A stretch of 47,407 bases of DNA from Lachnospiraceae bacterium (lineage in GTDB: Bacteria; Bacillota; Clostridia; Lachnospirales; Lachnospiraceae), in the NCBI GenBank assembly GCA_024681775.1, contig JAILAF010000041.1, positions 1-47,407 of the forward strand. The letters run 5' to 3'. The position numbers were made by a program, and so were the translations under genes. The first letter of the stretch is position 1; each line of letters begins with the position of its first letter. A model generated the notes under the pieces. It searched no databases. It saw only the letters and a list, made by a program, of their open reading frames with translations, and had not been told where the DNA came from. Below are positions 1 through 47,407 of this stretch, piece by piece.

Positions 1-227
1 GTACCGATAAAGCTGGGGAAGGAGAAGCTGCTGTAGATCACAAAGAACATACATGACACCAGAGTCATGCCCAGTTTTTTGCTGTTCCCCACCAGCAGAT
101 CCCAGAGACGAAAGCCGAAGCCCGTTACAAAAAGCGCCACCAGAGCGGGATAATAACATATTTTGTTTTTCCTGCCGAAAAGGATGAGCCGGGAACGGAC
201 CCGCTCGCGCAGCGTCTTCTTAAACAT
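1..227 (-). CDS. Membrane protein, N-terminal fragment (cut by window start)
   Basis: Only the first 75 codons are inside the window. The start ATG lies at 225-227 and is preceded by an AAGGA ribosome site that overlaps the stop of the lactonase gene, so the two are probably co-transcribed. The N-terminus is strongly basic (MFKKTLRERVRSRLILFGRK) and is followed by two hydrophobic stretches, near residues 26-40 and 52-70, which fits a polytopic membrane protein with a cytoplasmic N-terminus. I do not recognise the family from this fragment, and the rest of the gene is outside the window. Confidence 0.6.
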   Translation of the reverse strand, partial: MFKKTLRERVRSRLILFGRKNKICYYPALVALFVTGFGFRLWDLLVGNSKKLGMTLVSCMFFVIYSSFSFPSFIG

Positions 228-236
228 AGGGTGTCC

Positions 237-1292
237 TTAAGCAAGTGCGTGGAAGATGATACAGTTGGGCTGATTCACCGAAACGGGTCTGCCGTTCAGC
301 ACCATGGTGTGTGCCTCCAGGTCGATGGAGAAGAAGGTCATAGTATTGGTCTCGTGGTTCAGGGAGACCAGATACTTGTTGTTGGGGAAGATCTCCGCAT
401 CCTTGGGATACTCTCCCGCCACGGGAAGCAGGAAGTTCCTGCTGATATGACCGGTCTCCTGGTCCACGTTAAAGACGGCCACGGAATTGTCCCCCGCCAG
501 GGAGGTCAGCAGATATTTGTAATCCTCGGAGAAGCTCAGAGCGCTGGCCGCATAGGTGCTGCCCTGCTCCATCTTCACAATCTTCTCGGACTGGATCTTC
601 TCGAAAACGGGAAGGCCGTCCTTGTATTTGTAGGAATGCACGTCGATGGTGCACTCCTGCTCGTTTACGATATAGATAAACTTGCCGTCCCTGGAGATCT
701 TGATATGACGGGGCGCAGCCTCGATGTCGCAGCGGATGATGTCCACCAGGCGGACCTTGCCGGTCTTGGTGTCCAGGCTATAGACATTCACATGATCCGT
801 CCCCTGGTCCGCCACCAGCAGGAAACGGTTGTCATGGGTCATGCGGGCACAGTTGATATGAGGACGGAAGTTCCGCTCCACCATGCTGCCCAGTCCCTTG
901 TGGTAGATCTCGTCGGTGATGGCACCCACGGAGCCGTCGTCCTTTAAGCGCAGCACCGTCAGCTTGCCGTCATGATAACCCGCCACAAAAAGGTACCGGT
1001 CGGTGTAATCCGTGGAAATATAGCAGCCGCGCATACCGTTGATGGGTGCGTAGTTGATGATCTTCAGGGTGCCGTCGGGCTGGATGGTATAGGCCTCCAC
1101 ACCCATGTCCGTGATGGAATACAGATACTTCCGGTTGTGCGAGATGGTGACATAGGAGGAATTGCTGATCTCCACCTTGTCCTTCTCGATGAAACGACCT
1201 GATTTCATATCCACATCATAGACCTTGATCCCGTGATTGTCTCCCTGGGTGTAAGAAGAAACGTAAGCAACGTATTTTACTTCCTTGGACAT
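237..1292 (-). CDS. Lactonase-family beta-propeller protein (6-phosphogluconolactonase-like)
   Basis: About 351 residues, the usual size of the seven-bladed propeller family that includes YkgB/Pgl (COG2706). Repeated blade-like segments are visible, such as VTISHNRKYLYSIT, MTHDNRFLLVADQGTDHVNVY and IKISRDGKFIYIVNE. Known members hydrolyse 6-phosphogluconolactone in the pentose phosphate pathway or cleave related lactones; the substrate here is inferred only from the family. The start MSKEVKY is chosen over a longer frame because AGGAGG stands 6 bases upstream of it. No signal peptide is seen, so it is probably cytoplasmic. It precedes the cut membrane protein gene by 9 bases, in one operon. 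Confidence 0.85.
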   Translation of the reverse strand: MSKEVKYVAYVSSYTQGDNHGIKVYDVDMKSGRFIEKDKVEISNSSYVTISHNRKYLYSITDMGVEAYTIQPDGTLKIINYAPINGMRGCYISTDYTDRYLFVAGYHDGKLTVLRLKDDGSVGAITDEIYHKGLGSMVERNFRPHINCARMTHDNRFLLVADQGTDHVNVYSLDTKTGKVRLVDIIRCDIEAAPRHIKISRDGKFIYIVNEQECTIDVHSYKYKDGLPVFEKIQSEKIVKMEQGSTYAASALSFSEDYKYLLTSLAGDNSVAVFNVDQETGHISRNFLLPVAGEYPKDAEIFPNNKYLVSLNHETNTMTFFSIDLEAHTMVLNGRPVSVNQPNCIIFHALA

Positions 1293-1323
1293 GATGCACC
1301 TCCTGCATTCCATAGTTGTAATT

Positions 1324-1332
1324 ATTTTAGCA
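1324..1332 (-). promoter_or_regulatory. Extended -10 promoter candidate for the lactonase gene
   Basis: The minus strand reads TGCTAAAAT, an extended -10 element about 30 bases before the lactonase start. No good -35 hexamer is seen at the usual distance, which extended -10 promoters can tolerate. Confidence 0.4.
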
Positions 1333-1374
1333 CAGGAATCATAAAAATACAGAATATTTTTGAAAAACACGGCT

Positions 1375-1403
1375 TTGACCTTTGGGTAGGTTTTCAGTAT
1401 ACT
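1375..1403 (+). promoter_or_regulatory. Sigma-A type promoter for aroC
   Basis: TTGACC at 1375-1380 and TATACT at 1398-1403 are separated by 17 bases. The expected transcription start near 1410 gives a leader of about 53 bases before the aroC ribosome site. Confidence 0.7.
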
Positions 1404-1462
1404 GAATAAGATTTCATGCAGTGAAACGTTGAAAAATATTCAGCCCTGAAAGGAGCACACAA

Positions 1463-2563
1463 ATGGCCGGATCCGGTTTCGGAAGAATCTACAGAATCAC
1501 CACCTGGGGAGAGTCCCACGGCCCCGCACTGGGCGTCGTCGTGGACGGGTGCCCCGCAGGCCTGCCGCTGTCCGAGGAGGACATCCAGGTCTTTCTGGAC
1601 CGCAGAAAGCCCGGCGCTTCCCCCCTCTCCACACCCCGGAGCGAGGCGGACAAAGTACGGATCCTTTCCGGCGTCTTTGAAGGCGTCACCACCGGCGCTC
1701 CCATCAGCCTCATGGTGGAAAATACCTCCCAGTGCTCCGCCGACTACGGGGAGATGAAGGACACCTACCGTCCCGGTCATGCGGACTTTTGTTACGATGC
1801 CAAATACGGCATCCGTGACTACCGCGGCGGCGGACGCTCCTCCGGCAGAGAGACCATCGGCCGGGTGGCAGCAGGCGCCATCGCATCCAGGATCCTCTCC
1901 GAGCTGGGCATCTCCGTGGAGGCTTATACCACATCCATCGGCCCCGTACAGGTCCGTGAGGGCGTCTACTCCAGAGAGCAGGTCCTCTCCTGTCCCACCG
2001 CCATGCCAGATCCAGAGGCAGACAGGAAGGCTACGGAATACGTAAAGCAGATGGCAGCGGAGAAAAACTCCGTGGGCGGCACCATGGAATGCATCATCCG
2101 GGGCGTGCCCGCCGGCATCGGCGATCCCGTCTTTGACAAGCTGGACGCGCTCCTGGCCTCCGCCGTCATGAGCATCGGTGCGGTAAAAGCCGTAGAGATC
2201 GGCGACGGCACCGCGGTAAGCACCCTCACCGGAAAAGAAAACAACGACCCCTTCACAACGGAAAACGGTACGATCACCAAGACCACCAACCACAGCGGAG
2301 GGATCCTGGGCGGCATCAGCGACGGCACCGACATCCTGGTCAGGGCCTCGGTAAAGCCCACCCCTTCCATCTTCTCGCCCCAGCAGACCGTAAACAAAAA
2401 CGGGGATCCCGTCACCCTCACCATCGCAGGGCGACACGATCCCGTCATCATTCCCAGAGCCGTGGTTGTGATGGAAGCCATGTGTGCCATCACCGTTCTG
2501 GATGCGCTGCTGGTCAATCAAAGTGCCAGAATGGAGTACCTGAAGGATTTCTATTGTTCGTAA
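1463..2563 (+). CDS. aroC: Chorismate synthase
   Basis: This 366-residue protein makes chorismate from 5-enolpyruvylshikimate-3-phosphate, the last shikimate step, using reduced FMN. The family signatures are clear: GESHGPALG near residue 16, RPGHADFCYDAKYG near residue 100, the RGGGRSSGRET motif near residue 125, and the C-terminal GRHDPVIIPRAVVVMEA block. The length is normal for the bacterial family. An AAAGGAG ribosome site lies upstream of the ATG. It stands alone on the plus strand with its own promoter, and no other aromatic pathway gene is nearby. It converges on the DUF5662 gene with 47 bases between the stop codons and no obvious terminator. Confidence 0.97.
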   Translation: MAGSGFGRIYRITTWGESHGPALGVVVDGCPAGLPLSEEDIQVFLDRRKPGASPLSTPRSEADKVRILSGVFEGVTTGAPISLMVENTSQCSADYGEMKDTYRPGHADFCYDAKYGIRDYRGGGRSSGRETIGRVAAGAIASRILSELGISVEAYTTSIGPVQVREGVYSREQVLSCPTAMPDPEADRKATEYVKQMAAEKNSVGGTMECIIRGVPAGIGDPVFDKLDALLASAVMSIGAVKAVEIGDGTAVSTLTGKENNDPFTTENGTITKTTNHSGGILGGISDGTDILVRASVKPTPSIFSPQQTVNKNGDPVTLTIAGRHDPVIIPRAVVVMEAMCAITVLDALLVNQSARMEYLKDFYCS

Positions 2564-2610
2564 TCCGGCAGACACGTTTCTTTGGCACTGTGAGACTGAC
2601 GCTCCGCAGC

Positions 2611-3177
2611 TTATTTCGATTTTTTCTTCTTCACCAGCTCCTCTTTGATCCTGCGGAAGGCTACTTCTTCCCCTTCCTCGGCCAGGAGCTCCAGGTAGTG
2701 CTTTAATTTCGCCAGGGTCTCCGGATGCACCGGCGTCCGCTCCACCCGGTCCATGAGATAGGCCAGAGGACTGGCATCCGTGTAAGCATCGCCCATATAG
2801 ACCTTGGAGGCCGCGATGCGGTCCATGATCATCTCTGCGATGTAGCGGTCCGGCATGGGAACCGGCACCAGTGTCGGTTCTCCGGGCTCCCGTCCTTTCG
2901 GATTGTAATCGATCCAATACTCATAATGGTGCTTGTTGCGCCCCTGATGATGAAGCCATGCGGTAGAATACCCTATGGCTTCTCTTTCTGCGTTGTTGGG
3001 GCTGCGGGTGCCCTGATAGTACCGGACTCCCACCAGGAATTCCGTGGGGCTGTATTTGGACAGATCGTGGGTCAGTCCCTGATAGTACAGGCCCACCCGA
3101 AAGCAGCCTCTTCTCACATATCTGCGATGTCTGGAGACCGTTCTGAAATGTCCCCAAAAATTCTTCCAGGTACTCAT
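2611..3177 (-). CDS. DUF5662 family protein
   Basis: The 188-residue protein matches, from memory, the DUF5662 family common in Clostridia. It carries the motif THDLSKYSPTEF (residues 36-47) and conserved His residues in AWLHHQGRNKHHYEYW (residues 73-88), then a Lys-rich C-terminus. The clustered His, Asp and Glu could suggest metal binding in an HD-like helical fold, but this is inference and no activity is known. Its start overlaps the stop of the preceding GH13-like gene as ATGA, so translation is probably coupled. No signal peptide or membrane segment is seen. Confidence 0.7.
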   Translation of the reverse strand: MSTWKNFWGHFRTVSRHRRYVRRGCFRVGLYYQGLTHDLSKYSPTEFLVGVRYYQGTRSPNNAEREAIGYSTAWLHHQGRNKHHYEYWIDYNPKGREPGEPTLVPVPMPDRYIAEMIMDRIAASKVYMGDAYTDASPLAYLMDRVERTPVHPETLAKLKHYLELLAEEGEEVAFRRIKEELVKKKKSK

Positions 3178-5003
3178 TTGCTCTTCGTTACTTTCTCAGG
3201 CGCTTCCTCCAGGCAGTATACACCGATGGTCCTGGGAGGCATGCGCAGTGTCAGATCCTTGGAGACAGCGGGTGCGCTTACTCCGGGTGCCGTGGAGAAC
3301 GTTCCCTTCCAGGCATATCCCTTGGGGGCCTTCGGCAGTGCCAAATCCTGGTCCTTCCAGTAGAGATTCACTGCCAGGTACAAAAGGGCAGGTGCGCTCT
3401 TTTTCCGGGCGCTTTCGGCTGCGGCATAATGCTCGCAGTACAGCAGTCCCACGGTCCTGGAATAATGGTCCATGGCCGCTCTCCAGGCGCTCTCGCCGTG
3501 GTAGGACAGATCCGGGAAGCCGGTGTGATCCCCATCCAGCATGGAAAGCTCCCGTCCGGTGTGCAGGATCCGGTGCTCCTTGCGGAAAGCGATCATCTCC
3601 TTCACGAAGCGATAGAGCTCAGCGTTTTTCTCCAGATCCTTCCAATCCAGCCAGGTCACCTTGGAGTCGATGCAGTAGGGATTGTTGTTTCCCTTCTGGG
3701 AATTGCCGAATTCATCCCCCATGAAGAACATGGGTGTTCCGGCGCTCGTCAGCAGCAGGAAAAAGGCGTTCCGAAGCTGCTGCTCTCTGAGCTGCAAAAC
3801 CTTCGCTTTTCTGGTGGGACCTTCCTCGCCACAATTCCAGCTGAAATTGTAATTGCTGCCGTCCCGGTTCTCCTCGCCGTTTTCCTCGTTGTGCTTCTTG
3901 TCATAGCTCACCAGATCCGCCATGGTAAAGCCACGGTAGCTGGTGAGGAAATTGATCCGTCCGAAGCCCGCAGGCTCCGCCTTCTGGATCCCCAGGAAGG
4001 AAGAAAGAGACCCTTCGTCCCCCTTCAGAAGCCGCCTTGCGGGATATTGATAATCTTCCTGATACAGGCCGATGCGGCGCTGTTTCGTATAGTCGTAGGA
4101 AGCCCCACCCAGACCGGGGACCCCCTCCAGGTGATCGCACAGAAGCTTCGTCTCCGACAGCAGCGGATCCATGGACAGTCCGCCCATGGGGATCTGCTCT
4201 CCCACCAGATGGAAGCCGTCGATGTGATAGTTCAGCACCCAGTAGTGGAGCACCGCCAGGATCATCGCTTCCGGCGCGTCCTTGTCAAAATAGAACTGCA
4301 GGATCACTTCCATTTCCGCCGCGTGCAGGTCCCGCACCAGGTCGCAGACCTCCTTCACCGCATTCCCGGTACCGATGTAGGAAGGCTTCGGGACAAAGTA
4401 TCTGCCGGGAGCATAGCCCCAGTAATTGGTCTTCCCGGAAAGGATCTCCTTCTGGTTCTTGTCATTGATGGCTTCGTCAAAATCATAGATGGGCTGCAGG
4501 CACAGGGTTGTCACACCCAGGTCCCGCAGATAGGGGATTTTCTCTCTGAGTCCCTCCAGGGTGCCCTTCTTTTTCACATGGGAGGAAGGGGAAGCGGTAA
4601 AGCCACGGACATGGAGCTGGTACCAGATGCTGTCCTCGAAAGGATGCCGCACCGGCCGGTCTCCCTGCCAATCGTAGGTAAAATCGGGAAAAACGGCTTT
4701 TCTGACACCGCCGTCAGATAACTTCAAAAATCCCTTGGCCAACGGATCTTCCACTTCTACGCCGCCGCAGGAAAAGGTATAGGAGATCCGACTGCTCTTT
4801 ACGCCGGGAAGGTGCAGCATCTGCATGGATCCGCAGCGCTGACCTTCGGAGAAAGCATGACGCTCCAGAAGCGTTTTCCCCTGTCTGTCATACAGGAGCA
4901 CCTCACAGTCCTCCAGATCCGAAAGCAGCACAAAGGTAACGCCGCCGGGATCCACGAAGCTCCCCTGCAGATAACTCATTGTCGTCCAGGATTGATTGCC
5001 CAT
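3174..5003 (-). CDS. GlgX-like GH13 protein, apparently lacking catalytic residues
   Basis: The 609-residue protein has the architecture of glycogen debranching enzymes: an N-terminal beta-sandwich domain (about 1-105), a GH13 barrel (about 120-490) and a C-terminal beta domain. GlgX-type blocks remain, notably KTNYWGY, DLVSYDKKHNEENGEENRDGSN and MGDEFGNSQKGNNNPYC. The three catalytic acids appear to be gone. The nucleophile site reads DGFHLV (V267 for Asp, H265 for the conserved Arg). The acid/base region reads KLLCDHLE in place of an AEPW-like motif. The transition-state His-Asp pair reads SYRGF (Y356, R357). The frame is intact, so it may be a binding or regulatory pseudoenzyme. The ribosome site is GAGGGAGA. 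It is co-transcribed with the DUF5662 gene. Confidence 0.85.
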   Translation of the reverse strand: MGNQSWTTMSYLQGSFVDPGGVTFVLLSDLEDCEVLLYDRQGKTLLERHAFSEGQRCGSMQMLHLPGVKSSRISYTFSCGGVEVEDPLAKGFLKLSDGGVRKAVFPDFTYDWQGDRPVRHPFEDSIWYQLHVRGFTASPSSHVKKKGTLEGLREKIPYLRDLGVTTLCLQPIYDFDEAINDKNQKEILSGKTNYWGYAPGRYFVPKPSYIGTGNAVKEVCDLVRDLHAAEMEVILQFYFDKDAPEAMILAVLHYWVLNYHIDGFHLVGEQIPMGGLSMDPLLSETKLLCDHLEGVPGLGGASYDYTKQRRIGLYQEDYQYPARRLLKGDEGSLSSFLGIQKAEPAGFGRINFLTSYRGFTMADLVSYDKKHNEENGEENRDGSNYNFSWNCGEEGPTRKAKVLQLREQQLRNAFFLLLTSAGTPMFFMGDEFGNSQKGNNNPYCIDSKVTWLDWKDLEKNAELYRFVKEMIAFRKEHRILHTGRELSMLDGDHTGFPDLSYHGESAWRAAMDHYSRTVGLLYCEHYAAAESARKKSAPALLYLAVNLYWKDQDLALPKAPKGYAWKGTFSTAPGVSAPAVSKDLTLRMPPRTIGVYCLEEAPEKVTKSK

Positions 5004-5017
5004 AAATCTCCCTCATC

Positions 5018-5033
5018 CCGCCTGATCAGGCGG
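5018..5033. repeat. Perfect 16-bp palindrome in the GH13-like gene leader
   Basis: The sequence CCGCCTGATCAGGCGG is its own reverse complement. It sits 14 bases upstream of the start codon, just before the ribosome site, inside the transcribed leader. It could be an operator or a short RNA hairpin affecting translation. Confidence 0.6.
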
Positions 5034-5107
5034 ACCGCGTGCAAAACGGAAGGCATGCGATCCGAAAGATCCTATCATCACCCCCAATTGTGCACAAAAT
5101 CGTTACA

Positions 5108-5136
5108 ATTATACCGTATTGCAAGAAAATCAGCAA
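5108..5136 (-). promoter_or_regulatory. Sigma-A promoter for the GH13-like/DUF5662 operon
   Basis: On the minus strand TTGCTG (5131-5136) and a consensus TATAAT (5108-5113) are separated by 17 bases. The expected start near 5101 gives a leader of about 98 bases. It is interleaved with the divergent promoter at 5119-5147. Confidence 0.7.
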
Positions 5137-5147
5137 CCGATTAAAAT
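5119..5147 (+). promoter_or_regulatory. Sigma-A promoter for the DUF1292 gene
   Basis: TTGCAA (5119-5124) and TAAAAT (5142-5147) are separated by 17 bases, about 40 bases before the start codon. It overlaps the opposite promoter, so the two probably cannot both be occupied by polymerase. Confidence 0.6.
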
Positions 5148-5186
5148 GGTGGTGTACCTTACCAATCACCTATAAGGAGGACCATT

Positions 5187-5519
5187 ATGGCATCCAGAGA
5201 TCAGATCGCAGAAGAAGAAATGACCGTCAGCCTGGAGCTGGATAACGGCGAAACCGTAGAGTGCGCCATCGTCACCATTTTTGAGATGGAAGGCAGGGAC
5301 TATATCGCACTGCTCCCCACCAGCGAGACCAGTGTGGGGGAGGCCGGAGATGTGTGGATCTACCGCTACAGTGAGAATCCCGACGATCCCAACGAGGAAC
5401 CGGAACTGACCTACATCGACGACGAGGACGAGTACGAGCGGGCATCCGACGCTTTCGACGAGTACCTGGACTCCTGTGAATTCGACGAGCTGGTGGATTC
5501 CGAGGATTCCGAGGACTGA
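5187..5519 (+). CDS. DUF1292 domain protein (UPF0473-like)
   Basis: This 110-residue, very acidic protein has the short DUF1292 beta domain found across Firmicutes. The core reads VSLELDNGETVECAIVTIF, followed by GRDYIALLP and VWIYRY, and the tail is almost all Asp, Glu and Ser (pI clearly low). The function of the family is unknown. It starts with ATG after a strong AAGGAGG site. It stands alone on the plus strand and is divergent from the GH13-like gene. Members of this family often sit next to yrrK/ruvX or spxA-type genes elsewhere; that context is absent here. Confidence 0.85.
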   Translation: MASRDQIAEEEMTVSLELDNGETVECAIVTIFEMEGRDYIALLPTSETSVGEAGDVWIYRYSENPDDPNEEPELTYIDDEDEYERASDAFDEYLDSCEFDELVDSEDSED

Positions 5520-5607
5520 GCGCCGTATCTTACGCCGCGCAGGTTTCCGAACCCTCCGATCCGTCTGAAAGAGGTCGCATCCGGCATGGACCGGACAGGA
5601 AACCGCT

Positions 5608-7491
5608 TCAACCCAGGCAATCCCGGAATGCTTGATTTTCCAGGAGCGGCCGCAGGAAGCGGGAAGGGATCCGGGGACGCTCGACCGAGCCCGTGAGATA
5701 GTACATCTCCAGACGGTCCTTCGCCCTGGTCATGGCTACGTAAAAGAGCCGCAGTTCTTCCTGTAACGTCCGGTCCGACACCATCCTGCCGTAGGGGAAT
5801 ACCCCTTCATTGCAATCCGGCAGGATCACCGTTTCAAATTCCAGACCCTTTGACGCATGTGCCGTCATGAGATGAATGCCGCAGGCCTCCGCACCTGCGG
5901 CATTTGCCTGTCCCAGATGGGCTTCATAGTCCTTCTGCTTTTCTTTCCATTCCCCGAGGCTGCGCAGGCCTTCGCAATCCCTGCTCAAAAAATCCAGCAC
6001 CTGCAGGGCTTCTCTGCATTTTTCCGGATCCTTTTCATAGGTCATCCGCACCCACGCTTCATACCCGATGCTCCGCCGCAGATACCAGATCCTGGCGGCA
6101 AAGGGCGCCTTCCCCAGCATCCGGAGCTGCCGGATCAAGCTCTCCGTGCGCTCCACCCGCTCCGCCGCATGGGGAAGATCCGGCCTTGCTGCATAGAAAC
6201 GCAGGGCGTTCTCCAGAGGCTCCCCCGCTCCCGTAAGCGCCTCTCTGCTGATATAACGCAGGGGCTTGGCGATGATCCTTGCGACGGCCTCCCGGTCTCC
6301 CGGATCCTCCGCCGCCCGGAAGTAGGCAAAGACATCCGATGCCACGGGATGACTGTATATACTGGTGGCGATCTCCTTCATCACATAGCGGATCCCCTGC
6401 TCTGTCAGGCGGCCTGCAAAGGCCTGCATGGACAGATTCGTGCGAAAGAGCACCGCCGTTTCCCTACCGTTCTTCACTGCTTCCCGGAGCCTGCCCATCA
6501 GGTATGCTTCCTGCTCCGTATCAGCAGCAAATCCCCGGATCTTCAGCTCTCCCGCCTCCTTCCGCTGGGACCGGAGATGCTTTTCAAAGCGCTCCTTTCC
6601 CGTTTCGATCACGGCATTGGAAGCTTCCACCAGGCGATATGCGGACCGGTAGTTTTCCTCCAGGAGCAGGGTGCGCGCTCCGAATTCCTCCAGGAAAAGC
6701 TGCATGCAGCCGATGTGGGCGCCCCGGAACCGGTAGATGCTCTGGTTCTCGTCCCCCACGCAAAAGACCGCCGTCTCCTTCCTGCACAGGAGCTTTAAGG
6801 TCTCGTATTGCACCGGTCCGATGTCCTGGAACTCATCCACCAGGATATGGGAAAATCGCTCCTGCCAGCTGCGCCGAAAGCCTTCATCCGCCTGCAGCGC
6901 CGCACGGCATTCATAGACCATGTCATCAAAATCGATGCGTCCTCTGCGGCGCTTTATCCGGTCATACTCCGAAAGCAGGTCGGAAAAAGCGGGACGCAAA
7001 AGCTCCGGCAGCAGCGCCAGGGACTCTGCTTCCTCCATGGTATTTTTGTAATAGGATACGGCCTCACAAAGAGATGTGACAAGGGTGTCACGACTGCCCG
7101 CTTCCGACAGTTCGGCGCGGGAAAAACGACTTTTTAAACAATCACCCAGAACAGCTTTCTTTTCGTTTTCTTTTAAGAGCTTCAGTGCGGATTGTTTGCG
7201 GGAAGACCGCAGAATGTGATAATAGACGGAATGAAACGTTCCGAAATTGACGGGATAGGGAAAATCGCTGCTTTTTTGAAAGCGTTCCTGCATATGCAGT
7301 GCGGCATCCCTTGTGAAAGTGATCACCAGGATCTCCTCCGGCGGGACACCGAAGTCCCGGATCAGCGTCAGGATCCTGTGCGTAATAACAAAGGTCTTGC
7401 CCGACCCGGGACCTGCCAGAAGCAGCAGGTTCCCGGGAGGAGCATTGACAGCTTTGGTCTGGGAAGGATTGAGTCCGGGCTGCTCAGGCAT
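5608..7491 (-). CDS. UvrD/PcrA-like superfamily 1A DNA helicase
   Basis: The 627-residue protein has the full motif series of 3'-5' SF1A helicases: Walker A AGPGSGKT (residues 27-34), motif Ia LVITFTRDAA, Walker B LVDEFQDI, motif III GDENQSIYRFRGA, motif IV LEENYRS, motif V HASKGLEFETVILP and motif VI FYVAMTRAKDR. It would unwind DNA with ATP during repair or replication restart. It is about 100 residues shorter than typical PcrA/UvrD, mainly because the C-terminal tail is missing, so it may be a separate paralog beside a true pcrA elsewhere. Its ATG lies inside the end of gltX, overlapping by 8 bases, so translation is probably coupled. Confidence 0.9.
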   Translation of the reverse strand: MPEQPGLNPSQTKAVNAPPGNLLLLAGPGSGKTFVITHRILTLIRDFGVPPEEILVITFTRDAALHMQERFQKSSDFPYPVNFGTFHSVYYHILRSSRKQSALKLLKENEKKAVLGDCLKSRFSRAELSEAGSRDTLVTSLCEAVSYYKNTMEEAESLALLPELLRPAFSDLLSEYDRIKRRRGRIDFDDMVYECRAALQADEGFRRSWQERFSHILVDEFQDIGPVQYETLKLLCRKETAVFCVGDENQSIYRFRGAHIGCMQLFLEEFGARTLLLEENYRSAYRLVEASNAVIETGKERFEKHLRSQRKEAGELKIRGFAADTEQEAYLMGRLREAVKNGRETAVLFRTNLSMQAFAGRLTEQGIRYVMKEIATSIYSHPVASDVFAYFRAAEDPGDREAVARIIAKPLRYISREALTGAGEPLENALRFYAARPDLPHAAERVERTESLIRQLRMLGKAPFAARIWYLRRSIGYEAWVRMTYEKDPEKCREALQVLDFLSRDCEGLRSLGEWKEKQKDYEAHLGQANAAGAEACGIHLMTAHASKGLEFETVILPDCNEGVFPYGRMVSDRTLQEELRLFYVAMTRAKDRLEMYYLTGSVERPRIPSRFLRPLLENQAFRDCLG

Positions 7492-8941
7492 TCTGCAGCT
7501 TCTCGATCCCTACACGGATACGGCGCAGGGACTCTTCCTTTCCAAGGAGCTCCATCAGCTCGGTGGCGCCGCCGGGGGTGGTCTGCTTCCCGGAGACTGC
7601 CGTGCGGATGGGCCACATCAGATAGCCGTTCTTACAGCCTTTCTTTTCGATCACTTTCAGGAGGGTGGCGTACAGCCCGTCATTGCTGTAGTCCTCCTGT
7701 GCCTCCAGAACGGGAAGCACCTCGGTCAGCACCTCCAGAGAGGTGACTGCATCCGTTTTCATCTTCTTGTGGGTATACAGGGCGATATCGTAATCGGGAA
7801 GTTCCTTCAGAAAATCCACCTGCTCGGGGATATCACAGAAGGTCTCCACCCTGGTCTGCACCATGGCAGCGATCCTGCGGTAGTTCCAGTTGCCGGGCAG
7901 CGCCTCCTGCAGGATGGGCAGCGCCTTCTCGTAAAAGGCCTCCGGATCCATTGCCTTCAGATACTCGCCGTTCATCCAGCGGAGCTTTACGATATCAAAA
8001 ACCGCAGGGGACTTGCTGATCCTGTGATAATCAAAGGCCTCGATCAGCTCCTGCAGGGAGAAGATCTCCCGGTTGTCCTCGGGACTCCAGCCCAGCAGCG
8101 CCACATAGTTTACGATAGCTTCGGGAAGGAAGCCCTGCTCCAGCAGATCCTCGAAGGAGGAGTGGCCGCTTCTCTTGGACAGCTTCTTGTGGTTCTCATC
8201 GGTGATGAGGGGCAGATGGATGTACACCGGCACCTCCCAGCCGAAGGCCTGGTACAGGCGGACATACTTGGGGGAGGAGGACAGGTACTCATTTCCTCTC
8301 ACCACATGGGTGATGTTCATGGTGTGATCGTCCACCACATTGGCAAAATTGTAGGTGGGATAACCGTCGGACTTGATGAGGATCATGTCATCCAGCTCGC
8401 TGTTGTCCACCGTGATATCTCCGTAGAGTTCATCCGTAAAGGTGGTGGTTCCTTCGTTGGGGATGTTCTGGCGGATAACGAAGGGCTTGCCTGCCGCCAG
8501 GTTTGCCTCCACTTCCTCCTTGGATAGCCCCAGACAATGCTTGTCATAGATGGTGATAGTCTTGCCGTCCACCACTTCTGTCTTCAGGGTCTCCAGGCGC
8601 TCCTTGTCGCAGAAGCAATAGTACGCCTCTCCCTTATCGATGAGCTCCTTGGCATACTTCATATAAATGCCGGTCTTCATACGCTCGCTCTGAACGTAGG
8701 GGCCGTAGCCGCCGTCCTTGTCGGGACCTTCGTCATGTTCCATGCCCGCCTGCTCCAGGGTGCGGTAGATGATCTCCGTTGCCCCCTCCACAAAGCGCTC
8801 CTGGTCCGTGTCCTCGATGCGGAGCATAAAGCTGCCGCCGGCGTGCTTCGCCACCAGGTACTCATAGAGTGCGGAACGTAAATTTCCCACATGCATCTTA
8901 CCCGTGGGACTGGGTGCATATCTGGTTCTGATCTTCTGCAT
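7484..8941 (-). CDS. gltX: Glutamate--tRNA ligase
   Basis: This 485-residue class I synthetase charges tRNA-Glu. The HIGH-like signature PSPTGKMHVGNLRSAL is at residues 10-25 and the KMSKS-like motif appears as KKLSKR near residue 250. Other family blocks include RIEDTDQERFV and PTYNFANVVDDH. In many Clostridia gltX serves both tRNA-Glu and tRNA-Gln with GatCAB; whether it does so here cannot be told from the window. It follows the pyrophosphatase gene by 18 bases, with AAAGGAG upstream, and it overlaps the helicase gene. Coupling to the pyrophosphatase is chemically sensible because aminoacylation releases pyrophosphate. Confidence 0.97.
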   Translation of the reverse strand: MQKIRTRYAPSPTGKMHVGNLRSALYEYLVAKHAGGSFMLRIEDTDQERFVEGATEIIYRTLEQAGMEHDEGPDKDGGYGPYVQSERMKTGIYMKYAKELIDKGEAYYCFCDKERLETLKTEVVDGKTITIYDKHCLGLSKEEVEANLAAGKPFVIRQNIPNEGTTTFTDELYGDITVDNSELDDMILIKSDGYPTYNFANVVDDHTMNITHVVRGNEYLSSSPKYVRLYQAFGWEVPVYIHLPLITDENHKKLSKRSGHSSFEDLLEQGFLPEAIVNYVALLGWSPEDNREIFSLQELIEAFDYHRISKSPAVFDIVKLRWMNGEYLKAMDPEAFYEKALPILQEALPGNWNYRRIAAMVQTRVETFCDIPEQVDFLKELPDYDIALYTHKKMKTDAVTSLEVLTEVLPVLEAQEDYSNDGLYATLLKVIEKKGCKNGYLMWPIRTAVSGKQTTPGGATELMELLGKEESLRRIRVGIEKLQNA

Positions 8942-8959
8942 AATACCGTATATCTCCTT

Positions 8960-9511
8960 TTACCAGCTTTTTACAAAGGTGTTGATGTAATTGTCGAGGC
9001 AGTACTCGATGACCCGGGTAGCCTCCTGCCAGTCGCCCACTTCCTTGACTGCGGTCTCCTTGTTCTCCAGGAACTTGTAGACACGGAAGAAATGCTGGAT
9101 CTCCTCCGCCACATGATCCGGCAGCTCGGAAATGTCGTGATAGCAGTTGTAATTGGGGTCATTGAAGGGCACGGCGATGATCTTCTCGTCGCTCTTACCG
9201 TTGTCCATCATGCTCATGACGCCGATGGGATATGCCCGCACCAGGGTCAGCGGCTGCACCGGTTCGGAGCACAGGAGCAGGACATCCAGGGGATCCCCGT
9301 CGTCGCCGTAGGTTCTGGGAATGAACCCGTAATTGGCAGGATAATGGGTGGAGGTGTAGAGGATGCGATCCAGGATCAGCATACCCGTCTCCTTATCCAG
9401 TTCGTACTTGTTTTTGCTTCCTTTGGAGATTTCGATCACACAGATAAAATCTCTGGGGGTAACGCGGGAAGAACTGATGCTGTGCCAGATGCTGCCATTG
9501 ATCTCTTTCAT
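8960..9511 (-). CDS. ppa: Inorganic pyrophosphatase (family I)
   Basis: The 183-residue soluble enzyme hydrolyses pyrophosphate to phosphate and so pulls biosynthetic reactions forward. The family I signature DDGDPLDVLLL is present near residue 71, with the upstream block THYPANYGFIPRTYG; the Asp residues bind Mg. The length is within the prokaryotic range (about 165-185). An AAAGGGG ribosome site precedes the ATG. It lies between proA and gltX and is separated from proA by an inverted repeat, so it may begin a new transcript or be attenuated from the proline operon. Confidence 0.95.
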   Translation of the reverse strand: MKEINGSIWHSISSSRVTPRDFICVIEISKGSKNKYELDKETGMLILDRILYTSTHYPANYGFIPRTYGDDGDPLDVLLLCSEPVQPLTLVRAYPIGVMSMMDNGKSDEKIIAVPFNDPNYNCYHDISELPDHVAEEIQHFFRVYKFLENKETAVKEVGDWQEATRVIEYCLDNYINTFVKSW

Positions 9512-9542
9512 AATATCCCCTTTCGCCGGGCTTTTTTAGGCC

Positions 9543-9575
9543 GGTTGCCGCGTGCCCGACCTTAAGCCGGCAACC
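9543..9575 (-). repeat. Inverted repeat between proA and ppa
   Basis: GGTTGCCG (9543-9550) and CGGCAACC (9568-9575) form an 8-bp stem with a 17-base loop, just after the proA stop. No U-run follows on the minus strand, so it is not a clear terminator; it may be a processing or attenuation hairpin. Confidence 0.45.
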
Positions 9576-9590
9576 CTCGTATTTTATCGC

Positions 9591-10838
9591 TTATCCGCGG
9601 ATTTGTCCATTGCCCCGGATCTGATACTGATAGCTCGTCAGCTCCCGGAGACCCATGGGCCCTCTCGCGTGCAGCATCTGGGTGCTGATGCCGATCTCCG
9701 CGCCGAAGCCGAATTCAAATCCGTCGGTAAACCGGGTGGAGGCATTGACATAAACACAGGCCGCATCCACGCCGTTTAAGAACTGCTCTGCCGCTTTCGG
9801 GTCCTCCGTGACGATGGTCTCGGAATGGTGGGTGTTGTAGCGGTTGATGTGCCGGATGGCCTCCTCCGTGCTGCCCACCGTCTTCACGGACATGATGTAG
9901 TCCAGATACTCTCTGCCGTAATCCTCCTCCGTGGCGGGGATCATGCCGGGCAGTGCCGCGCAGGCTTCCTCATCCCCGCGGAATTCCACGGGCCGCTCCT
10001 TCAGCGCTTCCTGCAGCATGGGCATAAATGCGTCCTTGATGTCCCGGTGCAGGATCAGGCTCTCCGCCGCATTGCAAACGGAGATCCGCTGGGTCTTGGC
10101 ATTTTTCACGATCCGGACCGCCATCTCCAGATCTGCGGCCCTGTCCACATACACGTGGCAGTTGCCGGTTCCGGTCTCGATGACGGGAATGGTGGCATTT
10201 TCCACCACGGAACGGATGAGGCCGGCGCCCCCTCTGGGGATCAGCACATCCACATATTCCTTCATTTTCATGAACTGCTTCGTCACCTCGCGGTCCGTGG
10301 ACTCGATGAGGGAGACCGCATCCTCTGTGATGCCTTCCTCCGCAAGGGCCTTGCGGATCACGGCGATGATGGCTTTGTTGGTCTCCAGAGCATCACTGCC
10401 GCCCTTCAGGATCACCGCATTGCCCGCCTTGAAGGTCAGGGCAAAGGCATCGGCGCAGACATTGGGTCTGGACTCGAAAATGATGCCGATAACCCCCAGG
10501 GGGACGGAAACCTTGCTGATGTGGAGGCCGTTGGGACGGTCGAACTCCTCCAGCACGCAGCCCACGGGATCCGGGAGCTCCGCCACCTGGCGCATACCCT
10601 CCGCCATAGCTTCGATCCGGGCATCCGTCAGACGAAGTCTGTCCTGCATGGCTTCCGACATGCCATTTTCCAACGCATGTGTCAGATCCAGCACATTGGC
10701 CTGCAGGATCTCCGCACTGTCCGTTACCATCTGCTCGGCAGCCTTCAGCAGCAGTCTGTTCTTCTCTTCGGTTTTCAATCCGCGAAGGGTTGCCTTCGCT
10801 TCCCGGGCTCTCTCGCCCAAAGCTTTCAGATCATACAT
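9591..10838 (-). CDS. proA: Gamma-glutamyl phosphate reductase
   Basis: About 415 residues, the normal ProA length. It reduces glutamyl-5-phosphate with NADPH to glutamate-5-semialdehyde, the second proline step. Family blocks include PLGVIGIIFESRPNV, GSDALETNKAI, ESTDREVTKQFM, IPRGGAGLI and the catalytic Cys region RISVCNAAESL. The start MYDLKAL is chosen over a longer upstream frame because GGAG lies 9 bases before it and the encoded length then matches the family. It follows the formyltetrahydrofolate cyclo-ligase gene by 86 bases in the proB-fthC-proA group. Confidence 0.96.
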   Translation of the reverse strand: MYDLKALGERAREAKATLRGLKTEEKNRLLLKAAEQMVTDSAEILQANVLDLTHALENGMSEAMQDRLRLTDARIEAMAEGMRQVAELPDPVGCVLEEFDRPNGLHISKVSVPLGVIGIIFESRPNVCADAFALTFKAGNAVILKGGSDALETNKAIIAVIRKALAEEGITEDAVSLIESTDREVTKQFMKMKEYVDVLIPRGGAGLIRSVVENATIPVIETGTGNCHVYVDRAADLEMAVRIVKNAKTQRISVCNAAESLILHRDIKDAFMPMLQEALKERPVEFRGDEEACAALPGMIPATEEDYGREYLDYIMSVKTVGSTEEAIRHINRYNTHHSETIVTEDPKAAEQFLNGVDAACVYVNASTRFTDGFEFGFGAEIGISTQMLHARGPMGLRELTSYQYQIRGNGQIRG

Positions 10839-10924
10839 AGGGTCATCTCCATATCTTATTGCAGATATCGTTCCTGCGCCGAAAGGCACAGGGCTTACAG
10901 ACTGTTTCCCATGGGACGTGCAAA

Positions 10925-11494
10925 TCACACCAGCAAAAGCTGTGCGGGGCGGATGTCCGTCCCCTCCACAGGGAGGGCTTCCGTCATCTGCTGCACATAC
11001 CCCACCGCGATGGTATGGGGGATCAGCTCCGGATGGGCCTCCAGATATCTGTCGTAATAGCCCCCGCCGTATCCCATGCGGTTCCCGGCACTGTCAAAAG
11101 CCAGGCCCGGCAGCAGGATCAAAGGCGCTGCACATTTTTCCGACGAAAACCTGTCATTGCCCGCAGGCACGCAGATCCCGTATTCTCCCGGCACCAGATC
11201 CGCTTCTGATGTGATCCGATAAAAGGTCATCTCCCCTGCTTCCGTCCGCGGCAGATACACTGCCTTCCCCTGAGAAAGGGCATCCGCAGTAACTGCGGAG
11301 ACATCCAGCTCGGAGCGGATGGGGGCGTAGGTCAGGAGGCAGTCGCAGGTCGTGTATGCATCCATCTCCCGCAGGGCCCCTAAGAGCCTTCCTGCAGCTG
11401 CGTTTCTGTCCTCCTCCGGAATAGCATCCCGCAGGGCACGCATCCGCTTTCGGCATTCCTTTTTTTCAGCTGTCAGACCGGACAACGCATTCAT
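10925..11494 (-). CDS. fthC: 5-formyltetrahydrofolate cyclo-ligase
   Basis: The 189-residue enzyme converts 5-formyl-THF to 5,10-methenyl-THF with ATP, recovering a folate that otherwise inhibits one-carbon enzymes. The diagnostic C-terminal block LPGLAFDSAGNRMGYGGGYYDRYL is visible in two overlapping pieces near residues 127-150 (GLAFD, then NRMGYGGGYYDR), with the N-terminal KKECRKRMRALRDAIP region typical of the family. Its ATG overlaps the proB stop as ATGA, so it is translated with the proline genes. Its presence between proB and proA is unusual; fhs and folD, encoded elsewhere in the window, use the same folate pool. Confidence 0.93.
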   Translation of the reverse strand: MNALSGLTAEKKECRKRMRALRDAIPEEDRNAAAGRLLGALREMDAYTTCDCLLTYAPIRSELDVSAVTADALSQGKAVYLPRTEAGEMTFYRITSEADLVPGEYGICVPAGNDRFSSEKCAAPLILLPGLAFDSAGNRMGYGGGYYDRYLEAHPELIPHTIAVGYVQQMTEALPVEGTDIRPAQLLLV

Positions 11495-12378
11495 CCTTTT
11501 TTCTTGTGCAGGCCATCCACAAAGACCGGCAGGTCAAAGCCGGGATCCTCGTGTGCCAAAAAGAGGGTTCCGATCTGCTCTCCGTCGATGATGCGATGGA
11601 TATTGGACAGATCGTTGCTGTTGCTGATGACCATGTCCGCGCCGGACTTGGTGGCGATCCGGGCGGCGATCATCTTCGTATTCATTCCGCCGGTGCCTAC
11701 ATTGCTGCCGGTGGAAGCCTTGCCCATGGAGAGATACTCCTCCGTCAGCTCGTTCACCTGTGAGATGAACTCCGCATCCGGGTTGGTCCTGGGATCGTCG
11801 GTGTAGAGGCCGTCGATGTCGGAGAGCAGGATCAGCAGATCCGCTCCCACCATGGCTGCCACGATGGCAGACAGGGTGTCGTTATCTCCGATCTCGATCT
11901 CGTATGTGGCAATGGTGTCATTTTCGTTCACCACGGGGATGACACCCATCTCCATCAGTTCCGCAAAGGTGTTGGTTGCATTCACACGGTTCATGTCATC
12001 CACGATGGTATTTTTCGTCATCAGGATCTGTGCCGTGATCTGGTTGTACTCACCGAAGAGCTTTTGATAGATCTCCATGAGTCTCGCCTGTCCGATGGCG
12101 GAACAGGCCTGCTTTTCCGCCATGGTAAGGGCCACGCTGCCGCCGCTGCCCTTAGGCTTTAAATGCATGGTGTTCCGGCCTGCCGCTATGGCACCGGAGG
12201 ATACCAGGATCACATCCATGCCGCGGTTCTTCATATCACAGAGCTCCCGCACCAGACGCTCCATGCGGACATAGTCCATACCGCCGGTCTCGCTGTGCTG
12301 GAGGGAGGAAGATCCGATCTTCACCACCACCCGTTTTTTATGCTTTAAGGCTTCTCTTTCCTTAGAGGTCGTGTCCAT
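11491..12378 (-). CDS. proB: Glutamate 5-kinase, short form without PUA domain
   Basis: The 295-residue amino acid kinase phosphorylates glutamate to start proline synthesis. Visible motifs are VVVKIGSSSL near residue 18, SSGAIAAGRNTM, NENDTIATYEIEIGDNDTLSA and GTGGMNTKMIAARIA. E. coli ProB is about 367 residues with a C-terminal PUA domain; here the chain ends soon after the kinase domain, so the PUA domain is absent, as in several other bacteria. It begins with ATG after AAGGAGA, and the gene is driven by a good promoter immediately upstream. It overlaps the cyclo-ligase start by 4 bases. Confidence 0.95.
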   Translation of the reverse strand: MDTTSKEREALKHKKRVVVKIGSSSLQHSETGGMDYVRMERLVRELCDMKNRGMDVILVSSGAIAAGRNTMHLKPKGSGGSVALTMAEKQACSAIGQARLMEIYQKLFGEYNQITAQILMTKNTIVDDMNRVNATNTFAELMEMGVIPVVNENDTIATYEIEIGDNDTLSAIVAAMVGADLLILLSDIDGLYTDDPRTNPDAEFISQVNELTEEYLSMGKASTGSNVGTGGMNTKMIAARIATKSGADMVISNSNDLSNIHRIIDGEQIGTLFLAHEDPGFDLPVFVDGLHKKKG

Positions 12379-12408
12379 TGCTGTCTCCTTGGTTTTGAGT
12401 TAATACTA

Positions 12409-12438
12409 TTTATACTCCAGAGGAGTTTTTTCTGTCAA
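12409..12438 (-). promoter_or_regulatory. Promoter of the proB-fthC-proA operon with spacer dyad
   Basis: On the minus strand a consensus TTGACA (12433-12438) and TATAAA (12409-12414) are separated by 18 bases. The -35 contains the stop codon of the preceding FAD gene. The spacer holds the dyad ACTCC-TCT-GGAGT, a possible operator. The expected leader is only about 24 bases, too short for a T-box. Confidence 0.7.
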
Positions 12439-14207
12439 TCCGTGGGTTTGCAGGTGCTGATCACCGCTTCCGCCACCCGCAGGCCGTCCATGGCTGCGGA
12501 GGTGATGCCGCCGGCGTAGCCCGCGCCCTCGCCGCAGGGGTAGATGCCGCTCACATTGGACAGGAGGGAATCGTCTCTGGTGATGCGCACGGGGGACGAA
12601 GTCCTGCTCTCCACGCCCGAAAGGATCACGTCCTCCCGGTCAAAGCCCTTGATCTTCCGTCCGAACTGCTCCATGCCCTCCACGAAGCAATGGTTCATCT
12701 CCGAAGTAAGGAGTCCGGAAAGGTCACCCCAGTTGCAGGCACCTTTGTGTTGGGGAGTGATGACCGTACCGGCCGCGGGTGTCACCGTTCCGGCCGCGTT
12801 TGCTGCATCAGTCTCGATAGCCGCACTGTTCGCAGTTCCGGCTGCGCAAGCTGACTCGGATATGCTCTCTGCCCCTACCGGCATACCGTCCTCTCCCAGA
12901 GTCTCTCCCGCTTCCGCCAGGATCTCCTCCTGGGGCTTTCCTGCCTCTACGCACTTCCGAAACAGGCCGTAGCGCTGCATGGGCACGGCACCTCTTCCGA
13001 TCTCGTAGGCCCGATGCTCCAGATCCCGCTGGAAAGCGATCCCCGCCAGGGGATGGTCGGAACCGAAGTCCTGAGGATACACGGAAATGATGATGGCGGA
13101 ATTGGCATTTTTTCCGGCACGTCCCGAATAACTCATGCCGTTCACCACCGCTTCCTCAGATTCCGTGGCAGCGTTCACCACATAGCCCCCGGGGCACATG
13201 CAGAAGGAGAAGACCCCTCTGCCGCTCTCCGTCTGGGCCGTCAGCTTATAGGGCGCACTGCCGAGGGCAGGTACGCTGTCCGCGCCATACTGGCTGCGGT
13301 TGATCATCTCCTGGGAATGCTCGCAGCGAAATCCCACGGCGAAGGGCTTCTGTTCCATGGCAAGGCCACGGTTATACAGCATTTCCATGGTGTCTCTGGC
13401 GGAATGCCCGGTGGCCAGCACCAGGACCTCCGTTTCAATCTCCCGGCCGTCCTGCAGCACCACTGCCTTCACTGCGCCGTTTTCCGTCCGGATATCCGTG
13501 ATGCAGCTATGGAACAGTACCTCGCCGCCCAATGAGATGATCCGCTCCCGGAGCTTTCGCACCACCCGCACCAGCACGTCCGTACCGATGTGGGGCTTGG
13601 CATCGTAGAGGATCTCCTCCGGCGCGCCGCACCGGACAAAGGTCTCCAGCACCGCTCTGCCCCGTCCTTCCGGATCTTTCACCAGGGTGTTTAACTTTCC
13701 GTCGGAAAAAGTTCCCGCGCCCCCCTCACCGAAGGACACATTGCTGTCCGGCTTTAAGACCCCCGTCTCCCAGAAGGCTTCCACATCCGCGGAACGCTCT
13801 TCTACAGGAGCGCCGCGCTCGATCACGATGGGAGCAAAGCCCTTTTTGGCCAGGGCCAGGGCACAGAAATACCCTGCAGGGCCCGCGCCCACCACCACCG
13901 GCGGATGGCTCAGAGCCCGCGCTCCCGTCTCCGGCAGCGCGTAAGGCTTCCGGTCGCTCACGTGGACATTGCCTGCCAGGAACCGCTTCTTCGCCGCCTT
14001 TTGCAGAATCTCGTGCTCCTTCTGAAATGAAGCTTCCACGGAAAAAACGTAGTACAGATCCGGTTTCTTCCGGGCATCGATGCTCCTGCGCAGGATGGAC
14101 AGGGAGGTGATGGCCTGTGGCCGGATATCAAATGCGCCGCACAGATATGCAATGATCCCCTGCTGATCCGCTCCCACAGGGAGCTTGATCTGATCGATCC
14201 GTATCAC
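12435..14207 (-). CDS. FAD-dependent dehydrogenase (COG2509-like)
   Basis: The 590-residue flavoprotein starts with a small alpha/beta domain (1-95) and then the FAD-binding motif VVVGAGPAGYFCALALAKKG (about 104-123, GxGxxG). Further blocks are SFGEGGAGTFSDGKL, VLATGHSARDT and a C-terminal YPCGEGAGYAGGITSAAMDG. The substrate is unknown. Residues about 433-485 form an Ala/Thr/Gly-rich insertion not expected in the family. It starts at a GTG chosen because GGAGG stands 6 bases upstream. That GTG overlaps the stop of the preceding flavoprotein gene by 4 bases (GTGA), so the two oxidoreductases are probably made together. Confidence 0.88.
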   Translation of the reverse strand: MIRIDQIKLPVGADQQGIIAYLCGAFDIRPQAITSLSILRRSIDARKKPDLYYVFSVEASFQKEHEILQKAAKKRFLAGNVHVSDRKPYALPETGARALSHPPVVVGAGPAGYFCALALAKKGFAPIVIERGAPVEERSADVEAFWETGVLKPDSNVSFGEGGAGTFSDGKLNTLVKDPEGRGRAVLETFVRCGAPEEILYDAKPHIGTDVLVRVVRKLRERIISLGGEVLFHSCITDIRTENGAVKAVVLQDGREIETEVLVLATGHSARDTMEMLYNRGLAMEQKPFAVGFRCEHSQEMINRSQYGADSVPALGSAPYKLTAQTESGRGVFSFCMCPGGYVVNAATESEEAVVNGMSYSGRAGKNANSAIIISVYPQDFGSDHPLAGIAFQRDLEHRAYEIGRGAVPMQRYGLFRKCVEAGKPQEEILAEAGETLGEDGMPVGAESISESACAAGTANSAAIETDAANAAGTVTPAAGTVITPQHKGACNWGDLSGLLTSEMNHCFVEGMEQFGRKIKGFDREDVILSGVESRTSSPVRITRDDSLLSNVSGIYPCGEGAGYAGGITSAAMDGLRVAEAVISTCKPTD

Positions 14208-15445
14208 TTGCTGCCTCCTTCCGCCGCCTTGCGCCCCGCCAGGATACCGGTGCTCCAGGCAAATTGCAGATTATAGCCGCCGCAGATGCCGTCCACATCC
14301 AGCATTTCACCGGTGAGGAACAGGCCGGGATAATGCCGGAGCTCCAGGTCTCCGGTCACCTCCTGCAGGCTGACGCCGCCGGTGCTGGTCTGGGCATGGG
14401 CAAAATCCGCCGCGTGCAATACACGGAACTTACGATACCGCAGGAGCTTCCATACCCCCTGCAGCTTCGATAACTCTTCTCCCGCAGGTGCGGAAATCTG
14501 CATCTCCGCATCCACCCCCGCATCTTCTAACGCGCACAATAAAAGCTTCTCATGGAGCACGCCGGAGAAAACTTCCAACGCCGTCTCCCCGTTTGCGGAA
14601 GCGACACGCCTGTCAAATTCCGCCTGCCATTCCTCCTCGGACACCTCCGGCAGGAAGTCGATCCGGGCCTCCACATAGTGCCCGCCTTCCGTGGCAATGG
14701 CGGCGTGACGGCTGACGGTAAAGACCGGGATCCCGGAGATCCCATAGTCCGTCAGCTGAATCTCCCCCGCATCGCTCCCCAGGCAGACACGGTCGGACCA
14801 GAGGGATACGCGCCCGGCAGCCCGCACGCCGGCAGCCTTTTCCAGGGGCTTTTTCACATACAGCGCGCAGAGCGCAGGTGTGGGGGGATTGCTCAGGACT
14901 CCCAGCTTGCTGAGGATATAGTAGCCCTTTCCGTCGGAGCCGGTCTTGGGCACCGCCATACCGCCACAGGACAGGATCACCCGGTCAAAGCGCTCCACAC
15001 GGGACTCGCCTTCCTGGGTAAAGGTCAGTTCATAGCCGCCCGGCACCTGCTTTACATCCTTTACCAGGGCTTCCGTCAGGAGAAGGACCCCCGCCTTCCG
15101 CAGGCCCAAAACCAGGCATTTTAATACAGCGGCCGCAGAATCCGACAGCGGATAGACATAGCCCTCGCGGTCATGGGTAAAAAGGCCCAGCTCCCGGAAA
15201 AAGGCGATGGTATCCTCCGCACCGAAGCGCGCCAGCACGCTGTCCACAAAGGAAGGATCGGCGCAATTATAGGCAAAGCTGCCCATGCGCGTGTTGGTCA
15301 GATTGCATCTGCCGTTCCCCGTGCTGAGCAGTTTTTTCCCAGGATCCGTATTCCTTTCAAAAAGGGTGACCTGCGCGCCGCACCGCGCCGCCTCGATGGC
15401 GGCCGCCATGCCGGAAGCGCCGGCTCCCACGATCCCGATCCTCAT
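14204..15445 (-). CDS. BaiN/RdsA-family flavoprotein (HI0933-like)
   Basis: About 413 residues. The N-terminal FAD motif IGIVGAGASGMAAA and the family signature GKKLLSTGNGRCNLTN are diagnostic, as is the C-terminal FLTGEMLDVDGICGGYNLQFAWSTG in pieces (GEMLDVDG, GGYNLQFAWSTG). Relatives were linked to bile-acid reduction or RNA-related flavin chemistry, but the true reaction of most members, including this one, is not settled. The second ATG (MRIGIVG) is taken as the start because AGGAG sits 6 bases before it, whereas it directly abuts the first ATG. The gene lies 9 bases after the flippase-like gene and overlaps the next flavoprotein. Confidence 0.9.
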   Translation of the reverse strand: MRIGIVGAGASGMAAAIEAARCGAQVTLFERNTDPGKKLLSTGNGRCNLTNTRMGSFAYNCADPSFVDSVLARFGAEDTIAFFRELGLFTHDREGYVYPLSDSAAAVLKCLVLGLRKAGVLLLTEALVKDVKQVPGGYELTFTQEGESRVERFDRVILSCGGMAVPKTGSDGKGYYILSKLGVLSNPPTPALCALYVKKPLEKAAGVRAAGRVSLWSDRVCLGSDAGEIQLTDYGISGIPVFTVSRHAAIATEGGHYVEARIDFLPEVSEEEWQAEFDRRVASANGETALEVFSGVLHEKLLLCALEDAGVDAEMQISAPAGEELSKLQGVWKLLRYRKFRVLHAADFAHAQTSTGGVSLQEVTGDLELRHYPGLFLTGEMLDVDGICGGYNLQFAWSTGILAGRKAAEGGSK

Positions 15446-15454
15446 ACTCATCTC

Positions 15455-17056
15455 CTACAGGACGTGTAAAAGCTGTCCCAGTCTCTCCAGATATTTCCCG
15501 GTGGGCAGGACATGGATCTCCCGGTCAGAGAGATTCCGCAGCACCAGCAGCAGACACAGATACAGAAATGCCATACCGAAGAAGGTCACCGCCACTGTAA
15601 ATCCATTGCCCAAATGCGGCGCGATCAGGGATGCGATCCCCATCTGGACCAGTCCCAGGACACAGCCGCAGCATAGCGGCAGCAGCACCGCCCACAGCAG
15701 ATCCACGTTCATCCCCTGCCGGAAGGTCAGGATCAGGAACATGGTCAGGAACATCACACCCTGGGAGATCAGAGAGGACAGTGCAAGCAGCTGCGCAGGG
15801 TCCTTCACCTTCCCGGCGATGAGCAGGCAGGCCACCGCAAAGGATACCGTCCCCAGGAGCTGAGAAAGGATCCAGGCCGGTACATGATCAAAGTCCTGCA
15901 GGGTATCAAACATCCAGCGGTTCATGGCAGCCAGTGCAAAGGCACCGGCGCCGCAGATGATAATGCTCTGCAGAGATTTCCCCTCCCCGGGCAGCAGGAG
16001 CTCCCCGATGGGACCGGACAGCGCCGCCAGATAGGTCAGCCCGAAGATCCCGTACAGTGCACTGATGTGAAATCCCGTGCGGTACAGGCTCTTGACATAG
16101 CGGAACTCCTCACGGCGAATGGAGAAGGAACACTTCTCCCGCACCAGACTGACGCTCATGCCCAGGATATTCCCCAGGATCATGGGAAGCAGCAGGCAGC
16201 AGCTCGCATAGACACCGTATCTGCCGGACAGAAGCAGGCTCGAGGTATTCCCCGTCATCACGGGCACCAGGAAAAGCGCAGGCAGATAGGGCAGAACCGC
16301 CAGAACGGAAGAGGCCGCCATGGGCGTTCGCTGTCTGCACAGCCCGTAATACAGAGGGAGCTTCCGCTCCTTGTTGCGGATGTACTCTCCCCCCTCCAGA
16401 GGACTTCTGGAGCTCAGCAGCGCAACGATGAGCAAAAACAGCACCGCCAGCAGGTGGCTGGCCAGATAGCCCAGACACACCCCCATGCAGGCGTAGATCG
16501 CCACATAATCGTCCACCCGCACCAGCGCGCTGACCTTCTCGCCGTAACCCTCCATCAGGTGCAGGAAGAGGAACCCGAAGATCAGGAAGGAGGCCTGCCG
16601 GATCACGTGGGCAATCGCTGCCGCACGCTCCGCTTTCCGCCCCTCACAGTAGCATTGCAACGCCTGCTCGACGCCGATGAGGAAAAAGGCGGGTGAGAGC
16701 ATCCATCCCAGCAAAAAGCCTCTGGACAGATGGGCTGCGCCCCGGAACAGGAAAAAGACGGACGCGCCGAGGAAAACCGCTCCCACCAGGCCCTGTGCGG
16801 GTCCTGCGATCCGCATCATACGGAAGACCTGGAGCGCATTTTCCGTCTGCCCCTTGCCGAAGCGGCTCCGCATCATCCTGCCGGCGCAGGAAGCCATCCC
16901 CTCCGCGAAGAGTCCGCGGAAGAGTTCAAAAAACAAGAAAGCGCAGGCCAGGTACCCGATGCCCTCATCCCCGGTGCTGCTCCGAAAGATCCACATGGCA
17001 GCCAGACCCAGGAGATTGGAAAAAAATATGATTTTCTGCAAACCGGATCGACCCAA
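15455..17056 (-). CDS. Polysaccharide flippase / MurJ-like multi-pass membrane protein
   Basis: About 533 residues with 12-14 predicted hydrophobic segments, arranged as in the MVF/polysaccharide transporter (MOP) superfamily that includes MurJ and SpoVB. Charged, short loops separate the helices and the N-terminal helix pair contains IIFFSNLLGLAAMWIF. It probably moves a lipid-linked glycan or precursor across the membrane; the substrate is unknown and no sequence motif fixes it. A TTG start at 17054-17056 is preferred: it follows the ybeY stop by one base and has GGAGGG 5 bases upstream, located in the end of ybeY. An earlier in-frame TTG at 17083 lacks a ribosome site. Confidence 0.65.
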   Translation of the reverse strand: MGRSGLQKIIFFSNLLGLAAMWIFRSSTGDEGIGYLACAFLFFELFRGLFAEGMASCAGRMMRSRFGKGQTENALQVFRMMRIAGPAQGLVGAVFLGASVFFLFRGAAHLSRGFLLGWMLSPAFFLIGVEQALQCYCEGRKAERAAAIAHVIRQASFLIFGFLFLHLMEGYGEKVSALVRVDDYVAIYACMGVCLGYLASHLLAVLFLLIVALLSSRSPLEGGEYIRNKERKLPLYYGLCRQRTPMAASSVLAVLPYLPALFLVPVMTGNTSSLLLSGRYGVYASCCLLLPMILGNILGMSVSLVREKCSFSIRREEFRYVKSLYRTGFHISALYGIFGLTYLAALSGPIGELLLPGEGKSLQSIIICGAGAFALAAMNRWMFDTLQDFDHVPAWILSQLLGTVSFAVACLLIAGKVKDPAQLLALSSLISQGVMFLTMFLILTFRQGMNVDLLWAVLLPLCCGCVLGLVQMGIASLIAPHLGNGFTVAVTFFGMAFLYLCLLLVLRNLSDREIHVLPTGKYLERLGQLLHVL

Positions 17057-17057
17057 T

Positions 17058-17567
17058 TTATCCCTCCGTCCTGGTGATTCCAAGGCTTTCCAGAATCGCC
17101 TCCTGTTTTTCTTCCATCACGATGCGCTCCCCATCCTCCATGTGGTCGTACCCCAGAAGGTGCAGGAGGCTGTGAGCCACGAGAAAGGCCGTCTCCCGCT
17201 TCTCGGAATGCCCATACTCCGCTGCCTGGGAGCGGATCCGGTTCACATTCAGGATCACGTCCCCCAGCACCAGATCTCCGGTGACGGGATCAAAGACCTC
17301 CGGATCCCCCTCCCGGATCTCCGAATAATCCGCAGGTGCGGGATACTCCAGATTGGGGAAGCTCAGCACATCCGTCGCCTGATCGATGGAGCGGTAGTCC
17401 CGGTTGTATTCCCGGATGCCCTCGTTGTCCGTGATCAGCACGTTCACGCAGACATTTTCGTAAGGAAACGCCTCCGATTCCAGCGCCCTGCGGATGACGG
17501 TACCGATGACCTCTTCCGCATCAAAGGAAAACGACGCCTCTACTTCATTCTCAACGTAAAAAGTCAT
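17058..17567 (-). CDS. ybeY: Endoribonuclease YbeY (rRNA maturation factor)
   Basis: The 169-residue zinc-dependent endoribonuclease takes part in 16S rRNA 3'-end maturation and ribosome quality control. The metal-binding motif HxxxHxxGxDH is complete as HSLLHLLGYDH (about residues 132-142), preceded by RSIDQATDVLSFP and GDLVLGDVILN. The start MTFYVENE is chosen over a longer frame because AAGGAG precedes it at the right distance and the length fits the family. It overlaps the end of the PgpH-like gene by 17 bases. The order phoH-pgpH-ybeY is the standard Firmicutes arrangement, but dgkA and era do not follow. Confidence 0.96.
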   Translation of the reverse strand: MTFYVENEVEASFSFDAEEVIGTVIRRALESEAFPYENVCVNVLITDNEGIREYNRDYRSIDQATDVLSFPNLEYPAPADYSEIREGDPEVFDPVTGDLVLGDVILNVNRIRSQAAEYGHSEKRETAFLVAHSLLHLLGYDHMEDGERIVMEEKQEAILESLGITRTEG

Positions 17568-18792
17568 AATACAGTTTCTCCTTCTTGAAGAGGGCCCGCA
17601 TCTGTACCATTTCTCTGACGGAAATGTCACATTCGATAAAGACTCTGCTCTCCTCAAAACGTTTGAAAATGGCATCGATCACCGCATCGGAGTCGATGCT
17701 CTCCGCCCCCTTCTCGTACATGTTCAGGATGCTGGTGATCACCGTCTGGGAGCAAAGCAATACCGCCGCTTCCCTGGTGATGATGGGGCGTTTGGACTTG
17801 CTCACGGCATAGTCCGTGAATTCATTCAGCACTGCCCGCACAGGGGAGGTAAACTGCATCTCATCGTAGAAATCCTGTCTGGCGGGATCCGTCAGAGGCG
17901 TCAGCCTGTGATAATACCCCACGCACTTTAACACCTCTCCGTCCATCCCCAGACTGGATGCGATGCGCTCGCAAAAATACGCGGTGTGAATGCTCTGGAG
18001 ATACCCCTTTTTGTCCTCGGTGCGCATGGCCACCAGCCGCGGGTGCTCCGTGTCGTTCAGATACAGGAAGAGATCCCGGTCATGATACAGCTCTCTGGAG
18101 ACATAGACCCTGGTGCCTGCCAGCAGCAGGAGCGCCGAGATCACCAGATTGGCCGAGGGCAGCAGGAGCTGCTCTACGCTGAGCCTTGCATTGATGGTGA
18201 GCAGGATGCCCCCCAGCTCGCTGACCCAGAGAAATCCCAGCGACAGACAAAAGGGAAGGATGAGCTTTTGCTCCTTGCGAATGGGCAGAAATACCAGGAT
18301 CCCGAAGATCCCGCTGAGCAGATACAGGAAAAACACACCGACCCCGGCGCCCGTCAGCAGGGTGGTAAAGGTCAGAAACACGGTGCCGGCCACCGCGCCG
18401 ATCAGCGGCGCAGAGTACAGCCCCAGGATCACATACACCGGCAAAAAGAGCCAGGTGGTATTGGGCAAAAACAGGCTTAAGGAAGACAAAGCAAGTGCGA
18501 TCAGCGCCGTGATCCAGAAGCGCCCAAGGTGCTTGCTGTCATACTTTGGATCCAGAGGGTGATAGGGAAAATGCAGGCGCACCGCCAGTCCCATCATGCC
18601 AAAGCCCAGGGCGGTAAAGCACAGGATCTGCAGGAGCTCCTGCACCGCGAAGCCCTTCACAAGTCCCAGACCGAAGGCTGCGCCGGTTCCCAGGATCACC
18701 GTGGCGATCTGCGGACCGTACCAGATCAGAGAACGGAAGGAACTGCTTTTTTCACTTTTCTGTTTTGCTCTGTCCTTCGCCTTTCCAGCCAT
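17551..18792 (-). CDS. PgpH-like membrane protein, shortened and with a broken HD motif
   Basis: The 413-residue protein occupies the pgpH (7TM-HD, c-di-AMP phosphodiesterase) position between phoH and ybeY. It keeps about seven membrane segments (residues 25-230) and an HD-domain-like C-terminus ending in FIECDISVREMVQMRALF, similar to the PgpH end. Two differences stand out. The large extracellular domain of PgpH (usually over 700 residues in total) is absent. The HD motif reads YYHRL (H295, R296) instead of YHDIGK, and the following Lys and metal ligands are not seen, although the first His (H269) remains. It may be a catalytically dead sensor; it could also be a distinct family with related topology. 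Confidence 0.75.
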   Translation of the reverse strand: MAGKAKDRAKQKSEKSSSFRSLIWYGPQIATVILGTGAAFGLGLVKGFAVQELLQILCFTALGFGMMGLAVRLHFPYHPLDPKYDSKHLGRFWITALIALALSSLSLFLPNTTWLFLPVYVILGLYSAPLIGAVAGTVFLTFTTLLTGAGVGVFFLYLLSGIFGILVFLPIRKEQKLILPFCLSLGFLWVSELGGILLTINARLSVEQLLLPSANLVISALLLLAGTRVYVSRELYHDRDLFLYLNDTEHPRLVAMRTEDKKGYLQSIHTAYFCERIASSLGMDGEVLKCVGYYHRLTPLTDPARQDFYDEMQFTSPVRAVLNEFTDYAVSKSKRPIITREAAVLLCSQTVITSILNMYEKGAESIDSDAVIDAIFKRFEESRVFIECDISVREMVQMRALFKKEKLYYDFLR

Positions 18793-18795
18793 GGA

Positions 18796-19809
18796 TCACC
18801 GCTTTCTGCCGCCGGAAGCTCTCCTGCGACTGTCCCCGGAGCTTTCCTTCTTCTGACGCTCCTCGTAGGATTCGTATGCTTTGACGATCTGCTGCACCAG
18901 GGGATGGCGCACCACATCGCGATTGGTCAGGGTACAGAAGGCGATGCCCTCCACCCTGGAAAGCACCTTGGTGGCGATATCGAGACCGGACTCCGTACCC
19001 GGCGCCAGATCCTTCTGGGAAGCGTCGCCCGTCACCACCACCTTGGAGCCGAAACCCACTCTGGTGAGGAACATCTTCATCTGGGCAGGGGTGGTATTCT
19101 GCGCCTCATCCAGGATGATGAAGGCATTGTCCAGGGTGCGGCCTCTCATATAGGCGAGCGGAGCCACCTCGATAAGCCCCTTCTCCATGTTTTTCGCAAA
19201 ATTCTCCGCACCCATGATCTGATACAGCGCATCATACAGCGGGCGCAGATAAGGGTCTACCTTGCTCTGGAGATCGCCGGGGAGAAATCCCAGCTTCTCT
19301 CCCGCCTCGATGGCAGGTCTGGTGAGGATGATCCGGCCTACCTCCTCCTGCTTGAAAGCGGTGATGGCCATGGCCATGGCGAGGTAGGTCTTGCCGGTAC
19401 CCGCAGGTCCCAGTCCGAAGGTGATCATGTGGGAGCGGATGGCATCCACATACTTTTTCTGCCCCAGGGTCTTGGGCTTGATGGGCTTGCCGGAGAGGGT
19501 GTGGCAGATCAGGTCTCCCTCGATGACGGAAAGCACGTCTCCCTCGTTTTCCTTACTCATTTCCAGGGCGTAATTCACATTCTGGTCCTGGATCTCGTTT
19601 CCTTTGTTGGAGTAGTTCACCAGCTGCAACACCACATCCTTGGCCCGCAGCACGTTCTCCCGGTAGCCGCTGATCTGAAGCTGTCCGTTCCGGTCCACCA
19701 CCGTCACGTTCAGATCCGCTTCCACCTTTCGGATATTGGCATCATTGCTGCCGAAGAGGTTCCGAAGTTCCTCCGCGGACAGGTCGATCTGAATCGAAAA
19801 TGTCTCCAT
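18796..19809 (-). CDS. phoH: PhoH-like ATPase
   Basis: The 337-residue P-loop protein has Walker A GPAGTGKTYLA (about residues 139-149), the family block RIILTRPAIEAGEKLGFLPG, Walker B AFIILDEAQN and the sensor region VTGDASQ. PhoH proteins bind ATP and are linked to RNA helicase or ribonuclease work with YbeY. The N-terminal 100 residues contain a KH-like RNA-binding region (LNVTVVDRNGQLQISGY). The C-terminus is basic and Ser/Arg-rich. The ATG has AGGAG upstream. It is 10 bases after the pdp gene's stop and 3 bases before the PgpH-like gene, so all are one operon. Confidence 0.96.
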   Translation of the reverse strand: METFSIQIDLSAEELRNLFGSNDANIRKVEADLNVTVVDRNGQLQISGYRENVLRAKDVVLQLVNYSNKGNEIQDQNVNYALEMSKENEGDVLSVIEGDLICHTLSGKPIKPKTLGQKKYVDAIRSHMITFGLGPAGTGKTYLAMAMAITAFKQEEVGRIILTRPAIEAGEKLGFLPGDLQSKVDPYLRPLYDALYQIMGAENFAKNMEKGLIEVAPLAYMRGRTLDNAFIILDEAQNTTPAQMKMFLTRVGFGSKVVVTGDASQKDLAPGTESGLDIATKVLSRVEGIAFCTLTNRDVVRHPLVQQIVKAYESYEERQKKESSGDSRRRASGGRKR

Positions 19810-19819
19810 AAATCTCCTA

Positions 19820-21121
19820 TTACAGTATGCCCCGGATCAGCTTTCTCGCCGGGACTTTCTCCTCCCCGATCTCATAAGCGGCGATAAAACGCTTTGTCGC
19901 AGCCTCCGCTTTCGCCGCATCGGAGGCATACATAGTGGCAAGGGAGTCTCCCTTTTTCACCGCATCTCCCACCTTCTTGTGCAGTACCATACCCACGGAC
20001 AGGTCGATCTCGCTCTCCTTGTTCTCGCGGCCGCCACCCAGCATCAGGCTGCAGATACCGATCTCGTCGCAGGCGATCTTTCTGACATATCCGTCACATG
20101 GAGCCGGAATCTCGGTGACCAGGGGCGCCGTAACCAGCAGGGAAGGGTCACACGCCGCAGCGGGATCTCCGCCCTGGGCCTCCACAAACTCCGCCAGCTT
20201 ACGCAGGGCGCTGCCGGAGGTAATGCTCTCTTCCAGCTTTGCTCTGGCCTCGCTTTCCGTCTGTGCCACCTGTCCCAGCAGGAGCATCTGCGTCCCCAGG
20301 GTCATGCACAGCTCGGTGAAATCATCCGGTCCCTTTCCCATGAGAGTCTCGATGGCTTCCCGTACCTCCAGGGCGTTGCCCACGGCTCTGCCCAGAGGCT
20401 GGTCCATATCGGACACCACGGCCGCCATCTGCCTGCCTGCCATCCGGCCGATGGAAAGCATCTCCCTTGCCAGTGCAAAAGAGTCCTCTTCCGCTTTCAT
20501 GAAGGCGCCGCTGCCGGTTTTTACATCCAGAACAATGGCATCCGCGCCGGCCGCCAGCTTCTTGCTCATGATGGAGCTGGCGATGAGGGACATATTGTCC
20601 ACGGTGGCGGTCACATCCCGCAGAGCGTAGAGCTTTTTATCCGCAGGAGCCAGATCCGCCGTCTGTCCCATAATGGCGATACCGATGCGGTTCACATTGT
20701 CGATGAACTGCTGCGTGCTGATGGAGGTGGAAAAACCGGGGAAGCTCTCCAGCTTGTCGATGGTGCCGCCCGTATGTCCCAGGCCTCTGCCGCTCATCTT
20801 CGCCACGGGCACGCCGCAGGCTGCCACCATGGGTGTCAGCGCAAGGCTCGTCTTGTCCCCCACACCGCCGGTGGAATGCTTGTCCACCTTGATGCCACGG
20901 ATCGCGTCCAGGGAAAGGACATCGCCGCTGTCCCGCATGGCCAGAGTCAGCTCCAGGGTCTCCTCCGGCGTCATCTTCCGGAACCAGATGGCCATCATGA
21001 GTGCGGACACCTGATAATCAGGGATCTCTCCCTTCGTATAACCTTCCACAAAATACCGGATCTCCTCCGGCGTCAGGGTTCCGCCCTGTCTCTTTTTCAT
21101 GATCACATCATACATCCGCAT
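19820..21121 (-). CDS. pdp: Pyrimidine-nucleoside phosphorylase
   Basis: The 433-residue enzyme splits uridine and thymidine with phosphate, feeding pyrimidine salvage and (deoxy)ribose-1-phosphate to central metabolism. The family signatures are VDKHSTGGVGDKTSLAL near residue 80 and SGRGLGHTGGTIDKLESFPG near residue 110. The length is typical. An ATG (MRMYDVI) is chosen because GAGGTG precedes it; a GTG further upstream lies within that ribosome site. It follows nth by 10 bases and precedes phoH by 10, which suggests a mixed DNA repair and salvage transcription unit. Thymidine phosphorylase DeoA is a close alternative. Confidence 0.94.
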   Translation of the reverse strand: MRMYDVIMKKRQGGTLTPEEIRYFVEGYTKGEIPDYQVSALMMAIWFRKMTPEETLELTLAMRDSGDVLSLDAIRGIKVDKHSTGGVGDKTSLALTPMVAACGVPVAKMSGRGLGHTGGTIDKLESFPGFSTSISTQQFIDNVNRIGIAIMGQTADLAPADKKLYALRDVTATVDNMSLIASSIMSKKLAAGADAIVLDVKTGSGAFMKAEEDSFALAREMLSIGRMAGRQMAAVVSDMDQPLGRAVGNALEVREAIETLMGKGPDDFTELCMTLGTQMLLLGQVAQTESEARAKLEESITSGSALRKLAEFVEAQGGDPAAACDPSLLVTAPLVTEIPAPCDGYVRKIACDEIGICSLMLGGGRENKESEIDLSVGMVLHKKVGDAVKKGDSLATMYASDAAKAEAATKRFIAAYEIGEEKVPARKLIRGIL

Positions 21122-21131
21122 GATTATCACC

Positions 21132-21800
21132 TCAGGCTTTCTTCGATGGCTTCGCAGCCGTTTTACGCTTCCCCGCGTAGGCGCAGATATCCTTTAAGAC
21201 ACATTTGTCACAAAAAGGATCCGTCCTGGCGGTGCATACGGCCCTGCCGTGGTCCACGAAGCGATGGCACAGATCATTGCCCTCCTCCGGAGGAACGATC
21301 TTGCGCAACGCAGCCTCCACCTTTGCAGGATCCTTCTCATCCTTCACCAGGCCGATCCGGTTGCTCAGGCGGATGCAGTGGGTATCCGTCACCACCGCTG
21401 GCTGTCCGAAGACATCCCCCAGGATGAGATTGGCACTCTTGCGCCCCACCCCCGGCAGGGACAGGAGCTCCTCCATGGTATCCGGCACCTTCCCGTCAAA
21501 GCGGGTCACCAGCTCCTGCATGCAGGCCTTGATGTCTCTCGCCTTGCTGGGCCCTAAACCGCAGGGACGGACGATCTCCTCGATGACATTTACGTCCGCA
21601 TCCCCCAGGGCTTTGGGGTCCGGGAACCGGGCAAAGAGTCCGGGAACGATCCGGTTCACCCGCTCATCGGTGCACTGAGCCGCCAGACGGACGCTCACCA
21701 GCAGTTTCCAGGCGTCGTCGTAGTCCAGGGTGCACTCTGTTCGGGGGTATTCTTTTTTCAGCCGCCGGATCACCTCCAGGGCCAGGTCTTTTTTCGTCAT
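21132..21800 (-). CDS. nth: Endonuclease III (base-excision DNA glycosylase)
   Basis: About 222 residues. The enzyme removes oxidised pyrimidines and nicks abasic DNA. The helix-hairpin-helix LPGVGRKSANLIL carries the catalytic Lys, and the catalytic Asp sits in VVTDTHCIRLSNR. The four iron-sulfur Cys are present as C-x7-C-x2-C-x5-C near the C-terminus, with seven rather than the classic six residues in the first gap. The C-terminal tail is Lys-rich. The start MTKKDLALEV is selected because the upstream extension falls in a duplicated, palindrome-rich segment; the ribosome site is weak (AGAAAG). A repeat region separates it from rlmH. Confidence 0.93.
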   Translation of the reverse strand: MTKKDLALEVIRRLKKEYPRTECTLDYDDAWKLLVSVRLAAQCTDERVNRIVPGLFARFPDPKALGDADVNVIEEIVRPCGLGPSKARDIKACMQELVTRFDGKVPDTMEELLSLPGVGRKSANLILGDVFGQPAVVTDTHCIRLSNRIGLVKDEKDPAKVEAALRKIVPPEEGNDLCHRFVDHGRAVCTARTDPFCDKCVLKDICAYAGKRKTAAKPSKKA

Positions 21801-21814
21801 CCAACCATTCTTTC

Positions 21815-21882
21815 TCAGAGGTCCATATAGGCTCGCTTCGGCATACATGCTTTTCATCAGAGGTCCATATAGACTCGCTTCG
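21815..21882. repeat. 26-bp near-perfect direct repeat, two copies 42 bp apart
   Basis: Copy 1 (21815-21840) and copy 2 (21857-21882) differ at one base (G or A after CCATATAG). The repeats fill most of the space between nth and rlmH and look like part of a small repeat element. Confidence 0.75.
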
Positions 21883-21894
21883 CTCCTCTATATG
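21866..21894 (-). repeat. 8-bp inverted repeat inside the nth/rlmH repeat region
   Basis: CATATAGA (21866-21873) and TCTATATG (21887-21894) form an 8-bp stem with a 13-base loop that itself contains a CGCTTCG motif. It overlaps the second copy of the direct repeat. Confidence 0.55.
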
Positions 21895-21900
21895 TATCGC

Positions 21901-21928
21901 GTTCCAAAAACCTTGCGGTTTTCGGAAC
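21901..21928 (-). repeat. Strong hairpin directly after rlmH
   Basis: On the minus strand GTTCC and GGAAC, then AAAACC and GGTTTT, pair around a GCAA loop (a GNRA tetraloop), with one G-T mismatch. It starts 2 bases after the rlmH stop. No U-run follows, so it may protect the 3' end or be a repeat element rather than terminate. Confidence 0.65.
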
Positions 21929-21930
21929 AC

Positions 21931-22416
21931 TCACTTGTGGTACGGTTCGTTAGAGTTGATGCGGAAGGCGCGGTAAATCTGCTCCAGCAGGATCACCCGC
22001 ATGAGCTGATGGGGAAAGGTCATACGGGAAAAGCTCAAAGCCAGATCGGACCTGCCCGTGATCTTCTCCGAAAGCCCCAGGCTTCCGCCGATGACGAAGG
22101 TCAGATTGCTTTTTCCCCGCAGGGGGAGATCCGCAAGACGCTCCGCCAGTTCCTCGCTGGACAGCTCCTTCCCCTTGATCTCCAGGGTGATGAGGTAGGT
22201 GTCCGCCGGCATGACCGAGAGGAGCCTCCCCGCCTCCGCATCCAGGATCTGCTCCTTCCGGGCCGGGGTGGGGGCATCGGGAGTCTTTTCATCCGCCACT
22301 TCCAGGATCTTCAGACTGCAATACCTGGACAGACGCTTTTCATACTCCGCCAGGGCTTCCCTGAGATATTTTTCTTTCAGCTTTCCCACCGTCAGCAGGG
22401 TGATGTGCATTGCCAT
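21931..22416 (-). CDS. rlmH: 23S rRNA pseudouridine-1915 N3-methyltransferase RlmH
   Basis: About 161 residues, close to the family's 155-160. It methylates the pseudouridine in helix 69 of 23S rRNA with S-adenosylmethionine. The SPOUT fold signatures are FVIGGSLGLSEKI and the C-terminal knot region ALSFSRMTFPHQLMRVILLEQ and YRAF. The N-terminus ITLLTVGKLKEKYL matches the family closely. The start MAMHIT is chosen because AAAGGA lies 11 bases before it, and it follows the stop of the zinc-ribbon gene by 4 bases; MHIT two codons on is the alternative. Confidence 0.95.
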   Translation of the reverse strand: MAMHITLLTVGKLKEKYLREALAEYEKRLSRYCSLKILEVADEKTPDAPTPARKEQILDAEAGRLLSVMPADTYLITLEIKGKELSSEELAERLADLPLRGKSNLTFVIGGSLGLSEKITGRSDLALSFSRMTFPHQLMRVILLEQIYRAFRINSNEPYHK

Positions 22417-22420
22417 GCGG

Positions 22421-23122
22421 TCAGTCGTCCTTTCGGGGGAAGAGCTCGTCGTAAATCTTTTCATCAATGAGCCGCTCTACCATCCCGGGATCCAGGTTCA
22501 TGAACTGCTTGTTCAGGAGTCCGAAGATGATCTCGGAGCGGTGGAAGTACAGATGCTCTCCCTGCCTGCGCTCATCCTCCGGCAGATAGCTGTCGATCTT
22601 CTCCGCCGTCAGATTCTCCTTCGTCCATTGCAGCAGAGACTCTTCCAGGGTATGCTCGCTTTTTGCCTTCTTCTGGAAGACGACGGACTGTCGCAGGGAG
22701 ATGATCCCCATGACCAGGAAGAGCAAAAATACCGCGCTCAAAACACCATAGAACAGATAGGGGCTCCCCATGTGGAAGGGGAGGATTCCCAGAATACCCA
22801 ATATCACAACAACAATGCCCAGGCCTCCCACCACCAGCAGGATCCAGCCGCTGGAGCGATTCTCCTCCGCCTGCTGGGCGCTGGGGCGATAGTAGCCGGC
22901 CGACATCCGCTGCTCCGGTTCCTCCCCCAGGAACTCGGAAGCAGGCAGGGGCTCTTCATCCCATCCTTTGGGATAAATGACAGGATCGTCAGGATCCGTC
23001 TTCGCATCATCCCGGTACTCCTCCGGGATATCCTCCAGAGAGGGCACCAGGTCCACGTGACACTCACTGCAGGTAGTAAAGCCTTCTCTGTACTCCATCT
23101 TACATTTCGGACACCAAGGCAT
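22421..23122 (-). CDS. Zinc-ribbon membrane protein of unknown function
   Basis: The 233-residue protein begins with a zinc ribbon, CPKCKMEYREGFTTCSEC (residues 4-21, two CxxC pairs), then an acidic linker, then two hydrophobic segments near residues 93-112 and 121-142, and a charged C-terminal cytoplasmic region. A plain function cannot be assigned; similar zinc-ribbon membrane proteins are widespread in Clostridia. It has a GGGGGA ribosome site. It lies 40 bases after the nfnB stop and 4 bases before rlmH, so it is probably transcribed with both. A second zinc-ribbon membrane protein is encoded at 25563-27071. Confidence 0.75.
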   Translation of the reverse strand: MPWCPKCKMEYREGFTTCSECHVDLVPSLEDIPEEYRDDAKTDPDDPVIYPKGWDEEPLPASEFLGEEPEQRMSAGYYRPSAQQAEENRSSGWILLVVGGLGIVVVILGILGILPFHMGSPYLFYGVLSAVFLLFLVMGIISLRQSVVFQKKAKSEHTLEESLLQWTKENLTAEKIDSYLPEDERRQGEHLYFHRSEIIFGLLNKQFMNLDPGMVERLIDEKIYDELFPRKDD

Positions 23123-23162
23123 ATGGATTCCCCCAAAACACGCTGATACAGCGCTTTTTTTA

Positions 23163-24548
23163 TTATTTGCTCAGGAACTCGTGAATCCCCTTTGCAGCTG
23201 CTTTTCCGGCACCCATTGCCAGGATGACGGTCGCTGCACCGGTCACCGCATCACCGCCTGCGTAGACGCCTTCCTTGCTGGTGGCGCCGTTCTCCTCGCT
23301 GGCCACGATGCACTTGTACTTGTTGACCTCCAGGCCCTTGGTGGTGGAGGAGATCAACGGGTTCGGAGAAGTTCCCAGGCTCATGATGACCGTATCCGCT
23401 TCCAGAACGAACTCGGATCCGGGCACCACCACGGGACGTCTTCTGCCGGACTCGTCGGGCTCGCCCAGCTCCATGCGCACACACTTCATACCGGTGACCC
23501 AGCCCTTCTCGTCGCTGAGGATCTCGGTGGGATTGGTGAGGAGATCAAAGATGATGCCCTCCTCCTTAGCGTGATGAACCTCCTCGACTCTGGCGGGAAG
23601 CTCTTCCTCGCTGCGGCGATAGACGATGTGCACCTCTGCGCCCAGACGCAGCGCCGTTCTGGCAGCATCCATTGCCACGTTGCCGCCGCCCACAACAGCT
23701 ACCTTTTTGCTCTTCATGATGGGCGTATTGGAGTCCTCGCGGAAGCTCTTCATCAGATTGCTTCTGGTAAGGTACTCGTTTGCGGAGAACACACCGTTGG
23801 CATTCTCGCCGGGGATGCCCATGAACTTGGGCAGGCCTGCGCCGGATCCCACAAATACGGCGTCGAAGCCCTCCTCCTCGATCAGCTCATCGATGGTGAT
23901 GGACTTGCCGATGACCACGTTGGTCTCGATCTTAACGCCCAGGGAGCGGACATTCTCGATCTCCTTGGCCACCACGTCCGTCTTGGGCAGACGGAACTCG
24001 GGGATACCGTAGACCAGCACGCCGCCGGGCTCGTGCAGTGCCTCAAAGATGGTGACGTTATAGCCCATTTTTGCCAGGTCGCCGGCACAGGTCAGGCCGG
24101 AAGGGCCGGAACCGATGACCGCTACCTTCTTACCCTTCTTCTCTGCGGTGACCTCGGGCTTGATGCCATGCTCGGAAGCCCAGTCGGCCACGAAACGCTC
24201 CAGCTTACCGATGGAGACAGCCTCGCCCTTGATGCCGCGCACGCACTGTCCCTCGCACTGGGTCTCCTGGGGGCAGACTCTTCCGCATACCGCAGGGAGT
24301 GCGGAGGACTCGGAAATGATCTGATATGCTTTCTCGATGTTGCCGGCCTTCACCTCCTGGATAAAGCCGGGGATATTGATGGCCACGGGGCAGCCCAGGA
24401 TACATCTGGCGTTCTTACAGTTCAGACATCTGGAAGCCTCTTCCTGCGCCTCCTCCTGATTGTAGCCGAGGCAGACCTCTTTGAAATTCGTTGCTCTTTC
24501 TTTCGCATCCTGCTCTCTGACAGGTACCTTTACATTTACATCTCCCAT
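23163..24548 (-). CDS. nfnB: NfnB / GltA-type NADPH-dependent oxidoreductase large subunit
   Basis: About 461 residues, homologous to the small subunit of glutamate synthase (GltD/GltA). It has an N-terminal iron-sulfur region with CLNCKNARCILGCP and CGRVCPQETQCEGQC, the FAD motif VAVIGSGPSGLTCAGDLAK, and the NAD(P) motif VAVVGGGNVAMDAARTA. Next to NfnA it is best read as the subunit of NADH-dependent reduced ferredoxin:NADP oxidoreductase, which bifurcates electrons between NAD and ferredoxin. No large glutamate synthase subunit gene is nearby, which favours NfnB. The start MGDVNVK is chosen because GGAAGGG lies upstream; a longer frame overlaps nfnA and is unlikely. Confidence 0.88.
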   Translation of the reverse strand: MGDVNVKVPVREQDAKERATNFKEVCLGYNQEEAQEEASRCLNCKNARCILGCPVAINIPGFIQEVKAGNIEKAYQIISESSALPAVCGRVCPQETQCEGQCVRGIKGEAVSIGKLERFVADWASEHGIKPEVTAEKKGKKVAVIGSGPSGLTCAGDLAKMGYNVTIFEALHEPGGVLVYGIPEFRLPKTDVVAKEIENVRSLGVKIETNVVIGKSITIDELIEEEGFDAVFVGSGAGLPKFMGIPGENANGVFSANEYLTRSNLMKSFREDSNTPIMKSKKVAVVGGGNVAMDAARTALRLGAEVHIVYRRSEEELPARVEEVHHAKEEGIIFDLLTNPTEILSDEKGWVTGMKCVRMELGEPDESGRRRPVVVPGSEFVLEADTVIMSLGTSPNPLISSTTKGLEVNKYKCIVASEENGATSKEGVYAGGDAVTGAATVILAMGAGKAAAKGIHEFLSK

Positions 24549-24594
24549 GTTTTTTCCCTTCCGATCTGCAGCTTTTGCAGAATCTGTGTTCTTT

Positions 24595-25476
24595 TTATTC
24601 GCAGTTTCCGCAACCGCCGTGATGGGTATCTCCCTCTTCCAATGCCAGCATTGCTCTGCCCTCCTGGGTCTTGTAAAGCTGGGTCCTGCGCATTGCCTCG
24701 TCAAAGTTCACCTTGTGGCCGTCAAACTCGGGACCGTCCACGCAGGCGAATTTCACCTGGCCGTCCACGGTGATTCTGCAGGCGCCGCACATGCCGGTGC
24801 CATCCACCATGATGGGGTTCATACTGACGATGGTGGGAATGTTCAGGGTCTCGGTGAGCTTGCAGACAAATTTCATCATGATCATGGGGCCGATGGCGAC
24901 GCACAGATCGTAATGCTTGCCTTCCTTCTCCACCAGATCCTGCAGGGTCTGGGTCACCATGCCGGAGCGGCCGTAGGAGCCGTCATCGGTGGTGACATAC
25001 ACATTGCCGGCCACAGCCTTCATCTCTTCTTCCAGGATCACGATGTCCTTCGTCTTGGCACCGATAATGACATCCGCGTCGATGCCGCGGCTGTGGAGGT
25101 ACTTTACCTGGGGATACACGGGGGCAGTGCCCAGACCGCCGGCCACAAAGACGATCTTCATGGCTTTGAGCTCCTCATCGGTCTTCTCCACCAGCTCGGA
25201 GGGGCATCCCAGAGGTCCCACCACATCGTGGAAGGCTTCCAGCTTCAGGTCCTTCGTCATTCTCCTGGTCTCGGCGCCCACCACCTGAATCACCAGGGTA
25301 ACGGTTCCCTTCTCCCGATCATAGTCGCAGATCGTCAGGGGAATGCGCTCGCCGTCCTCATCCATGCGGACGATGACGAACTGTCCGGGCTGACATCCTC
25401 TGGCAACCATAGGAGCCTCGGTCTCCATAAGGGCAATGCTGTTTGCCAACTGTGTTTTCTTAACAATCCTGTACAT
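24595..25476 (-). CDS. nfnA: NfnA, FAD/NAD-binding ferredoxin:NADP oxidoreductase small subunit
   Basis: The 293-residue protein has the ferredoxin reductase-like layout: an FAD barrel (GQFVIVRMDEDGERIPLTI near residue 30), an NAD(P) domain (VFVAGGLGTAPVYPQ near 110) and a C-terminal 2Fe-2S site with CGACRITVDGQVKFACVDGP. It is often annotated as sulfide dehydrogenase or dihydroorotate dehydrogenase electron transfer subunit. The adjoining nfnB and the absence of pyrD identify it as NfnA. A GGGAG site precedes the ATG. A TATAAA at 25491-25496 on the minus strand could be its -10, with no good -35; a 28-bp palindrome sits just upstream. Confidence 0.88.
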   Translation of the reverse strand: MYRIVKKTQLANSIALMETEAPMVARGCQPGQFVIVRMDEDGERIPLTICDYDREKGTVTLVIQVVGAETRRMTKDLKLEAFHDVVGPLGCPSELVEKTDEELKAMKIVFVAGGLGTAPVYPQVKYLHSRGIDADVIIGAKTKDIVILEEEMKAVAGNVYVTTDDGSYGRSGMVTQTLQDLVEKEGKHYDLCVAIGPMIMMKFVCKLTETLNIPTIVSMNPIMVDGTGMCGACRITVDGQVKFACVDGPEFDGHKVNFDEAMRRTQLYKTQEGRAMLALEEGDTHHGGCGNCE

Positions 25477-25502
25477 AGTTTTCTCCCATTTTTATATTGT
25501 TT

Positions 25503-25530
25503 CTTGTGGCAAAATGAATTTTGCCACAAG
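25503..25530. repeat. 28-bp near-perfect palindrome upstream of nfnA
   Basis: Arms CTTGTGGCAAAAT and ATTTTGCCACAAG pair over 13 bp with only GA between them. It lies between the zinc-ribbon/TPR gene and nfnA, close to the presumed -35 region of nfnA. It may be an operator or an RNA stem; no U-run follows. Confidence 0.8.
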
Positions 25531-25535
25531 TTTGA

Positions 25536-25551
25536 TCGCTTACATAAGCGA
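25536..25551. repeat. 16-bp palindrome next to the nfnA palindrome
   Basis: TCGCTTA and TAAGCGA pair over 7 bp around CA. It stands 5 bases from the 28-bp palindrome, so this gap carries two hairpins in a row. Confidence 0.65.
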
Positions 25552-25562
25552 AACATTCGAAA

Positions 25563-27071
25563 TCAGTCCAGTGCCATGATGGTCTCACCGAGATAGTAGC
25601 CATGTTCCTCCTCGCTGTAATAGAGGGGCCCGGTCTCTCCCGTCAGGCAGTTCACACCGTAAAAGGCCTCGGTGGGAATCCAGGTATCATTCCCCTGGAG
25701 ATGGTATTCCCGGTAGAGGTAGTAGTCCGATCCGCCGATGCTGACAGGCACCTCATAGCGGTAATCGCAATTGTCTCTGGAAGCTCCCGTCAGCAGGAAA
25801 ATGCAGGCTCTGGCCACCTCCATGGAGAGGTTCGATTCTACGGATACGTCATATTCCTCCGTGAAAACTTCCGTCTGCATCCCCCGGTCATCCATGACAA
25901 AATACTGAAGGATACTGTGTCCCTCCGGCAGAGGAAGTACATCCGGGAAGAGCTCGCTGGACAGATCCGGGGACTCCCCGTTTAAGGTGTAGTAGATCCG
26001 CAGCCCTTCCGGCAGATCCGGGAAAGAAAGCATCACCGCATGGTCATAGGCACCGGACAGATCCGACAGAATCGGTACCTCCGCCACGCTCCCCGCAGCC
26101 TCCGTGATATGATACACGGCGCTCAGGACAGGCCCCTGGATCCCCTGACTGCTCTTGGCATAGACCTTTACCTCCGTATCCCCTTCCGTGAGGAGGATGG
26201 GATACTCGTAGAGCGTTCCGTTCTGGACGGGATCGCTGCCGTCGGTGGTAAAGTAGATCTTGTCTCCCTCTCTGCCTTCCAGCTTCAGGAGCTGTGTCTC
26301 GTTATAGTACCCCTGGGCGGGGCTGAAGGAGACCATGGGACTTAAGTATTCCGCATATTTGGTCTTCAGCTCTTCGTAGCCGGATTTTTCCAGGAAATCT
26401 GCGATACTGATGTAATCTCCCAGCTCCGTGTAGATGGAAACCAGCTGATCATAGGCAGTGAGCGCCTGATCCTCGGTACATTCCGGAGAGGCCAGGAGAT
26501 CCCAGAGGGTACTCTCCGCCATGATGCTGTTCCCGGAGAGCATGTAGGCTTCCGCCAGCTTTTCCAGCACGACTGCGTCCTGTGGATCGGATTTTAAAAG
26601 ATCCTTGTAGGCCGTGATCCCGGCGATATAGTCGCCGGAAGCAACCGCCTTCTCTCCCTTGCTCAGCCTCGTATCCTCCAGATTCAGATACTTCAGGTAG
26701 ACCAGACCGCCCGCCACCAGCAGGAGCAGCAAGAGGAGCGCCGCCACGATCCAGATCACGGGGGAGGGAAACTTTTGCTTCAGGTTTCCCGTTACGGAGA
26801 TCAGGGGTTTTCTCCGGGCCGGTTTCCCGGCTGCCGGCTTTTTCCCGGCGCCCTGCGGGCCCTTTGCCTTGCCGCCCTGTGCCTTGCTTTCCTCCCCTTC
26901 CATGGCATCCGCCACGGAGCTTTGCAGCATATCCGTCATGTTTTTCATGACCTTCCGGTAGGAGGCATCCAGCTCGGGTTCGAATTCCGGCACGACCTTG
27001 ATCTCTTCTCCGCAGTTTTCGCAGTAGAGCTGTCCTTCTTTCATTTCTGCTTTACAGAATGGACATATCAT
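25563..27071 (-). CDS. Zinc-ribbon, TPR and chitobiase-like membrane protein
   Basis: The 502-residue protein has, in order: a zinc ribbon (CPFC and CENC, residues 3-21), a low-complexity Gly/Lys/Ala linker (about 65-90), one membrane helix (about 105-127), TPR-like repeats (about 135-230), and one or two chitobiase/beta-hexosaminidase C-terminal-like beta domains (about 240-400; IYFTTDGSDPVQNG, IYYTLNGESPDLS). Such domains are usually carbohydrate or protein binding. The role is unknown; the layout suggests an inner-membrane protein with a cytoplasmic zinc ribbon and an external region. The ATG at 27071 is 2 bases after the folD stop. It is transcribed with folD. Confidence 0.75.
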   Translation of the reverse strand: MICPFCKAEMKEGQLYCENCGEEIKVVPEFEPELDASYRKVMKNMTDMLQSSVADAMEGEESKAQGGKAKGPQGAGKKPAAGKPARRKPLISVTGNLKQKFPSPVIWIVAALLLLLLLVAGGLVYLKYLNLEDTRLSKGEKAVASGDYIAGITAYKDLLKSDPQDAVVLEKLAEAYMLSGNSIMAESTLWDLLASPECTEDQALTAYDQLVSIYTELGDYISIADFLEKSGYEELKTKYAEYLSPMVSFSPAQGYYNETQLLKLEGREGDKIYFTTDGSDPVQNGTLYEYPILLTEGDTEVKVYAKSSQGIQGPVLSAVYHITEAAGSVAEVPILSDLSGAYDHAVMLSFPDLPEGLRIYYTLNGESPDLSSELFPDVLPLPEGHSILQYFVMDDRGMQTEVFTEEYDVSVESNLSMEVARACIFLLTGASRDNCDYRYEVPVSIGGSDYYLYREYHLQGNDTWIPTEAFYGVNCLTGETGPLYYSEEEHGYYLGETIMALD

Positions 27072-27073
27072 AA

Positions 27074-27931
27074 TCACACCGAAATTTTCTTTTGTAATGC
27101 GACAGATGTCAGACAGTTATGCATCAACATGGCGATGGTCATGGGACCCACACCGCCGGGTACGGGGGTGATGGCGCCGGCTACGGGCTCCACGGAATCA
27201 AAGTCCACATCGCCGCACAGCTTCCCGTCCCCGCCACGATGGATGCCCACGTCGATGACGGTGGCACCCTCCTTCACATACTCCGCGGTGATCATCCGGG
27301 GCTTGCCGATCGCCACCACCAGGATGTCCGCACGCTTCGTCACTTCCTTCAGATCCTTCGTATGGGAGTGGGTAACGGTGACCGTACCGTTCTCCTGCAA
27401 AAGCAGCATGCCCATGGGCTTTCCCACGATATTGCTGCGGCCGATGACCACGCACTCCTGTCCGTCGATGGCGATGCCGGAGCGCTTCAGGAGCTGGATT
27501 ACGCCGGCGGGGGTGCAGGAGACAAAACCGGGCTTGCCCACGGAGAGGCATCCCACATTCTGGGGATGGAATCCGTCCACGTCCTTTAAGGGGGAAATCC
27601 GGTCCAGGATCTCCTCTTCGTTCAGCCCCTTGGGCAGCGGGAGCTGCACCAGGATCCCGTTCACATCCGCTCTGGCATTCAGGTCATCCACCAGCGCCAG
27701 GAGTTCCGCCTGGGTGGTTTCTTCCGGCAGTTCATAGGAAAGGGACTTTATCCCCACCGCTTCACATGCCTTCTTTTTATTGCGCACGTAGACGCTGCTG
27801 GCGGGATCCGATCCCACCTGCACCACCGCAAGGCACACCGAAACGCCCTGCTCTGCGAGCTGCGCCACCTTCTGCCGGACCTCTTCCTTTACCTGGGCGG
27901 CAATGGCCTTTCCGTCAATGATCTTTGCCAT
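27074..27931 (-). CDS. folD: Bifunctional methylene-THF dehydrogenase / methenyl-THF cyclohydrolase
   Basis: The 285-residue enzyme interconverts 5,10-methylene-THF, 5,10-methenyl-THF and 10-formyl-THF using NADP. Family signatures are VGSDPASSVYVRNKKKACE near residue 40, ILVQLPLP near residue 99 and VVIGRSNIVGKPMG near residue 163; the C-terminus has PVPGGVGPMTIAML. An AAGGAGG site fixes the start MAKIIDG. It follows fhs by 56 bases, so fhs and folD probably form a one-carbon operon with ftsK upstream. The cyclo-ligase in the proline operon handles the neighbouring folate form. Confidence 0.97.
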   Translation of the reverse strand: MAKIIDGKAIAAQVKEEVRQKVAQLAEQGVSVCLAVVQVGSDPASSVYVRNKKKACEAVGIKSLSYELPEETTQAELLALVDDLNARADVNGILVQLPLPKGLNEEEILDRISPLKDVDGFHPQNVGCLSVGKPGFVSCTPAGVIQLLKRSGIAIDGQECVVIGRSNIVGKPMGMLLLQENGTVTVTHSHTKDLKEVTKRADILVVAIGKPRMITAEYVKEGATVIDVGIHRGGDGKLCGDVDFDSVEPVAGAITPVPGGVGPMTIAMLMHNCLTSVALQKKISV

Positions 27932-27987
27932 ATTCCCTCCTTTTATGCAAAAGATTTCTATCTTCCTCAAAATCCGTCAGGACGCCA

Positions 27988-29655
27988 TCAGAACAGTCCC
28001 GTGATCTTACCCGACTCATCCACATCGATCCTGAGGGCAGCCGGCTTCTTGGGCAGGCCCGGCATGGTCATGATGTTGCCGGTGAGCACCACCACAAAGC
28101 CTGCGCCTGCGCTGACATACGCGTCACGCACATGTAAGGTAAAGCCCTCGGGACGGCCCAAAAGCGTGGGGTCATCGGACAGGGAATACTGATTCTTTGC
28201 GATACAGACGGGCAGATTACCAAAGCCCAGATCCGTCAGTTTCTTCAGTTTCGCGCCGCTGCCGGCATCGAAGGATACATCCGCAGCACCGTAGATCTCT
28301 CTAGCTACCTTCCGGATCTTCTCCTCCAGGGGCAGCTCCTTCTCATAGAGGGGTTTAAAATGTCCGGGGCGCTTCTCCAGCATCTCCAGGAGCTTCTCTG
28401 CCAGCGGGATGCCGCCCTCGCCGCCCTTGGCCCAGACCTCGGAGAGGGCGAATTCACAGCCCTTGCTCTCCACGAACTCCCGCACGAAATCGGTCTCTGC
28501 TTTGGTGTCCGTCAGGAAGGAATTCAGGGTAACGACGACAGGAATGTCATATTTCTGGAGATTCTCGATGTGCTTTTCCAGGTTCACGATACCCTTCTTC
28601 AGCGCCTCCAGATTCTCCTCGGAGAGCGCGTCCTTGGGCACGCCGCCGTTGTACTTCAGGGCTCTTACGGTGGCCACCAGCACTGCGGCATCGGGAGAAA
28701 GTCCCGCCTGCACGCACTTGATATCAAAGAATTTCTCCGCACCCAGGTCGGCGCCGAAGCCCGCCTCGGTGATGCAGTAATCTGCCATGTGCAGGGCTGC
28801 TTTGGTAGCGCGGACGGAGTTGCACCCGTGGGCGATGTTGGCGAAGGGACCGCCGTGGACCAGCGCCGGGCTGTGCTCAATGGTCTGCACCAGATTGGGC
28901 TTCACCGCATCCTTCAGAAGGGCCGTCATGGCGCCCACCGCACCGATCTGCTCTGCGGTGACGGGATTTCCGTCCAGGTCGTAAGCCACCAGGATCCTGC
29001 CCAGGCGCTCCCGCAGATCCTTCAGATCCGTTGCCAGGCACAGGATGGCCATGATCTCGCTGGCCACGGTGATGACGAAATGGTCCTCACGGACGAAGCC
29101 GTCGCCCTTGGCCCCCATGCCTACCACCACGTTCCGGAGCACGCGATCGTTCATGTCCATGCAGCGCTTCCAGATGATCTGTCTGGTATCGATCCGCAGC
29201 TCATTCCCCTGCTGGATGTGATTGTCCACCATGGCTGCCAGCAGGTTGTTGGCGGAGGTGATGGCGTGGAAATCGCCGGTAAAATGCAGGTTCAGCTCCT
29301 CCATGGGAAGGACCTGGCTGTAACCGCCGCCGGCTGCACCGCCCTTGACGCCGAAGCAGGGACCCAGAGAGGGCTCCCGCAGTGCGATGACTGCCTTCTT
29401 CCCCAGCCTGGCAAAGGCCTGTCCCAGACCCACCGTCGTGGTGGTCTTGCCCTCACCCGCGGGGGTGGGATTGATGGCGGTGACCAGCACCAGCTTGCCT
29501 GCGGGCTTCTCCGCAAGGGTCTGTAAAAACTCCTCGGAGAGCTTTGCCTTGTACTTGCCGTACAGCTCCAGGTCATCTCCGCCGATCCCGAGGCTCTTCG
29601 CCACCTCTTCGATGGGGATCATTTCGGCGCTCTGCGCGATTTCAATATCTGTCAT
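27988..29655 (-). CDS. fhs: Formate--tetrahydrofolate ligase
   Basis: The 555-residue enzyme makes 10-formyl-THF from formate with ATP, a key step in anaerobes for purine and Wood-Ljungdahl-type carbon flow. The P-loop region [20 protein letters not shown] is near residue 61, and other strong blocks are [36 protein letters not shown] and [12 protein letters not shown]. The length is normal. AGGAGA precedes the ATG. It follows ftsK with 42 bases between, so it may share transcription with the DNA translocase; no independent promoter is seen in the gap. Acetogenic metabolism is not shown by this gene alone. Confidence 0.98.
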
Positions 29656-29697
29656 GTTACTTTCTCCTGTCTGTGGAAATAATGTGGCCGGGGCTCT

Positions 29698-32600
29698 TTA
29701 CTGATTCAGTGAGTTCAGGTACATCTCGAACTCCTGGGGACTCATGAGGATCTCCCTGCCGGAGGTCCCCTGGTCGGGCCCGATGACGCCTGCATCCGAA
29801 AGGGCATCCATGATCCGGGCCGCCCTGTTAAAGCCGATCTTCAGGGCGCGCTGCAGATAACCGATGGAGGCCTTCTTGCCCCCGTCTTCCTTCTGCCGCA
29901 CCAGTGTCCAGCCTGCCTTTTCAAAGAGCGGATCTCTCTCCTCGTCCTCCGAGGACGCTCCGCCATCCGATGCGCTGCTCTGGGTCTCCTTCCCTACCTG
30001 GGACTGTGCCTCCTCCGCAAAATCATTGTGGAGGCGCTGGTTTGCCAGAAACTCCACCACTTTGGACACCTCATCATCCGATACGAAGGCGCCCTGGAGT
30101 CTGGCGGGCTTGGTATAGCCCTGGGGGTAAAAGAGCATATCGCCCTTGCCAAGGAGCTTCTCTGCACCGAAGCTGTCCAGGATGGTCCTGGAGTCCACGC
30201 CGCTGGAAACCGCAAAAGCGATACGGCTGGGCATGTTGGCCTTGATGAGGCCGGTGATGACATTGACGCTGGGTCGCTGGGTCGCCACCACCAGGTGGAT
30301 GCCGGCGGCTCTGGCCAGCTGGGCCAGACGACAGATGGATTCCTCCACATCCTTGGAAGCCACCATCATCAGGTCTGCCAGCTCGTCGATGATGATCACC
30401 AGCTTGTACAGGTTGGGACCCACATCCTCGCCGTTCATCCGCTGACCGGTGAGATGGTCGTTGTAGCCTGCCAGGTCTCTGACACCCGCGTCGGCAAAAA
30501 GCCGGTATCTGCGTTCCATCTCCGTCACCGCCCACTGCAGGGTCGCAGAGGCCTGGTGAGGATCCGTCACCACGGGCATGATCAGGTGGGGGATCCGGTT
30601 GTAGACGGACAGCTCCACCACCTTGGGGTCGATGAGGATCAGCTGCACCTCATCGGGTCTCGACTTGTACAGGAGGCTCATGATGAGGGTATTGATACAG
30701 ACGGATTTACCGGAGCCCGTAGCGCCTGCGATGAGGACGTGGGGCATTTTACCGATGTCCGCCACAATGGGCTTGCCTGCGATGTCCTTACCCACGGCAA
30801 AAGCCAGGGTGGAATTAAAGTTTCTAAACTCCTGGCTCTCCAGCAGATCCCGCAATGCCACGGGGGAGTTCTCCCGGTTGGGGACCTCGATGCCCACGGC
30901 AGACTTGCCGGGGATGGGAGCCTCGATACGGATGTCCGCCGCAGCCAGGCTCAGCTTGATGTCGTCGGAAAGGCCCACGATCTTGGACACCTTCACGCCC
31001 TGCTCCGGGATCATCTCGTAACGGGTAACGGTGGGACCCACGCTCACATCCGCGATGGTGACATTCACCCCGAAGGAATTCAGCGTATCCACCAGTCTCT
31101 GACTGATCTCGGCGATCTCCTGTCTGTTGGAGCCGCCCTTCTTTACACCGGGCTTTAAGAGATTGTAGCTCGGGAACTGGTACTTTCCCATGGGCTTTTC
31201 ATTGCCATGGGCAGGCATCTTCTGCTCTTCCGGCTTTTTCACCTTCGCCCTGGTATCCTCCGCGGGGGCAGGTTCCGGCTCTGCCTCGGCGATGGGATGA
31301 TACACCGGTGCGGGCTTCGGGGCGGGAGCAGGCGCTGCCGGCTCAGGCTCCGGTTCGTAAGAATCGTAGGGATCGTAAGAATCGTAAGACTCCTCCGGCT
31401 GCAGTTCTTCCATGCCTGAGATATTCACTGCGTGAGACTCCCGGACGGGGATCTTCCGCTCCAGACTTTCGGGCAAAAATCCGGGATGAGCCGGACGCTC
31501 CGGCTCGTTGTAAACGGGGAAGGGTGCTACGCCGTCCTCCGCCGTATCCTCCATGGTGAGCTCATGCATCTCCTGGGTATGGACAGGGGGCTCCGCCAGA
31601 CGCAGGATGCTTTCCGCCTCCCGCTGCTGTGCTTTCAGTTCCTTTGCCTCCCGCTTCTGGGCGGCCTTCGCCTCCCGCTGGGCTTCCTTCTCCTGCGCTT
31701 TTTGCCTGCGCAGAGCCAGTTTCTCGCTCTCGGTCATGGCTCTGGTGCTGCGATCCGCCACCGGTACCTCCGCAGGACCGGGCAGGCCCGCATTTTCTGC
31801 ATCTCCATAGGCGTCTGCGCTTTCTCCCGGCAGGGCCATGGCTCCATCCGCAGCATCACCCGGGAGCTGCTCCCGTGCCGCGCTCTCTTCCCCCAGTCCC
31901 TCCTGCGGGAGTCCTCTGGATCTCCTGCGATTGTCGGGGATCTGTCTGGGTGCGGGCTCGTAATACTCCTCCCGCTCCCGTCTTCCGTCTCCCATGGAGG
32001 CAAAGACGCTGCGGAAAAACTCGATGAGGGACCGTTCGCTCAAAAGGATCAGGAAGATGGCCAGGCATGCGATCATCACCAGAACGGTTCCCACGATCCC
32101 CAGGAAATGGGACAGGGCGTAGGAAAGGCTGCCGCCGATGATACCGCCCCCTCCCAACGCTTCCTTGCTCGCCGTATACAGCAGAGGCAGGGAGTAGGTC
32201 TCCAGCTCACGGGAAAAACCTGCGATGAGATCACAGGTCATCTCCAGCAACAGGAAGATCCCAAAAGAGGCCCAGAGCTTGCGGTTCATACGCCGGTCTC
32301 TTCCGAAAATGCGCTTGATCACCAGGAGGACTCCCAGGGCGATGGGGAAGACATAAGCCATACTCCCGAATACGCCAAAAAGGAAGCCGCTGATCAAGCT
32401 TCCGAAACTACCCATCAGATGAAAATTGCAAAGGAAGAGGAAAATAAGGACTGCCAGCTCCATCACCAGGAGCACGGACCGCATGAGCTCGTCTTCTCTC
32501 TCCTGAGAGAGGGCTTCCTCCACGGGGGTCATTTTTCTCTTCTGTGCTCCGCCGGAAGTGCTTCCCTGGGCGGGGCGTGAGGCTGTGCGGGATGCGGAAG

Positions 32601-32763
32601 CGCTGCGATTGCCGGAGGTGTTTCTGTTCCCTCCCGAAGCGCCTGCGCCGGATCCTGCGTACCTGTTTCTGTTACCGGTGCTACTGCCGCCGGAATTGCG
32701 GCTGCCGCCGGCTGCCCGGGTGGATCTTCCGTTCCCCCCGGAGCTTCTGCCGGATGTGGTCAT
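29698..32763 (-). CDS. ftsK: DNA translocase FtsK/SpoIIIE
   Basis: The 1021-residue protein drives chromosome segregation at the division or sporulation septum. It starts with a Gly/Ser/Arg/Asn-rich low-complexity segment of about 70 residues, then four or more membrane helices (about 95-265), a long variable linker rich in Glu, Lys, Ala and Pro (about 280-540), the FtsK alpha-beta motor with Walker [16 protein letters not shown] and RecA-like blocks [15 protein letters not shown], and a C-terminal gamma domain (DNA-binding winged helix, [19 protein letters not shown]). The N-terminal segment is unusual. AAGGAG lies 12 bases before the ATG. It is either FtsK or SpoIIIE; the window does not decide. 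Confidence 0.95.
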
Positions 32764-32810
32764 ATGATCATTTTGCTCCTTGCTCGTTTGTAAAAAAAAT
32801 CTCGTAATGC

Positions 32811-32840
32811 ACAGCTTATCATGCGAGCATGATAAGCTGT
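32811..32840. terminator. 30-bp near-perfect palindrome between the coiled-coil membrane gene and ftsK
   Basis: Arms ACAGCTTATCATGC and GCATGATAAGCTGT pair over 14 bp around GA. On the minus strand a run of eight T (32792-32799) comes 11 bases after the stem, so it may act as an imperfect terminator for the upstream genes. The long gap makes this uncertain. Confidence 0.5.
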
Positions 32841-32842
32841 TG

Positions 32843-32888
32843 TTTAACCCGACGGATTGCTTCGTTTCTTCGGTACACTGGGGTTAAA
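32843..32888. repeat. 8-bp inverted repeat spanning the end of the coiled-coil membrane gene
   Basis: TTTAACCC (32843-32850) and GGGTTAAA (32881-32888) are separated by 30 bases and include the stop codon of the upstream gene. It neighbours the 30-bp palindrome. Confidence 0.45.
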
Positions 32889-35490
32889 TGTCGTAGTCAT
32901 CCCCGGGCTGATATCTGTCGTGGGACGGTTCATAGTCCTTGAAGGACTGATCGTTCCGGTCGTAATCCATGTGCTTCTTTTCGGTCTTGGGCTTGGGCAT
33001 GGGCAGCGGGATCTCCAGGAGTCCGCTGGGGATGTTCTCATCCTCGCTGATCTTCTGTGCCGGTACCCAAGGCTCCTCCATCTCAATGTTCCTGTGCCCC
33101 TTCGGACGCTTGGCATGCTTCTCCTGCTTCGCCCGGGCCTTCGCTTCCTTGCGGTCCAGCTTCTCCTGCTCTTTGCGCTCTTTCTCCTTCAGCTTTTCCA
33201 AAGCAGCGCGGGTCTTGGCATCCTTCTTATCCTGCGCGGCCTTCGCCTTGGCTTCTGCCTTCTCCTGCTTTGCACGCTCAGCCTCCGCAGCCTTTTCCTC
33301 TTTCGCGCGGGCTTTCTCTGCCTCGGCTTCCGCCTTCTCCTTCTCTGCGGCTTCTTCCGCTAAGCGGCGCTCTTCTGCTTCTGCGGCAGCACGCGCTTCC
33401 GCCTCCGCCTTTTCCTTTGCCGCCTGCTCTTCTGCCAGGCGCTGCTCCTCCGCAGCCTTGGCTTCGGCTTCTGCCTTTTCCTTTTCAGCGGCTTCCTCAG
33501 CCAGTCGCTTTTCCCTAGCTGCCTTTGCGGCCGCTTCCTCCGCCAGGCGTTTTTCTTCAGCCTGCGCTTTTTCTGCAGCTTCCTCCGCCAGGCGCTGCTC
33601 TTCCTCTGCCTTCGCGGCAGCTTCTTCCTTCTCCCGCTCGGCGGCTTCTTTGGCCTCAAGCTTCGCACGCTTTGCAGCCTCTTTCGCTTCCAGCTTCTCG
33701 CGCTTTGCGGCTTCCTTCGCTTCTTTGGCTTCCTGCTTTGCGCGGATGGCGGCTTCCTTCGCCTCCTGCTTTGCACGGGCAGCAGCTTCCTTCGCCTCCG
33801 CCTTCTCTCTTGCGGCGGCTTCCTTCGCTTCCCGCTTCTCCTGCGCTGCCTGCTCGCGCTGCGCCTTCCGCTCCGCCCTTCTTTCCTTGAAGGACTTCTT
33901 CGGCGCCTCGACATCCTCGGCAGATGCGGCATCCGCATCTTCAGCCTTCACTGCTTCGGTCTCTTCTGCCTTCGCTGCGTCTTCCGCGGATGCTGCGAGC
34001 GCAGCTCCTTCCGCGGCAGCTTCCACAGCACTTTCCGCCTTCTCGGCACCTGCCTGAACATCCGCAGTCTCCGTCACATTCTCAGAAACGCTGTCCGCAG
34101 CCTCGCCCTCGGCATCCGCCTCAGGGCGCTTGTAGGTACCGAAGGCTTCCTTGCGGGCCTCATTCTCCTGATCCCGCACCTCGCGGGATGCCATAAACGC
34201 TGCCTCGGCAGCGGCCTTCTTCTCTTTCTCTTCCCGTTCCTTCTCCCGGGCTTCCCGCTCCCGCAGAGCACGCTCCTCCAGTAGCCGCTCTCTCTCTGCA
34301 CGGGCCTTCTCCAGACGCTCCTGTGCCGCCTGCTCCTTCGCGAGCTTCTCCTGTGCGGCCTTGGCCAGTGCGGCAGCCTTGGCCTTTTCCTCCTTTGCCC
34401 TGGCCTTGGGACTCTTCAGACGGATCTCGGGACTCCAGGTCTGGGTGGTGTTTTTCTTCACCTTCACACCCTTGAACTTATCCGCAAAGGCGCGGCCGTC
34501 GAAACGGTCCTCCATCTTCTCCCGGATCCCCTCGATGACGAGGCCCAGCTCCACACCGATGAAAGGAATGGCCATGGCGCCGGATGCCACGGCACTCTCG
34601 GAGTTAAACATGCAGTAGATGCTCAGAAGGCCCAGACCCAGGCACAGCAGCACCCCGTCCATCTGGTCAAAGCGCAGCAGCAAAAGCAGCAGCATCAGCG
34701 CGCCGTAAATCCCGAAAAGCAGCGTACCGGGCGCAAAAGCTCCCATCTGCCCGCCCAGGAAGGTGTCCTTCGCCAGATCTCCCAGAACCGTCAGGGGCGA
34801 GGTCCCTGCGAGAACGCCGCGCAGCACGAAGATCCCCACGAAGCCCACCACAGCCGACACCAGTGTCGTAAGGAAGGGCGGCATGAGGGGATGCTCGTAG
34901 AAATCATTGTTTTTATTGGCAAATGCGATACAAAAGATGATGGGCCAGAGATAAAAGCCCGTGAAATCGGCGCCGGTAGCAGCACCCATGAGAAGTCCCC
35001 CGAAAACGGCAAAAAGTCCCCACAGACTTCCCACCGGGAACAGACCCGACAGAAACAGGAGGCTTAAGGAAAGACATACCAGATAAAAGAGCGTCGGAGT
35101 GAGAGCACTCTCATACTCCATAGCCCGGGGCGTGAATGCCCAGGCAGCCACCCCCAGCAGGGCGGGCAGATTGCCGAAGATCCGGCGGCAGCTCCCCCAC
35201 AGCAGGCAGGCGAAGATAAAAGCCAGAAGCCATTGTACGTAGATCAGGGGCTCCACCCGGTTCCCCAGGAGGTAAAAGCTCCCCTTCAGGAGGTAGAAAT
35301 ATCCTTCCGCCGCACCGTTGGCAAAATGCTGCGCGCCCCCTCCCACAGCAGCCAGTGCGGAAAAATCCGTATATTGGACGCTTAAGGATTCAAATGCGTA
35401 CCGGTAGGAACGGACCAGGCCCGCCGCCAGCACAAGCGCCGCAAATACGATATTCCAGAGGATCCTATTCTTTGAATTCCGATTCTCCAT
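32884..35490 (-). CDS. Multi-pass membrane protein fused to a very long charged helical tail
   Basis: The 868-residue protein is unusual. Residues 1-322 hold about 9-11 membrane helices with a layout reminiscent of GT-C glycosyltransferases; no catalytic motif is certain. Residues about 355-450 form a charged Arg/Glu helix, about 455-520 an acidic Ala/Glu/Asp/Ser linker, and about 525-805 an Ala/Lys/Glu/Arg-rich helix with repeated units such as EAKEAAARAKQ and RLAEEAAEKEK. The last 60 residues are Pro- and Asp-rich (LPMPKPKTEKK). It overlaps the GtrB-like gene by 26 bases, which suggests a shared envelope glycosylation pathway. I do not recognise a family. The tail could be a single alpha-helix that spans or measures distance. 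Confidence 0.8.
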   Translation of the reverse strand: MENRNSKNRILWNIVFAALVLAAGLVRSYRYAFESLSVQYTDFSALAAVGGGAQHFANGAAEGYFYLLKGSFYLLGNRVEPLIYVQWLLAFIFACLLWGSCRRIFGNLPALLGVAAWAFTPRAMEYESALTPTLFYLVCLSLSLLFLSGLFPVGSLWGLFAVFGGLLMGAATGADFTGFYLWPIIFCIAFANKNNDFYEHPLMPPFLTTLVSAVVGFVGIFVLRGVLAGTSPLTVLGDLAKDTFLGGQMGAFAPGTLLFGIYGALMLLLLLLRFDQMDGVLLCLGLGLLSIYCMFNSESAVASGAMAIPFIGVELGLVIEGIREKMEDRFDGRAFADKFKGVKVKKNTTQTWSPEIRLKSPKARAKEEKAKAAALAKAAQEKLAKEQAAQERLEKARAERERLLEERALREREAREKEREEKEKKAAAEAAFMASREVRDQENEARKEAFGTYKRPEADAEGEAADSVSENVTETADVQAGAEKAESAVEAAAEGAALAASAEDAAKAEETEAVKAEDADAASAEDVEAPKKSFKERRAERKAQREQAAQEKREAKEAAAREKAEAKEAAARAKQEAKEAAIRAKQEAKEAKEAAKREKLEAKEAAKRAKLEAKEAAEREKEEAAAKAEEEQRLAEEAAEKAQAEEKRLAEEAAAKAAREKRLAEEAAEKEKAEAEAKAAEEQRLAEEQAAKEKAEAEARAAAEAEERRLAEEAAEKEKAEAEAEKARAKEEKAAEAERAKQEKAEAKAKAAQDKKDAKTRAALEKLKEKERKEQEKLDRKEAKARAKQEKHAKRPKGHRNIEMEEPWVPAQKISEDENIPSGLLEIPLPMPKPKTEKKHMDYDRNDQSFKDYEPSHDRYQPGDDYDI

Positions 35491-36433
35491 CCGTCAGTAC
35501 CTTTTCAATGTTATATCTGGGTCTCTGCTTCACCTCGACGTAAACCTTGCCGATGTAGCGGCCGATGAGCCCGATGGCAAAAAGCTGCAATCCTCCGAGG
35601 AACCAGATGGACAGGATCATGGAGGTCCAGCCGGGCTGCACATGGCCCGTCACATAGGAGACCATGGCATAGATCCCTGCCAGCACGGCCAGGATCATGA
35701 TCAGGATCCCCAGACTCATGACCATCTGGATCGGCTTCGTGCTGAAAGAGGTGATGCCGTCAAAGGCAAGCGCCAGCATCTTCTTCAGAGGATACTTGGA
35801 AGTGCCGGCCACCCGCTCCTTGCGGTCGTAGAAAACGCTGTCCGTTTCATACCCCAGTGTGGGGACGATGCCCCGCAGATACAGGTTCCGCTCGGGATAT
35901 TTGGCAAACTGCTCCACGGCGCGCCTGCTCATAAGGCGGAAGTCCGCGTGGTTGTAGACCGTCTTTACTCCCATGGCGTCCATGACCCTGTAAAAGCCCT
36001 GGGCCGTAGTGCGCTTGAAAAAAGTGTCCGTCTTCCGTTCCTTCCGGACACCGTAGACAATATCCTTGCCTTCGTGGAACTTGTCCACCATCTGCTCGAT
36101 GACATCCACATCATCCTGCAGATCCGCATCGATGGAAACGGTCATGTCACAGATGGGTCCTGCGGTGAGGAGCCCGGCGGTGAGGGCGAACTGATGTCCC
36201 ACATTCCCCGCCAGCTTCAGTCCGAAGATCTGCCCGGGGTGCGCCGCATGCTCCTGCTCGATGAGCTCCCAGGTGCGGTCCCGGCTGCCGTCATTGACGA
36301 ACATGACGAAACTGTCATTTGAAATTTTACCCGCCGAAACCAGGCGATCCAGAACCCCCCGCAGACTTTCGGAGGAAATGGCAAGCACTTCCTCCTCGTT
36401 GTAGCAGGGAACCACAATTCCCAATCTGTCCAT
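35465..36433 (-). CDS. GtrB-like family 2 glycosyltransferase with two membrane helices
   Basis: About 322 residues. A GT2 catalytic domain starts with LGIVVPCYNEEEVL and contains the nucleotide-binding MFVNDGSRDRTW and the metal-binding VSIDADLQDDVD. Two membrane helices follow (about 232-258 and 268-290), as in the GtrB/DPMS family that transfers a sugar from a nucleotide to polyprenyl phosphate. The resulting lipid-linked sugar would feed a membrane glycosyltransferase, possibly the adjoining 868-residue protein (inference). Two ATGs two codons apart are possible; the second (MDRLGIV) has a weak GAG site at correct spacing and is used here. Confidence 0.85.
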   Translation of the reverse strand: MDRLGIVVPCYNEEEVLAISSESLRGVLDRLVSAGKISNDSFVMFVNDGSRDRTWELIEQEHAAHPGQIFGLKLAGNVGHQFALTAGLLTAGPICDMTVSIDADLQDDVDVIEQMVDKFHEGKDIVYGVRKERKTDTFFKRTTAQGFYRVMDAMGVKTVYNHADFRLMSRRAVEQFAKYPERNLYLRGIVPTLGYETDSVFYDRKERVAGTSKYPLKKMLALAFDGITSFSTKPIQMVMSLGILIMILAVLAGIYAMVSYVTGHVQPGWTSMILSIWFLGGLQLFAIGLIGRYIGKVYVEVKQRPRYNIEKVLTDGESEFKE

Positions 36434-36467
36434 ATCCATCTCGCTTTACAAGTTTGATACCACGGGA

Positions 36468-37196
36468 TCATTCATCCCAGTTGTGATAGACTGCCTGCAC
36501 ATCATCGTCATCTTCCAGGATGTCCAGGATACGGGTCAGGAGCTTTACGCTCTCCTCGTCCTTCAGCTCTACGTAGTTCTGGGGGATCATGGTAACCTCG
36601 GCGCTGAGCATGGGGATACCTGCAGCCTCCAGCGCAGCGCGGACGGGCTCGAAATCGTCGGGCGCGGTGAGGATCTCGTAGCTGTCCTCCTCGTCGGCGA
36701 AGTCCTCTGCGCCGGCGTCCAGAGCGGTCATCATCAGATCATCCGCATCCATGTCGCACTCTTCCTTGTCGATGATGATCTGTCCCTTCTCATCAAACAT
36801 GAAGGAGACACATCCGGGCGTGCCGATATTGCCGCTGCCCTTGGCAAAAGCCGCACGCACATTGGCTGCGGTACGGTTCTTGTTGTCCGTCAGGGTCTTG
36901 ACGATGACAGCGGTACCGCCGGGGCCGTAGCCTTCGTAGGTGATGTACTCATAGCTCACACCCTGGCCCTCGCCGGCAGCCTTCTTGATACCGCGATCGA
37001 TGGTATCGTTAGGCATATTGTTGGCCTTCGCCTTGGCGATGACCGTAGCGAGCTTGAAATTATTGGAAGGATCGGGGCCGCCCTCTTTCACGGCAACGGC
37101 GATCTCGCGGCCGATGATGGTAAAGATCTTACCCTTGGCAGCGTCGTTCTTCTCCTTCTTGTGCTTGATGTTTGCAAATTTAGAATGACCTGACAT
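36468..37196 (-). CDS. yebC: YebC/PmpR-family protein
   Basis: The 242-residue protein belongs to the YebC/TACO1 family, which contains proposed transcription regulators and factors that help ribosomes pass proline stretches. The N-terminal signature [23 protein letters not shown] is present (positions 1-23), followed by [20 protein letters not shown] and a conserved FMFDEKGQI block. The start is fixed by GGAGG 6 bases upstream. A good promoter lies in the gap upstream, so it can be transcribed alone. It ends 35 bases before the GtrB-like gene. Confidence 0.96.
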
Positions 37197-37265
37197 AAAA
37201 ACCTCCGTAAAAACATAAAAATAAGTAAAATCGAAAGCCGCCTTAAGCGGTCTCATACAAAGTAC

Positions 37266-37294
37266 ATCATACCATCCGGGGCCTGTTTCATCAA
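37266..37294 (-). promoter_or_regulatory. Sigma-A type promoter for yebC
   Basis: On the minus strand TTGATG (37289-37294) and TATGAT (37266-37271) are separated by 17 bases, giving a leader of about 63 bases. Confidence 0.6.
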
Positions 37295-37301
37295 GAAAAA
37301 C

Positions 37302-37970
37302 CTACGGGGCGGCAGGCTCCTCCGGGGGCTTTTCCTCCTGCACCACCGGATGTTTCTCCTCCGGGTTGTACCGCATGTCAAAGAGGTTCACAACCTCGGC
37401 ACCGAAGACATCGTGCATGTAGGAGTAGATCTCGTGATTTTTCGTCTCCATCTCCTGCTTCCGGATCAGCCGCTTTTTCAGTTCGATCCGGATCTCCTTC
37501 ACCCAGGCCTCGATTTTCTCGATGTCGTCGGTGTACTCCTGCATGGTCTCGTAGCAGCTCTCCATGGTCATGAGCATCAGCTCTTTGTTGATCTGCTCGA
37601 TCTGCCGGGGGACCTCGATCATGTCATCCTCGTACTCCTCCAGCTTCTCGTTGCACTCGTCCACCAGCCGTTTTTTCTCCTGCAGCTGCTTGGCCGCGCC
37701 CGCATTGCCGGAATGGGCCTCGTCCGCCAGGCCGACGATCTCCTCCATGATGCTCTTCTTTAACCGCTTGATCTCCTTGAGCTTCGTGTTGATGCGCCCC
37801 TGCTTCCGGAGCAGCTCATTGAGCGCATCCTCCTGGGCCTTCACGTCCTCGTGGCCGATCTTGTTCAGGAGACGGTACCATTTGTTGTCCAGGGTCAGCA
37901 CCGGGATCTCTTTTCCCGTGAGGGAGCCCTTAAAATCCTCTTCTTTTTCTTTTCCGGAATAGTCACCCAT
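37302..37970 (-). CDS. Coiled-coil protein of unknown function
   Basis: The 222-residue protein is dominated by a predicted long coiled coil between about residues 40 and 185, with heptad-rich segments such as LKEIKRLKKSIMEEIVGL and LVDECNEKLEEYEDDMIEV. The N-terminus is charged and the C-terminus is Pro-rich (EEKPPEEPAAP). No membrane segment or signal peptide is seen, so it is probably cytoplasmic. Similar proteins occur in Lachnospiraceae without known function. It has GAAGGAGG upstream of ATG. It follows rex by 68 bases and is likely co-transcribed with it. Confidence 0.75.
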   Translation of the reverse strand: MGDYSGKEKEEDFKGSLTGKEIPVLTLDNKWYRLLNKIGHEDVKAQEDALNELLRKQGRINTKLKEIKRLKKSIMEEIVGLADEAHSGNAGAAKQLQEKKRLVDECNEKLEEYEDDMIEVPRQIEQINKELMLMTMESCYETMQEYTDDIEKIEAWVKEIRIELKKRLIRKQEMETKNHEIYSYMHDVFGAEVVNLFDMRYNPEEKHPVVQEEKPPEEPAAP

Positions 37971-37998
37971 GGGCAGCCTCCTTCATCCGCTGCAACCC

Positions 37999-38024
37999 GC
38001 CTTACGATCCGTCCGCCGCAAGGC
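37999..38024. repeat. Short hairpin between rex and the coiled-coil gene
   Basis: GCCTTACG (37999-38006) and CGCAAGGC (38017-38024) pair over 8 bp with one G-U wobble and a 10-base loop. No U-run follows; it could be an intercistronic stem. Confidence 0.4.
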
Positions 38025-38038
38025 TACGCTCTTCTGCC

Positions 38039-38689
38039 TTATTCCTGTCTGTCTTCCGACGCGTTCTGACTGGAAATGTTGTAGGAAAGCTTCATGAGAC
38101 TGTCGGAGAGATGGACATTCTCCACCTGCACTCCCTCGGGAACGTTCAGATCCACGTGTGCGAAGTTCCAGATGCCCTTGATGCCGCACTCCACCAGCGT
38201 ATCCACCAGCCCTAAGGCACCGGTCTTCGGAATGGTGAGGACCGCGATCTCGATCTCGTTCTCCTTTAAAAATCCGGGAAGATCCTCCATGCCCCGGACC
38301 GGGATCCCTCGGACCAGATTGCCGATGAGGGCCGGGTTCTGATCAAAGATCCCGCGGAAAACAAAGCCGCGGCGCTCGAAATTCAGATAGTTCCCCAGAG
38401 CCGTGCCCAGATTGCCGGCACCGATGATGATGAAGCTGTGGATGGTATCCAGCCCCAGGATCTTGCCGATCTCGTTGTAGAGATATTCCACGTTGTAGCC
38501 GTAGCCCTGCTGGCCGAAACCGCCGAAATTGTTGAAATCCTGACGAATCTGAGATGCGGTGACCTGCATGAGCTCGCTCAGCTCCTGGGAGCTGATCCTT
38601 TCCACGCCGTTGTCCTTGAGTTCTCCCAGATACCGGAAATACCTGGGCAAACGGCCGATGACCGCCTGTGAGATTTCCTTGCCTAACAC
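38039..38689 (-). CDS. rex: Redox-sensing transcriptional repressor Rex
   Basis: The 216-residue repressor senses the NADH/NAD ratio and controls fermentation and hydrogen genes in Clostridia. An N-terminal winged helix (SSQELSELMQVTASQIRQDFNNFGGFGQQGYGY in pieces) precedes a Rossmann domain with the NAD motif GAGNLGTALGNY near residue 93. The C-terminus is the domain-swapped helix. It begins with GTG, with GGAGG 8 bases before it. A consensus promoter precedes it, and a Rex-like site overlaps that promoter, suggesting autoregulation. The leader also holds the 7-bp repeat TCCTGCA/TGCAGGA (38723-38756). Confidence 0.96.
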   Translation of the reverse strand: MLGKEISQAVIGRLPRYFRYLGELKDNGVERISSQELSELMQVTASQIRQDFNNFGGFGQQGYGYNVEYLYNEIGKILGLDTIHSFIIIGAGNLGTALGNYLNFERRGFVFRGIFDQNPALIGNLVRGIPVRGMEDLPGFLKENEIEIAVLTIPKTGALGLVDTLVECGIKGIWNFAHVDLNVPEGVQVENVHLSDSLMKLSYNISSQNASEDRQE

Positions 38690-38773
38690 TGCTGTTTCCT
38701 CCGTATACAGACCTTTCTCCTCTCCTGCATTCCCTCGAAAAATACTATCTGCAGGATATAGACATACGATTTT

Positions 38774-38802
38774 ATTATAGTTTTCCGTTAAATTTTTGTC
38801 AA
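38774..38802 (-). promoter_or_regulatory. Consensus sigma-A promoter of rex, with a Rex-like site
   Basis: On the minus strand a perfect TTGACA (38797-38802), 17-base spacer and TATAAT (38774-38779) form a full consensus. The overlapping sequence TTGACAAAAATTTAACGG (38785-38802) matches 10 of 14 fixed positions of a Rex operator TTGTTAA-N4-TTAACAA. Confidence 0.85.
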
Positions 38803-38815
38803 TTCATTCCTGCAT

Positions 38816-38845
38816 GTTTCACGCCCTTCCAAAAAACCGTGAAAC
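38816..38845. promoter_or_regulatory. 30-bp inverted repeat between the divergent rex and acyltransferase promoters
   Basis: GTTTCACG (38816-38823) and CGTGAAAC (38838-38845) are perfect 8-bp arms with a 14-base spacer, placed between the two promoters. It looks like an operator, but the regulator is unknown. Confidence 0.55.
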
Positions 38846-38856
38846 CCCCGTCATCG

Positions 38857-38885
38857 TTGACAGAAAATACGGAATCCGATATAAA
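38857..38885 (+). promoter_or_regulatory. Promoter for the acyltransferase gene, placed at the start codon
   Basis: Perfect TTGACA (38857-38862), 17-base spacer and TATAAA (38880-38885). Only 7 bases separate the -10 from the ATG at 38893, so transcription would begin at or next to the start codon. Confidence 0.75.
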
Positions 38886-38892
38886 TGAAGGT

Positions 38893-39984
38893 ATGGAAAA
38901 TCGGGCAAAAACAGACAACCGAATCTACTCCTTCGATCTGCTCCGGATCGGATGCGCCTATCTGGTGATCCTGATGCACACCACGGCCCAGGTGCTCTAT
39001 GCGATCCCCATGGAACAGACCGGCACTTTTCGCTGGCTCTTCCCGCTGCTGTGCAATTCCCTGACCCATTGCAGCGTGCCGCTTTTCGTCATGCTCAGCG
39101 GTGCTCTGTTTCTGAAAAAGGACGGGAATGCGGATCCGAAGCGGCTCTTTTTCCACAGCACCTTACGGATCCTGGTCCTCTACTTCCTCTGGGCCTTCGT
39201 GTACGCCTTCCTGTCCCTGTTGCGGAGCGGGGAACCGCTGTCCCATCTGGGAGATGCCTTTACGAATGCCCCTTACCACCTCTGGTATCTGCCCATGGTG
39301 GTGGGCCTGTACCTGTTGACTCCTCTGATCAATACGTTTTTAGCCGCTGCGGATGAGAAAAAACTGCGCTATGCGCTGCTGCTCTTCCTAATCTGCACCA
39401 TCGGCTTCGGGACCCTGCTGGCACTGCCCCTGCCCACCTTCGCCGTGCGGCTCCTGTCGGTGCGGCACGAAACCTGGATCCTGGGCTACCTGGGGTACTA
39501 CCTCCTGGGGTATTACCTCCGGAACTATCCCCTGCAGGACGGGACTTTCTCCATGCTGCGGTTAGCTGCCGCCCTGTCCCTGCTCCTGGGCTTTGGCGGC
39601 ACCCATCTGCTGTCCGTCAGCCAGGGACAGTTGAACGTGGCACTCATCGACAGCTTCTCCCTGCTGACCCTGCTGGTATCCGCCTATCTCTTTGCCCTGG
39701 TCTGCAGGCACAGTGATTACGCGCCACGGACGCAGCGCGGGAAGCGGTTCCTCCGGGGACTCTCCGCAGACACTCTGGGGATCTACATCTTCCACCTGGC
39801 GTTCTTAAGCTTCCTGCCCCTGACCCTCCTCTTCCCGGAGGTCTACTACCCGGTGATCGGCAAGAGCGCTGCAACCATCTACAGCTGCGCCCTGCCGGTG
39901 TACGCCCTGCTGATCTATGCGGCGGGAGCGCTCCTGTCCGCGCTGCTGCGCCGGATCCCGAAGGCAGGCAGATATCTGTGCTGA
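38893..39984 (+). CDS. Acyltransferase family 3 membrane protein
   Basis: The 363-residue protein has about 10 membrane helices and the family's N-terminal motif RIYSFDLLRIGCAYLVILMH, with the catalytic-type His in the LMHTT region (about residue 31). Such enzymes O-acetylate or acylate extracellular sugars and lipids, often cell-wall polysaccharides. The acceptor is not shown. The ATG at 38893 has no usable ribosome site: GAAGG lies only 1-2 bases away. It fits a leaderless transcript. It is followed by the ABC-F gene with 48 bases between, and it is divergent from rex. Confidence 0.9.
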   Translation: MENRAKTDNRIYSFDLLRIGCAYLVILMHTTAQVLYAIPMEQTGTFRWLFPLLCNSLTHCSVPLFVMLSGALFLKKDGNADPKRLFFHSTLRILVLYFLWAFVYAFLSLLRSGEPLSHLGDAFTNAPYHLWYLPMVVGLYLLTPLINTFLAAADEKKLRYALLLFLICTIGFGTLLALPLPTFAVRLLSVRHETWILGYLGYYLLGYYLRNYPLQDGTFSMLRLAAALSLLLGFGGTHLLSVSQGQLNVALIDSFSLLTLLVSAYLFALVCRHSDYAPRTQRGKRFLRGLSADTLGIYIFHLAFLSFLPLTLLFPEVYYPVIGKSAATIYSCALPVYALLIYAAGALLSALLRRIPKAGRYLC

Positions 39985-40032
39985 TCCATTCTACGAAAAT
40001 ACTCCGCTTTGGGGAGCTTGCAAGAGGTGCTT

Positions 40033-42027
<1,995 letters not shown>

Positions 42028-42045
42028 GTGTGTTCATACGAAGCG

Positions 42046-42078
42046 AAACAGGCACCCCACGCAGGGGTGCCTGTTTTT
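42046..42078 (+). terminator. Rho-independent terminator after the ABC-F gene
   Basis: AAACAGGCACCCC and GGGGTGCCTGTTT form a 13-bp perfect stem with a 5-base loop (ACGCA), followed by a T tract. The stem is also stable on the minus strand but lacks a long U-run there. Confidence 0.95.
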
Positions 42079-42190
42079 ATGCCTCTCTTTCAGTTATCAA
42101 GGCCGGTCAGGAAGCGCCTTATTGTGCTTTCGGTCTGCCCAGACCATCGATCTGGTTCAGGAACTTTTCAAGTAAAAATCGTCATGTTCA

Positions 42191-43399
42191 TTAAGAGAGG
42201 CTGTCAAAAGTCTCGCGGATTGCCTTAATAAATCCCAGAGAATCCAGGATCACGGGATTCTCACAGGAGGAGATCAGGGACAGAGACCTGGTCATCTTGC
42301 CATCCTCGATGGTCTTGATGCAGGCCTTCTCCAGACGCTCACCGAATGCCACCAGCTCCGGGATCTCATCCAACTCTCCGCGCTTTTTCAATGCGCCGGT
42401 CCATGCAAAAATGGTGGCGATGGAGTTGGTGGAGGTCTCCTCTCCCTTCAGATACTTGTAGTAATGTCTCTGGACGGTTCCGTGTGCAGCCTCATACTCG
42501 TAAGCGCCGCTGGGAGAAACCAGAACAGAAGTCATCATGGACAGATCGCCGTATGCGGTAGCAACCATGTCGGACATGACATCGCCGTCATAATTCTTGC
42601 ACGCCCAGATAAAGCCACCCTCGGAGCGGATCACACGGGCTACAGCATCATCGATGAGGGTGTAGAAATACTCGATGCCCAGACGCTCGAACTGCTCCTT
42701 GTACTCCTTCTCATAGATCTCCTGGAAGATATCCTTGAAGGTGTGATCATACTTCTTGGAGATGGTGTCCTTCGTAGAGAACCACAGATCCTGCTTCGTA
42801 TCCACCGCATACTGGAAGCATGCGCCGGCGAAGCTCCGGATGGAACGCTCCGTATTGTGGATGCCCTGCAGGATGCCGGGGCCGTCGAAGGTGTGGATGG
42901 TCTCGCGGATCTCGGTTCCATCCTCACCGGTAAATACCAGTTCCGCCTTGCCTGCGCCGGGAACCTTGATCTCCACGTTTTTATAGACATCACCGTAAGC
43001 GTGACGTGCCAAGGTGATGGGCTTCGTCCAGTTAGACACATAAGGGGTGATGCCCTTTACCAGGATGGGTGCACGGAAAACGGTGCCGTCCAGGATGGCG
43101 CGGATGGTACCGTTGGGGCTCTTCCACATTTCCTTCAGGTGGTACTCCTCCATGCGGGCAGCATTGGGAGTGATGGTGGCACATTTCACGGCCACACCGT
43201 ACTTCAGAGTCGCATTTGCGGAATCCACAGTCACCTGATCATCCGTTGCATTGCGGTTCTCCAGTCCCAGATCGTAATACTCCGTCTTCAGATCGATGTA
43301 GGGGAGCAGCAGCTCGTCCTTGATCATCTTCCAGAGGATCCGGGTCATCTCATCTCCGTCCATCTCCACCAGGGGCGTCTTCATCTGAATCTTAGCCAT
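42191..43399 (-). CDS. icd: NADP-dependent isocitrate dehydrogenase, eukaryote type
   Basis: The 402-residue enzyme oxidises isocitrate to 2-oxoglutarate with NADP. It resembles the homodimeric type II family of eukaryotes and some bacteria rather than E. coli Icd: [16 protein letters not shown] at the N-terminus, [26 protein letters not shown], substrate-binding RHAYGD, and [21 protein letters not shown] near residue 258. In Clostridia it supplies 2-oxoglutarate for glutamate. AAAGGAG precedes the ATG. It follows the GntR regulator by 48 bases and ends facing the ABC-F terminator. Confidence 0.97.
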
Positions 43400-43447
43400 A
43401 CTATTCTCCTTTTATCCCTTTAATCTTTATCTATCTGCCGGAGGGGA

Positions 43448-44131
43448 TCAGTCCTCGGGACGGATCAGTCCGTTCTCCAGCATATTCTCATAAGCGTTGA
43501 TGATGTGCTGATGAGCCAGGCGCTCTGCCTCCTCCGCATTGCCGCCCCGGATGGCATCCAGGATGGCCGCATGCTCCTTATTGGACTCGGAACCGCGGTT
43601 GGCACTGGACAGAGTTTGCTTCCGGACGCGCAGCACATACTGGTGAAAATCCTTCAGCTGATGCTCCAGGATCTTGCTGCCGGCTGCTTCATAGAGGATC
43701 TCGTGGAAGCGGTTATCCAGGTCAAAGATCTGTTCCAGGTGGCCCTTCTTTACATGGAATTCTGCGAGATAGACATTCTCCTCCATCTCCTCCAGCTGTT
43801 CCTTCGTGATATTGGTGGTAGCCCAGGCGGCTGCCAGTCCCTCCAGGCGGGCGCGGATCATGTAGATATCCCTGACATCACTGTCGGTAATGCCCACCAC
43901 GTAAGCGCCCTTATTGGGGATGATCTGGATCAGTCCCTCCAGCTCCAGCTGCCGGAACGCCTCGCGCACGGGCGTCCGGCTGACCCCCAGCTCCTCGCCG
44001 ATGGTTACCTCCCGCAGCTCGCTGCCTACGGCATATTTTCCGTTCAGGATATCCTCCCGGAGGCGGTGAAAGACTCTGCCCCGGAGAGAGTATTTGTCGG
44101 TTACTTCCTGCTTTACATCGCCGGTGTTCAT
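43448..44131 (-). CDS. GntR-family regulator, FadR-like (FCD domain)
   Basis: The 227-residue regulator has an N-terminal winged helix with the signature LREVTIGEELGVSRTPVREAFRQLELEGLI in pieces (EELGVSRTPVREAF near residue 50) and a helical FCD ligand domain with conserved Asp and His residues (ARLEGLAA, LDNRFHEILYEAAG). Such proteins bind organic acids or sugar acids and repress nearby genes. The effector and targets are unknown; icd and the upstream sugar genes are candidates. Its ATG overlaps the preceding glycosyltransferase stop (ATGA), so it is translationally coupled to it. Confidence 0.92.
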   Translation of the reverse strand: MNTGDVKQEVTDKYSLRGRVFHRLREDILNGKYAVGSELREVTIGEELGVSRTPVREAFRQLELEGLIQIIPNKGAYVVGITDSDVRDIYMIRARLEGLAAAWATTNITKEQLEEMEENVYLAEFHVKKGHLEQIFDLDNRFHEILYEAAGSKILEHQLKDFHQYVLRVRKQTLSSANRGSESNKEHAAILDAIRGGNAEEAERLAHQHIINAYENMLENGLIRPED

Positions 44132-45081
44132 TTTGACTCCTTTTCTGTCCGGCCATCCTCCGAACCAATGATCTCGTCAATGATGAAGGGAGGTCTCTTG
44201 CGGGACGCATCCAGAGAGCGCCACACGTACTCGCCGATGATGCCCAGCATCACCATGATCAGTCCGAATCCGCACAAAAGCACGCACATCAGGGATGCCC
44301 AGCCTGCGACGGGAGTACCCTTGGTGAACTTCTCCACCACCACGCTGATGAGGAGCACCAGCGCCAGGAGGTTGAATACCACCCCCACTCCCATCATGAT
44401 CCGCAGGGGCGCATAGGAAAAGGCCAGCACGGAATCCATGGCCAGCTTCACCTTCTTGGACAGGGTCCAGCGGGACTTGCCCTTCTCTCTGTCCTGGCGG
44501 ACGAAGTAGATCACGTCCGTGGGGAATCCCAGCCACATGACCTGAAGCGTCAGGGAGGAATTCTTCTCATCCAGGAGCTTTAGCACCTCGATGGCCTTCC
44601 GGTCGATGAGGTAGCAGTCACAGCCCCCTGCGGGCATGTTCTTGTTGACGGTCTTGCGCACGATGGCGTAGTAGCAGTTGGCCAGGAACACCTTGAAGGG
44701 ATTCTCCTTCCGCTCCTTCCGGGCTGCCAGCACCACCTTATTTCCCTTTTTCCAGCTCTCATACATCTCCAGGATGAGTGTGGAATCCTCCTGGAGGTCC
44801 GCCTGCTTCGTCACGGCGCAATCGCCGGTGCAGACATTAAATCCCGCCAGGAGCGCCGCGTGCTCGCCGAAATTTCTGGAGAGCTTCACGCAGACGATGC
44901 GGTCGTCCTGACTTTTCAGCCGGTTCATGATCTCCCAGGAATTGTCCCCGGAGCCGTCGTCAACCATGACGATCTCCACTTCCTCCAGCTGATCCAGGAT
45001 CTTCGCCTTCATATCGGCGTAGAGGTCCTCTAAGGTATCGCTGCTGTAATAGACGGGAATGATGATGGATAGTTTACTCAA
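44128..45081 (-). CDS. Family 2 glycosyltransferase (DPMS/ArnC-like) with two membrane helices
   Basis: The 317-residue protein begins with LSIIIPVYYSSDTLEDLYAD and has the nucleotide and metal motifs VMVDDGSGDNSWEIM and VTKQADLQEDS, where one of the usual Asp residues in DADLQ reads Gln-Ala-Asp. Two hydrophobic segments follow near residues 228-252 and 264-288. It probably loads a sugar on polyprenyl phosphate for envelope glycan modification. The start is a TTG with AAGGAG 7 bases upstream; it overlaps the fdtA-like stop by 8 bases. It is a paralog of the enzyme at 35465-36433, with a different neighbour set. Confidence 0.87.
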   Translation of the reverse strand: MSKLSIIIPVYYSSDTLEDLYADMKAKILDQLEEVEIVMVDDGSGDNSWEIMNRLKSQDDRIVCVKLSRNFGEHAALLAGFNVCTGDCAVTKQADLQEDSTLILEMYESWKKGNKVVLAARKERKENPFKVFLANCYYAIVRKTVNKNMPAGGCDCYLIDRKAIEVLKLLDEKNSSLTLQVMWLGFPTDVIYFVRQDREKGKSRWTLSKKVKLAMDSVLAFSYAPLRIMMGVGVVFNLLALVLLISVVVEKFTKGTPVAGWASLMCVLLCGFGLIMVMLGIIGEYVWRSLDASRKRPPFIIDEIIGSEDGRTEKESK

Positions 45082-45502
45082 GGCCCTGCTCCTTCATGAT
45101 CTGAATGTATTCGTCGTAGTCCCGGATGTACTCCTTCTCGTCGTAGTGCTCACTGGACATCACCAGCAGGATGGAGTCCGGGGAAAAATCGTACATATCC
45201 TTCCACAGCATGGAGGACAGGTACAGTCCCATCATGGGGCGGTCCAGCTCGATGACCTTCGACTCGATGCCGTTGTCCACCTTCACCTTGCTCTTCCCCG
45301 CCACATTGATCATGACAAACTCCGAGCTCCTGTTGGCGTGACGCCCGCGGATCACGGTACTGTCGGAACCATAGATATAGAAAACGCGCTGCACCGTAAA
45401 GGGAATGTCCCGGCCGCTGCCCTCGATGACCACCAGGTTCCCCCGCTCGTCACCGAAATCCTTAAACTGTAATACCTGATACATTTCTTCGAGTCTTTTC
45501 AT
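45074..45502 (-). CDS. WxcM/FdtA-like cupin (sugar 3,4-ketoisomerase family)
   Basis: The 142-residue single-cupin protein matches the FdtA/QdtA group that isomerises dTDP-4-keto-6-deoxyhexoses, with FGDERGNLVVIEG, the conserved IRGRHANRSSEF containing the active-site His, and YLSSMLWKDMYDFSPDSILLV in pieces. Because no other dTDP-sugar synthesis gene is nearby, its substrate is uncertain and it may act on the sugar used by the adjoining glycosyltransferase. The start MKRLEEMYQ is chosen because GGAG stands 6 bases before it; a GTG further upstream lacks a ribosome site. Confidence 0.82.
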   Translation of the reverse strand: MKRLEEMYQVLQFKDFGDERGNLVVIEGSGRDIPFTVQRVFYIYGSDSTVIRGRHANRSSEFVMINVAGKSKVKVDNGIESKVIELDRPMMGLYLSSMLWKDMYDFSPDSILLVMSSEHYDEKEYIRDYDEYIQIMKEQGLE

Positions 45503-45546
45503 CGCTGTCTCCGCATAATAAGCCACATTAATACTTTAACTGAATA

Positions 45547-45576
45547 ATTGTACCGCAAAATGAGCGGAAATGACAG
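45547..45576 (-). promoter_or_regulatory. Probable promoter of the fdtA-GT2-GntR-icd operon
   Basis: On the minus strand CTGTCA (45571-45576) and TACAAT (45547-45552) are separated by 18 bases, about 45 bases before the fdtA-like start. The -10 is good and the -35 is moderate. Confidence 0.5.
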
Positions 45577-45605
45577 CAAAAAAACTCGCATCAGGATTTT
45601 TTTGC
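45576..45605. promoter_or_regulatory. A/T-tract inverted repeat between divergent promoters
   Basis: GCAAAAAAA (45576-45584) and TTTTTTTGC (45597-45605) pair over 9 bp with a 12-base spacer. The right arm overlaps the -35 of the araC-type gene and the left arm abuts the other promoter. The A-tracts should also bend DNA. Confidence 0.5.
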
Positions 45606-45630
45606 ATGGGAAAGCATTCAATGCTATGAT
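45602..45630 (+). promoter_or_regulatory. Promoter for the AraC-type gene, placed at the start codon
   Basis: TTGCAT (45602-45607), 17-base spacer and TATGAT (45625-45630). Only 6 bases follow before the ATG at 45637, predicting a leaderless or near-leaderless mRNA. Confidence 0.6.
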
Positions 45631-45636
45631 GATCCT

Positions 45637-46494
45637 ATGGAAAATGCACTGTTTCACGGAAATATCGTGGATGCCAGCAGAATACTCTACACCCCCTCGG
45701 AATTCGCCAGAGAGTACTTAAACTATCTCCAGGAGACGGGGAATCTCCAGGCCAGGAGCCCCCATGTGAGTGCCAGAAGGAACCTCCGGAGCTTCCTCTT
45801 TTTCTGTGTCAATTCCGGCGAAGGGACCCTCTCCTATCAGGGGCGGGACTATGCCCTGCGGGCCGGGGACTGCGTCTTTATCGACTGCAGGCTCCCCTAT
45901 TCCCACCGCACCTCCGAGAGCCTCTGGAGCCTGACCTGGGTGCATTTTTACGGGAATCCCGCGGTGGGGATCTACTCGAAATACCTGGAACGGGGCGGGC
46001 AGCCCTGCTTCCATCCCGATGACATCACCCCCTTCGTGCGGCGTATGAACCGCCTGCGGCAGGTGGCCCAGACCCAGGATTACATCCGGGACATGCGGGT
46101 GAATGAGGAGCTGACCTGTCTCCTGACCCTTTTGATGGAGCAGAGCTGGCACCCGGAGAGCCGGGAACGCAGCGGAAAAAAATCCTCCCTGTACGCCATT
46201 AAGCTCTACCTAAACGAGCATTACAACGAACGGATCACCCTGGAGGATCTGGCGGGGCAGTTCTATATCAACAAGTACTATCTGACGAGGCTCTTCCGGG
46301 AAGGCTTCGGCTGCAGCGTGGGTACCTATCTCCAGCAGTTGCGGATCACCCGGGCTAAAGAACTCCTGCGATTTTCCGATAAATCAATCGAGGAGATCGG
46401 TTACGAATGCGGGATCGGGGCACCCCATTATTTCTCCAGGCTCTTCCGCAAGATGGAAGGGATCAGTCCCAGTGAATACCGAAAGATGTGGTAA
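45637..46494 (+). CDS. AraC-family transcriptional regulator with cupin domain
   Basis: The 285-residue regulator has an N-terminal sugar-binding-like cupin (about 40-140; YQGRDYALRAGDCVFIDCRLPYSH in pieces, with FIDCRLPYSHRT as core) and two C-terminal helix-turn-helix units: LEDLAGQFYINKYYLTRLFRE and SIEEIGYECGIGAPHYFSRLFRK, ending ISPSEYRK, which is the standard AraC/XylS pattern. It probably senses a carbohydrate. No ribosome site is seen before the ATG, in keeping with a leaderless transcript. It is divergent from the fdtA-like gene and could regulate that operon or the downstream genes. Confidence 0.93.
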   Translation: MENALFHGNIVDASRILYTPSEFAREYLNYLQETGNLQARSPHVSARRNLRSFLFFCVNSGEGTLSYQGRDYALRAGDCVFIDCRLPYSHRTSESLWSLTWVHFYGNPAVGIYSKYLERGGQPCFHPDDITPFVRRMNRLRQVAQTQDYIRDMRVNEELTCLLTLLMEQSWHPESRERSGKKSSLYAIKLYLNEHYNERITLEDLAGQFYINKYYLTRLFREGFGCSVGTYLQQLRITRAKELLRFSDKSIEEIGYECGIGAPHYFSRLFRKMEGISPSEYRKMW

Positions 46495-46495
46495 T

Positions 46496-46531
46496 GTTTG
46501 AAATAAAGCGCTGATGCGCTTGATTTCAAAC
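46496..46531 (+). repeat. Hairpin 1 of a three-hairpin cluster
   Basis: GTTTGAAAT and ATTTCAAAC pair over 9 bp, then AAGCGC and GCGCTT over 6 bp after one A-G mismatch, with a TGAT loop. It begins 1 base after the AraC-type stop. No U-run follows. Confidence 0.75.
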
Positions 46532-46558
46532 GCAGTTTTGCCCAAGGGCAAATACTGC
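46532..46558 (+). repeat. Hairpin 2 of a three-hairpin cluster
   Basis: GCAGT and ACTGC, then TTTGCCC and GGGCAAA, pair with a one-base T bulge and a very small AA loop. It directly abuts hairpin 1. Confidence 0.7.
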
Positions 46559-46570
46559 ACAGGCGGTGCC

Positions 46571-46597
46571 GGAGAAACCGCATTCGCGGATTTCTCC
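46571..46597 (+). repeat. Hairpin 3 of a three-hairpin cluster
   Basis: GGAGAAA and TTTCTCC pair over 7 bp, then CCGC and GCGG over 4 bp after a bulged A, with an ATTC loop. It ends 24 bases before the next start codon. Confidence 0.7.
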
Positions 46598-46621
46598 TCG
46601 TGAGTCAAGATTGGTGCAGAG

Positions 46622-47407
46622 ATGATAAATCCGGTTGACAGACAATCATATATCGATTCGCAGACCCAGCGGCCGGGAACGGCGAAGCCCGTGGGAAAGG
46701 GGGAAGCCTTCAACCTGGACCAGGCCCTGAACTCCTCCGATGACGGCGGTGTCATTTATGAGCCCTCCTCGGAATCCGCGGCGAAAAAAGAAAGCGCCGC
46801 AGGCTCGGGCAGCGGTGCGGGGAAGGACGCCCCCAGGGACAGCTATGCCGCTTTTCTGGCAGAGAAGGAACGGGCGGCGCAGGAAGCCCCCGGGAACGAC
46901 ATCATCACCAGGATCCTGGATGTGATCCGTGATTTTGCGAAGCAGTTCACGGACAGTGCCAAGCGGATCTTCAGTAATTTCTGGGAAAGCAAGCCCCTGA
47001 ACGAAGGTGCGGAGAAGGCGGAAAAGCCGGAGGCCTTCCGGGCCGAAGACGCGGAAAAATACGGCGGGCCCTACGCTTCTGCGGAGGATTTGGGGCTTCC
47101 GGGAGCCGGGGGGCAAAGCGCGGAATCCGCAGACGGCGCAGATCCCTATCCTCTCCCCTGGGAAGTACAGGCGCAGAAGGAAAGCGCCATGGGCACGGAA
47201 GGGGCTGCCGCTGCCGGGACCGACGCTTCCGATGTGGACGCCTCCCGGGACGAAGCCATCAAGGCCGCATTGCAGGCCGGGGACGAAGCAGCCTTCCAGC
47301 GGCTCATCTCCGACTACGGCAGGCGGACCCCTGCCAGGAGCACATCCATCCTCACCAAATACGACGCCAGCGGGCGGATCGTGACTCCCGCACCCTCGGA
47401 CTTAAAC
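46622..47407 (+). CDS. Unrecognised protein, N-terminal part (cut by window end)
   Basis: The frame is open from the ATG at 46622 to the last base, 262 codons without a stop. The protein starts MINPVDRQSYIDSQTQRP and is rich in Ala, Gly, Ser, Glu and Asp, with a predicted amphipathic helix (IITRILDVIRDFAKQFTDSA in part) near residues 95-118 and a more ordered C-terminal part with LQAGDEAAFQRLISDYG and SILTKYDASGRIV. I do not recognise the family. There is no signal peptide and no membrane helix in view. The ribosome site is weak (GCAGAG). It may be read from the AraC-type promoter through the hairpin cluster. Confidence 0.65.
   Translation, partial: MINPVDRQSYIDSQTQRPGTAKPVGKGEAFNLDQALNSSDDGGVIYEPSSESAAKKESAAGSGSGAGKDAPRDSYAAFLAEKERAAQEAPGNDIITRILDVIRDFAKQFTDSAKRIFSNFWESKPLNEGAEKAEKPEAFRAEDAEKYGGPYASAEDLGLPGAGGQSAESADGADPYPLPWEVQAQKESAMGTEGAAAAGTDASDVDASRDEAIKAALQAGDEAAFQRLISDYGRRTPARSTSILTKYDASGRIVTPAPSDLN

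Follow-up and report, generated by a model that had tools for sequence, protein, structure and literature searches.

PgpH, represented in Listeria by Lmo1466 (PDB IDs 4S1B and 4S1C), is a 7TMR-HD phosphodiesterase of c-di-AMP, and its gene canonically lies between phoH and ybeY. GdpP (GGDEF-DHH/DHHA1) is the other membrane c-di-AMP phosphodiesterase but possesses an unrelated catalytic domain, while HDOD domains (PF08668) are non-catalytic output modules with an HD-like fold. According to excerpts of one report (PMC12072042), PgpH is widespread among the Firmicutes but missing from Staphylococcus and Streptococcus, and the combined loss of GdpP and PgpH is toxic to B. subtilis. Our search of the open-access literature (titles and abstract openings, in part the best 12-20 of more matches, with most subscription papers outside its scope) found no degenerate or shortened PgpH in Lachnospiraceae. 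Here we analyse such a protein, its locus and its distribution in the family.

A shortened pgpH-like gene between phoH and ybeY

The window, that is the whole 47,407-nucleotide stretch of DNA analysed here, belongs to a 2.9-Mb draft genome of a Lachnospiraceae bacterium (92% complete) and carries phoH, a pgpH-like gene and ybeY on the minus strand (Table 1). The initial annotation had placed a 413-residue frame in this gene order, and its limits proved exact, with neighbours that Pfam identifies as PhoH and YbeY. PgpH frames in the order, in comparison, mostly measure 670-800 aa. For ybeY we took the start at 17567 as real, replacing the 17675 of the ORF list. Three nucleotides separate the phoH stop from the start of the pgpH-like gene, whose own stop codon (TGA) lies within ybeY.

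Table 1. Features of the pgpH-like locus, with positions in the window.
Feature	Residues	Position	Strand	Basis or remark
phoH (upstream neighbour)		18796-19809	-	PF02562, E 1e-95
pgpH-like gene		17551..18792	-	413 aa, ATG start; N-terminal helix, transmembrane domain and degenerate HD domain, without outer domain
Membrane part	17-235	18088..18744	-	AF2 model, hydropathy, hhalign to canonical PgpH
Degenerate HD domain	239-404	17581..18078	-	Foldseek 4s1c/4s1b, prob 1.00; residue tally
HTAY motif	269-272	17977..17988	-	H269 lies three residues past the lost first His position (Q266)
YYHRL	293-297	17902..17916	-	Replaces YYHDI: H stays, D to R (alignments)
Overlap of pgpH-like gene end and ybeY start		17551..17567	-	17 nt, ATGACTTTTTACGTTGA
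ybeY (downstream neighbour)		17058..17567	-	PF02130, E 7.7e-41

An assembly error as the source of the short frame is ruled out by a full-length, 95% identical copy in another genome (L011; L036, Lachnospiraceae bacterium isolate Tb.RUG.395) and by homologues, found by direct protein search at 35-95% identity, in 23 of the 30 other same-genus genomes (24 of 31 including our own). The seven same-genus genomes without a match are drafts, 75-93% complete. Across the 83 loci compared, phoH lies directly upstream of the short gene in 79 and ybeY directly downstream in 81, some of the missing neighbours being contig ends. The same 17-nt overlap with ybeY is found in 37 of these loci, a 4-nt overlap in 10 more and a gap in 31. 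The three genes are thus tightly packed and are probably co-transcribed, and the recurrence of a fixed overlap suggests that translation of the pgpH-like gene and ybeY may be coupled. Pattern searches between 16900 and 21300 returned 2 promoter-like sites (1.5 expected) and 7 terminator-like sites (3.5 expected, some of ours falling inside the pgpH-like gene), and we draw nothing from either.

Descent from PgpH and excision of the outer domain

At E up to 1 the 413-aa protein has no match in Pfam, and the NCBIfam HDIG model reaches it at E 0.2, under its cut-off. Its ancestry, attributed to PgpH from the start, is nevertheless clear from profile and structure comparisons. Aligned with hhalign, 82 short proteins (alignment A3, which is without L143 and L144) matched five canonical PgpH sequences (A4) at E 1.9e-38 from the membrane domain to near the C-terminus, and the genus members alone still gave E 2.5e-11; in a profile search of the PDB the best match was Listeria Lmo1466/PgpH (4s1b, E 4.7e-27). 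The AF2 model of the 413-aa protein (mean pLDDT 92.2, pTM 0.86) likewise has as its four best Foldseek matches the HD domain of Listeria PgpH (4s1c/4s1b; prob 1.00, E 4e-4 to 9.5e-4, TM-score 0.53-0.60 by target length). Beyond the genus, direct protein searches gave marginal matches only: one to a frame of 354 aa from a different genus (E 5.3e-5), the other to a YYHDIGK-containing frame of 674 aa from a different family in the order (E 4.4e-4). The 413-aa protein is a PgpH homologue, and shares with PgpH the place between phoH and ybeY, the order of the membrane helices, the HD-domain fold and the C-terminal helices. The conserved C-terminus was not counted as evidence for the protein, as its YYDFLR sits over the ybeY start in many loci.

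The large extracellular domain was said to be lacking, and we found no match to 7TMR-HDED (PF07697) either in the 413-aa protein or in its own assembly (92% complete). In the canonical PgpH L035 this outer domain occupies residues 25-234, flanked by the N-terminal helix and helix 238-264, whereas in the short protein its site falls between residues 45 and 50, where four residues (46-49) join two helices. The AF2 helices of the membrane part are 17-45, 50-74, 82-108, 116-125, 129-147, 151-168, 178-200 and 206-235, and hhalign pairing begins at short-protein residue 43 and canonical residue 232. Short and canonical models have eight membrane helices in the same order, with canonical residues ~14-237 absent from the short protein; the canonical model is weak (mean pLDDT 68) and was used for helix order and fold matches alone. 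The outer domain has been excised, and the membrane helices that are left follow the canonical order.

Degeneration of the HD active site

The published HD ligand motif reads H...HD...H...HH...D (in excerpts of PMC8177086). In L035 the conserved His and Asp residues are H457, H486-D487, H507, H522, H546, H547 and D591, and we tallied all eight positions, one beyond the published motif, either H507 or H522 being the extra. At these positions the 413-aa protein has Q266, H295-R296, two deletions, F325, T326 and Q349, leaving H295 as the single HD-site position of the eight. The initial annotation had read YYHRL where YHDIGK was expected and took the HD site to be lost; the canonical form in the order is YYHDIGK, and alignment with PgpH over the metal ligands upholds that view. 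The short protein further differs from PgpH in the deletion of two active-site stretches. PF01966, the HD domain family, does not match the 413-aa protein over its gathering score. At E up to 1 it is found in 32 of the 82 short proteins of the family (best 3.9e-17), and PF08668 in 7 of the 82 (best 5.8e-5), a likeness to HDOD domains that extends to the HD-like fold. Unlike HDOD, the 413-aa protein is PgpH-derived and membrane-bound, and has no PF08668 match.

On one MAFFT alignment of distant sequences, on which all residue counts rest, the ligand set is incomplete in every one of the 85 short proteins examined, and the His of the NPHD loop is absent in all 84 that reach it. Four of the 85 have the HD Asp, all of them among the 61 proteins of other genera (60 loci and L034) and none among the 24 genus members; the last Asp is kept in 48 of these 61 and in 0 of 23 readable genus members, L033 (at a contig end) being uncounted where the residue is missing. 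The second His, at the H295 position, is kept in 17 of the 24 genus members, and in the other 7 the HD pair has become YR or YK. Among the 61, the first His is found in 43, H546 in 14, H522 in 2, H547 in 1 and H507 in none. Decay of the HD site is thus graded across the family, with our genus an extreme case. In four proteins (L132, L136, L138 and L141) the NPHD loop is missing while the first His, the HD pair and the last Asp all survive, and these are possible intermediates of decay.

A bare-motif view might take H269 for the first ligand kept; the alignment places Q266 there and H269 three residues later, and we rejected this assignment. A His at 269 is found in 48 of the 85 short proteins, comprising all 24 in the genus and 24 of the 61 elsewhere. 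Every genus member shares D247, E249, H269, T270, Y272 and K289, at all of which L035 has a different residue, and among the 24 other-genus proteins that have His269 each of the six is found in 79-100% (100% at H269 itself by construction, these proteins having been chosen for it). The genus-invariant H269 may serve in metal or ligand binding of some kind. This constancy, the retention of H295 in 17 of 24 genus members, and the existence of mononuclear HD phosphatases (excerpts of PMC8177086) would all suit a protein that is still a phosphohydrolase, in which H269 and other residues form a shifted metal site acting on c-di-AMP or another nucleotide. Set against this are the absence of the HD Asp from all 24 genus members and of the last Asp from all 23 that reach it, the YR or YK pair in 7 of 24 and the two deleted active-site stretches, and we regard continued hydrolysis as very unlikely.

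Distribution of the short form in the Lachnospiraceae

The short form is no local accident: it occurs across the family, and many other genera no longer have the gene at this place at all. No PgpH outer domain scored over the cut-off in any of 220 family genomes (219 genera; one sub-cut-off match), whereas it did in 81 of 146 genomes of a sample of the order, none of the 81 being Lachnospiraceae. A short-form profile (20 rows, 19 short and one canonical) matched 73 of the 220 genomes at E <= 0.001; nine of these (E 9.1e-4 to 2.5e-6) were set aside, by their weak scores, as probably other HD proteins, and the 64 strong matches lie in frames of 349-470 aa, with no listed match in a frame longer than 600. 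We examined the loci of 60 of the 64, besides those of our own genome, G027 and G031 and leaving out G108 (a strong match), and all 60 contain a 343-470 aa frame after phoH or before ybeY.

Of the 156 genomes without the short gene we sampled 40, and in 38 of them phoH and ybeY adjoin, at a spacing of -133 to 102 nt by the longest ORFs; one of the other two has a gap of 370 nt, and in one no phoH was found there. Presence and absence were mapped on a 96-taxon tree of PhoH+YbeY, in which 57 taxa have the short gene and 39 lack it (5 of 101 having been left out for a missing sequence). The pattern requires 14 changes against a mean of 30.5 for shuffles, and at least 5 of the 14 are forced by well-supported branches in a tree that has no bootstrap and is weak at 48 of its 93 inner branches. 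As the short gene sits at the ancestral place, we read this pattern as probable repeated losses, and since 156 of 220 genomes are without a strong match its role is dispensable in many genera. A link to sporulation, considered after three genes that precede phoH in genomes lacking the short gene had proved to be YqfD, was rejected: YqfD occurs in 40 of the 64 genomes that carry the short gene and in 101 of the 156 that do not (Fisher p 0.76, three sub-cut-off matches left out). Neither our own genome nor G027 has a YqfD match.

The near-constant neighbours of the short gene (phoH in 79 and ybeY in 81 of 83 loci), and the keeping of this order despite the lost enzyme site, could also mean that the protein holds the PhoH/YbeY RNA machinery at the membrane as an anchor or scaffold, its HD-derived domain docking PhoH or YbeY, and is no sensor at all. 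Yet phoH and ybeY abut without it in nearly all of the sampled genomes that lack it, neighbourhood by itself is no proof of contact, and the membrane domain is constrained as well (see below). We judge a pure scaffold to be unlikely.

Purifying selection on the pgpH-like gene

Between our gene and its 95% identical copy dN/dS is 0.059 over the whole length, 0.032 in the HD-like part and 0.067 in the membrane part, and the same genome pair gives 0.043 for phoH and 0.123 for ybeY as yardsticks. Nei-Gojobori ratios fall at 0.037-0.124 in 12 of 13 genus pairs and at 0.28 in the most divergent pair (L010-L012; dN 0.39, dS 1.4), those of the 6 pairs with dS above 1 being rough. All 23 full-length genus copies have open frames, and the 24th, L033, ends at the contig end. 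The gene is under strong purifying selection and is not decaying. Earlier it had been left open whether the protein is a membrane sensor or a relic; the second option fails, because its dN/dS is on a par with those of phoH and ybeY, and the first is compatible with the fold evidence given below. The commonness of complete loss on the 96-taxon tree might still favour a decaying relic on its way to the same end, but with ratios low in all but one of the 13 pairs and in the HD-like part as well, and with 23 unbroken frames, we find such a course hardly credible.

The gene could also be kept for no other purpose than the translational coupling of ybeY, considering the overlap shared by 37 of 83 loci and the last 9 codons, which are identical in the gene pair. 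For this, however, the 3' end alone would suffice, whereas the membrane and HD-like parts are both constrained; ybeY moreover manages without the short gene in many genera, and 31 loci have a gap in place of the overlap. Coupling as the sole reason for retention strikes us as exceedingly improbable.

Turnover of c-di-AMP in the genome and family

Our genome encodes a full-length CdaA-type cyclase (a 290-aa frame with HDGA and RHR), and a diadenylate cyclase (DAC) domain is found in 214 of the 220 family genomes, our own included. The GdpP GGDEF domain is present in 218 of 220 (217 over the cut-off); our own GdpP is known from this domain match alone (E 2.5e-26), and all 8 GdpP frames examined, from other genera and 681-711 aa long, keep DHH. 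By these sequence matches GdpP is likely the hydrolase of c-di-AMP here, and given the toxicity of the double loss to B. subtilis it would be expected to bear this task. Another c-di-AMP phosphodiesterase, DhhP-type or among the 19 HD-domain matches of the genome, may also take part. The initial proposal that c-di-AMP breakdown falls to another enzyme finds support in a full-length cyclase and a GdpP-type GGDEF match in a genome where no PgpH outer domain was found. Since no c-di-AMP riboswitch was found in our genome, c-di-AMP signalling there is deduced from the cyclase and GdpP matches only.

Among the 31 same-genus genomes, one (G008) has a c-di-AMP riboswitch (L152, E 2.5e-12 under stricter filters), and is also one of the seven without a short-protein match. 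In one family genome, G218 (91% complete), neither a GdpP domain nor a diadenylate cyclase was found, and this organism may lack c-di-AMP altogether.

The membrane domain and a proposed function

When the two AF2 models were compared with known structures by Foldseek, both listed the S-component TmRibU. For the 413-aa model the best such match has prob 0.87 (TMt 0.52, E 1.4) and another chain prob 0.47; the low-confidence canonical model gave prob 1.00 (TMt 0.62-0.64, E 0.55-0.59), and also matched ThiT at prob 0.92. With S-component E-values of 0.55-2.2 overall, both models, made separately, show a weak resemblance of the PgpH membrane domain (PF07698 type) to the fold of ECF S-components. 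Excerpts of PMC11109136 report that the membrane domains of 5TMR histidine kinases share the S-component fold and have an extra N-terminal helix, as does the PgpH-like protein; the main text of that paper does not use the terms 7TMR-HD, HD domain, PF07698, c-di-AMP or phosphodiesterase. From the TmRibU matches in both models and the shared fold of the kinase domains, we infer that the PgpH membrane domain may be a receptor of the S-component fold. It differs from the S-component receptors (5TMR-LYT kinases such as BtsS, and TmRibU) in its output domain, and the likeness is structural and weak by E-value. Such a likeness would extend the link between S-components and receptors to 7TMR-HD proteins.

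The explanation that we favour, and consider reasonably probable, is that the gene encodes a selected, PgpH-derived pseudo-phosphodiesterase that acts as a membrane sensor or adaptor, with GdpP the likely hydrolase. In this lineage the outer domain was excised to leave a short hairpin from the N-terminal helix to the membrane domain, two stretches around the HD active site were deleted, and the remaining ligands decayed afterwards to the one, H295, seen in our protein. Our computations show the descent, the losses, the gene neighbourhood and the constraint; inactivity, sensing and the partner are inferred. The product would be expected neither to bind a dinuclear metal nor to hydrolyse c-di-AMP. 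As the most likely mechanism, the weakly S-component-like membrane domain would sense a small molecule or the membrane state, and the HD-derived cytosolic domain, as a docking module, would relay the signal by protein contact to a partner that is presumably PhoH, YbeY, GdpP or CdaA.

In a more specific version the family abandoned PgpH as an enzyme and made of it a 'transceptor-like' membrane receptor, in which an S-component-type ligand-binding domain joined to a dead HD domain with the new HTAY signature informs the RNA machinery of PhoH and YbeY about nutrients or osmotic conditions, or else adjusts GdpP/CdaA, leaving c-di-AMP untouched; this we offer tentatively, and with more doubt than conviction.

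If the Lachnospiraceae, a major family of the gut and rumen, are without PgpH as an enzyme, their c-di-AMP breakdown may rest on GdpP, with no second enzyme such as B. subtilis and Listeria possess. A protein that is dead as an enzyme and yet selected would be a natural case of PgpH sensing split off from catalysis, and what the membrane domain senses therefore becomes testable.
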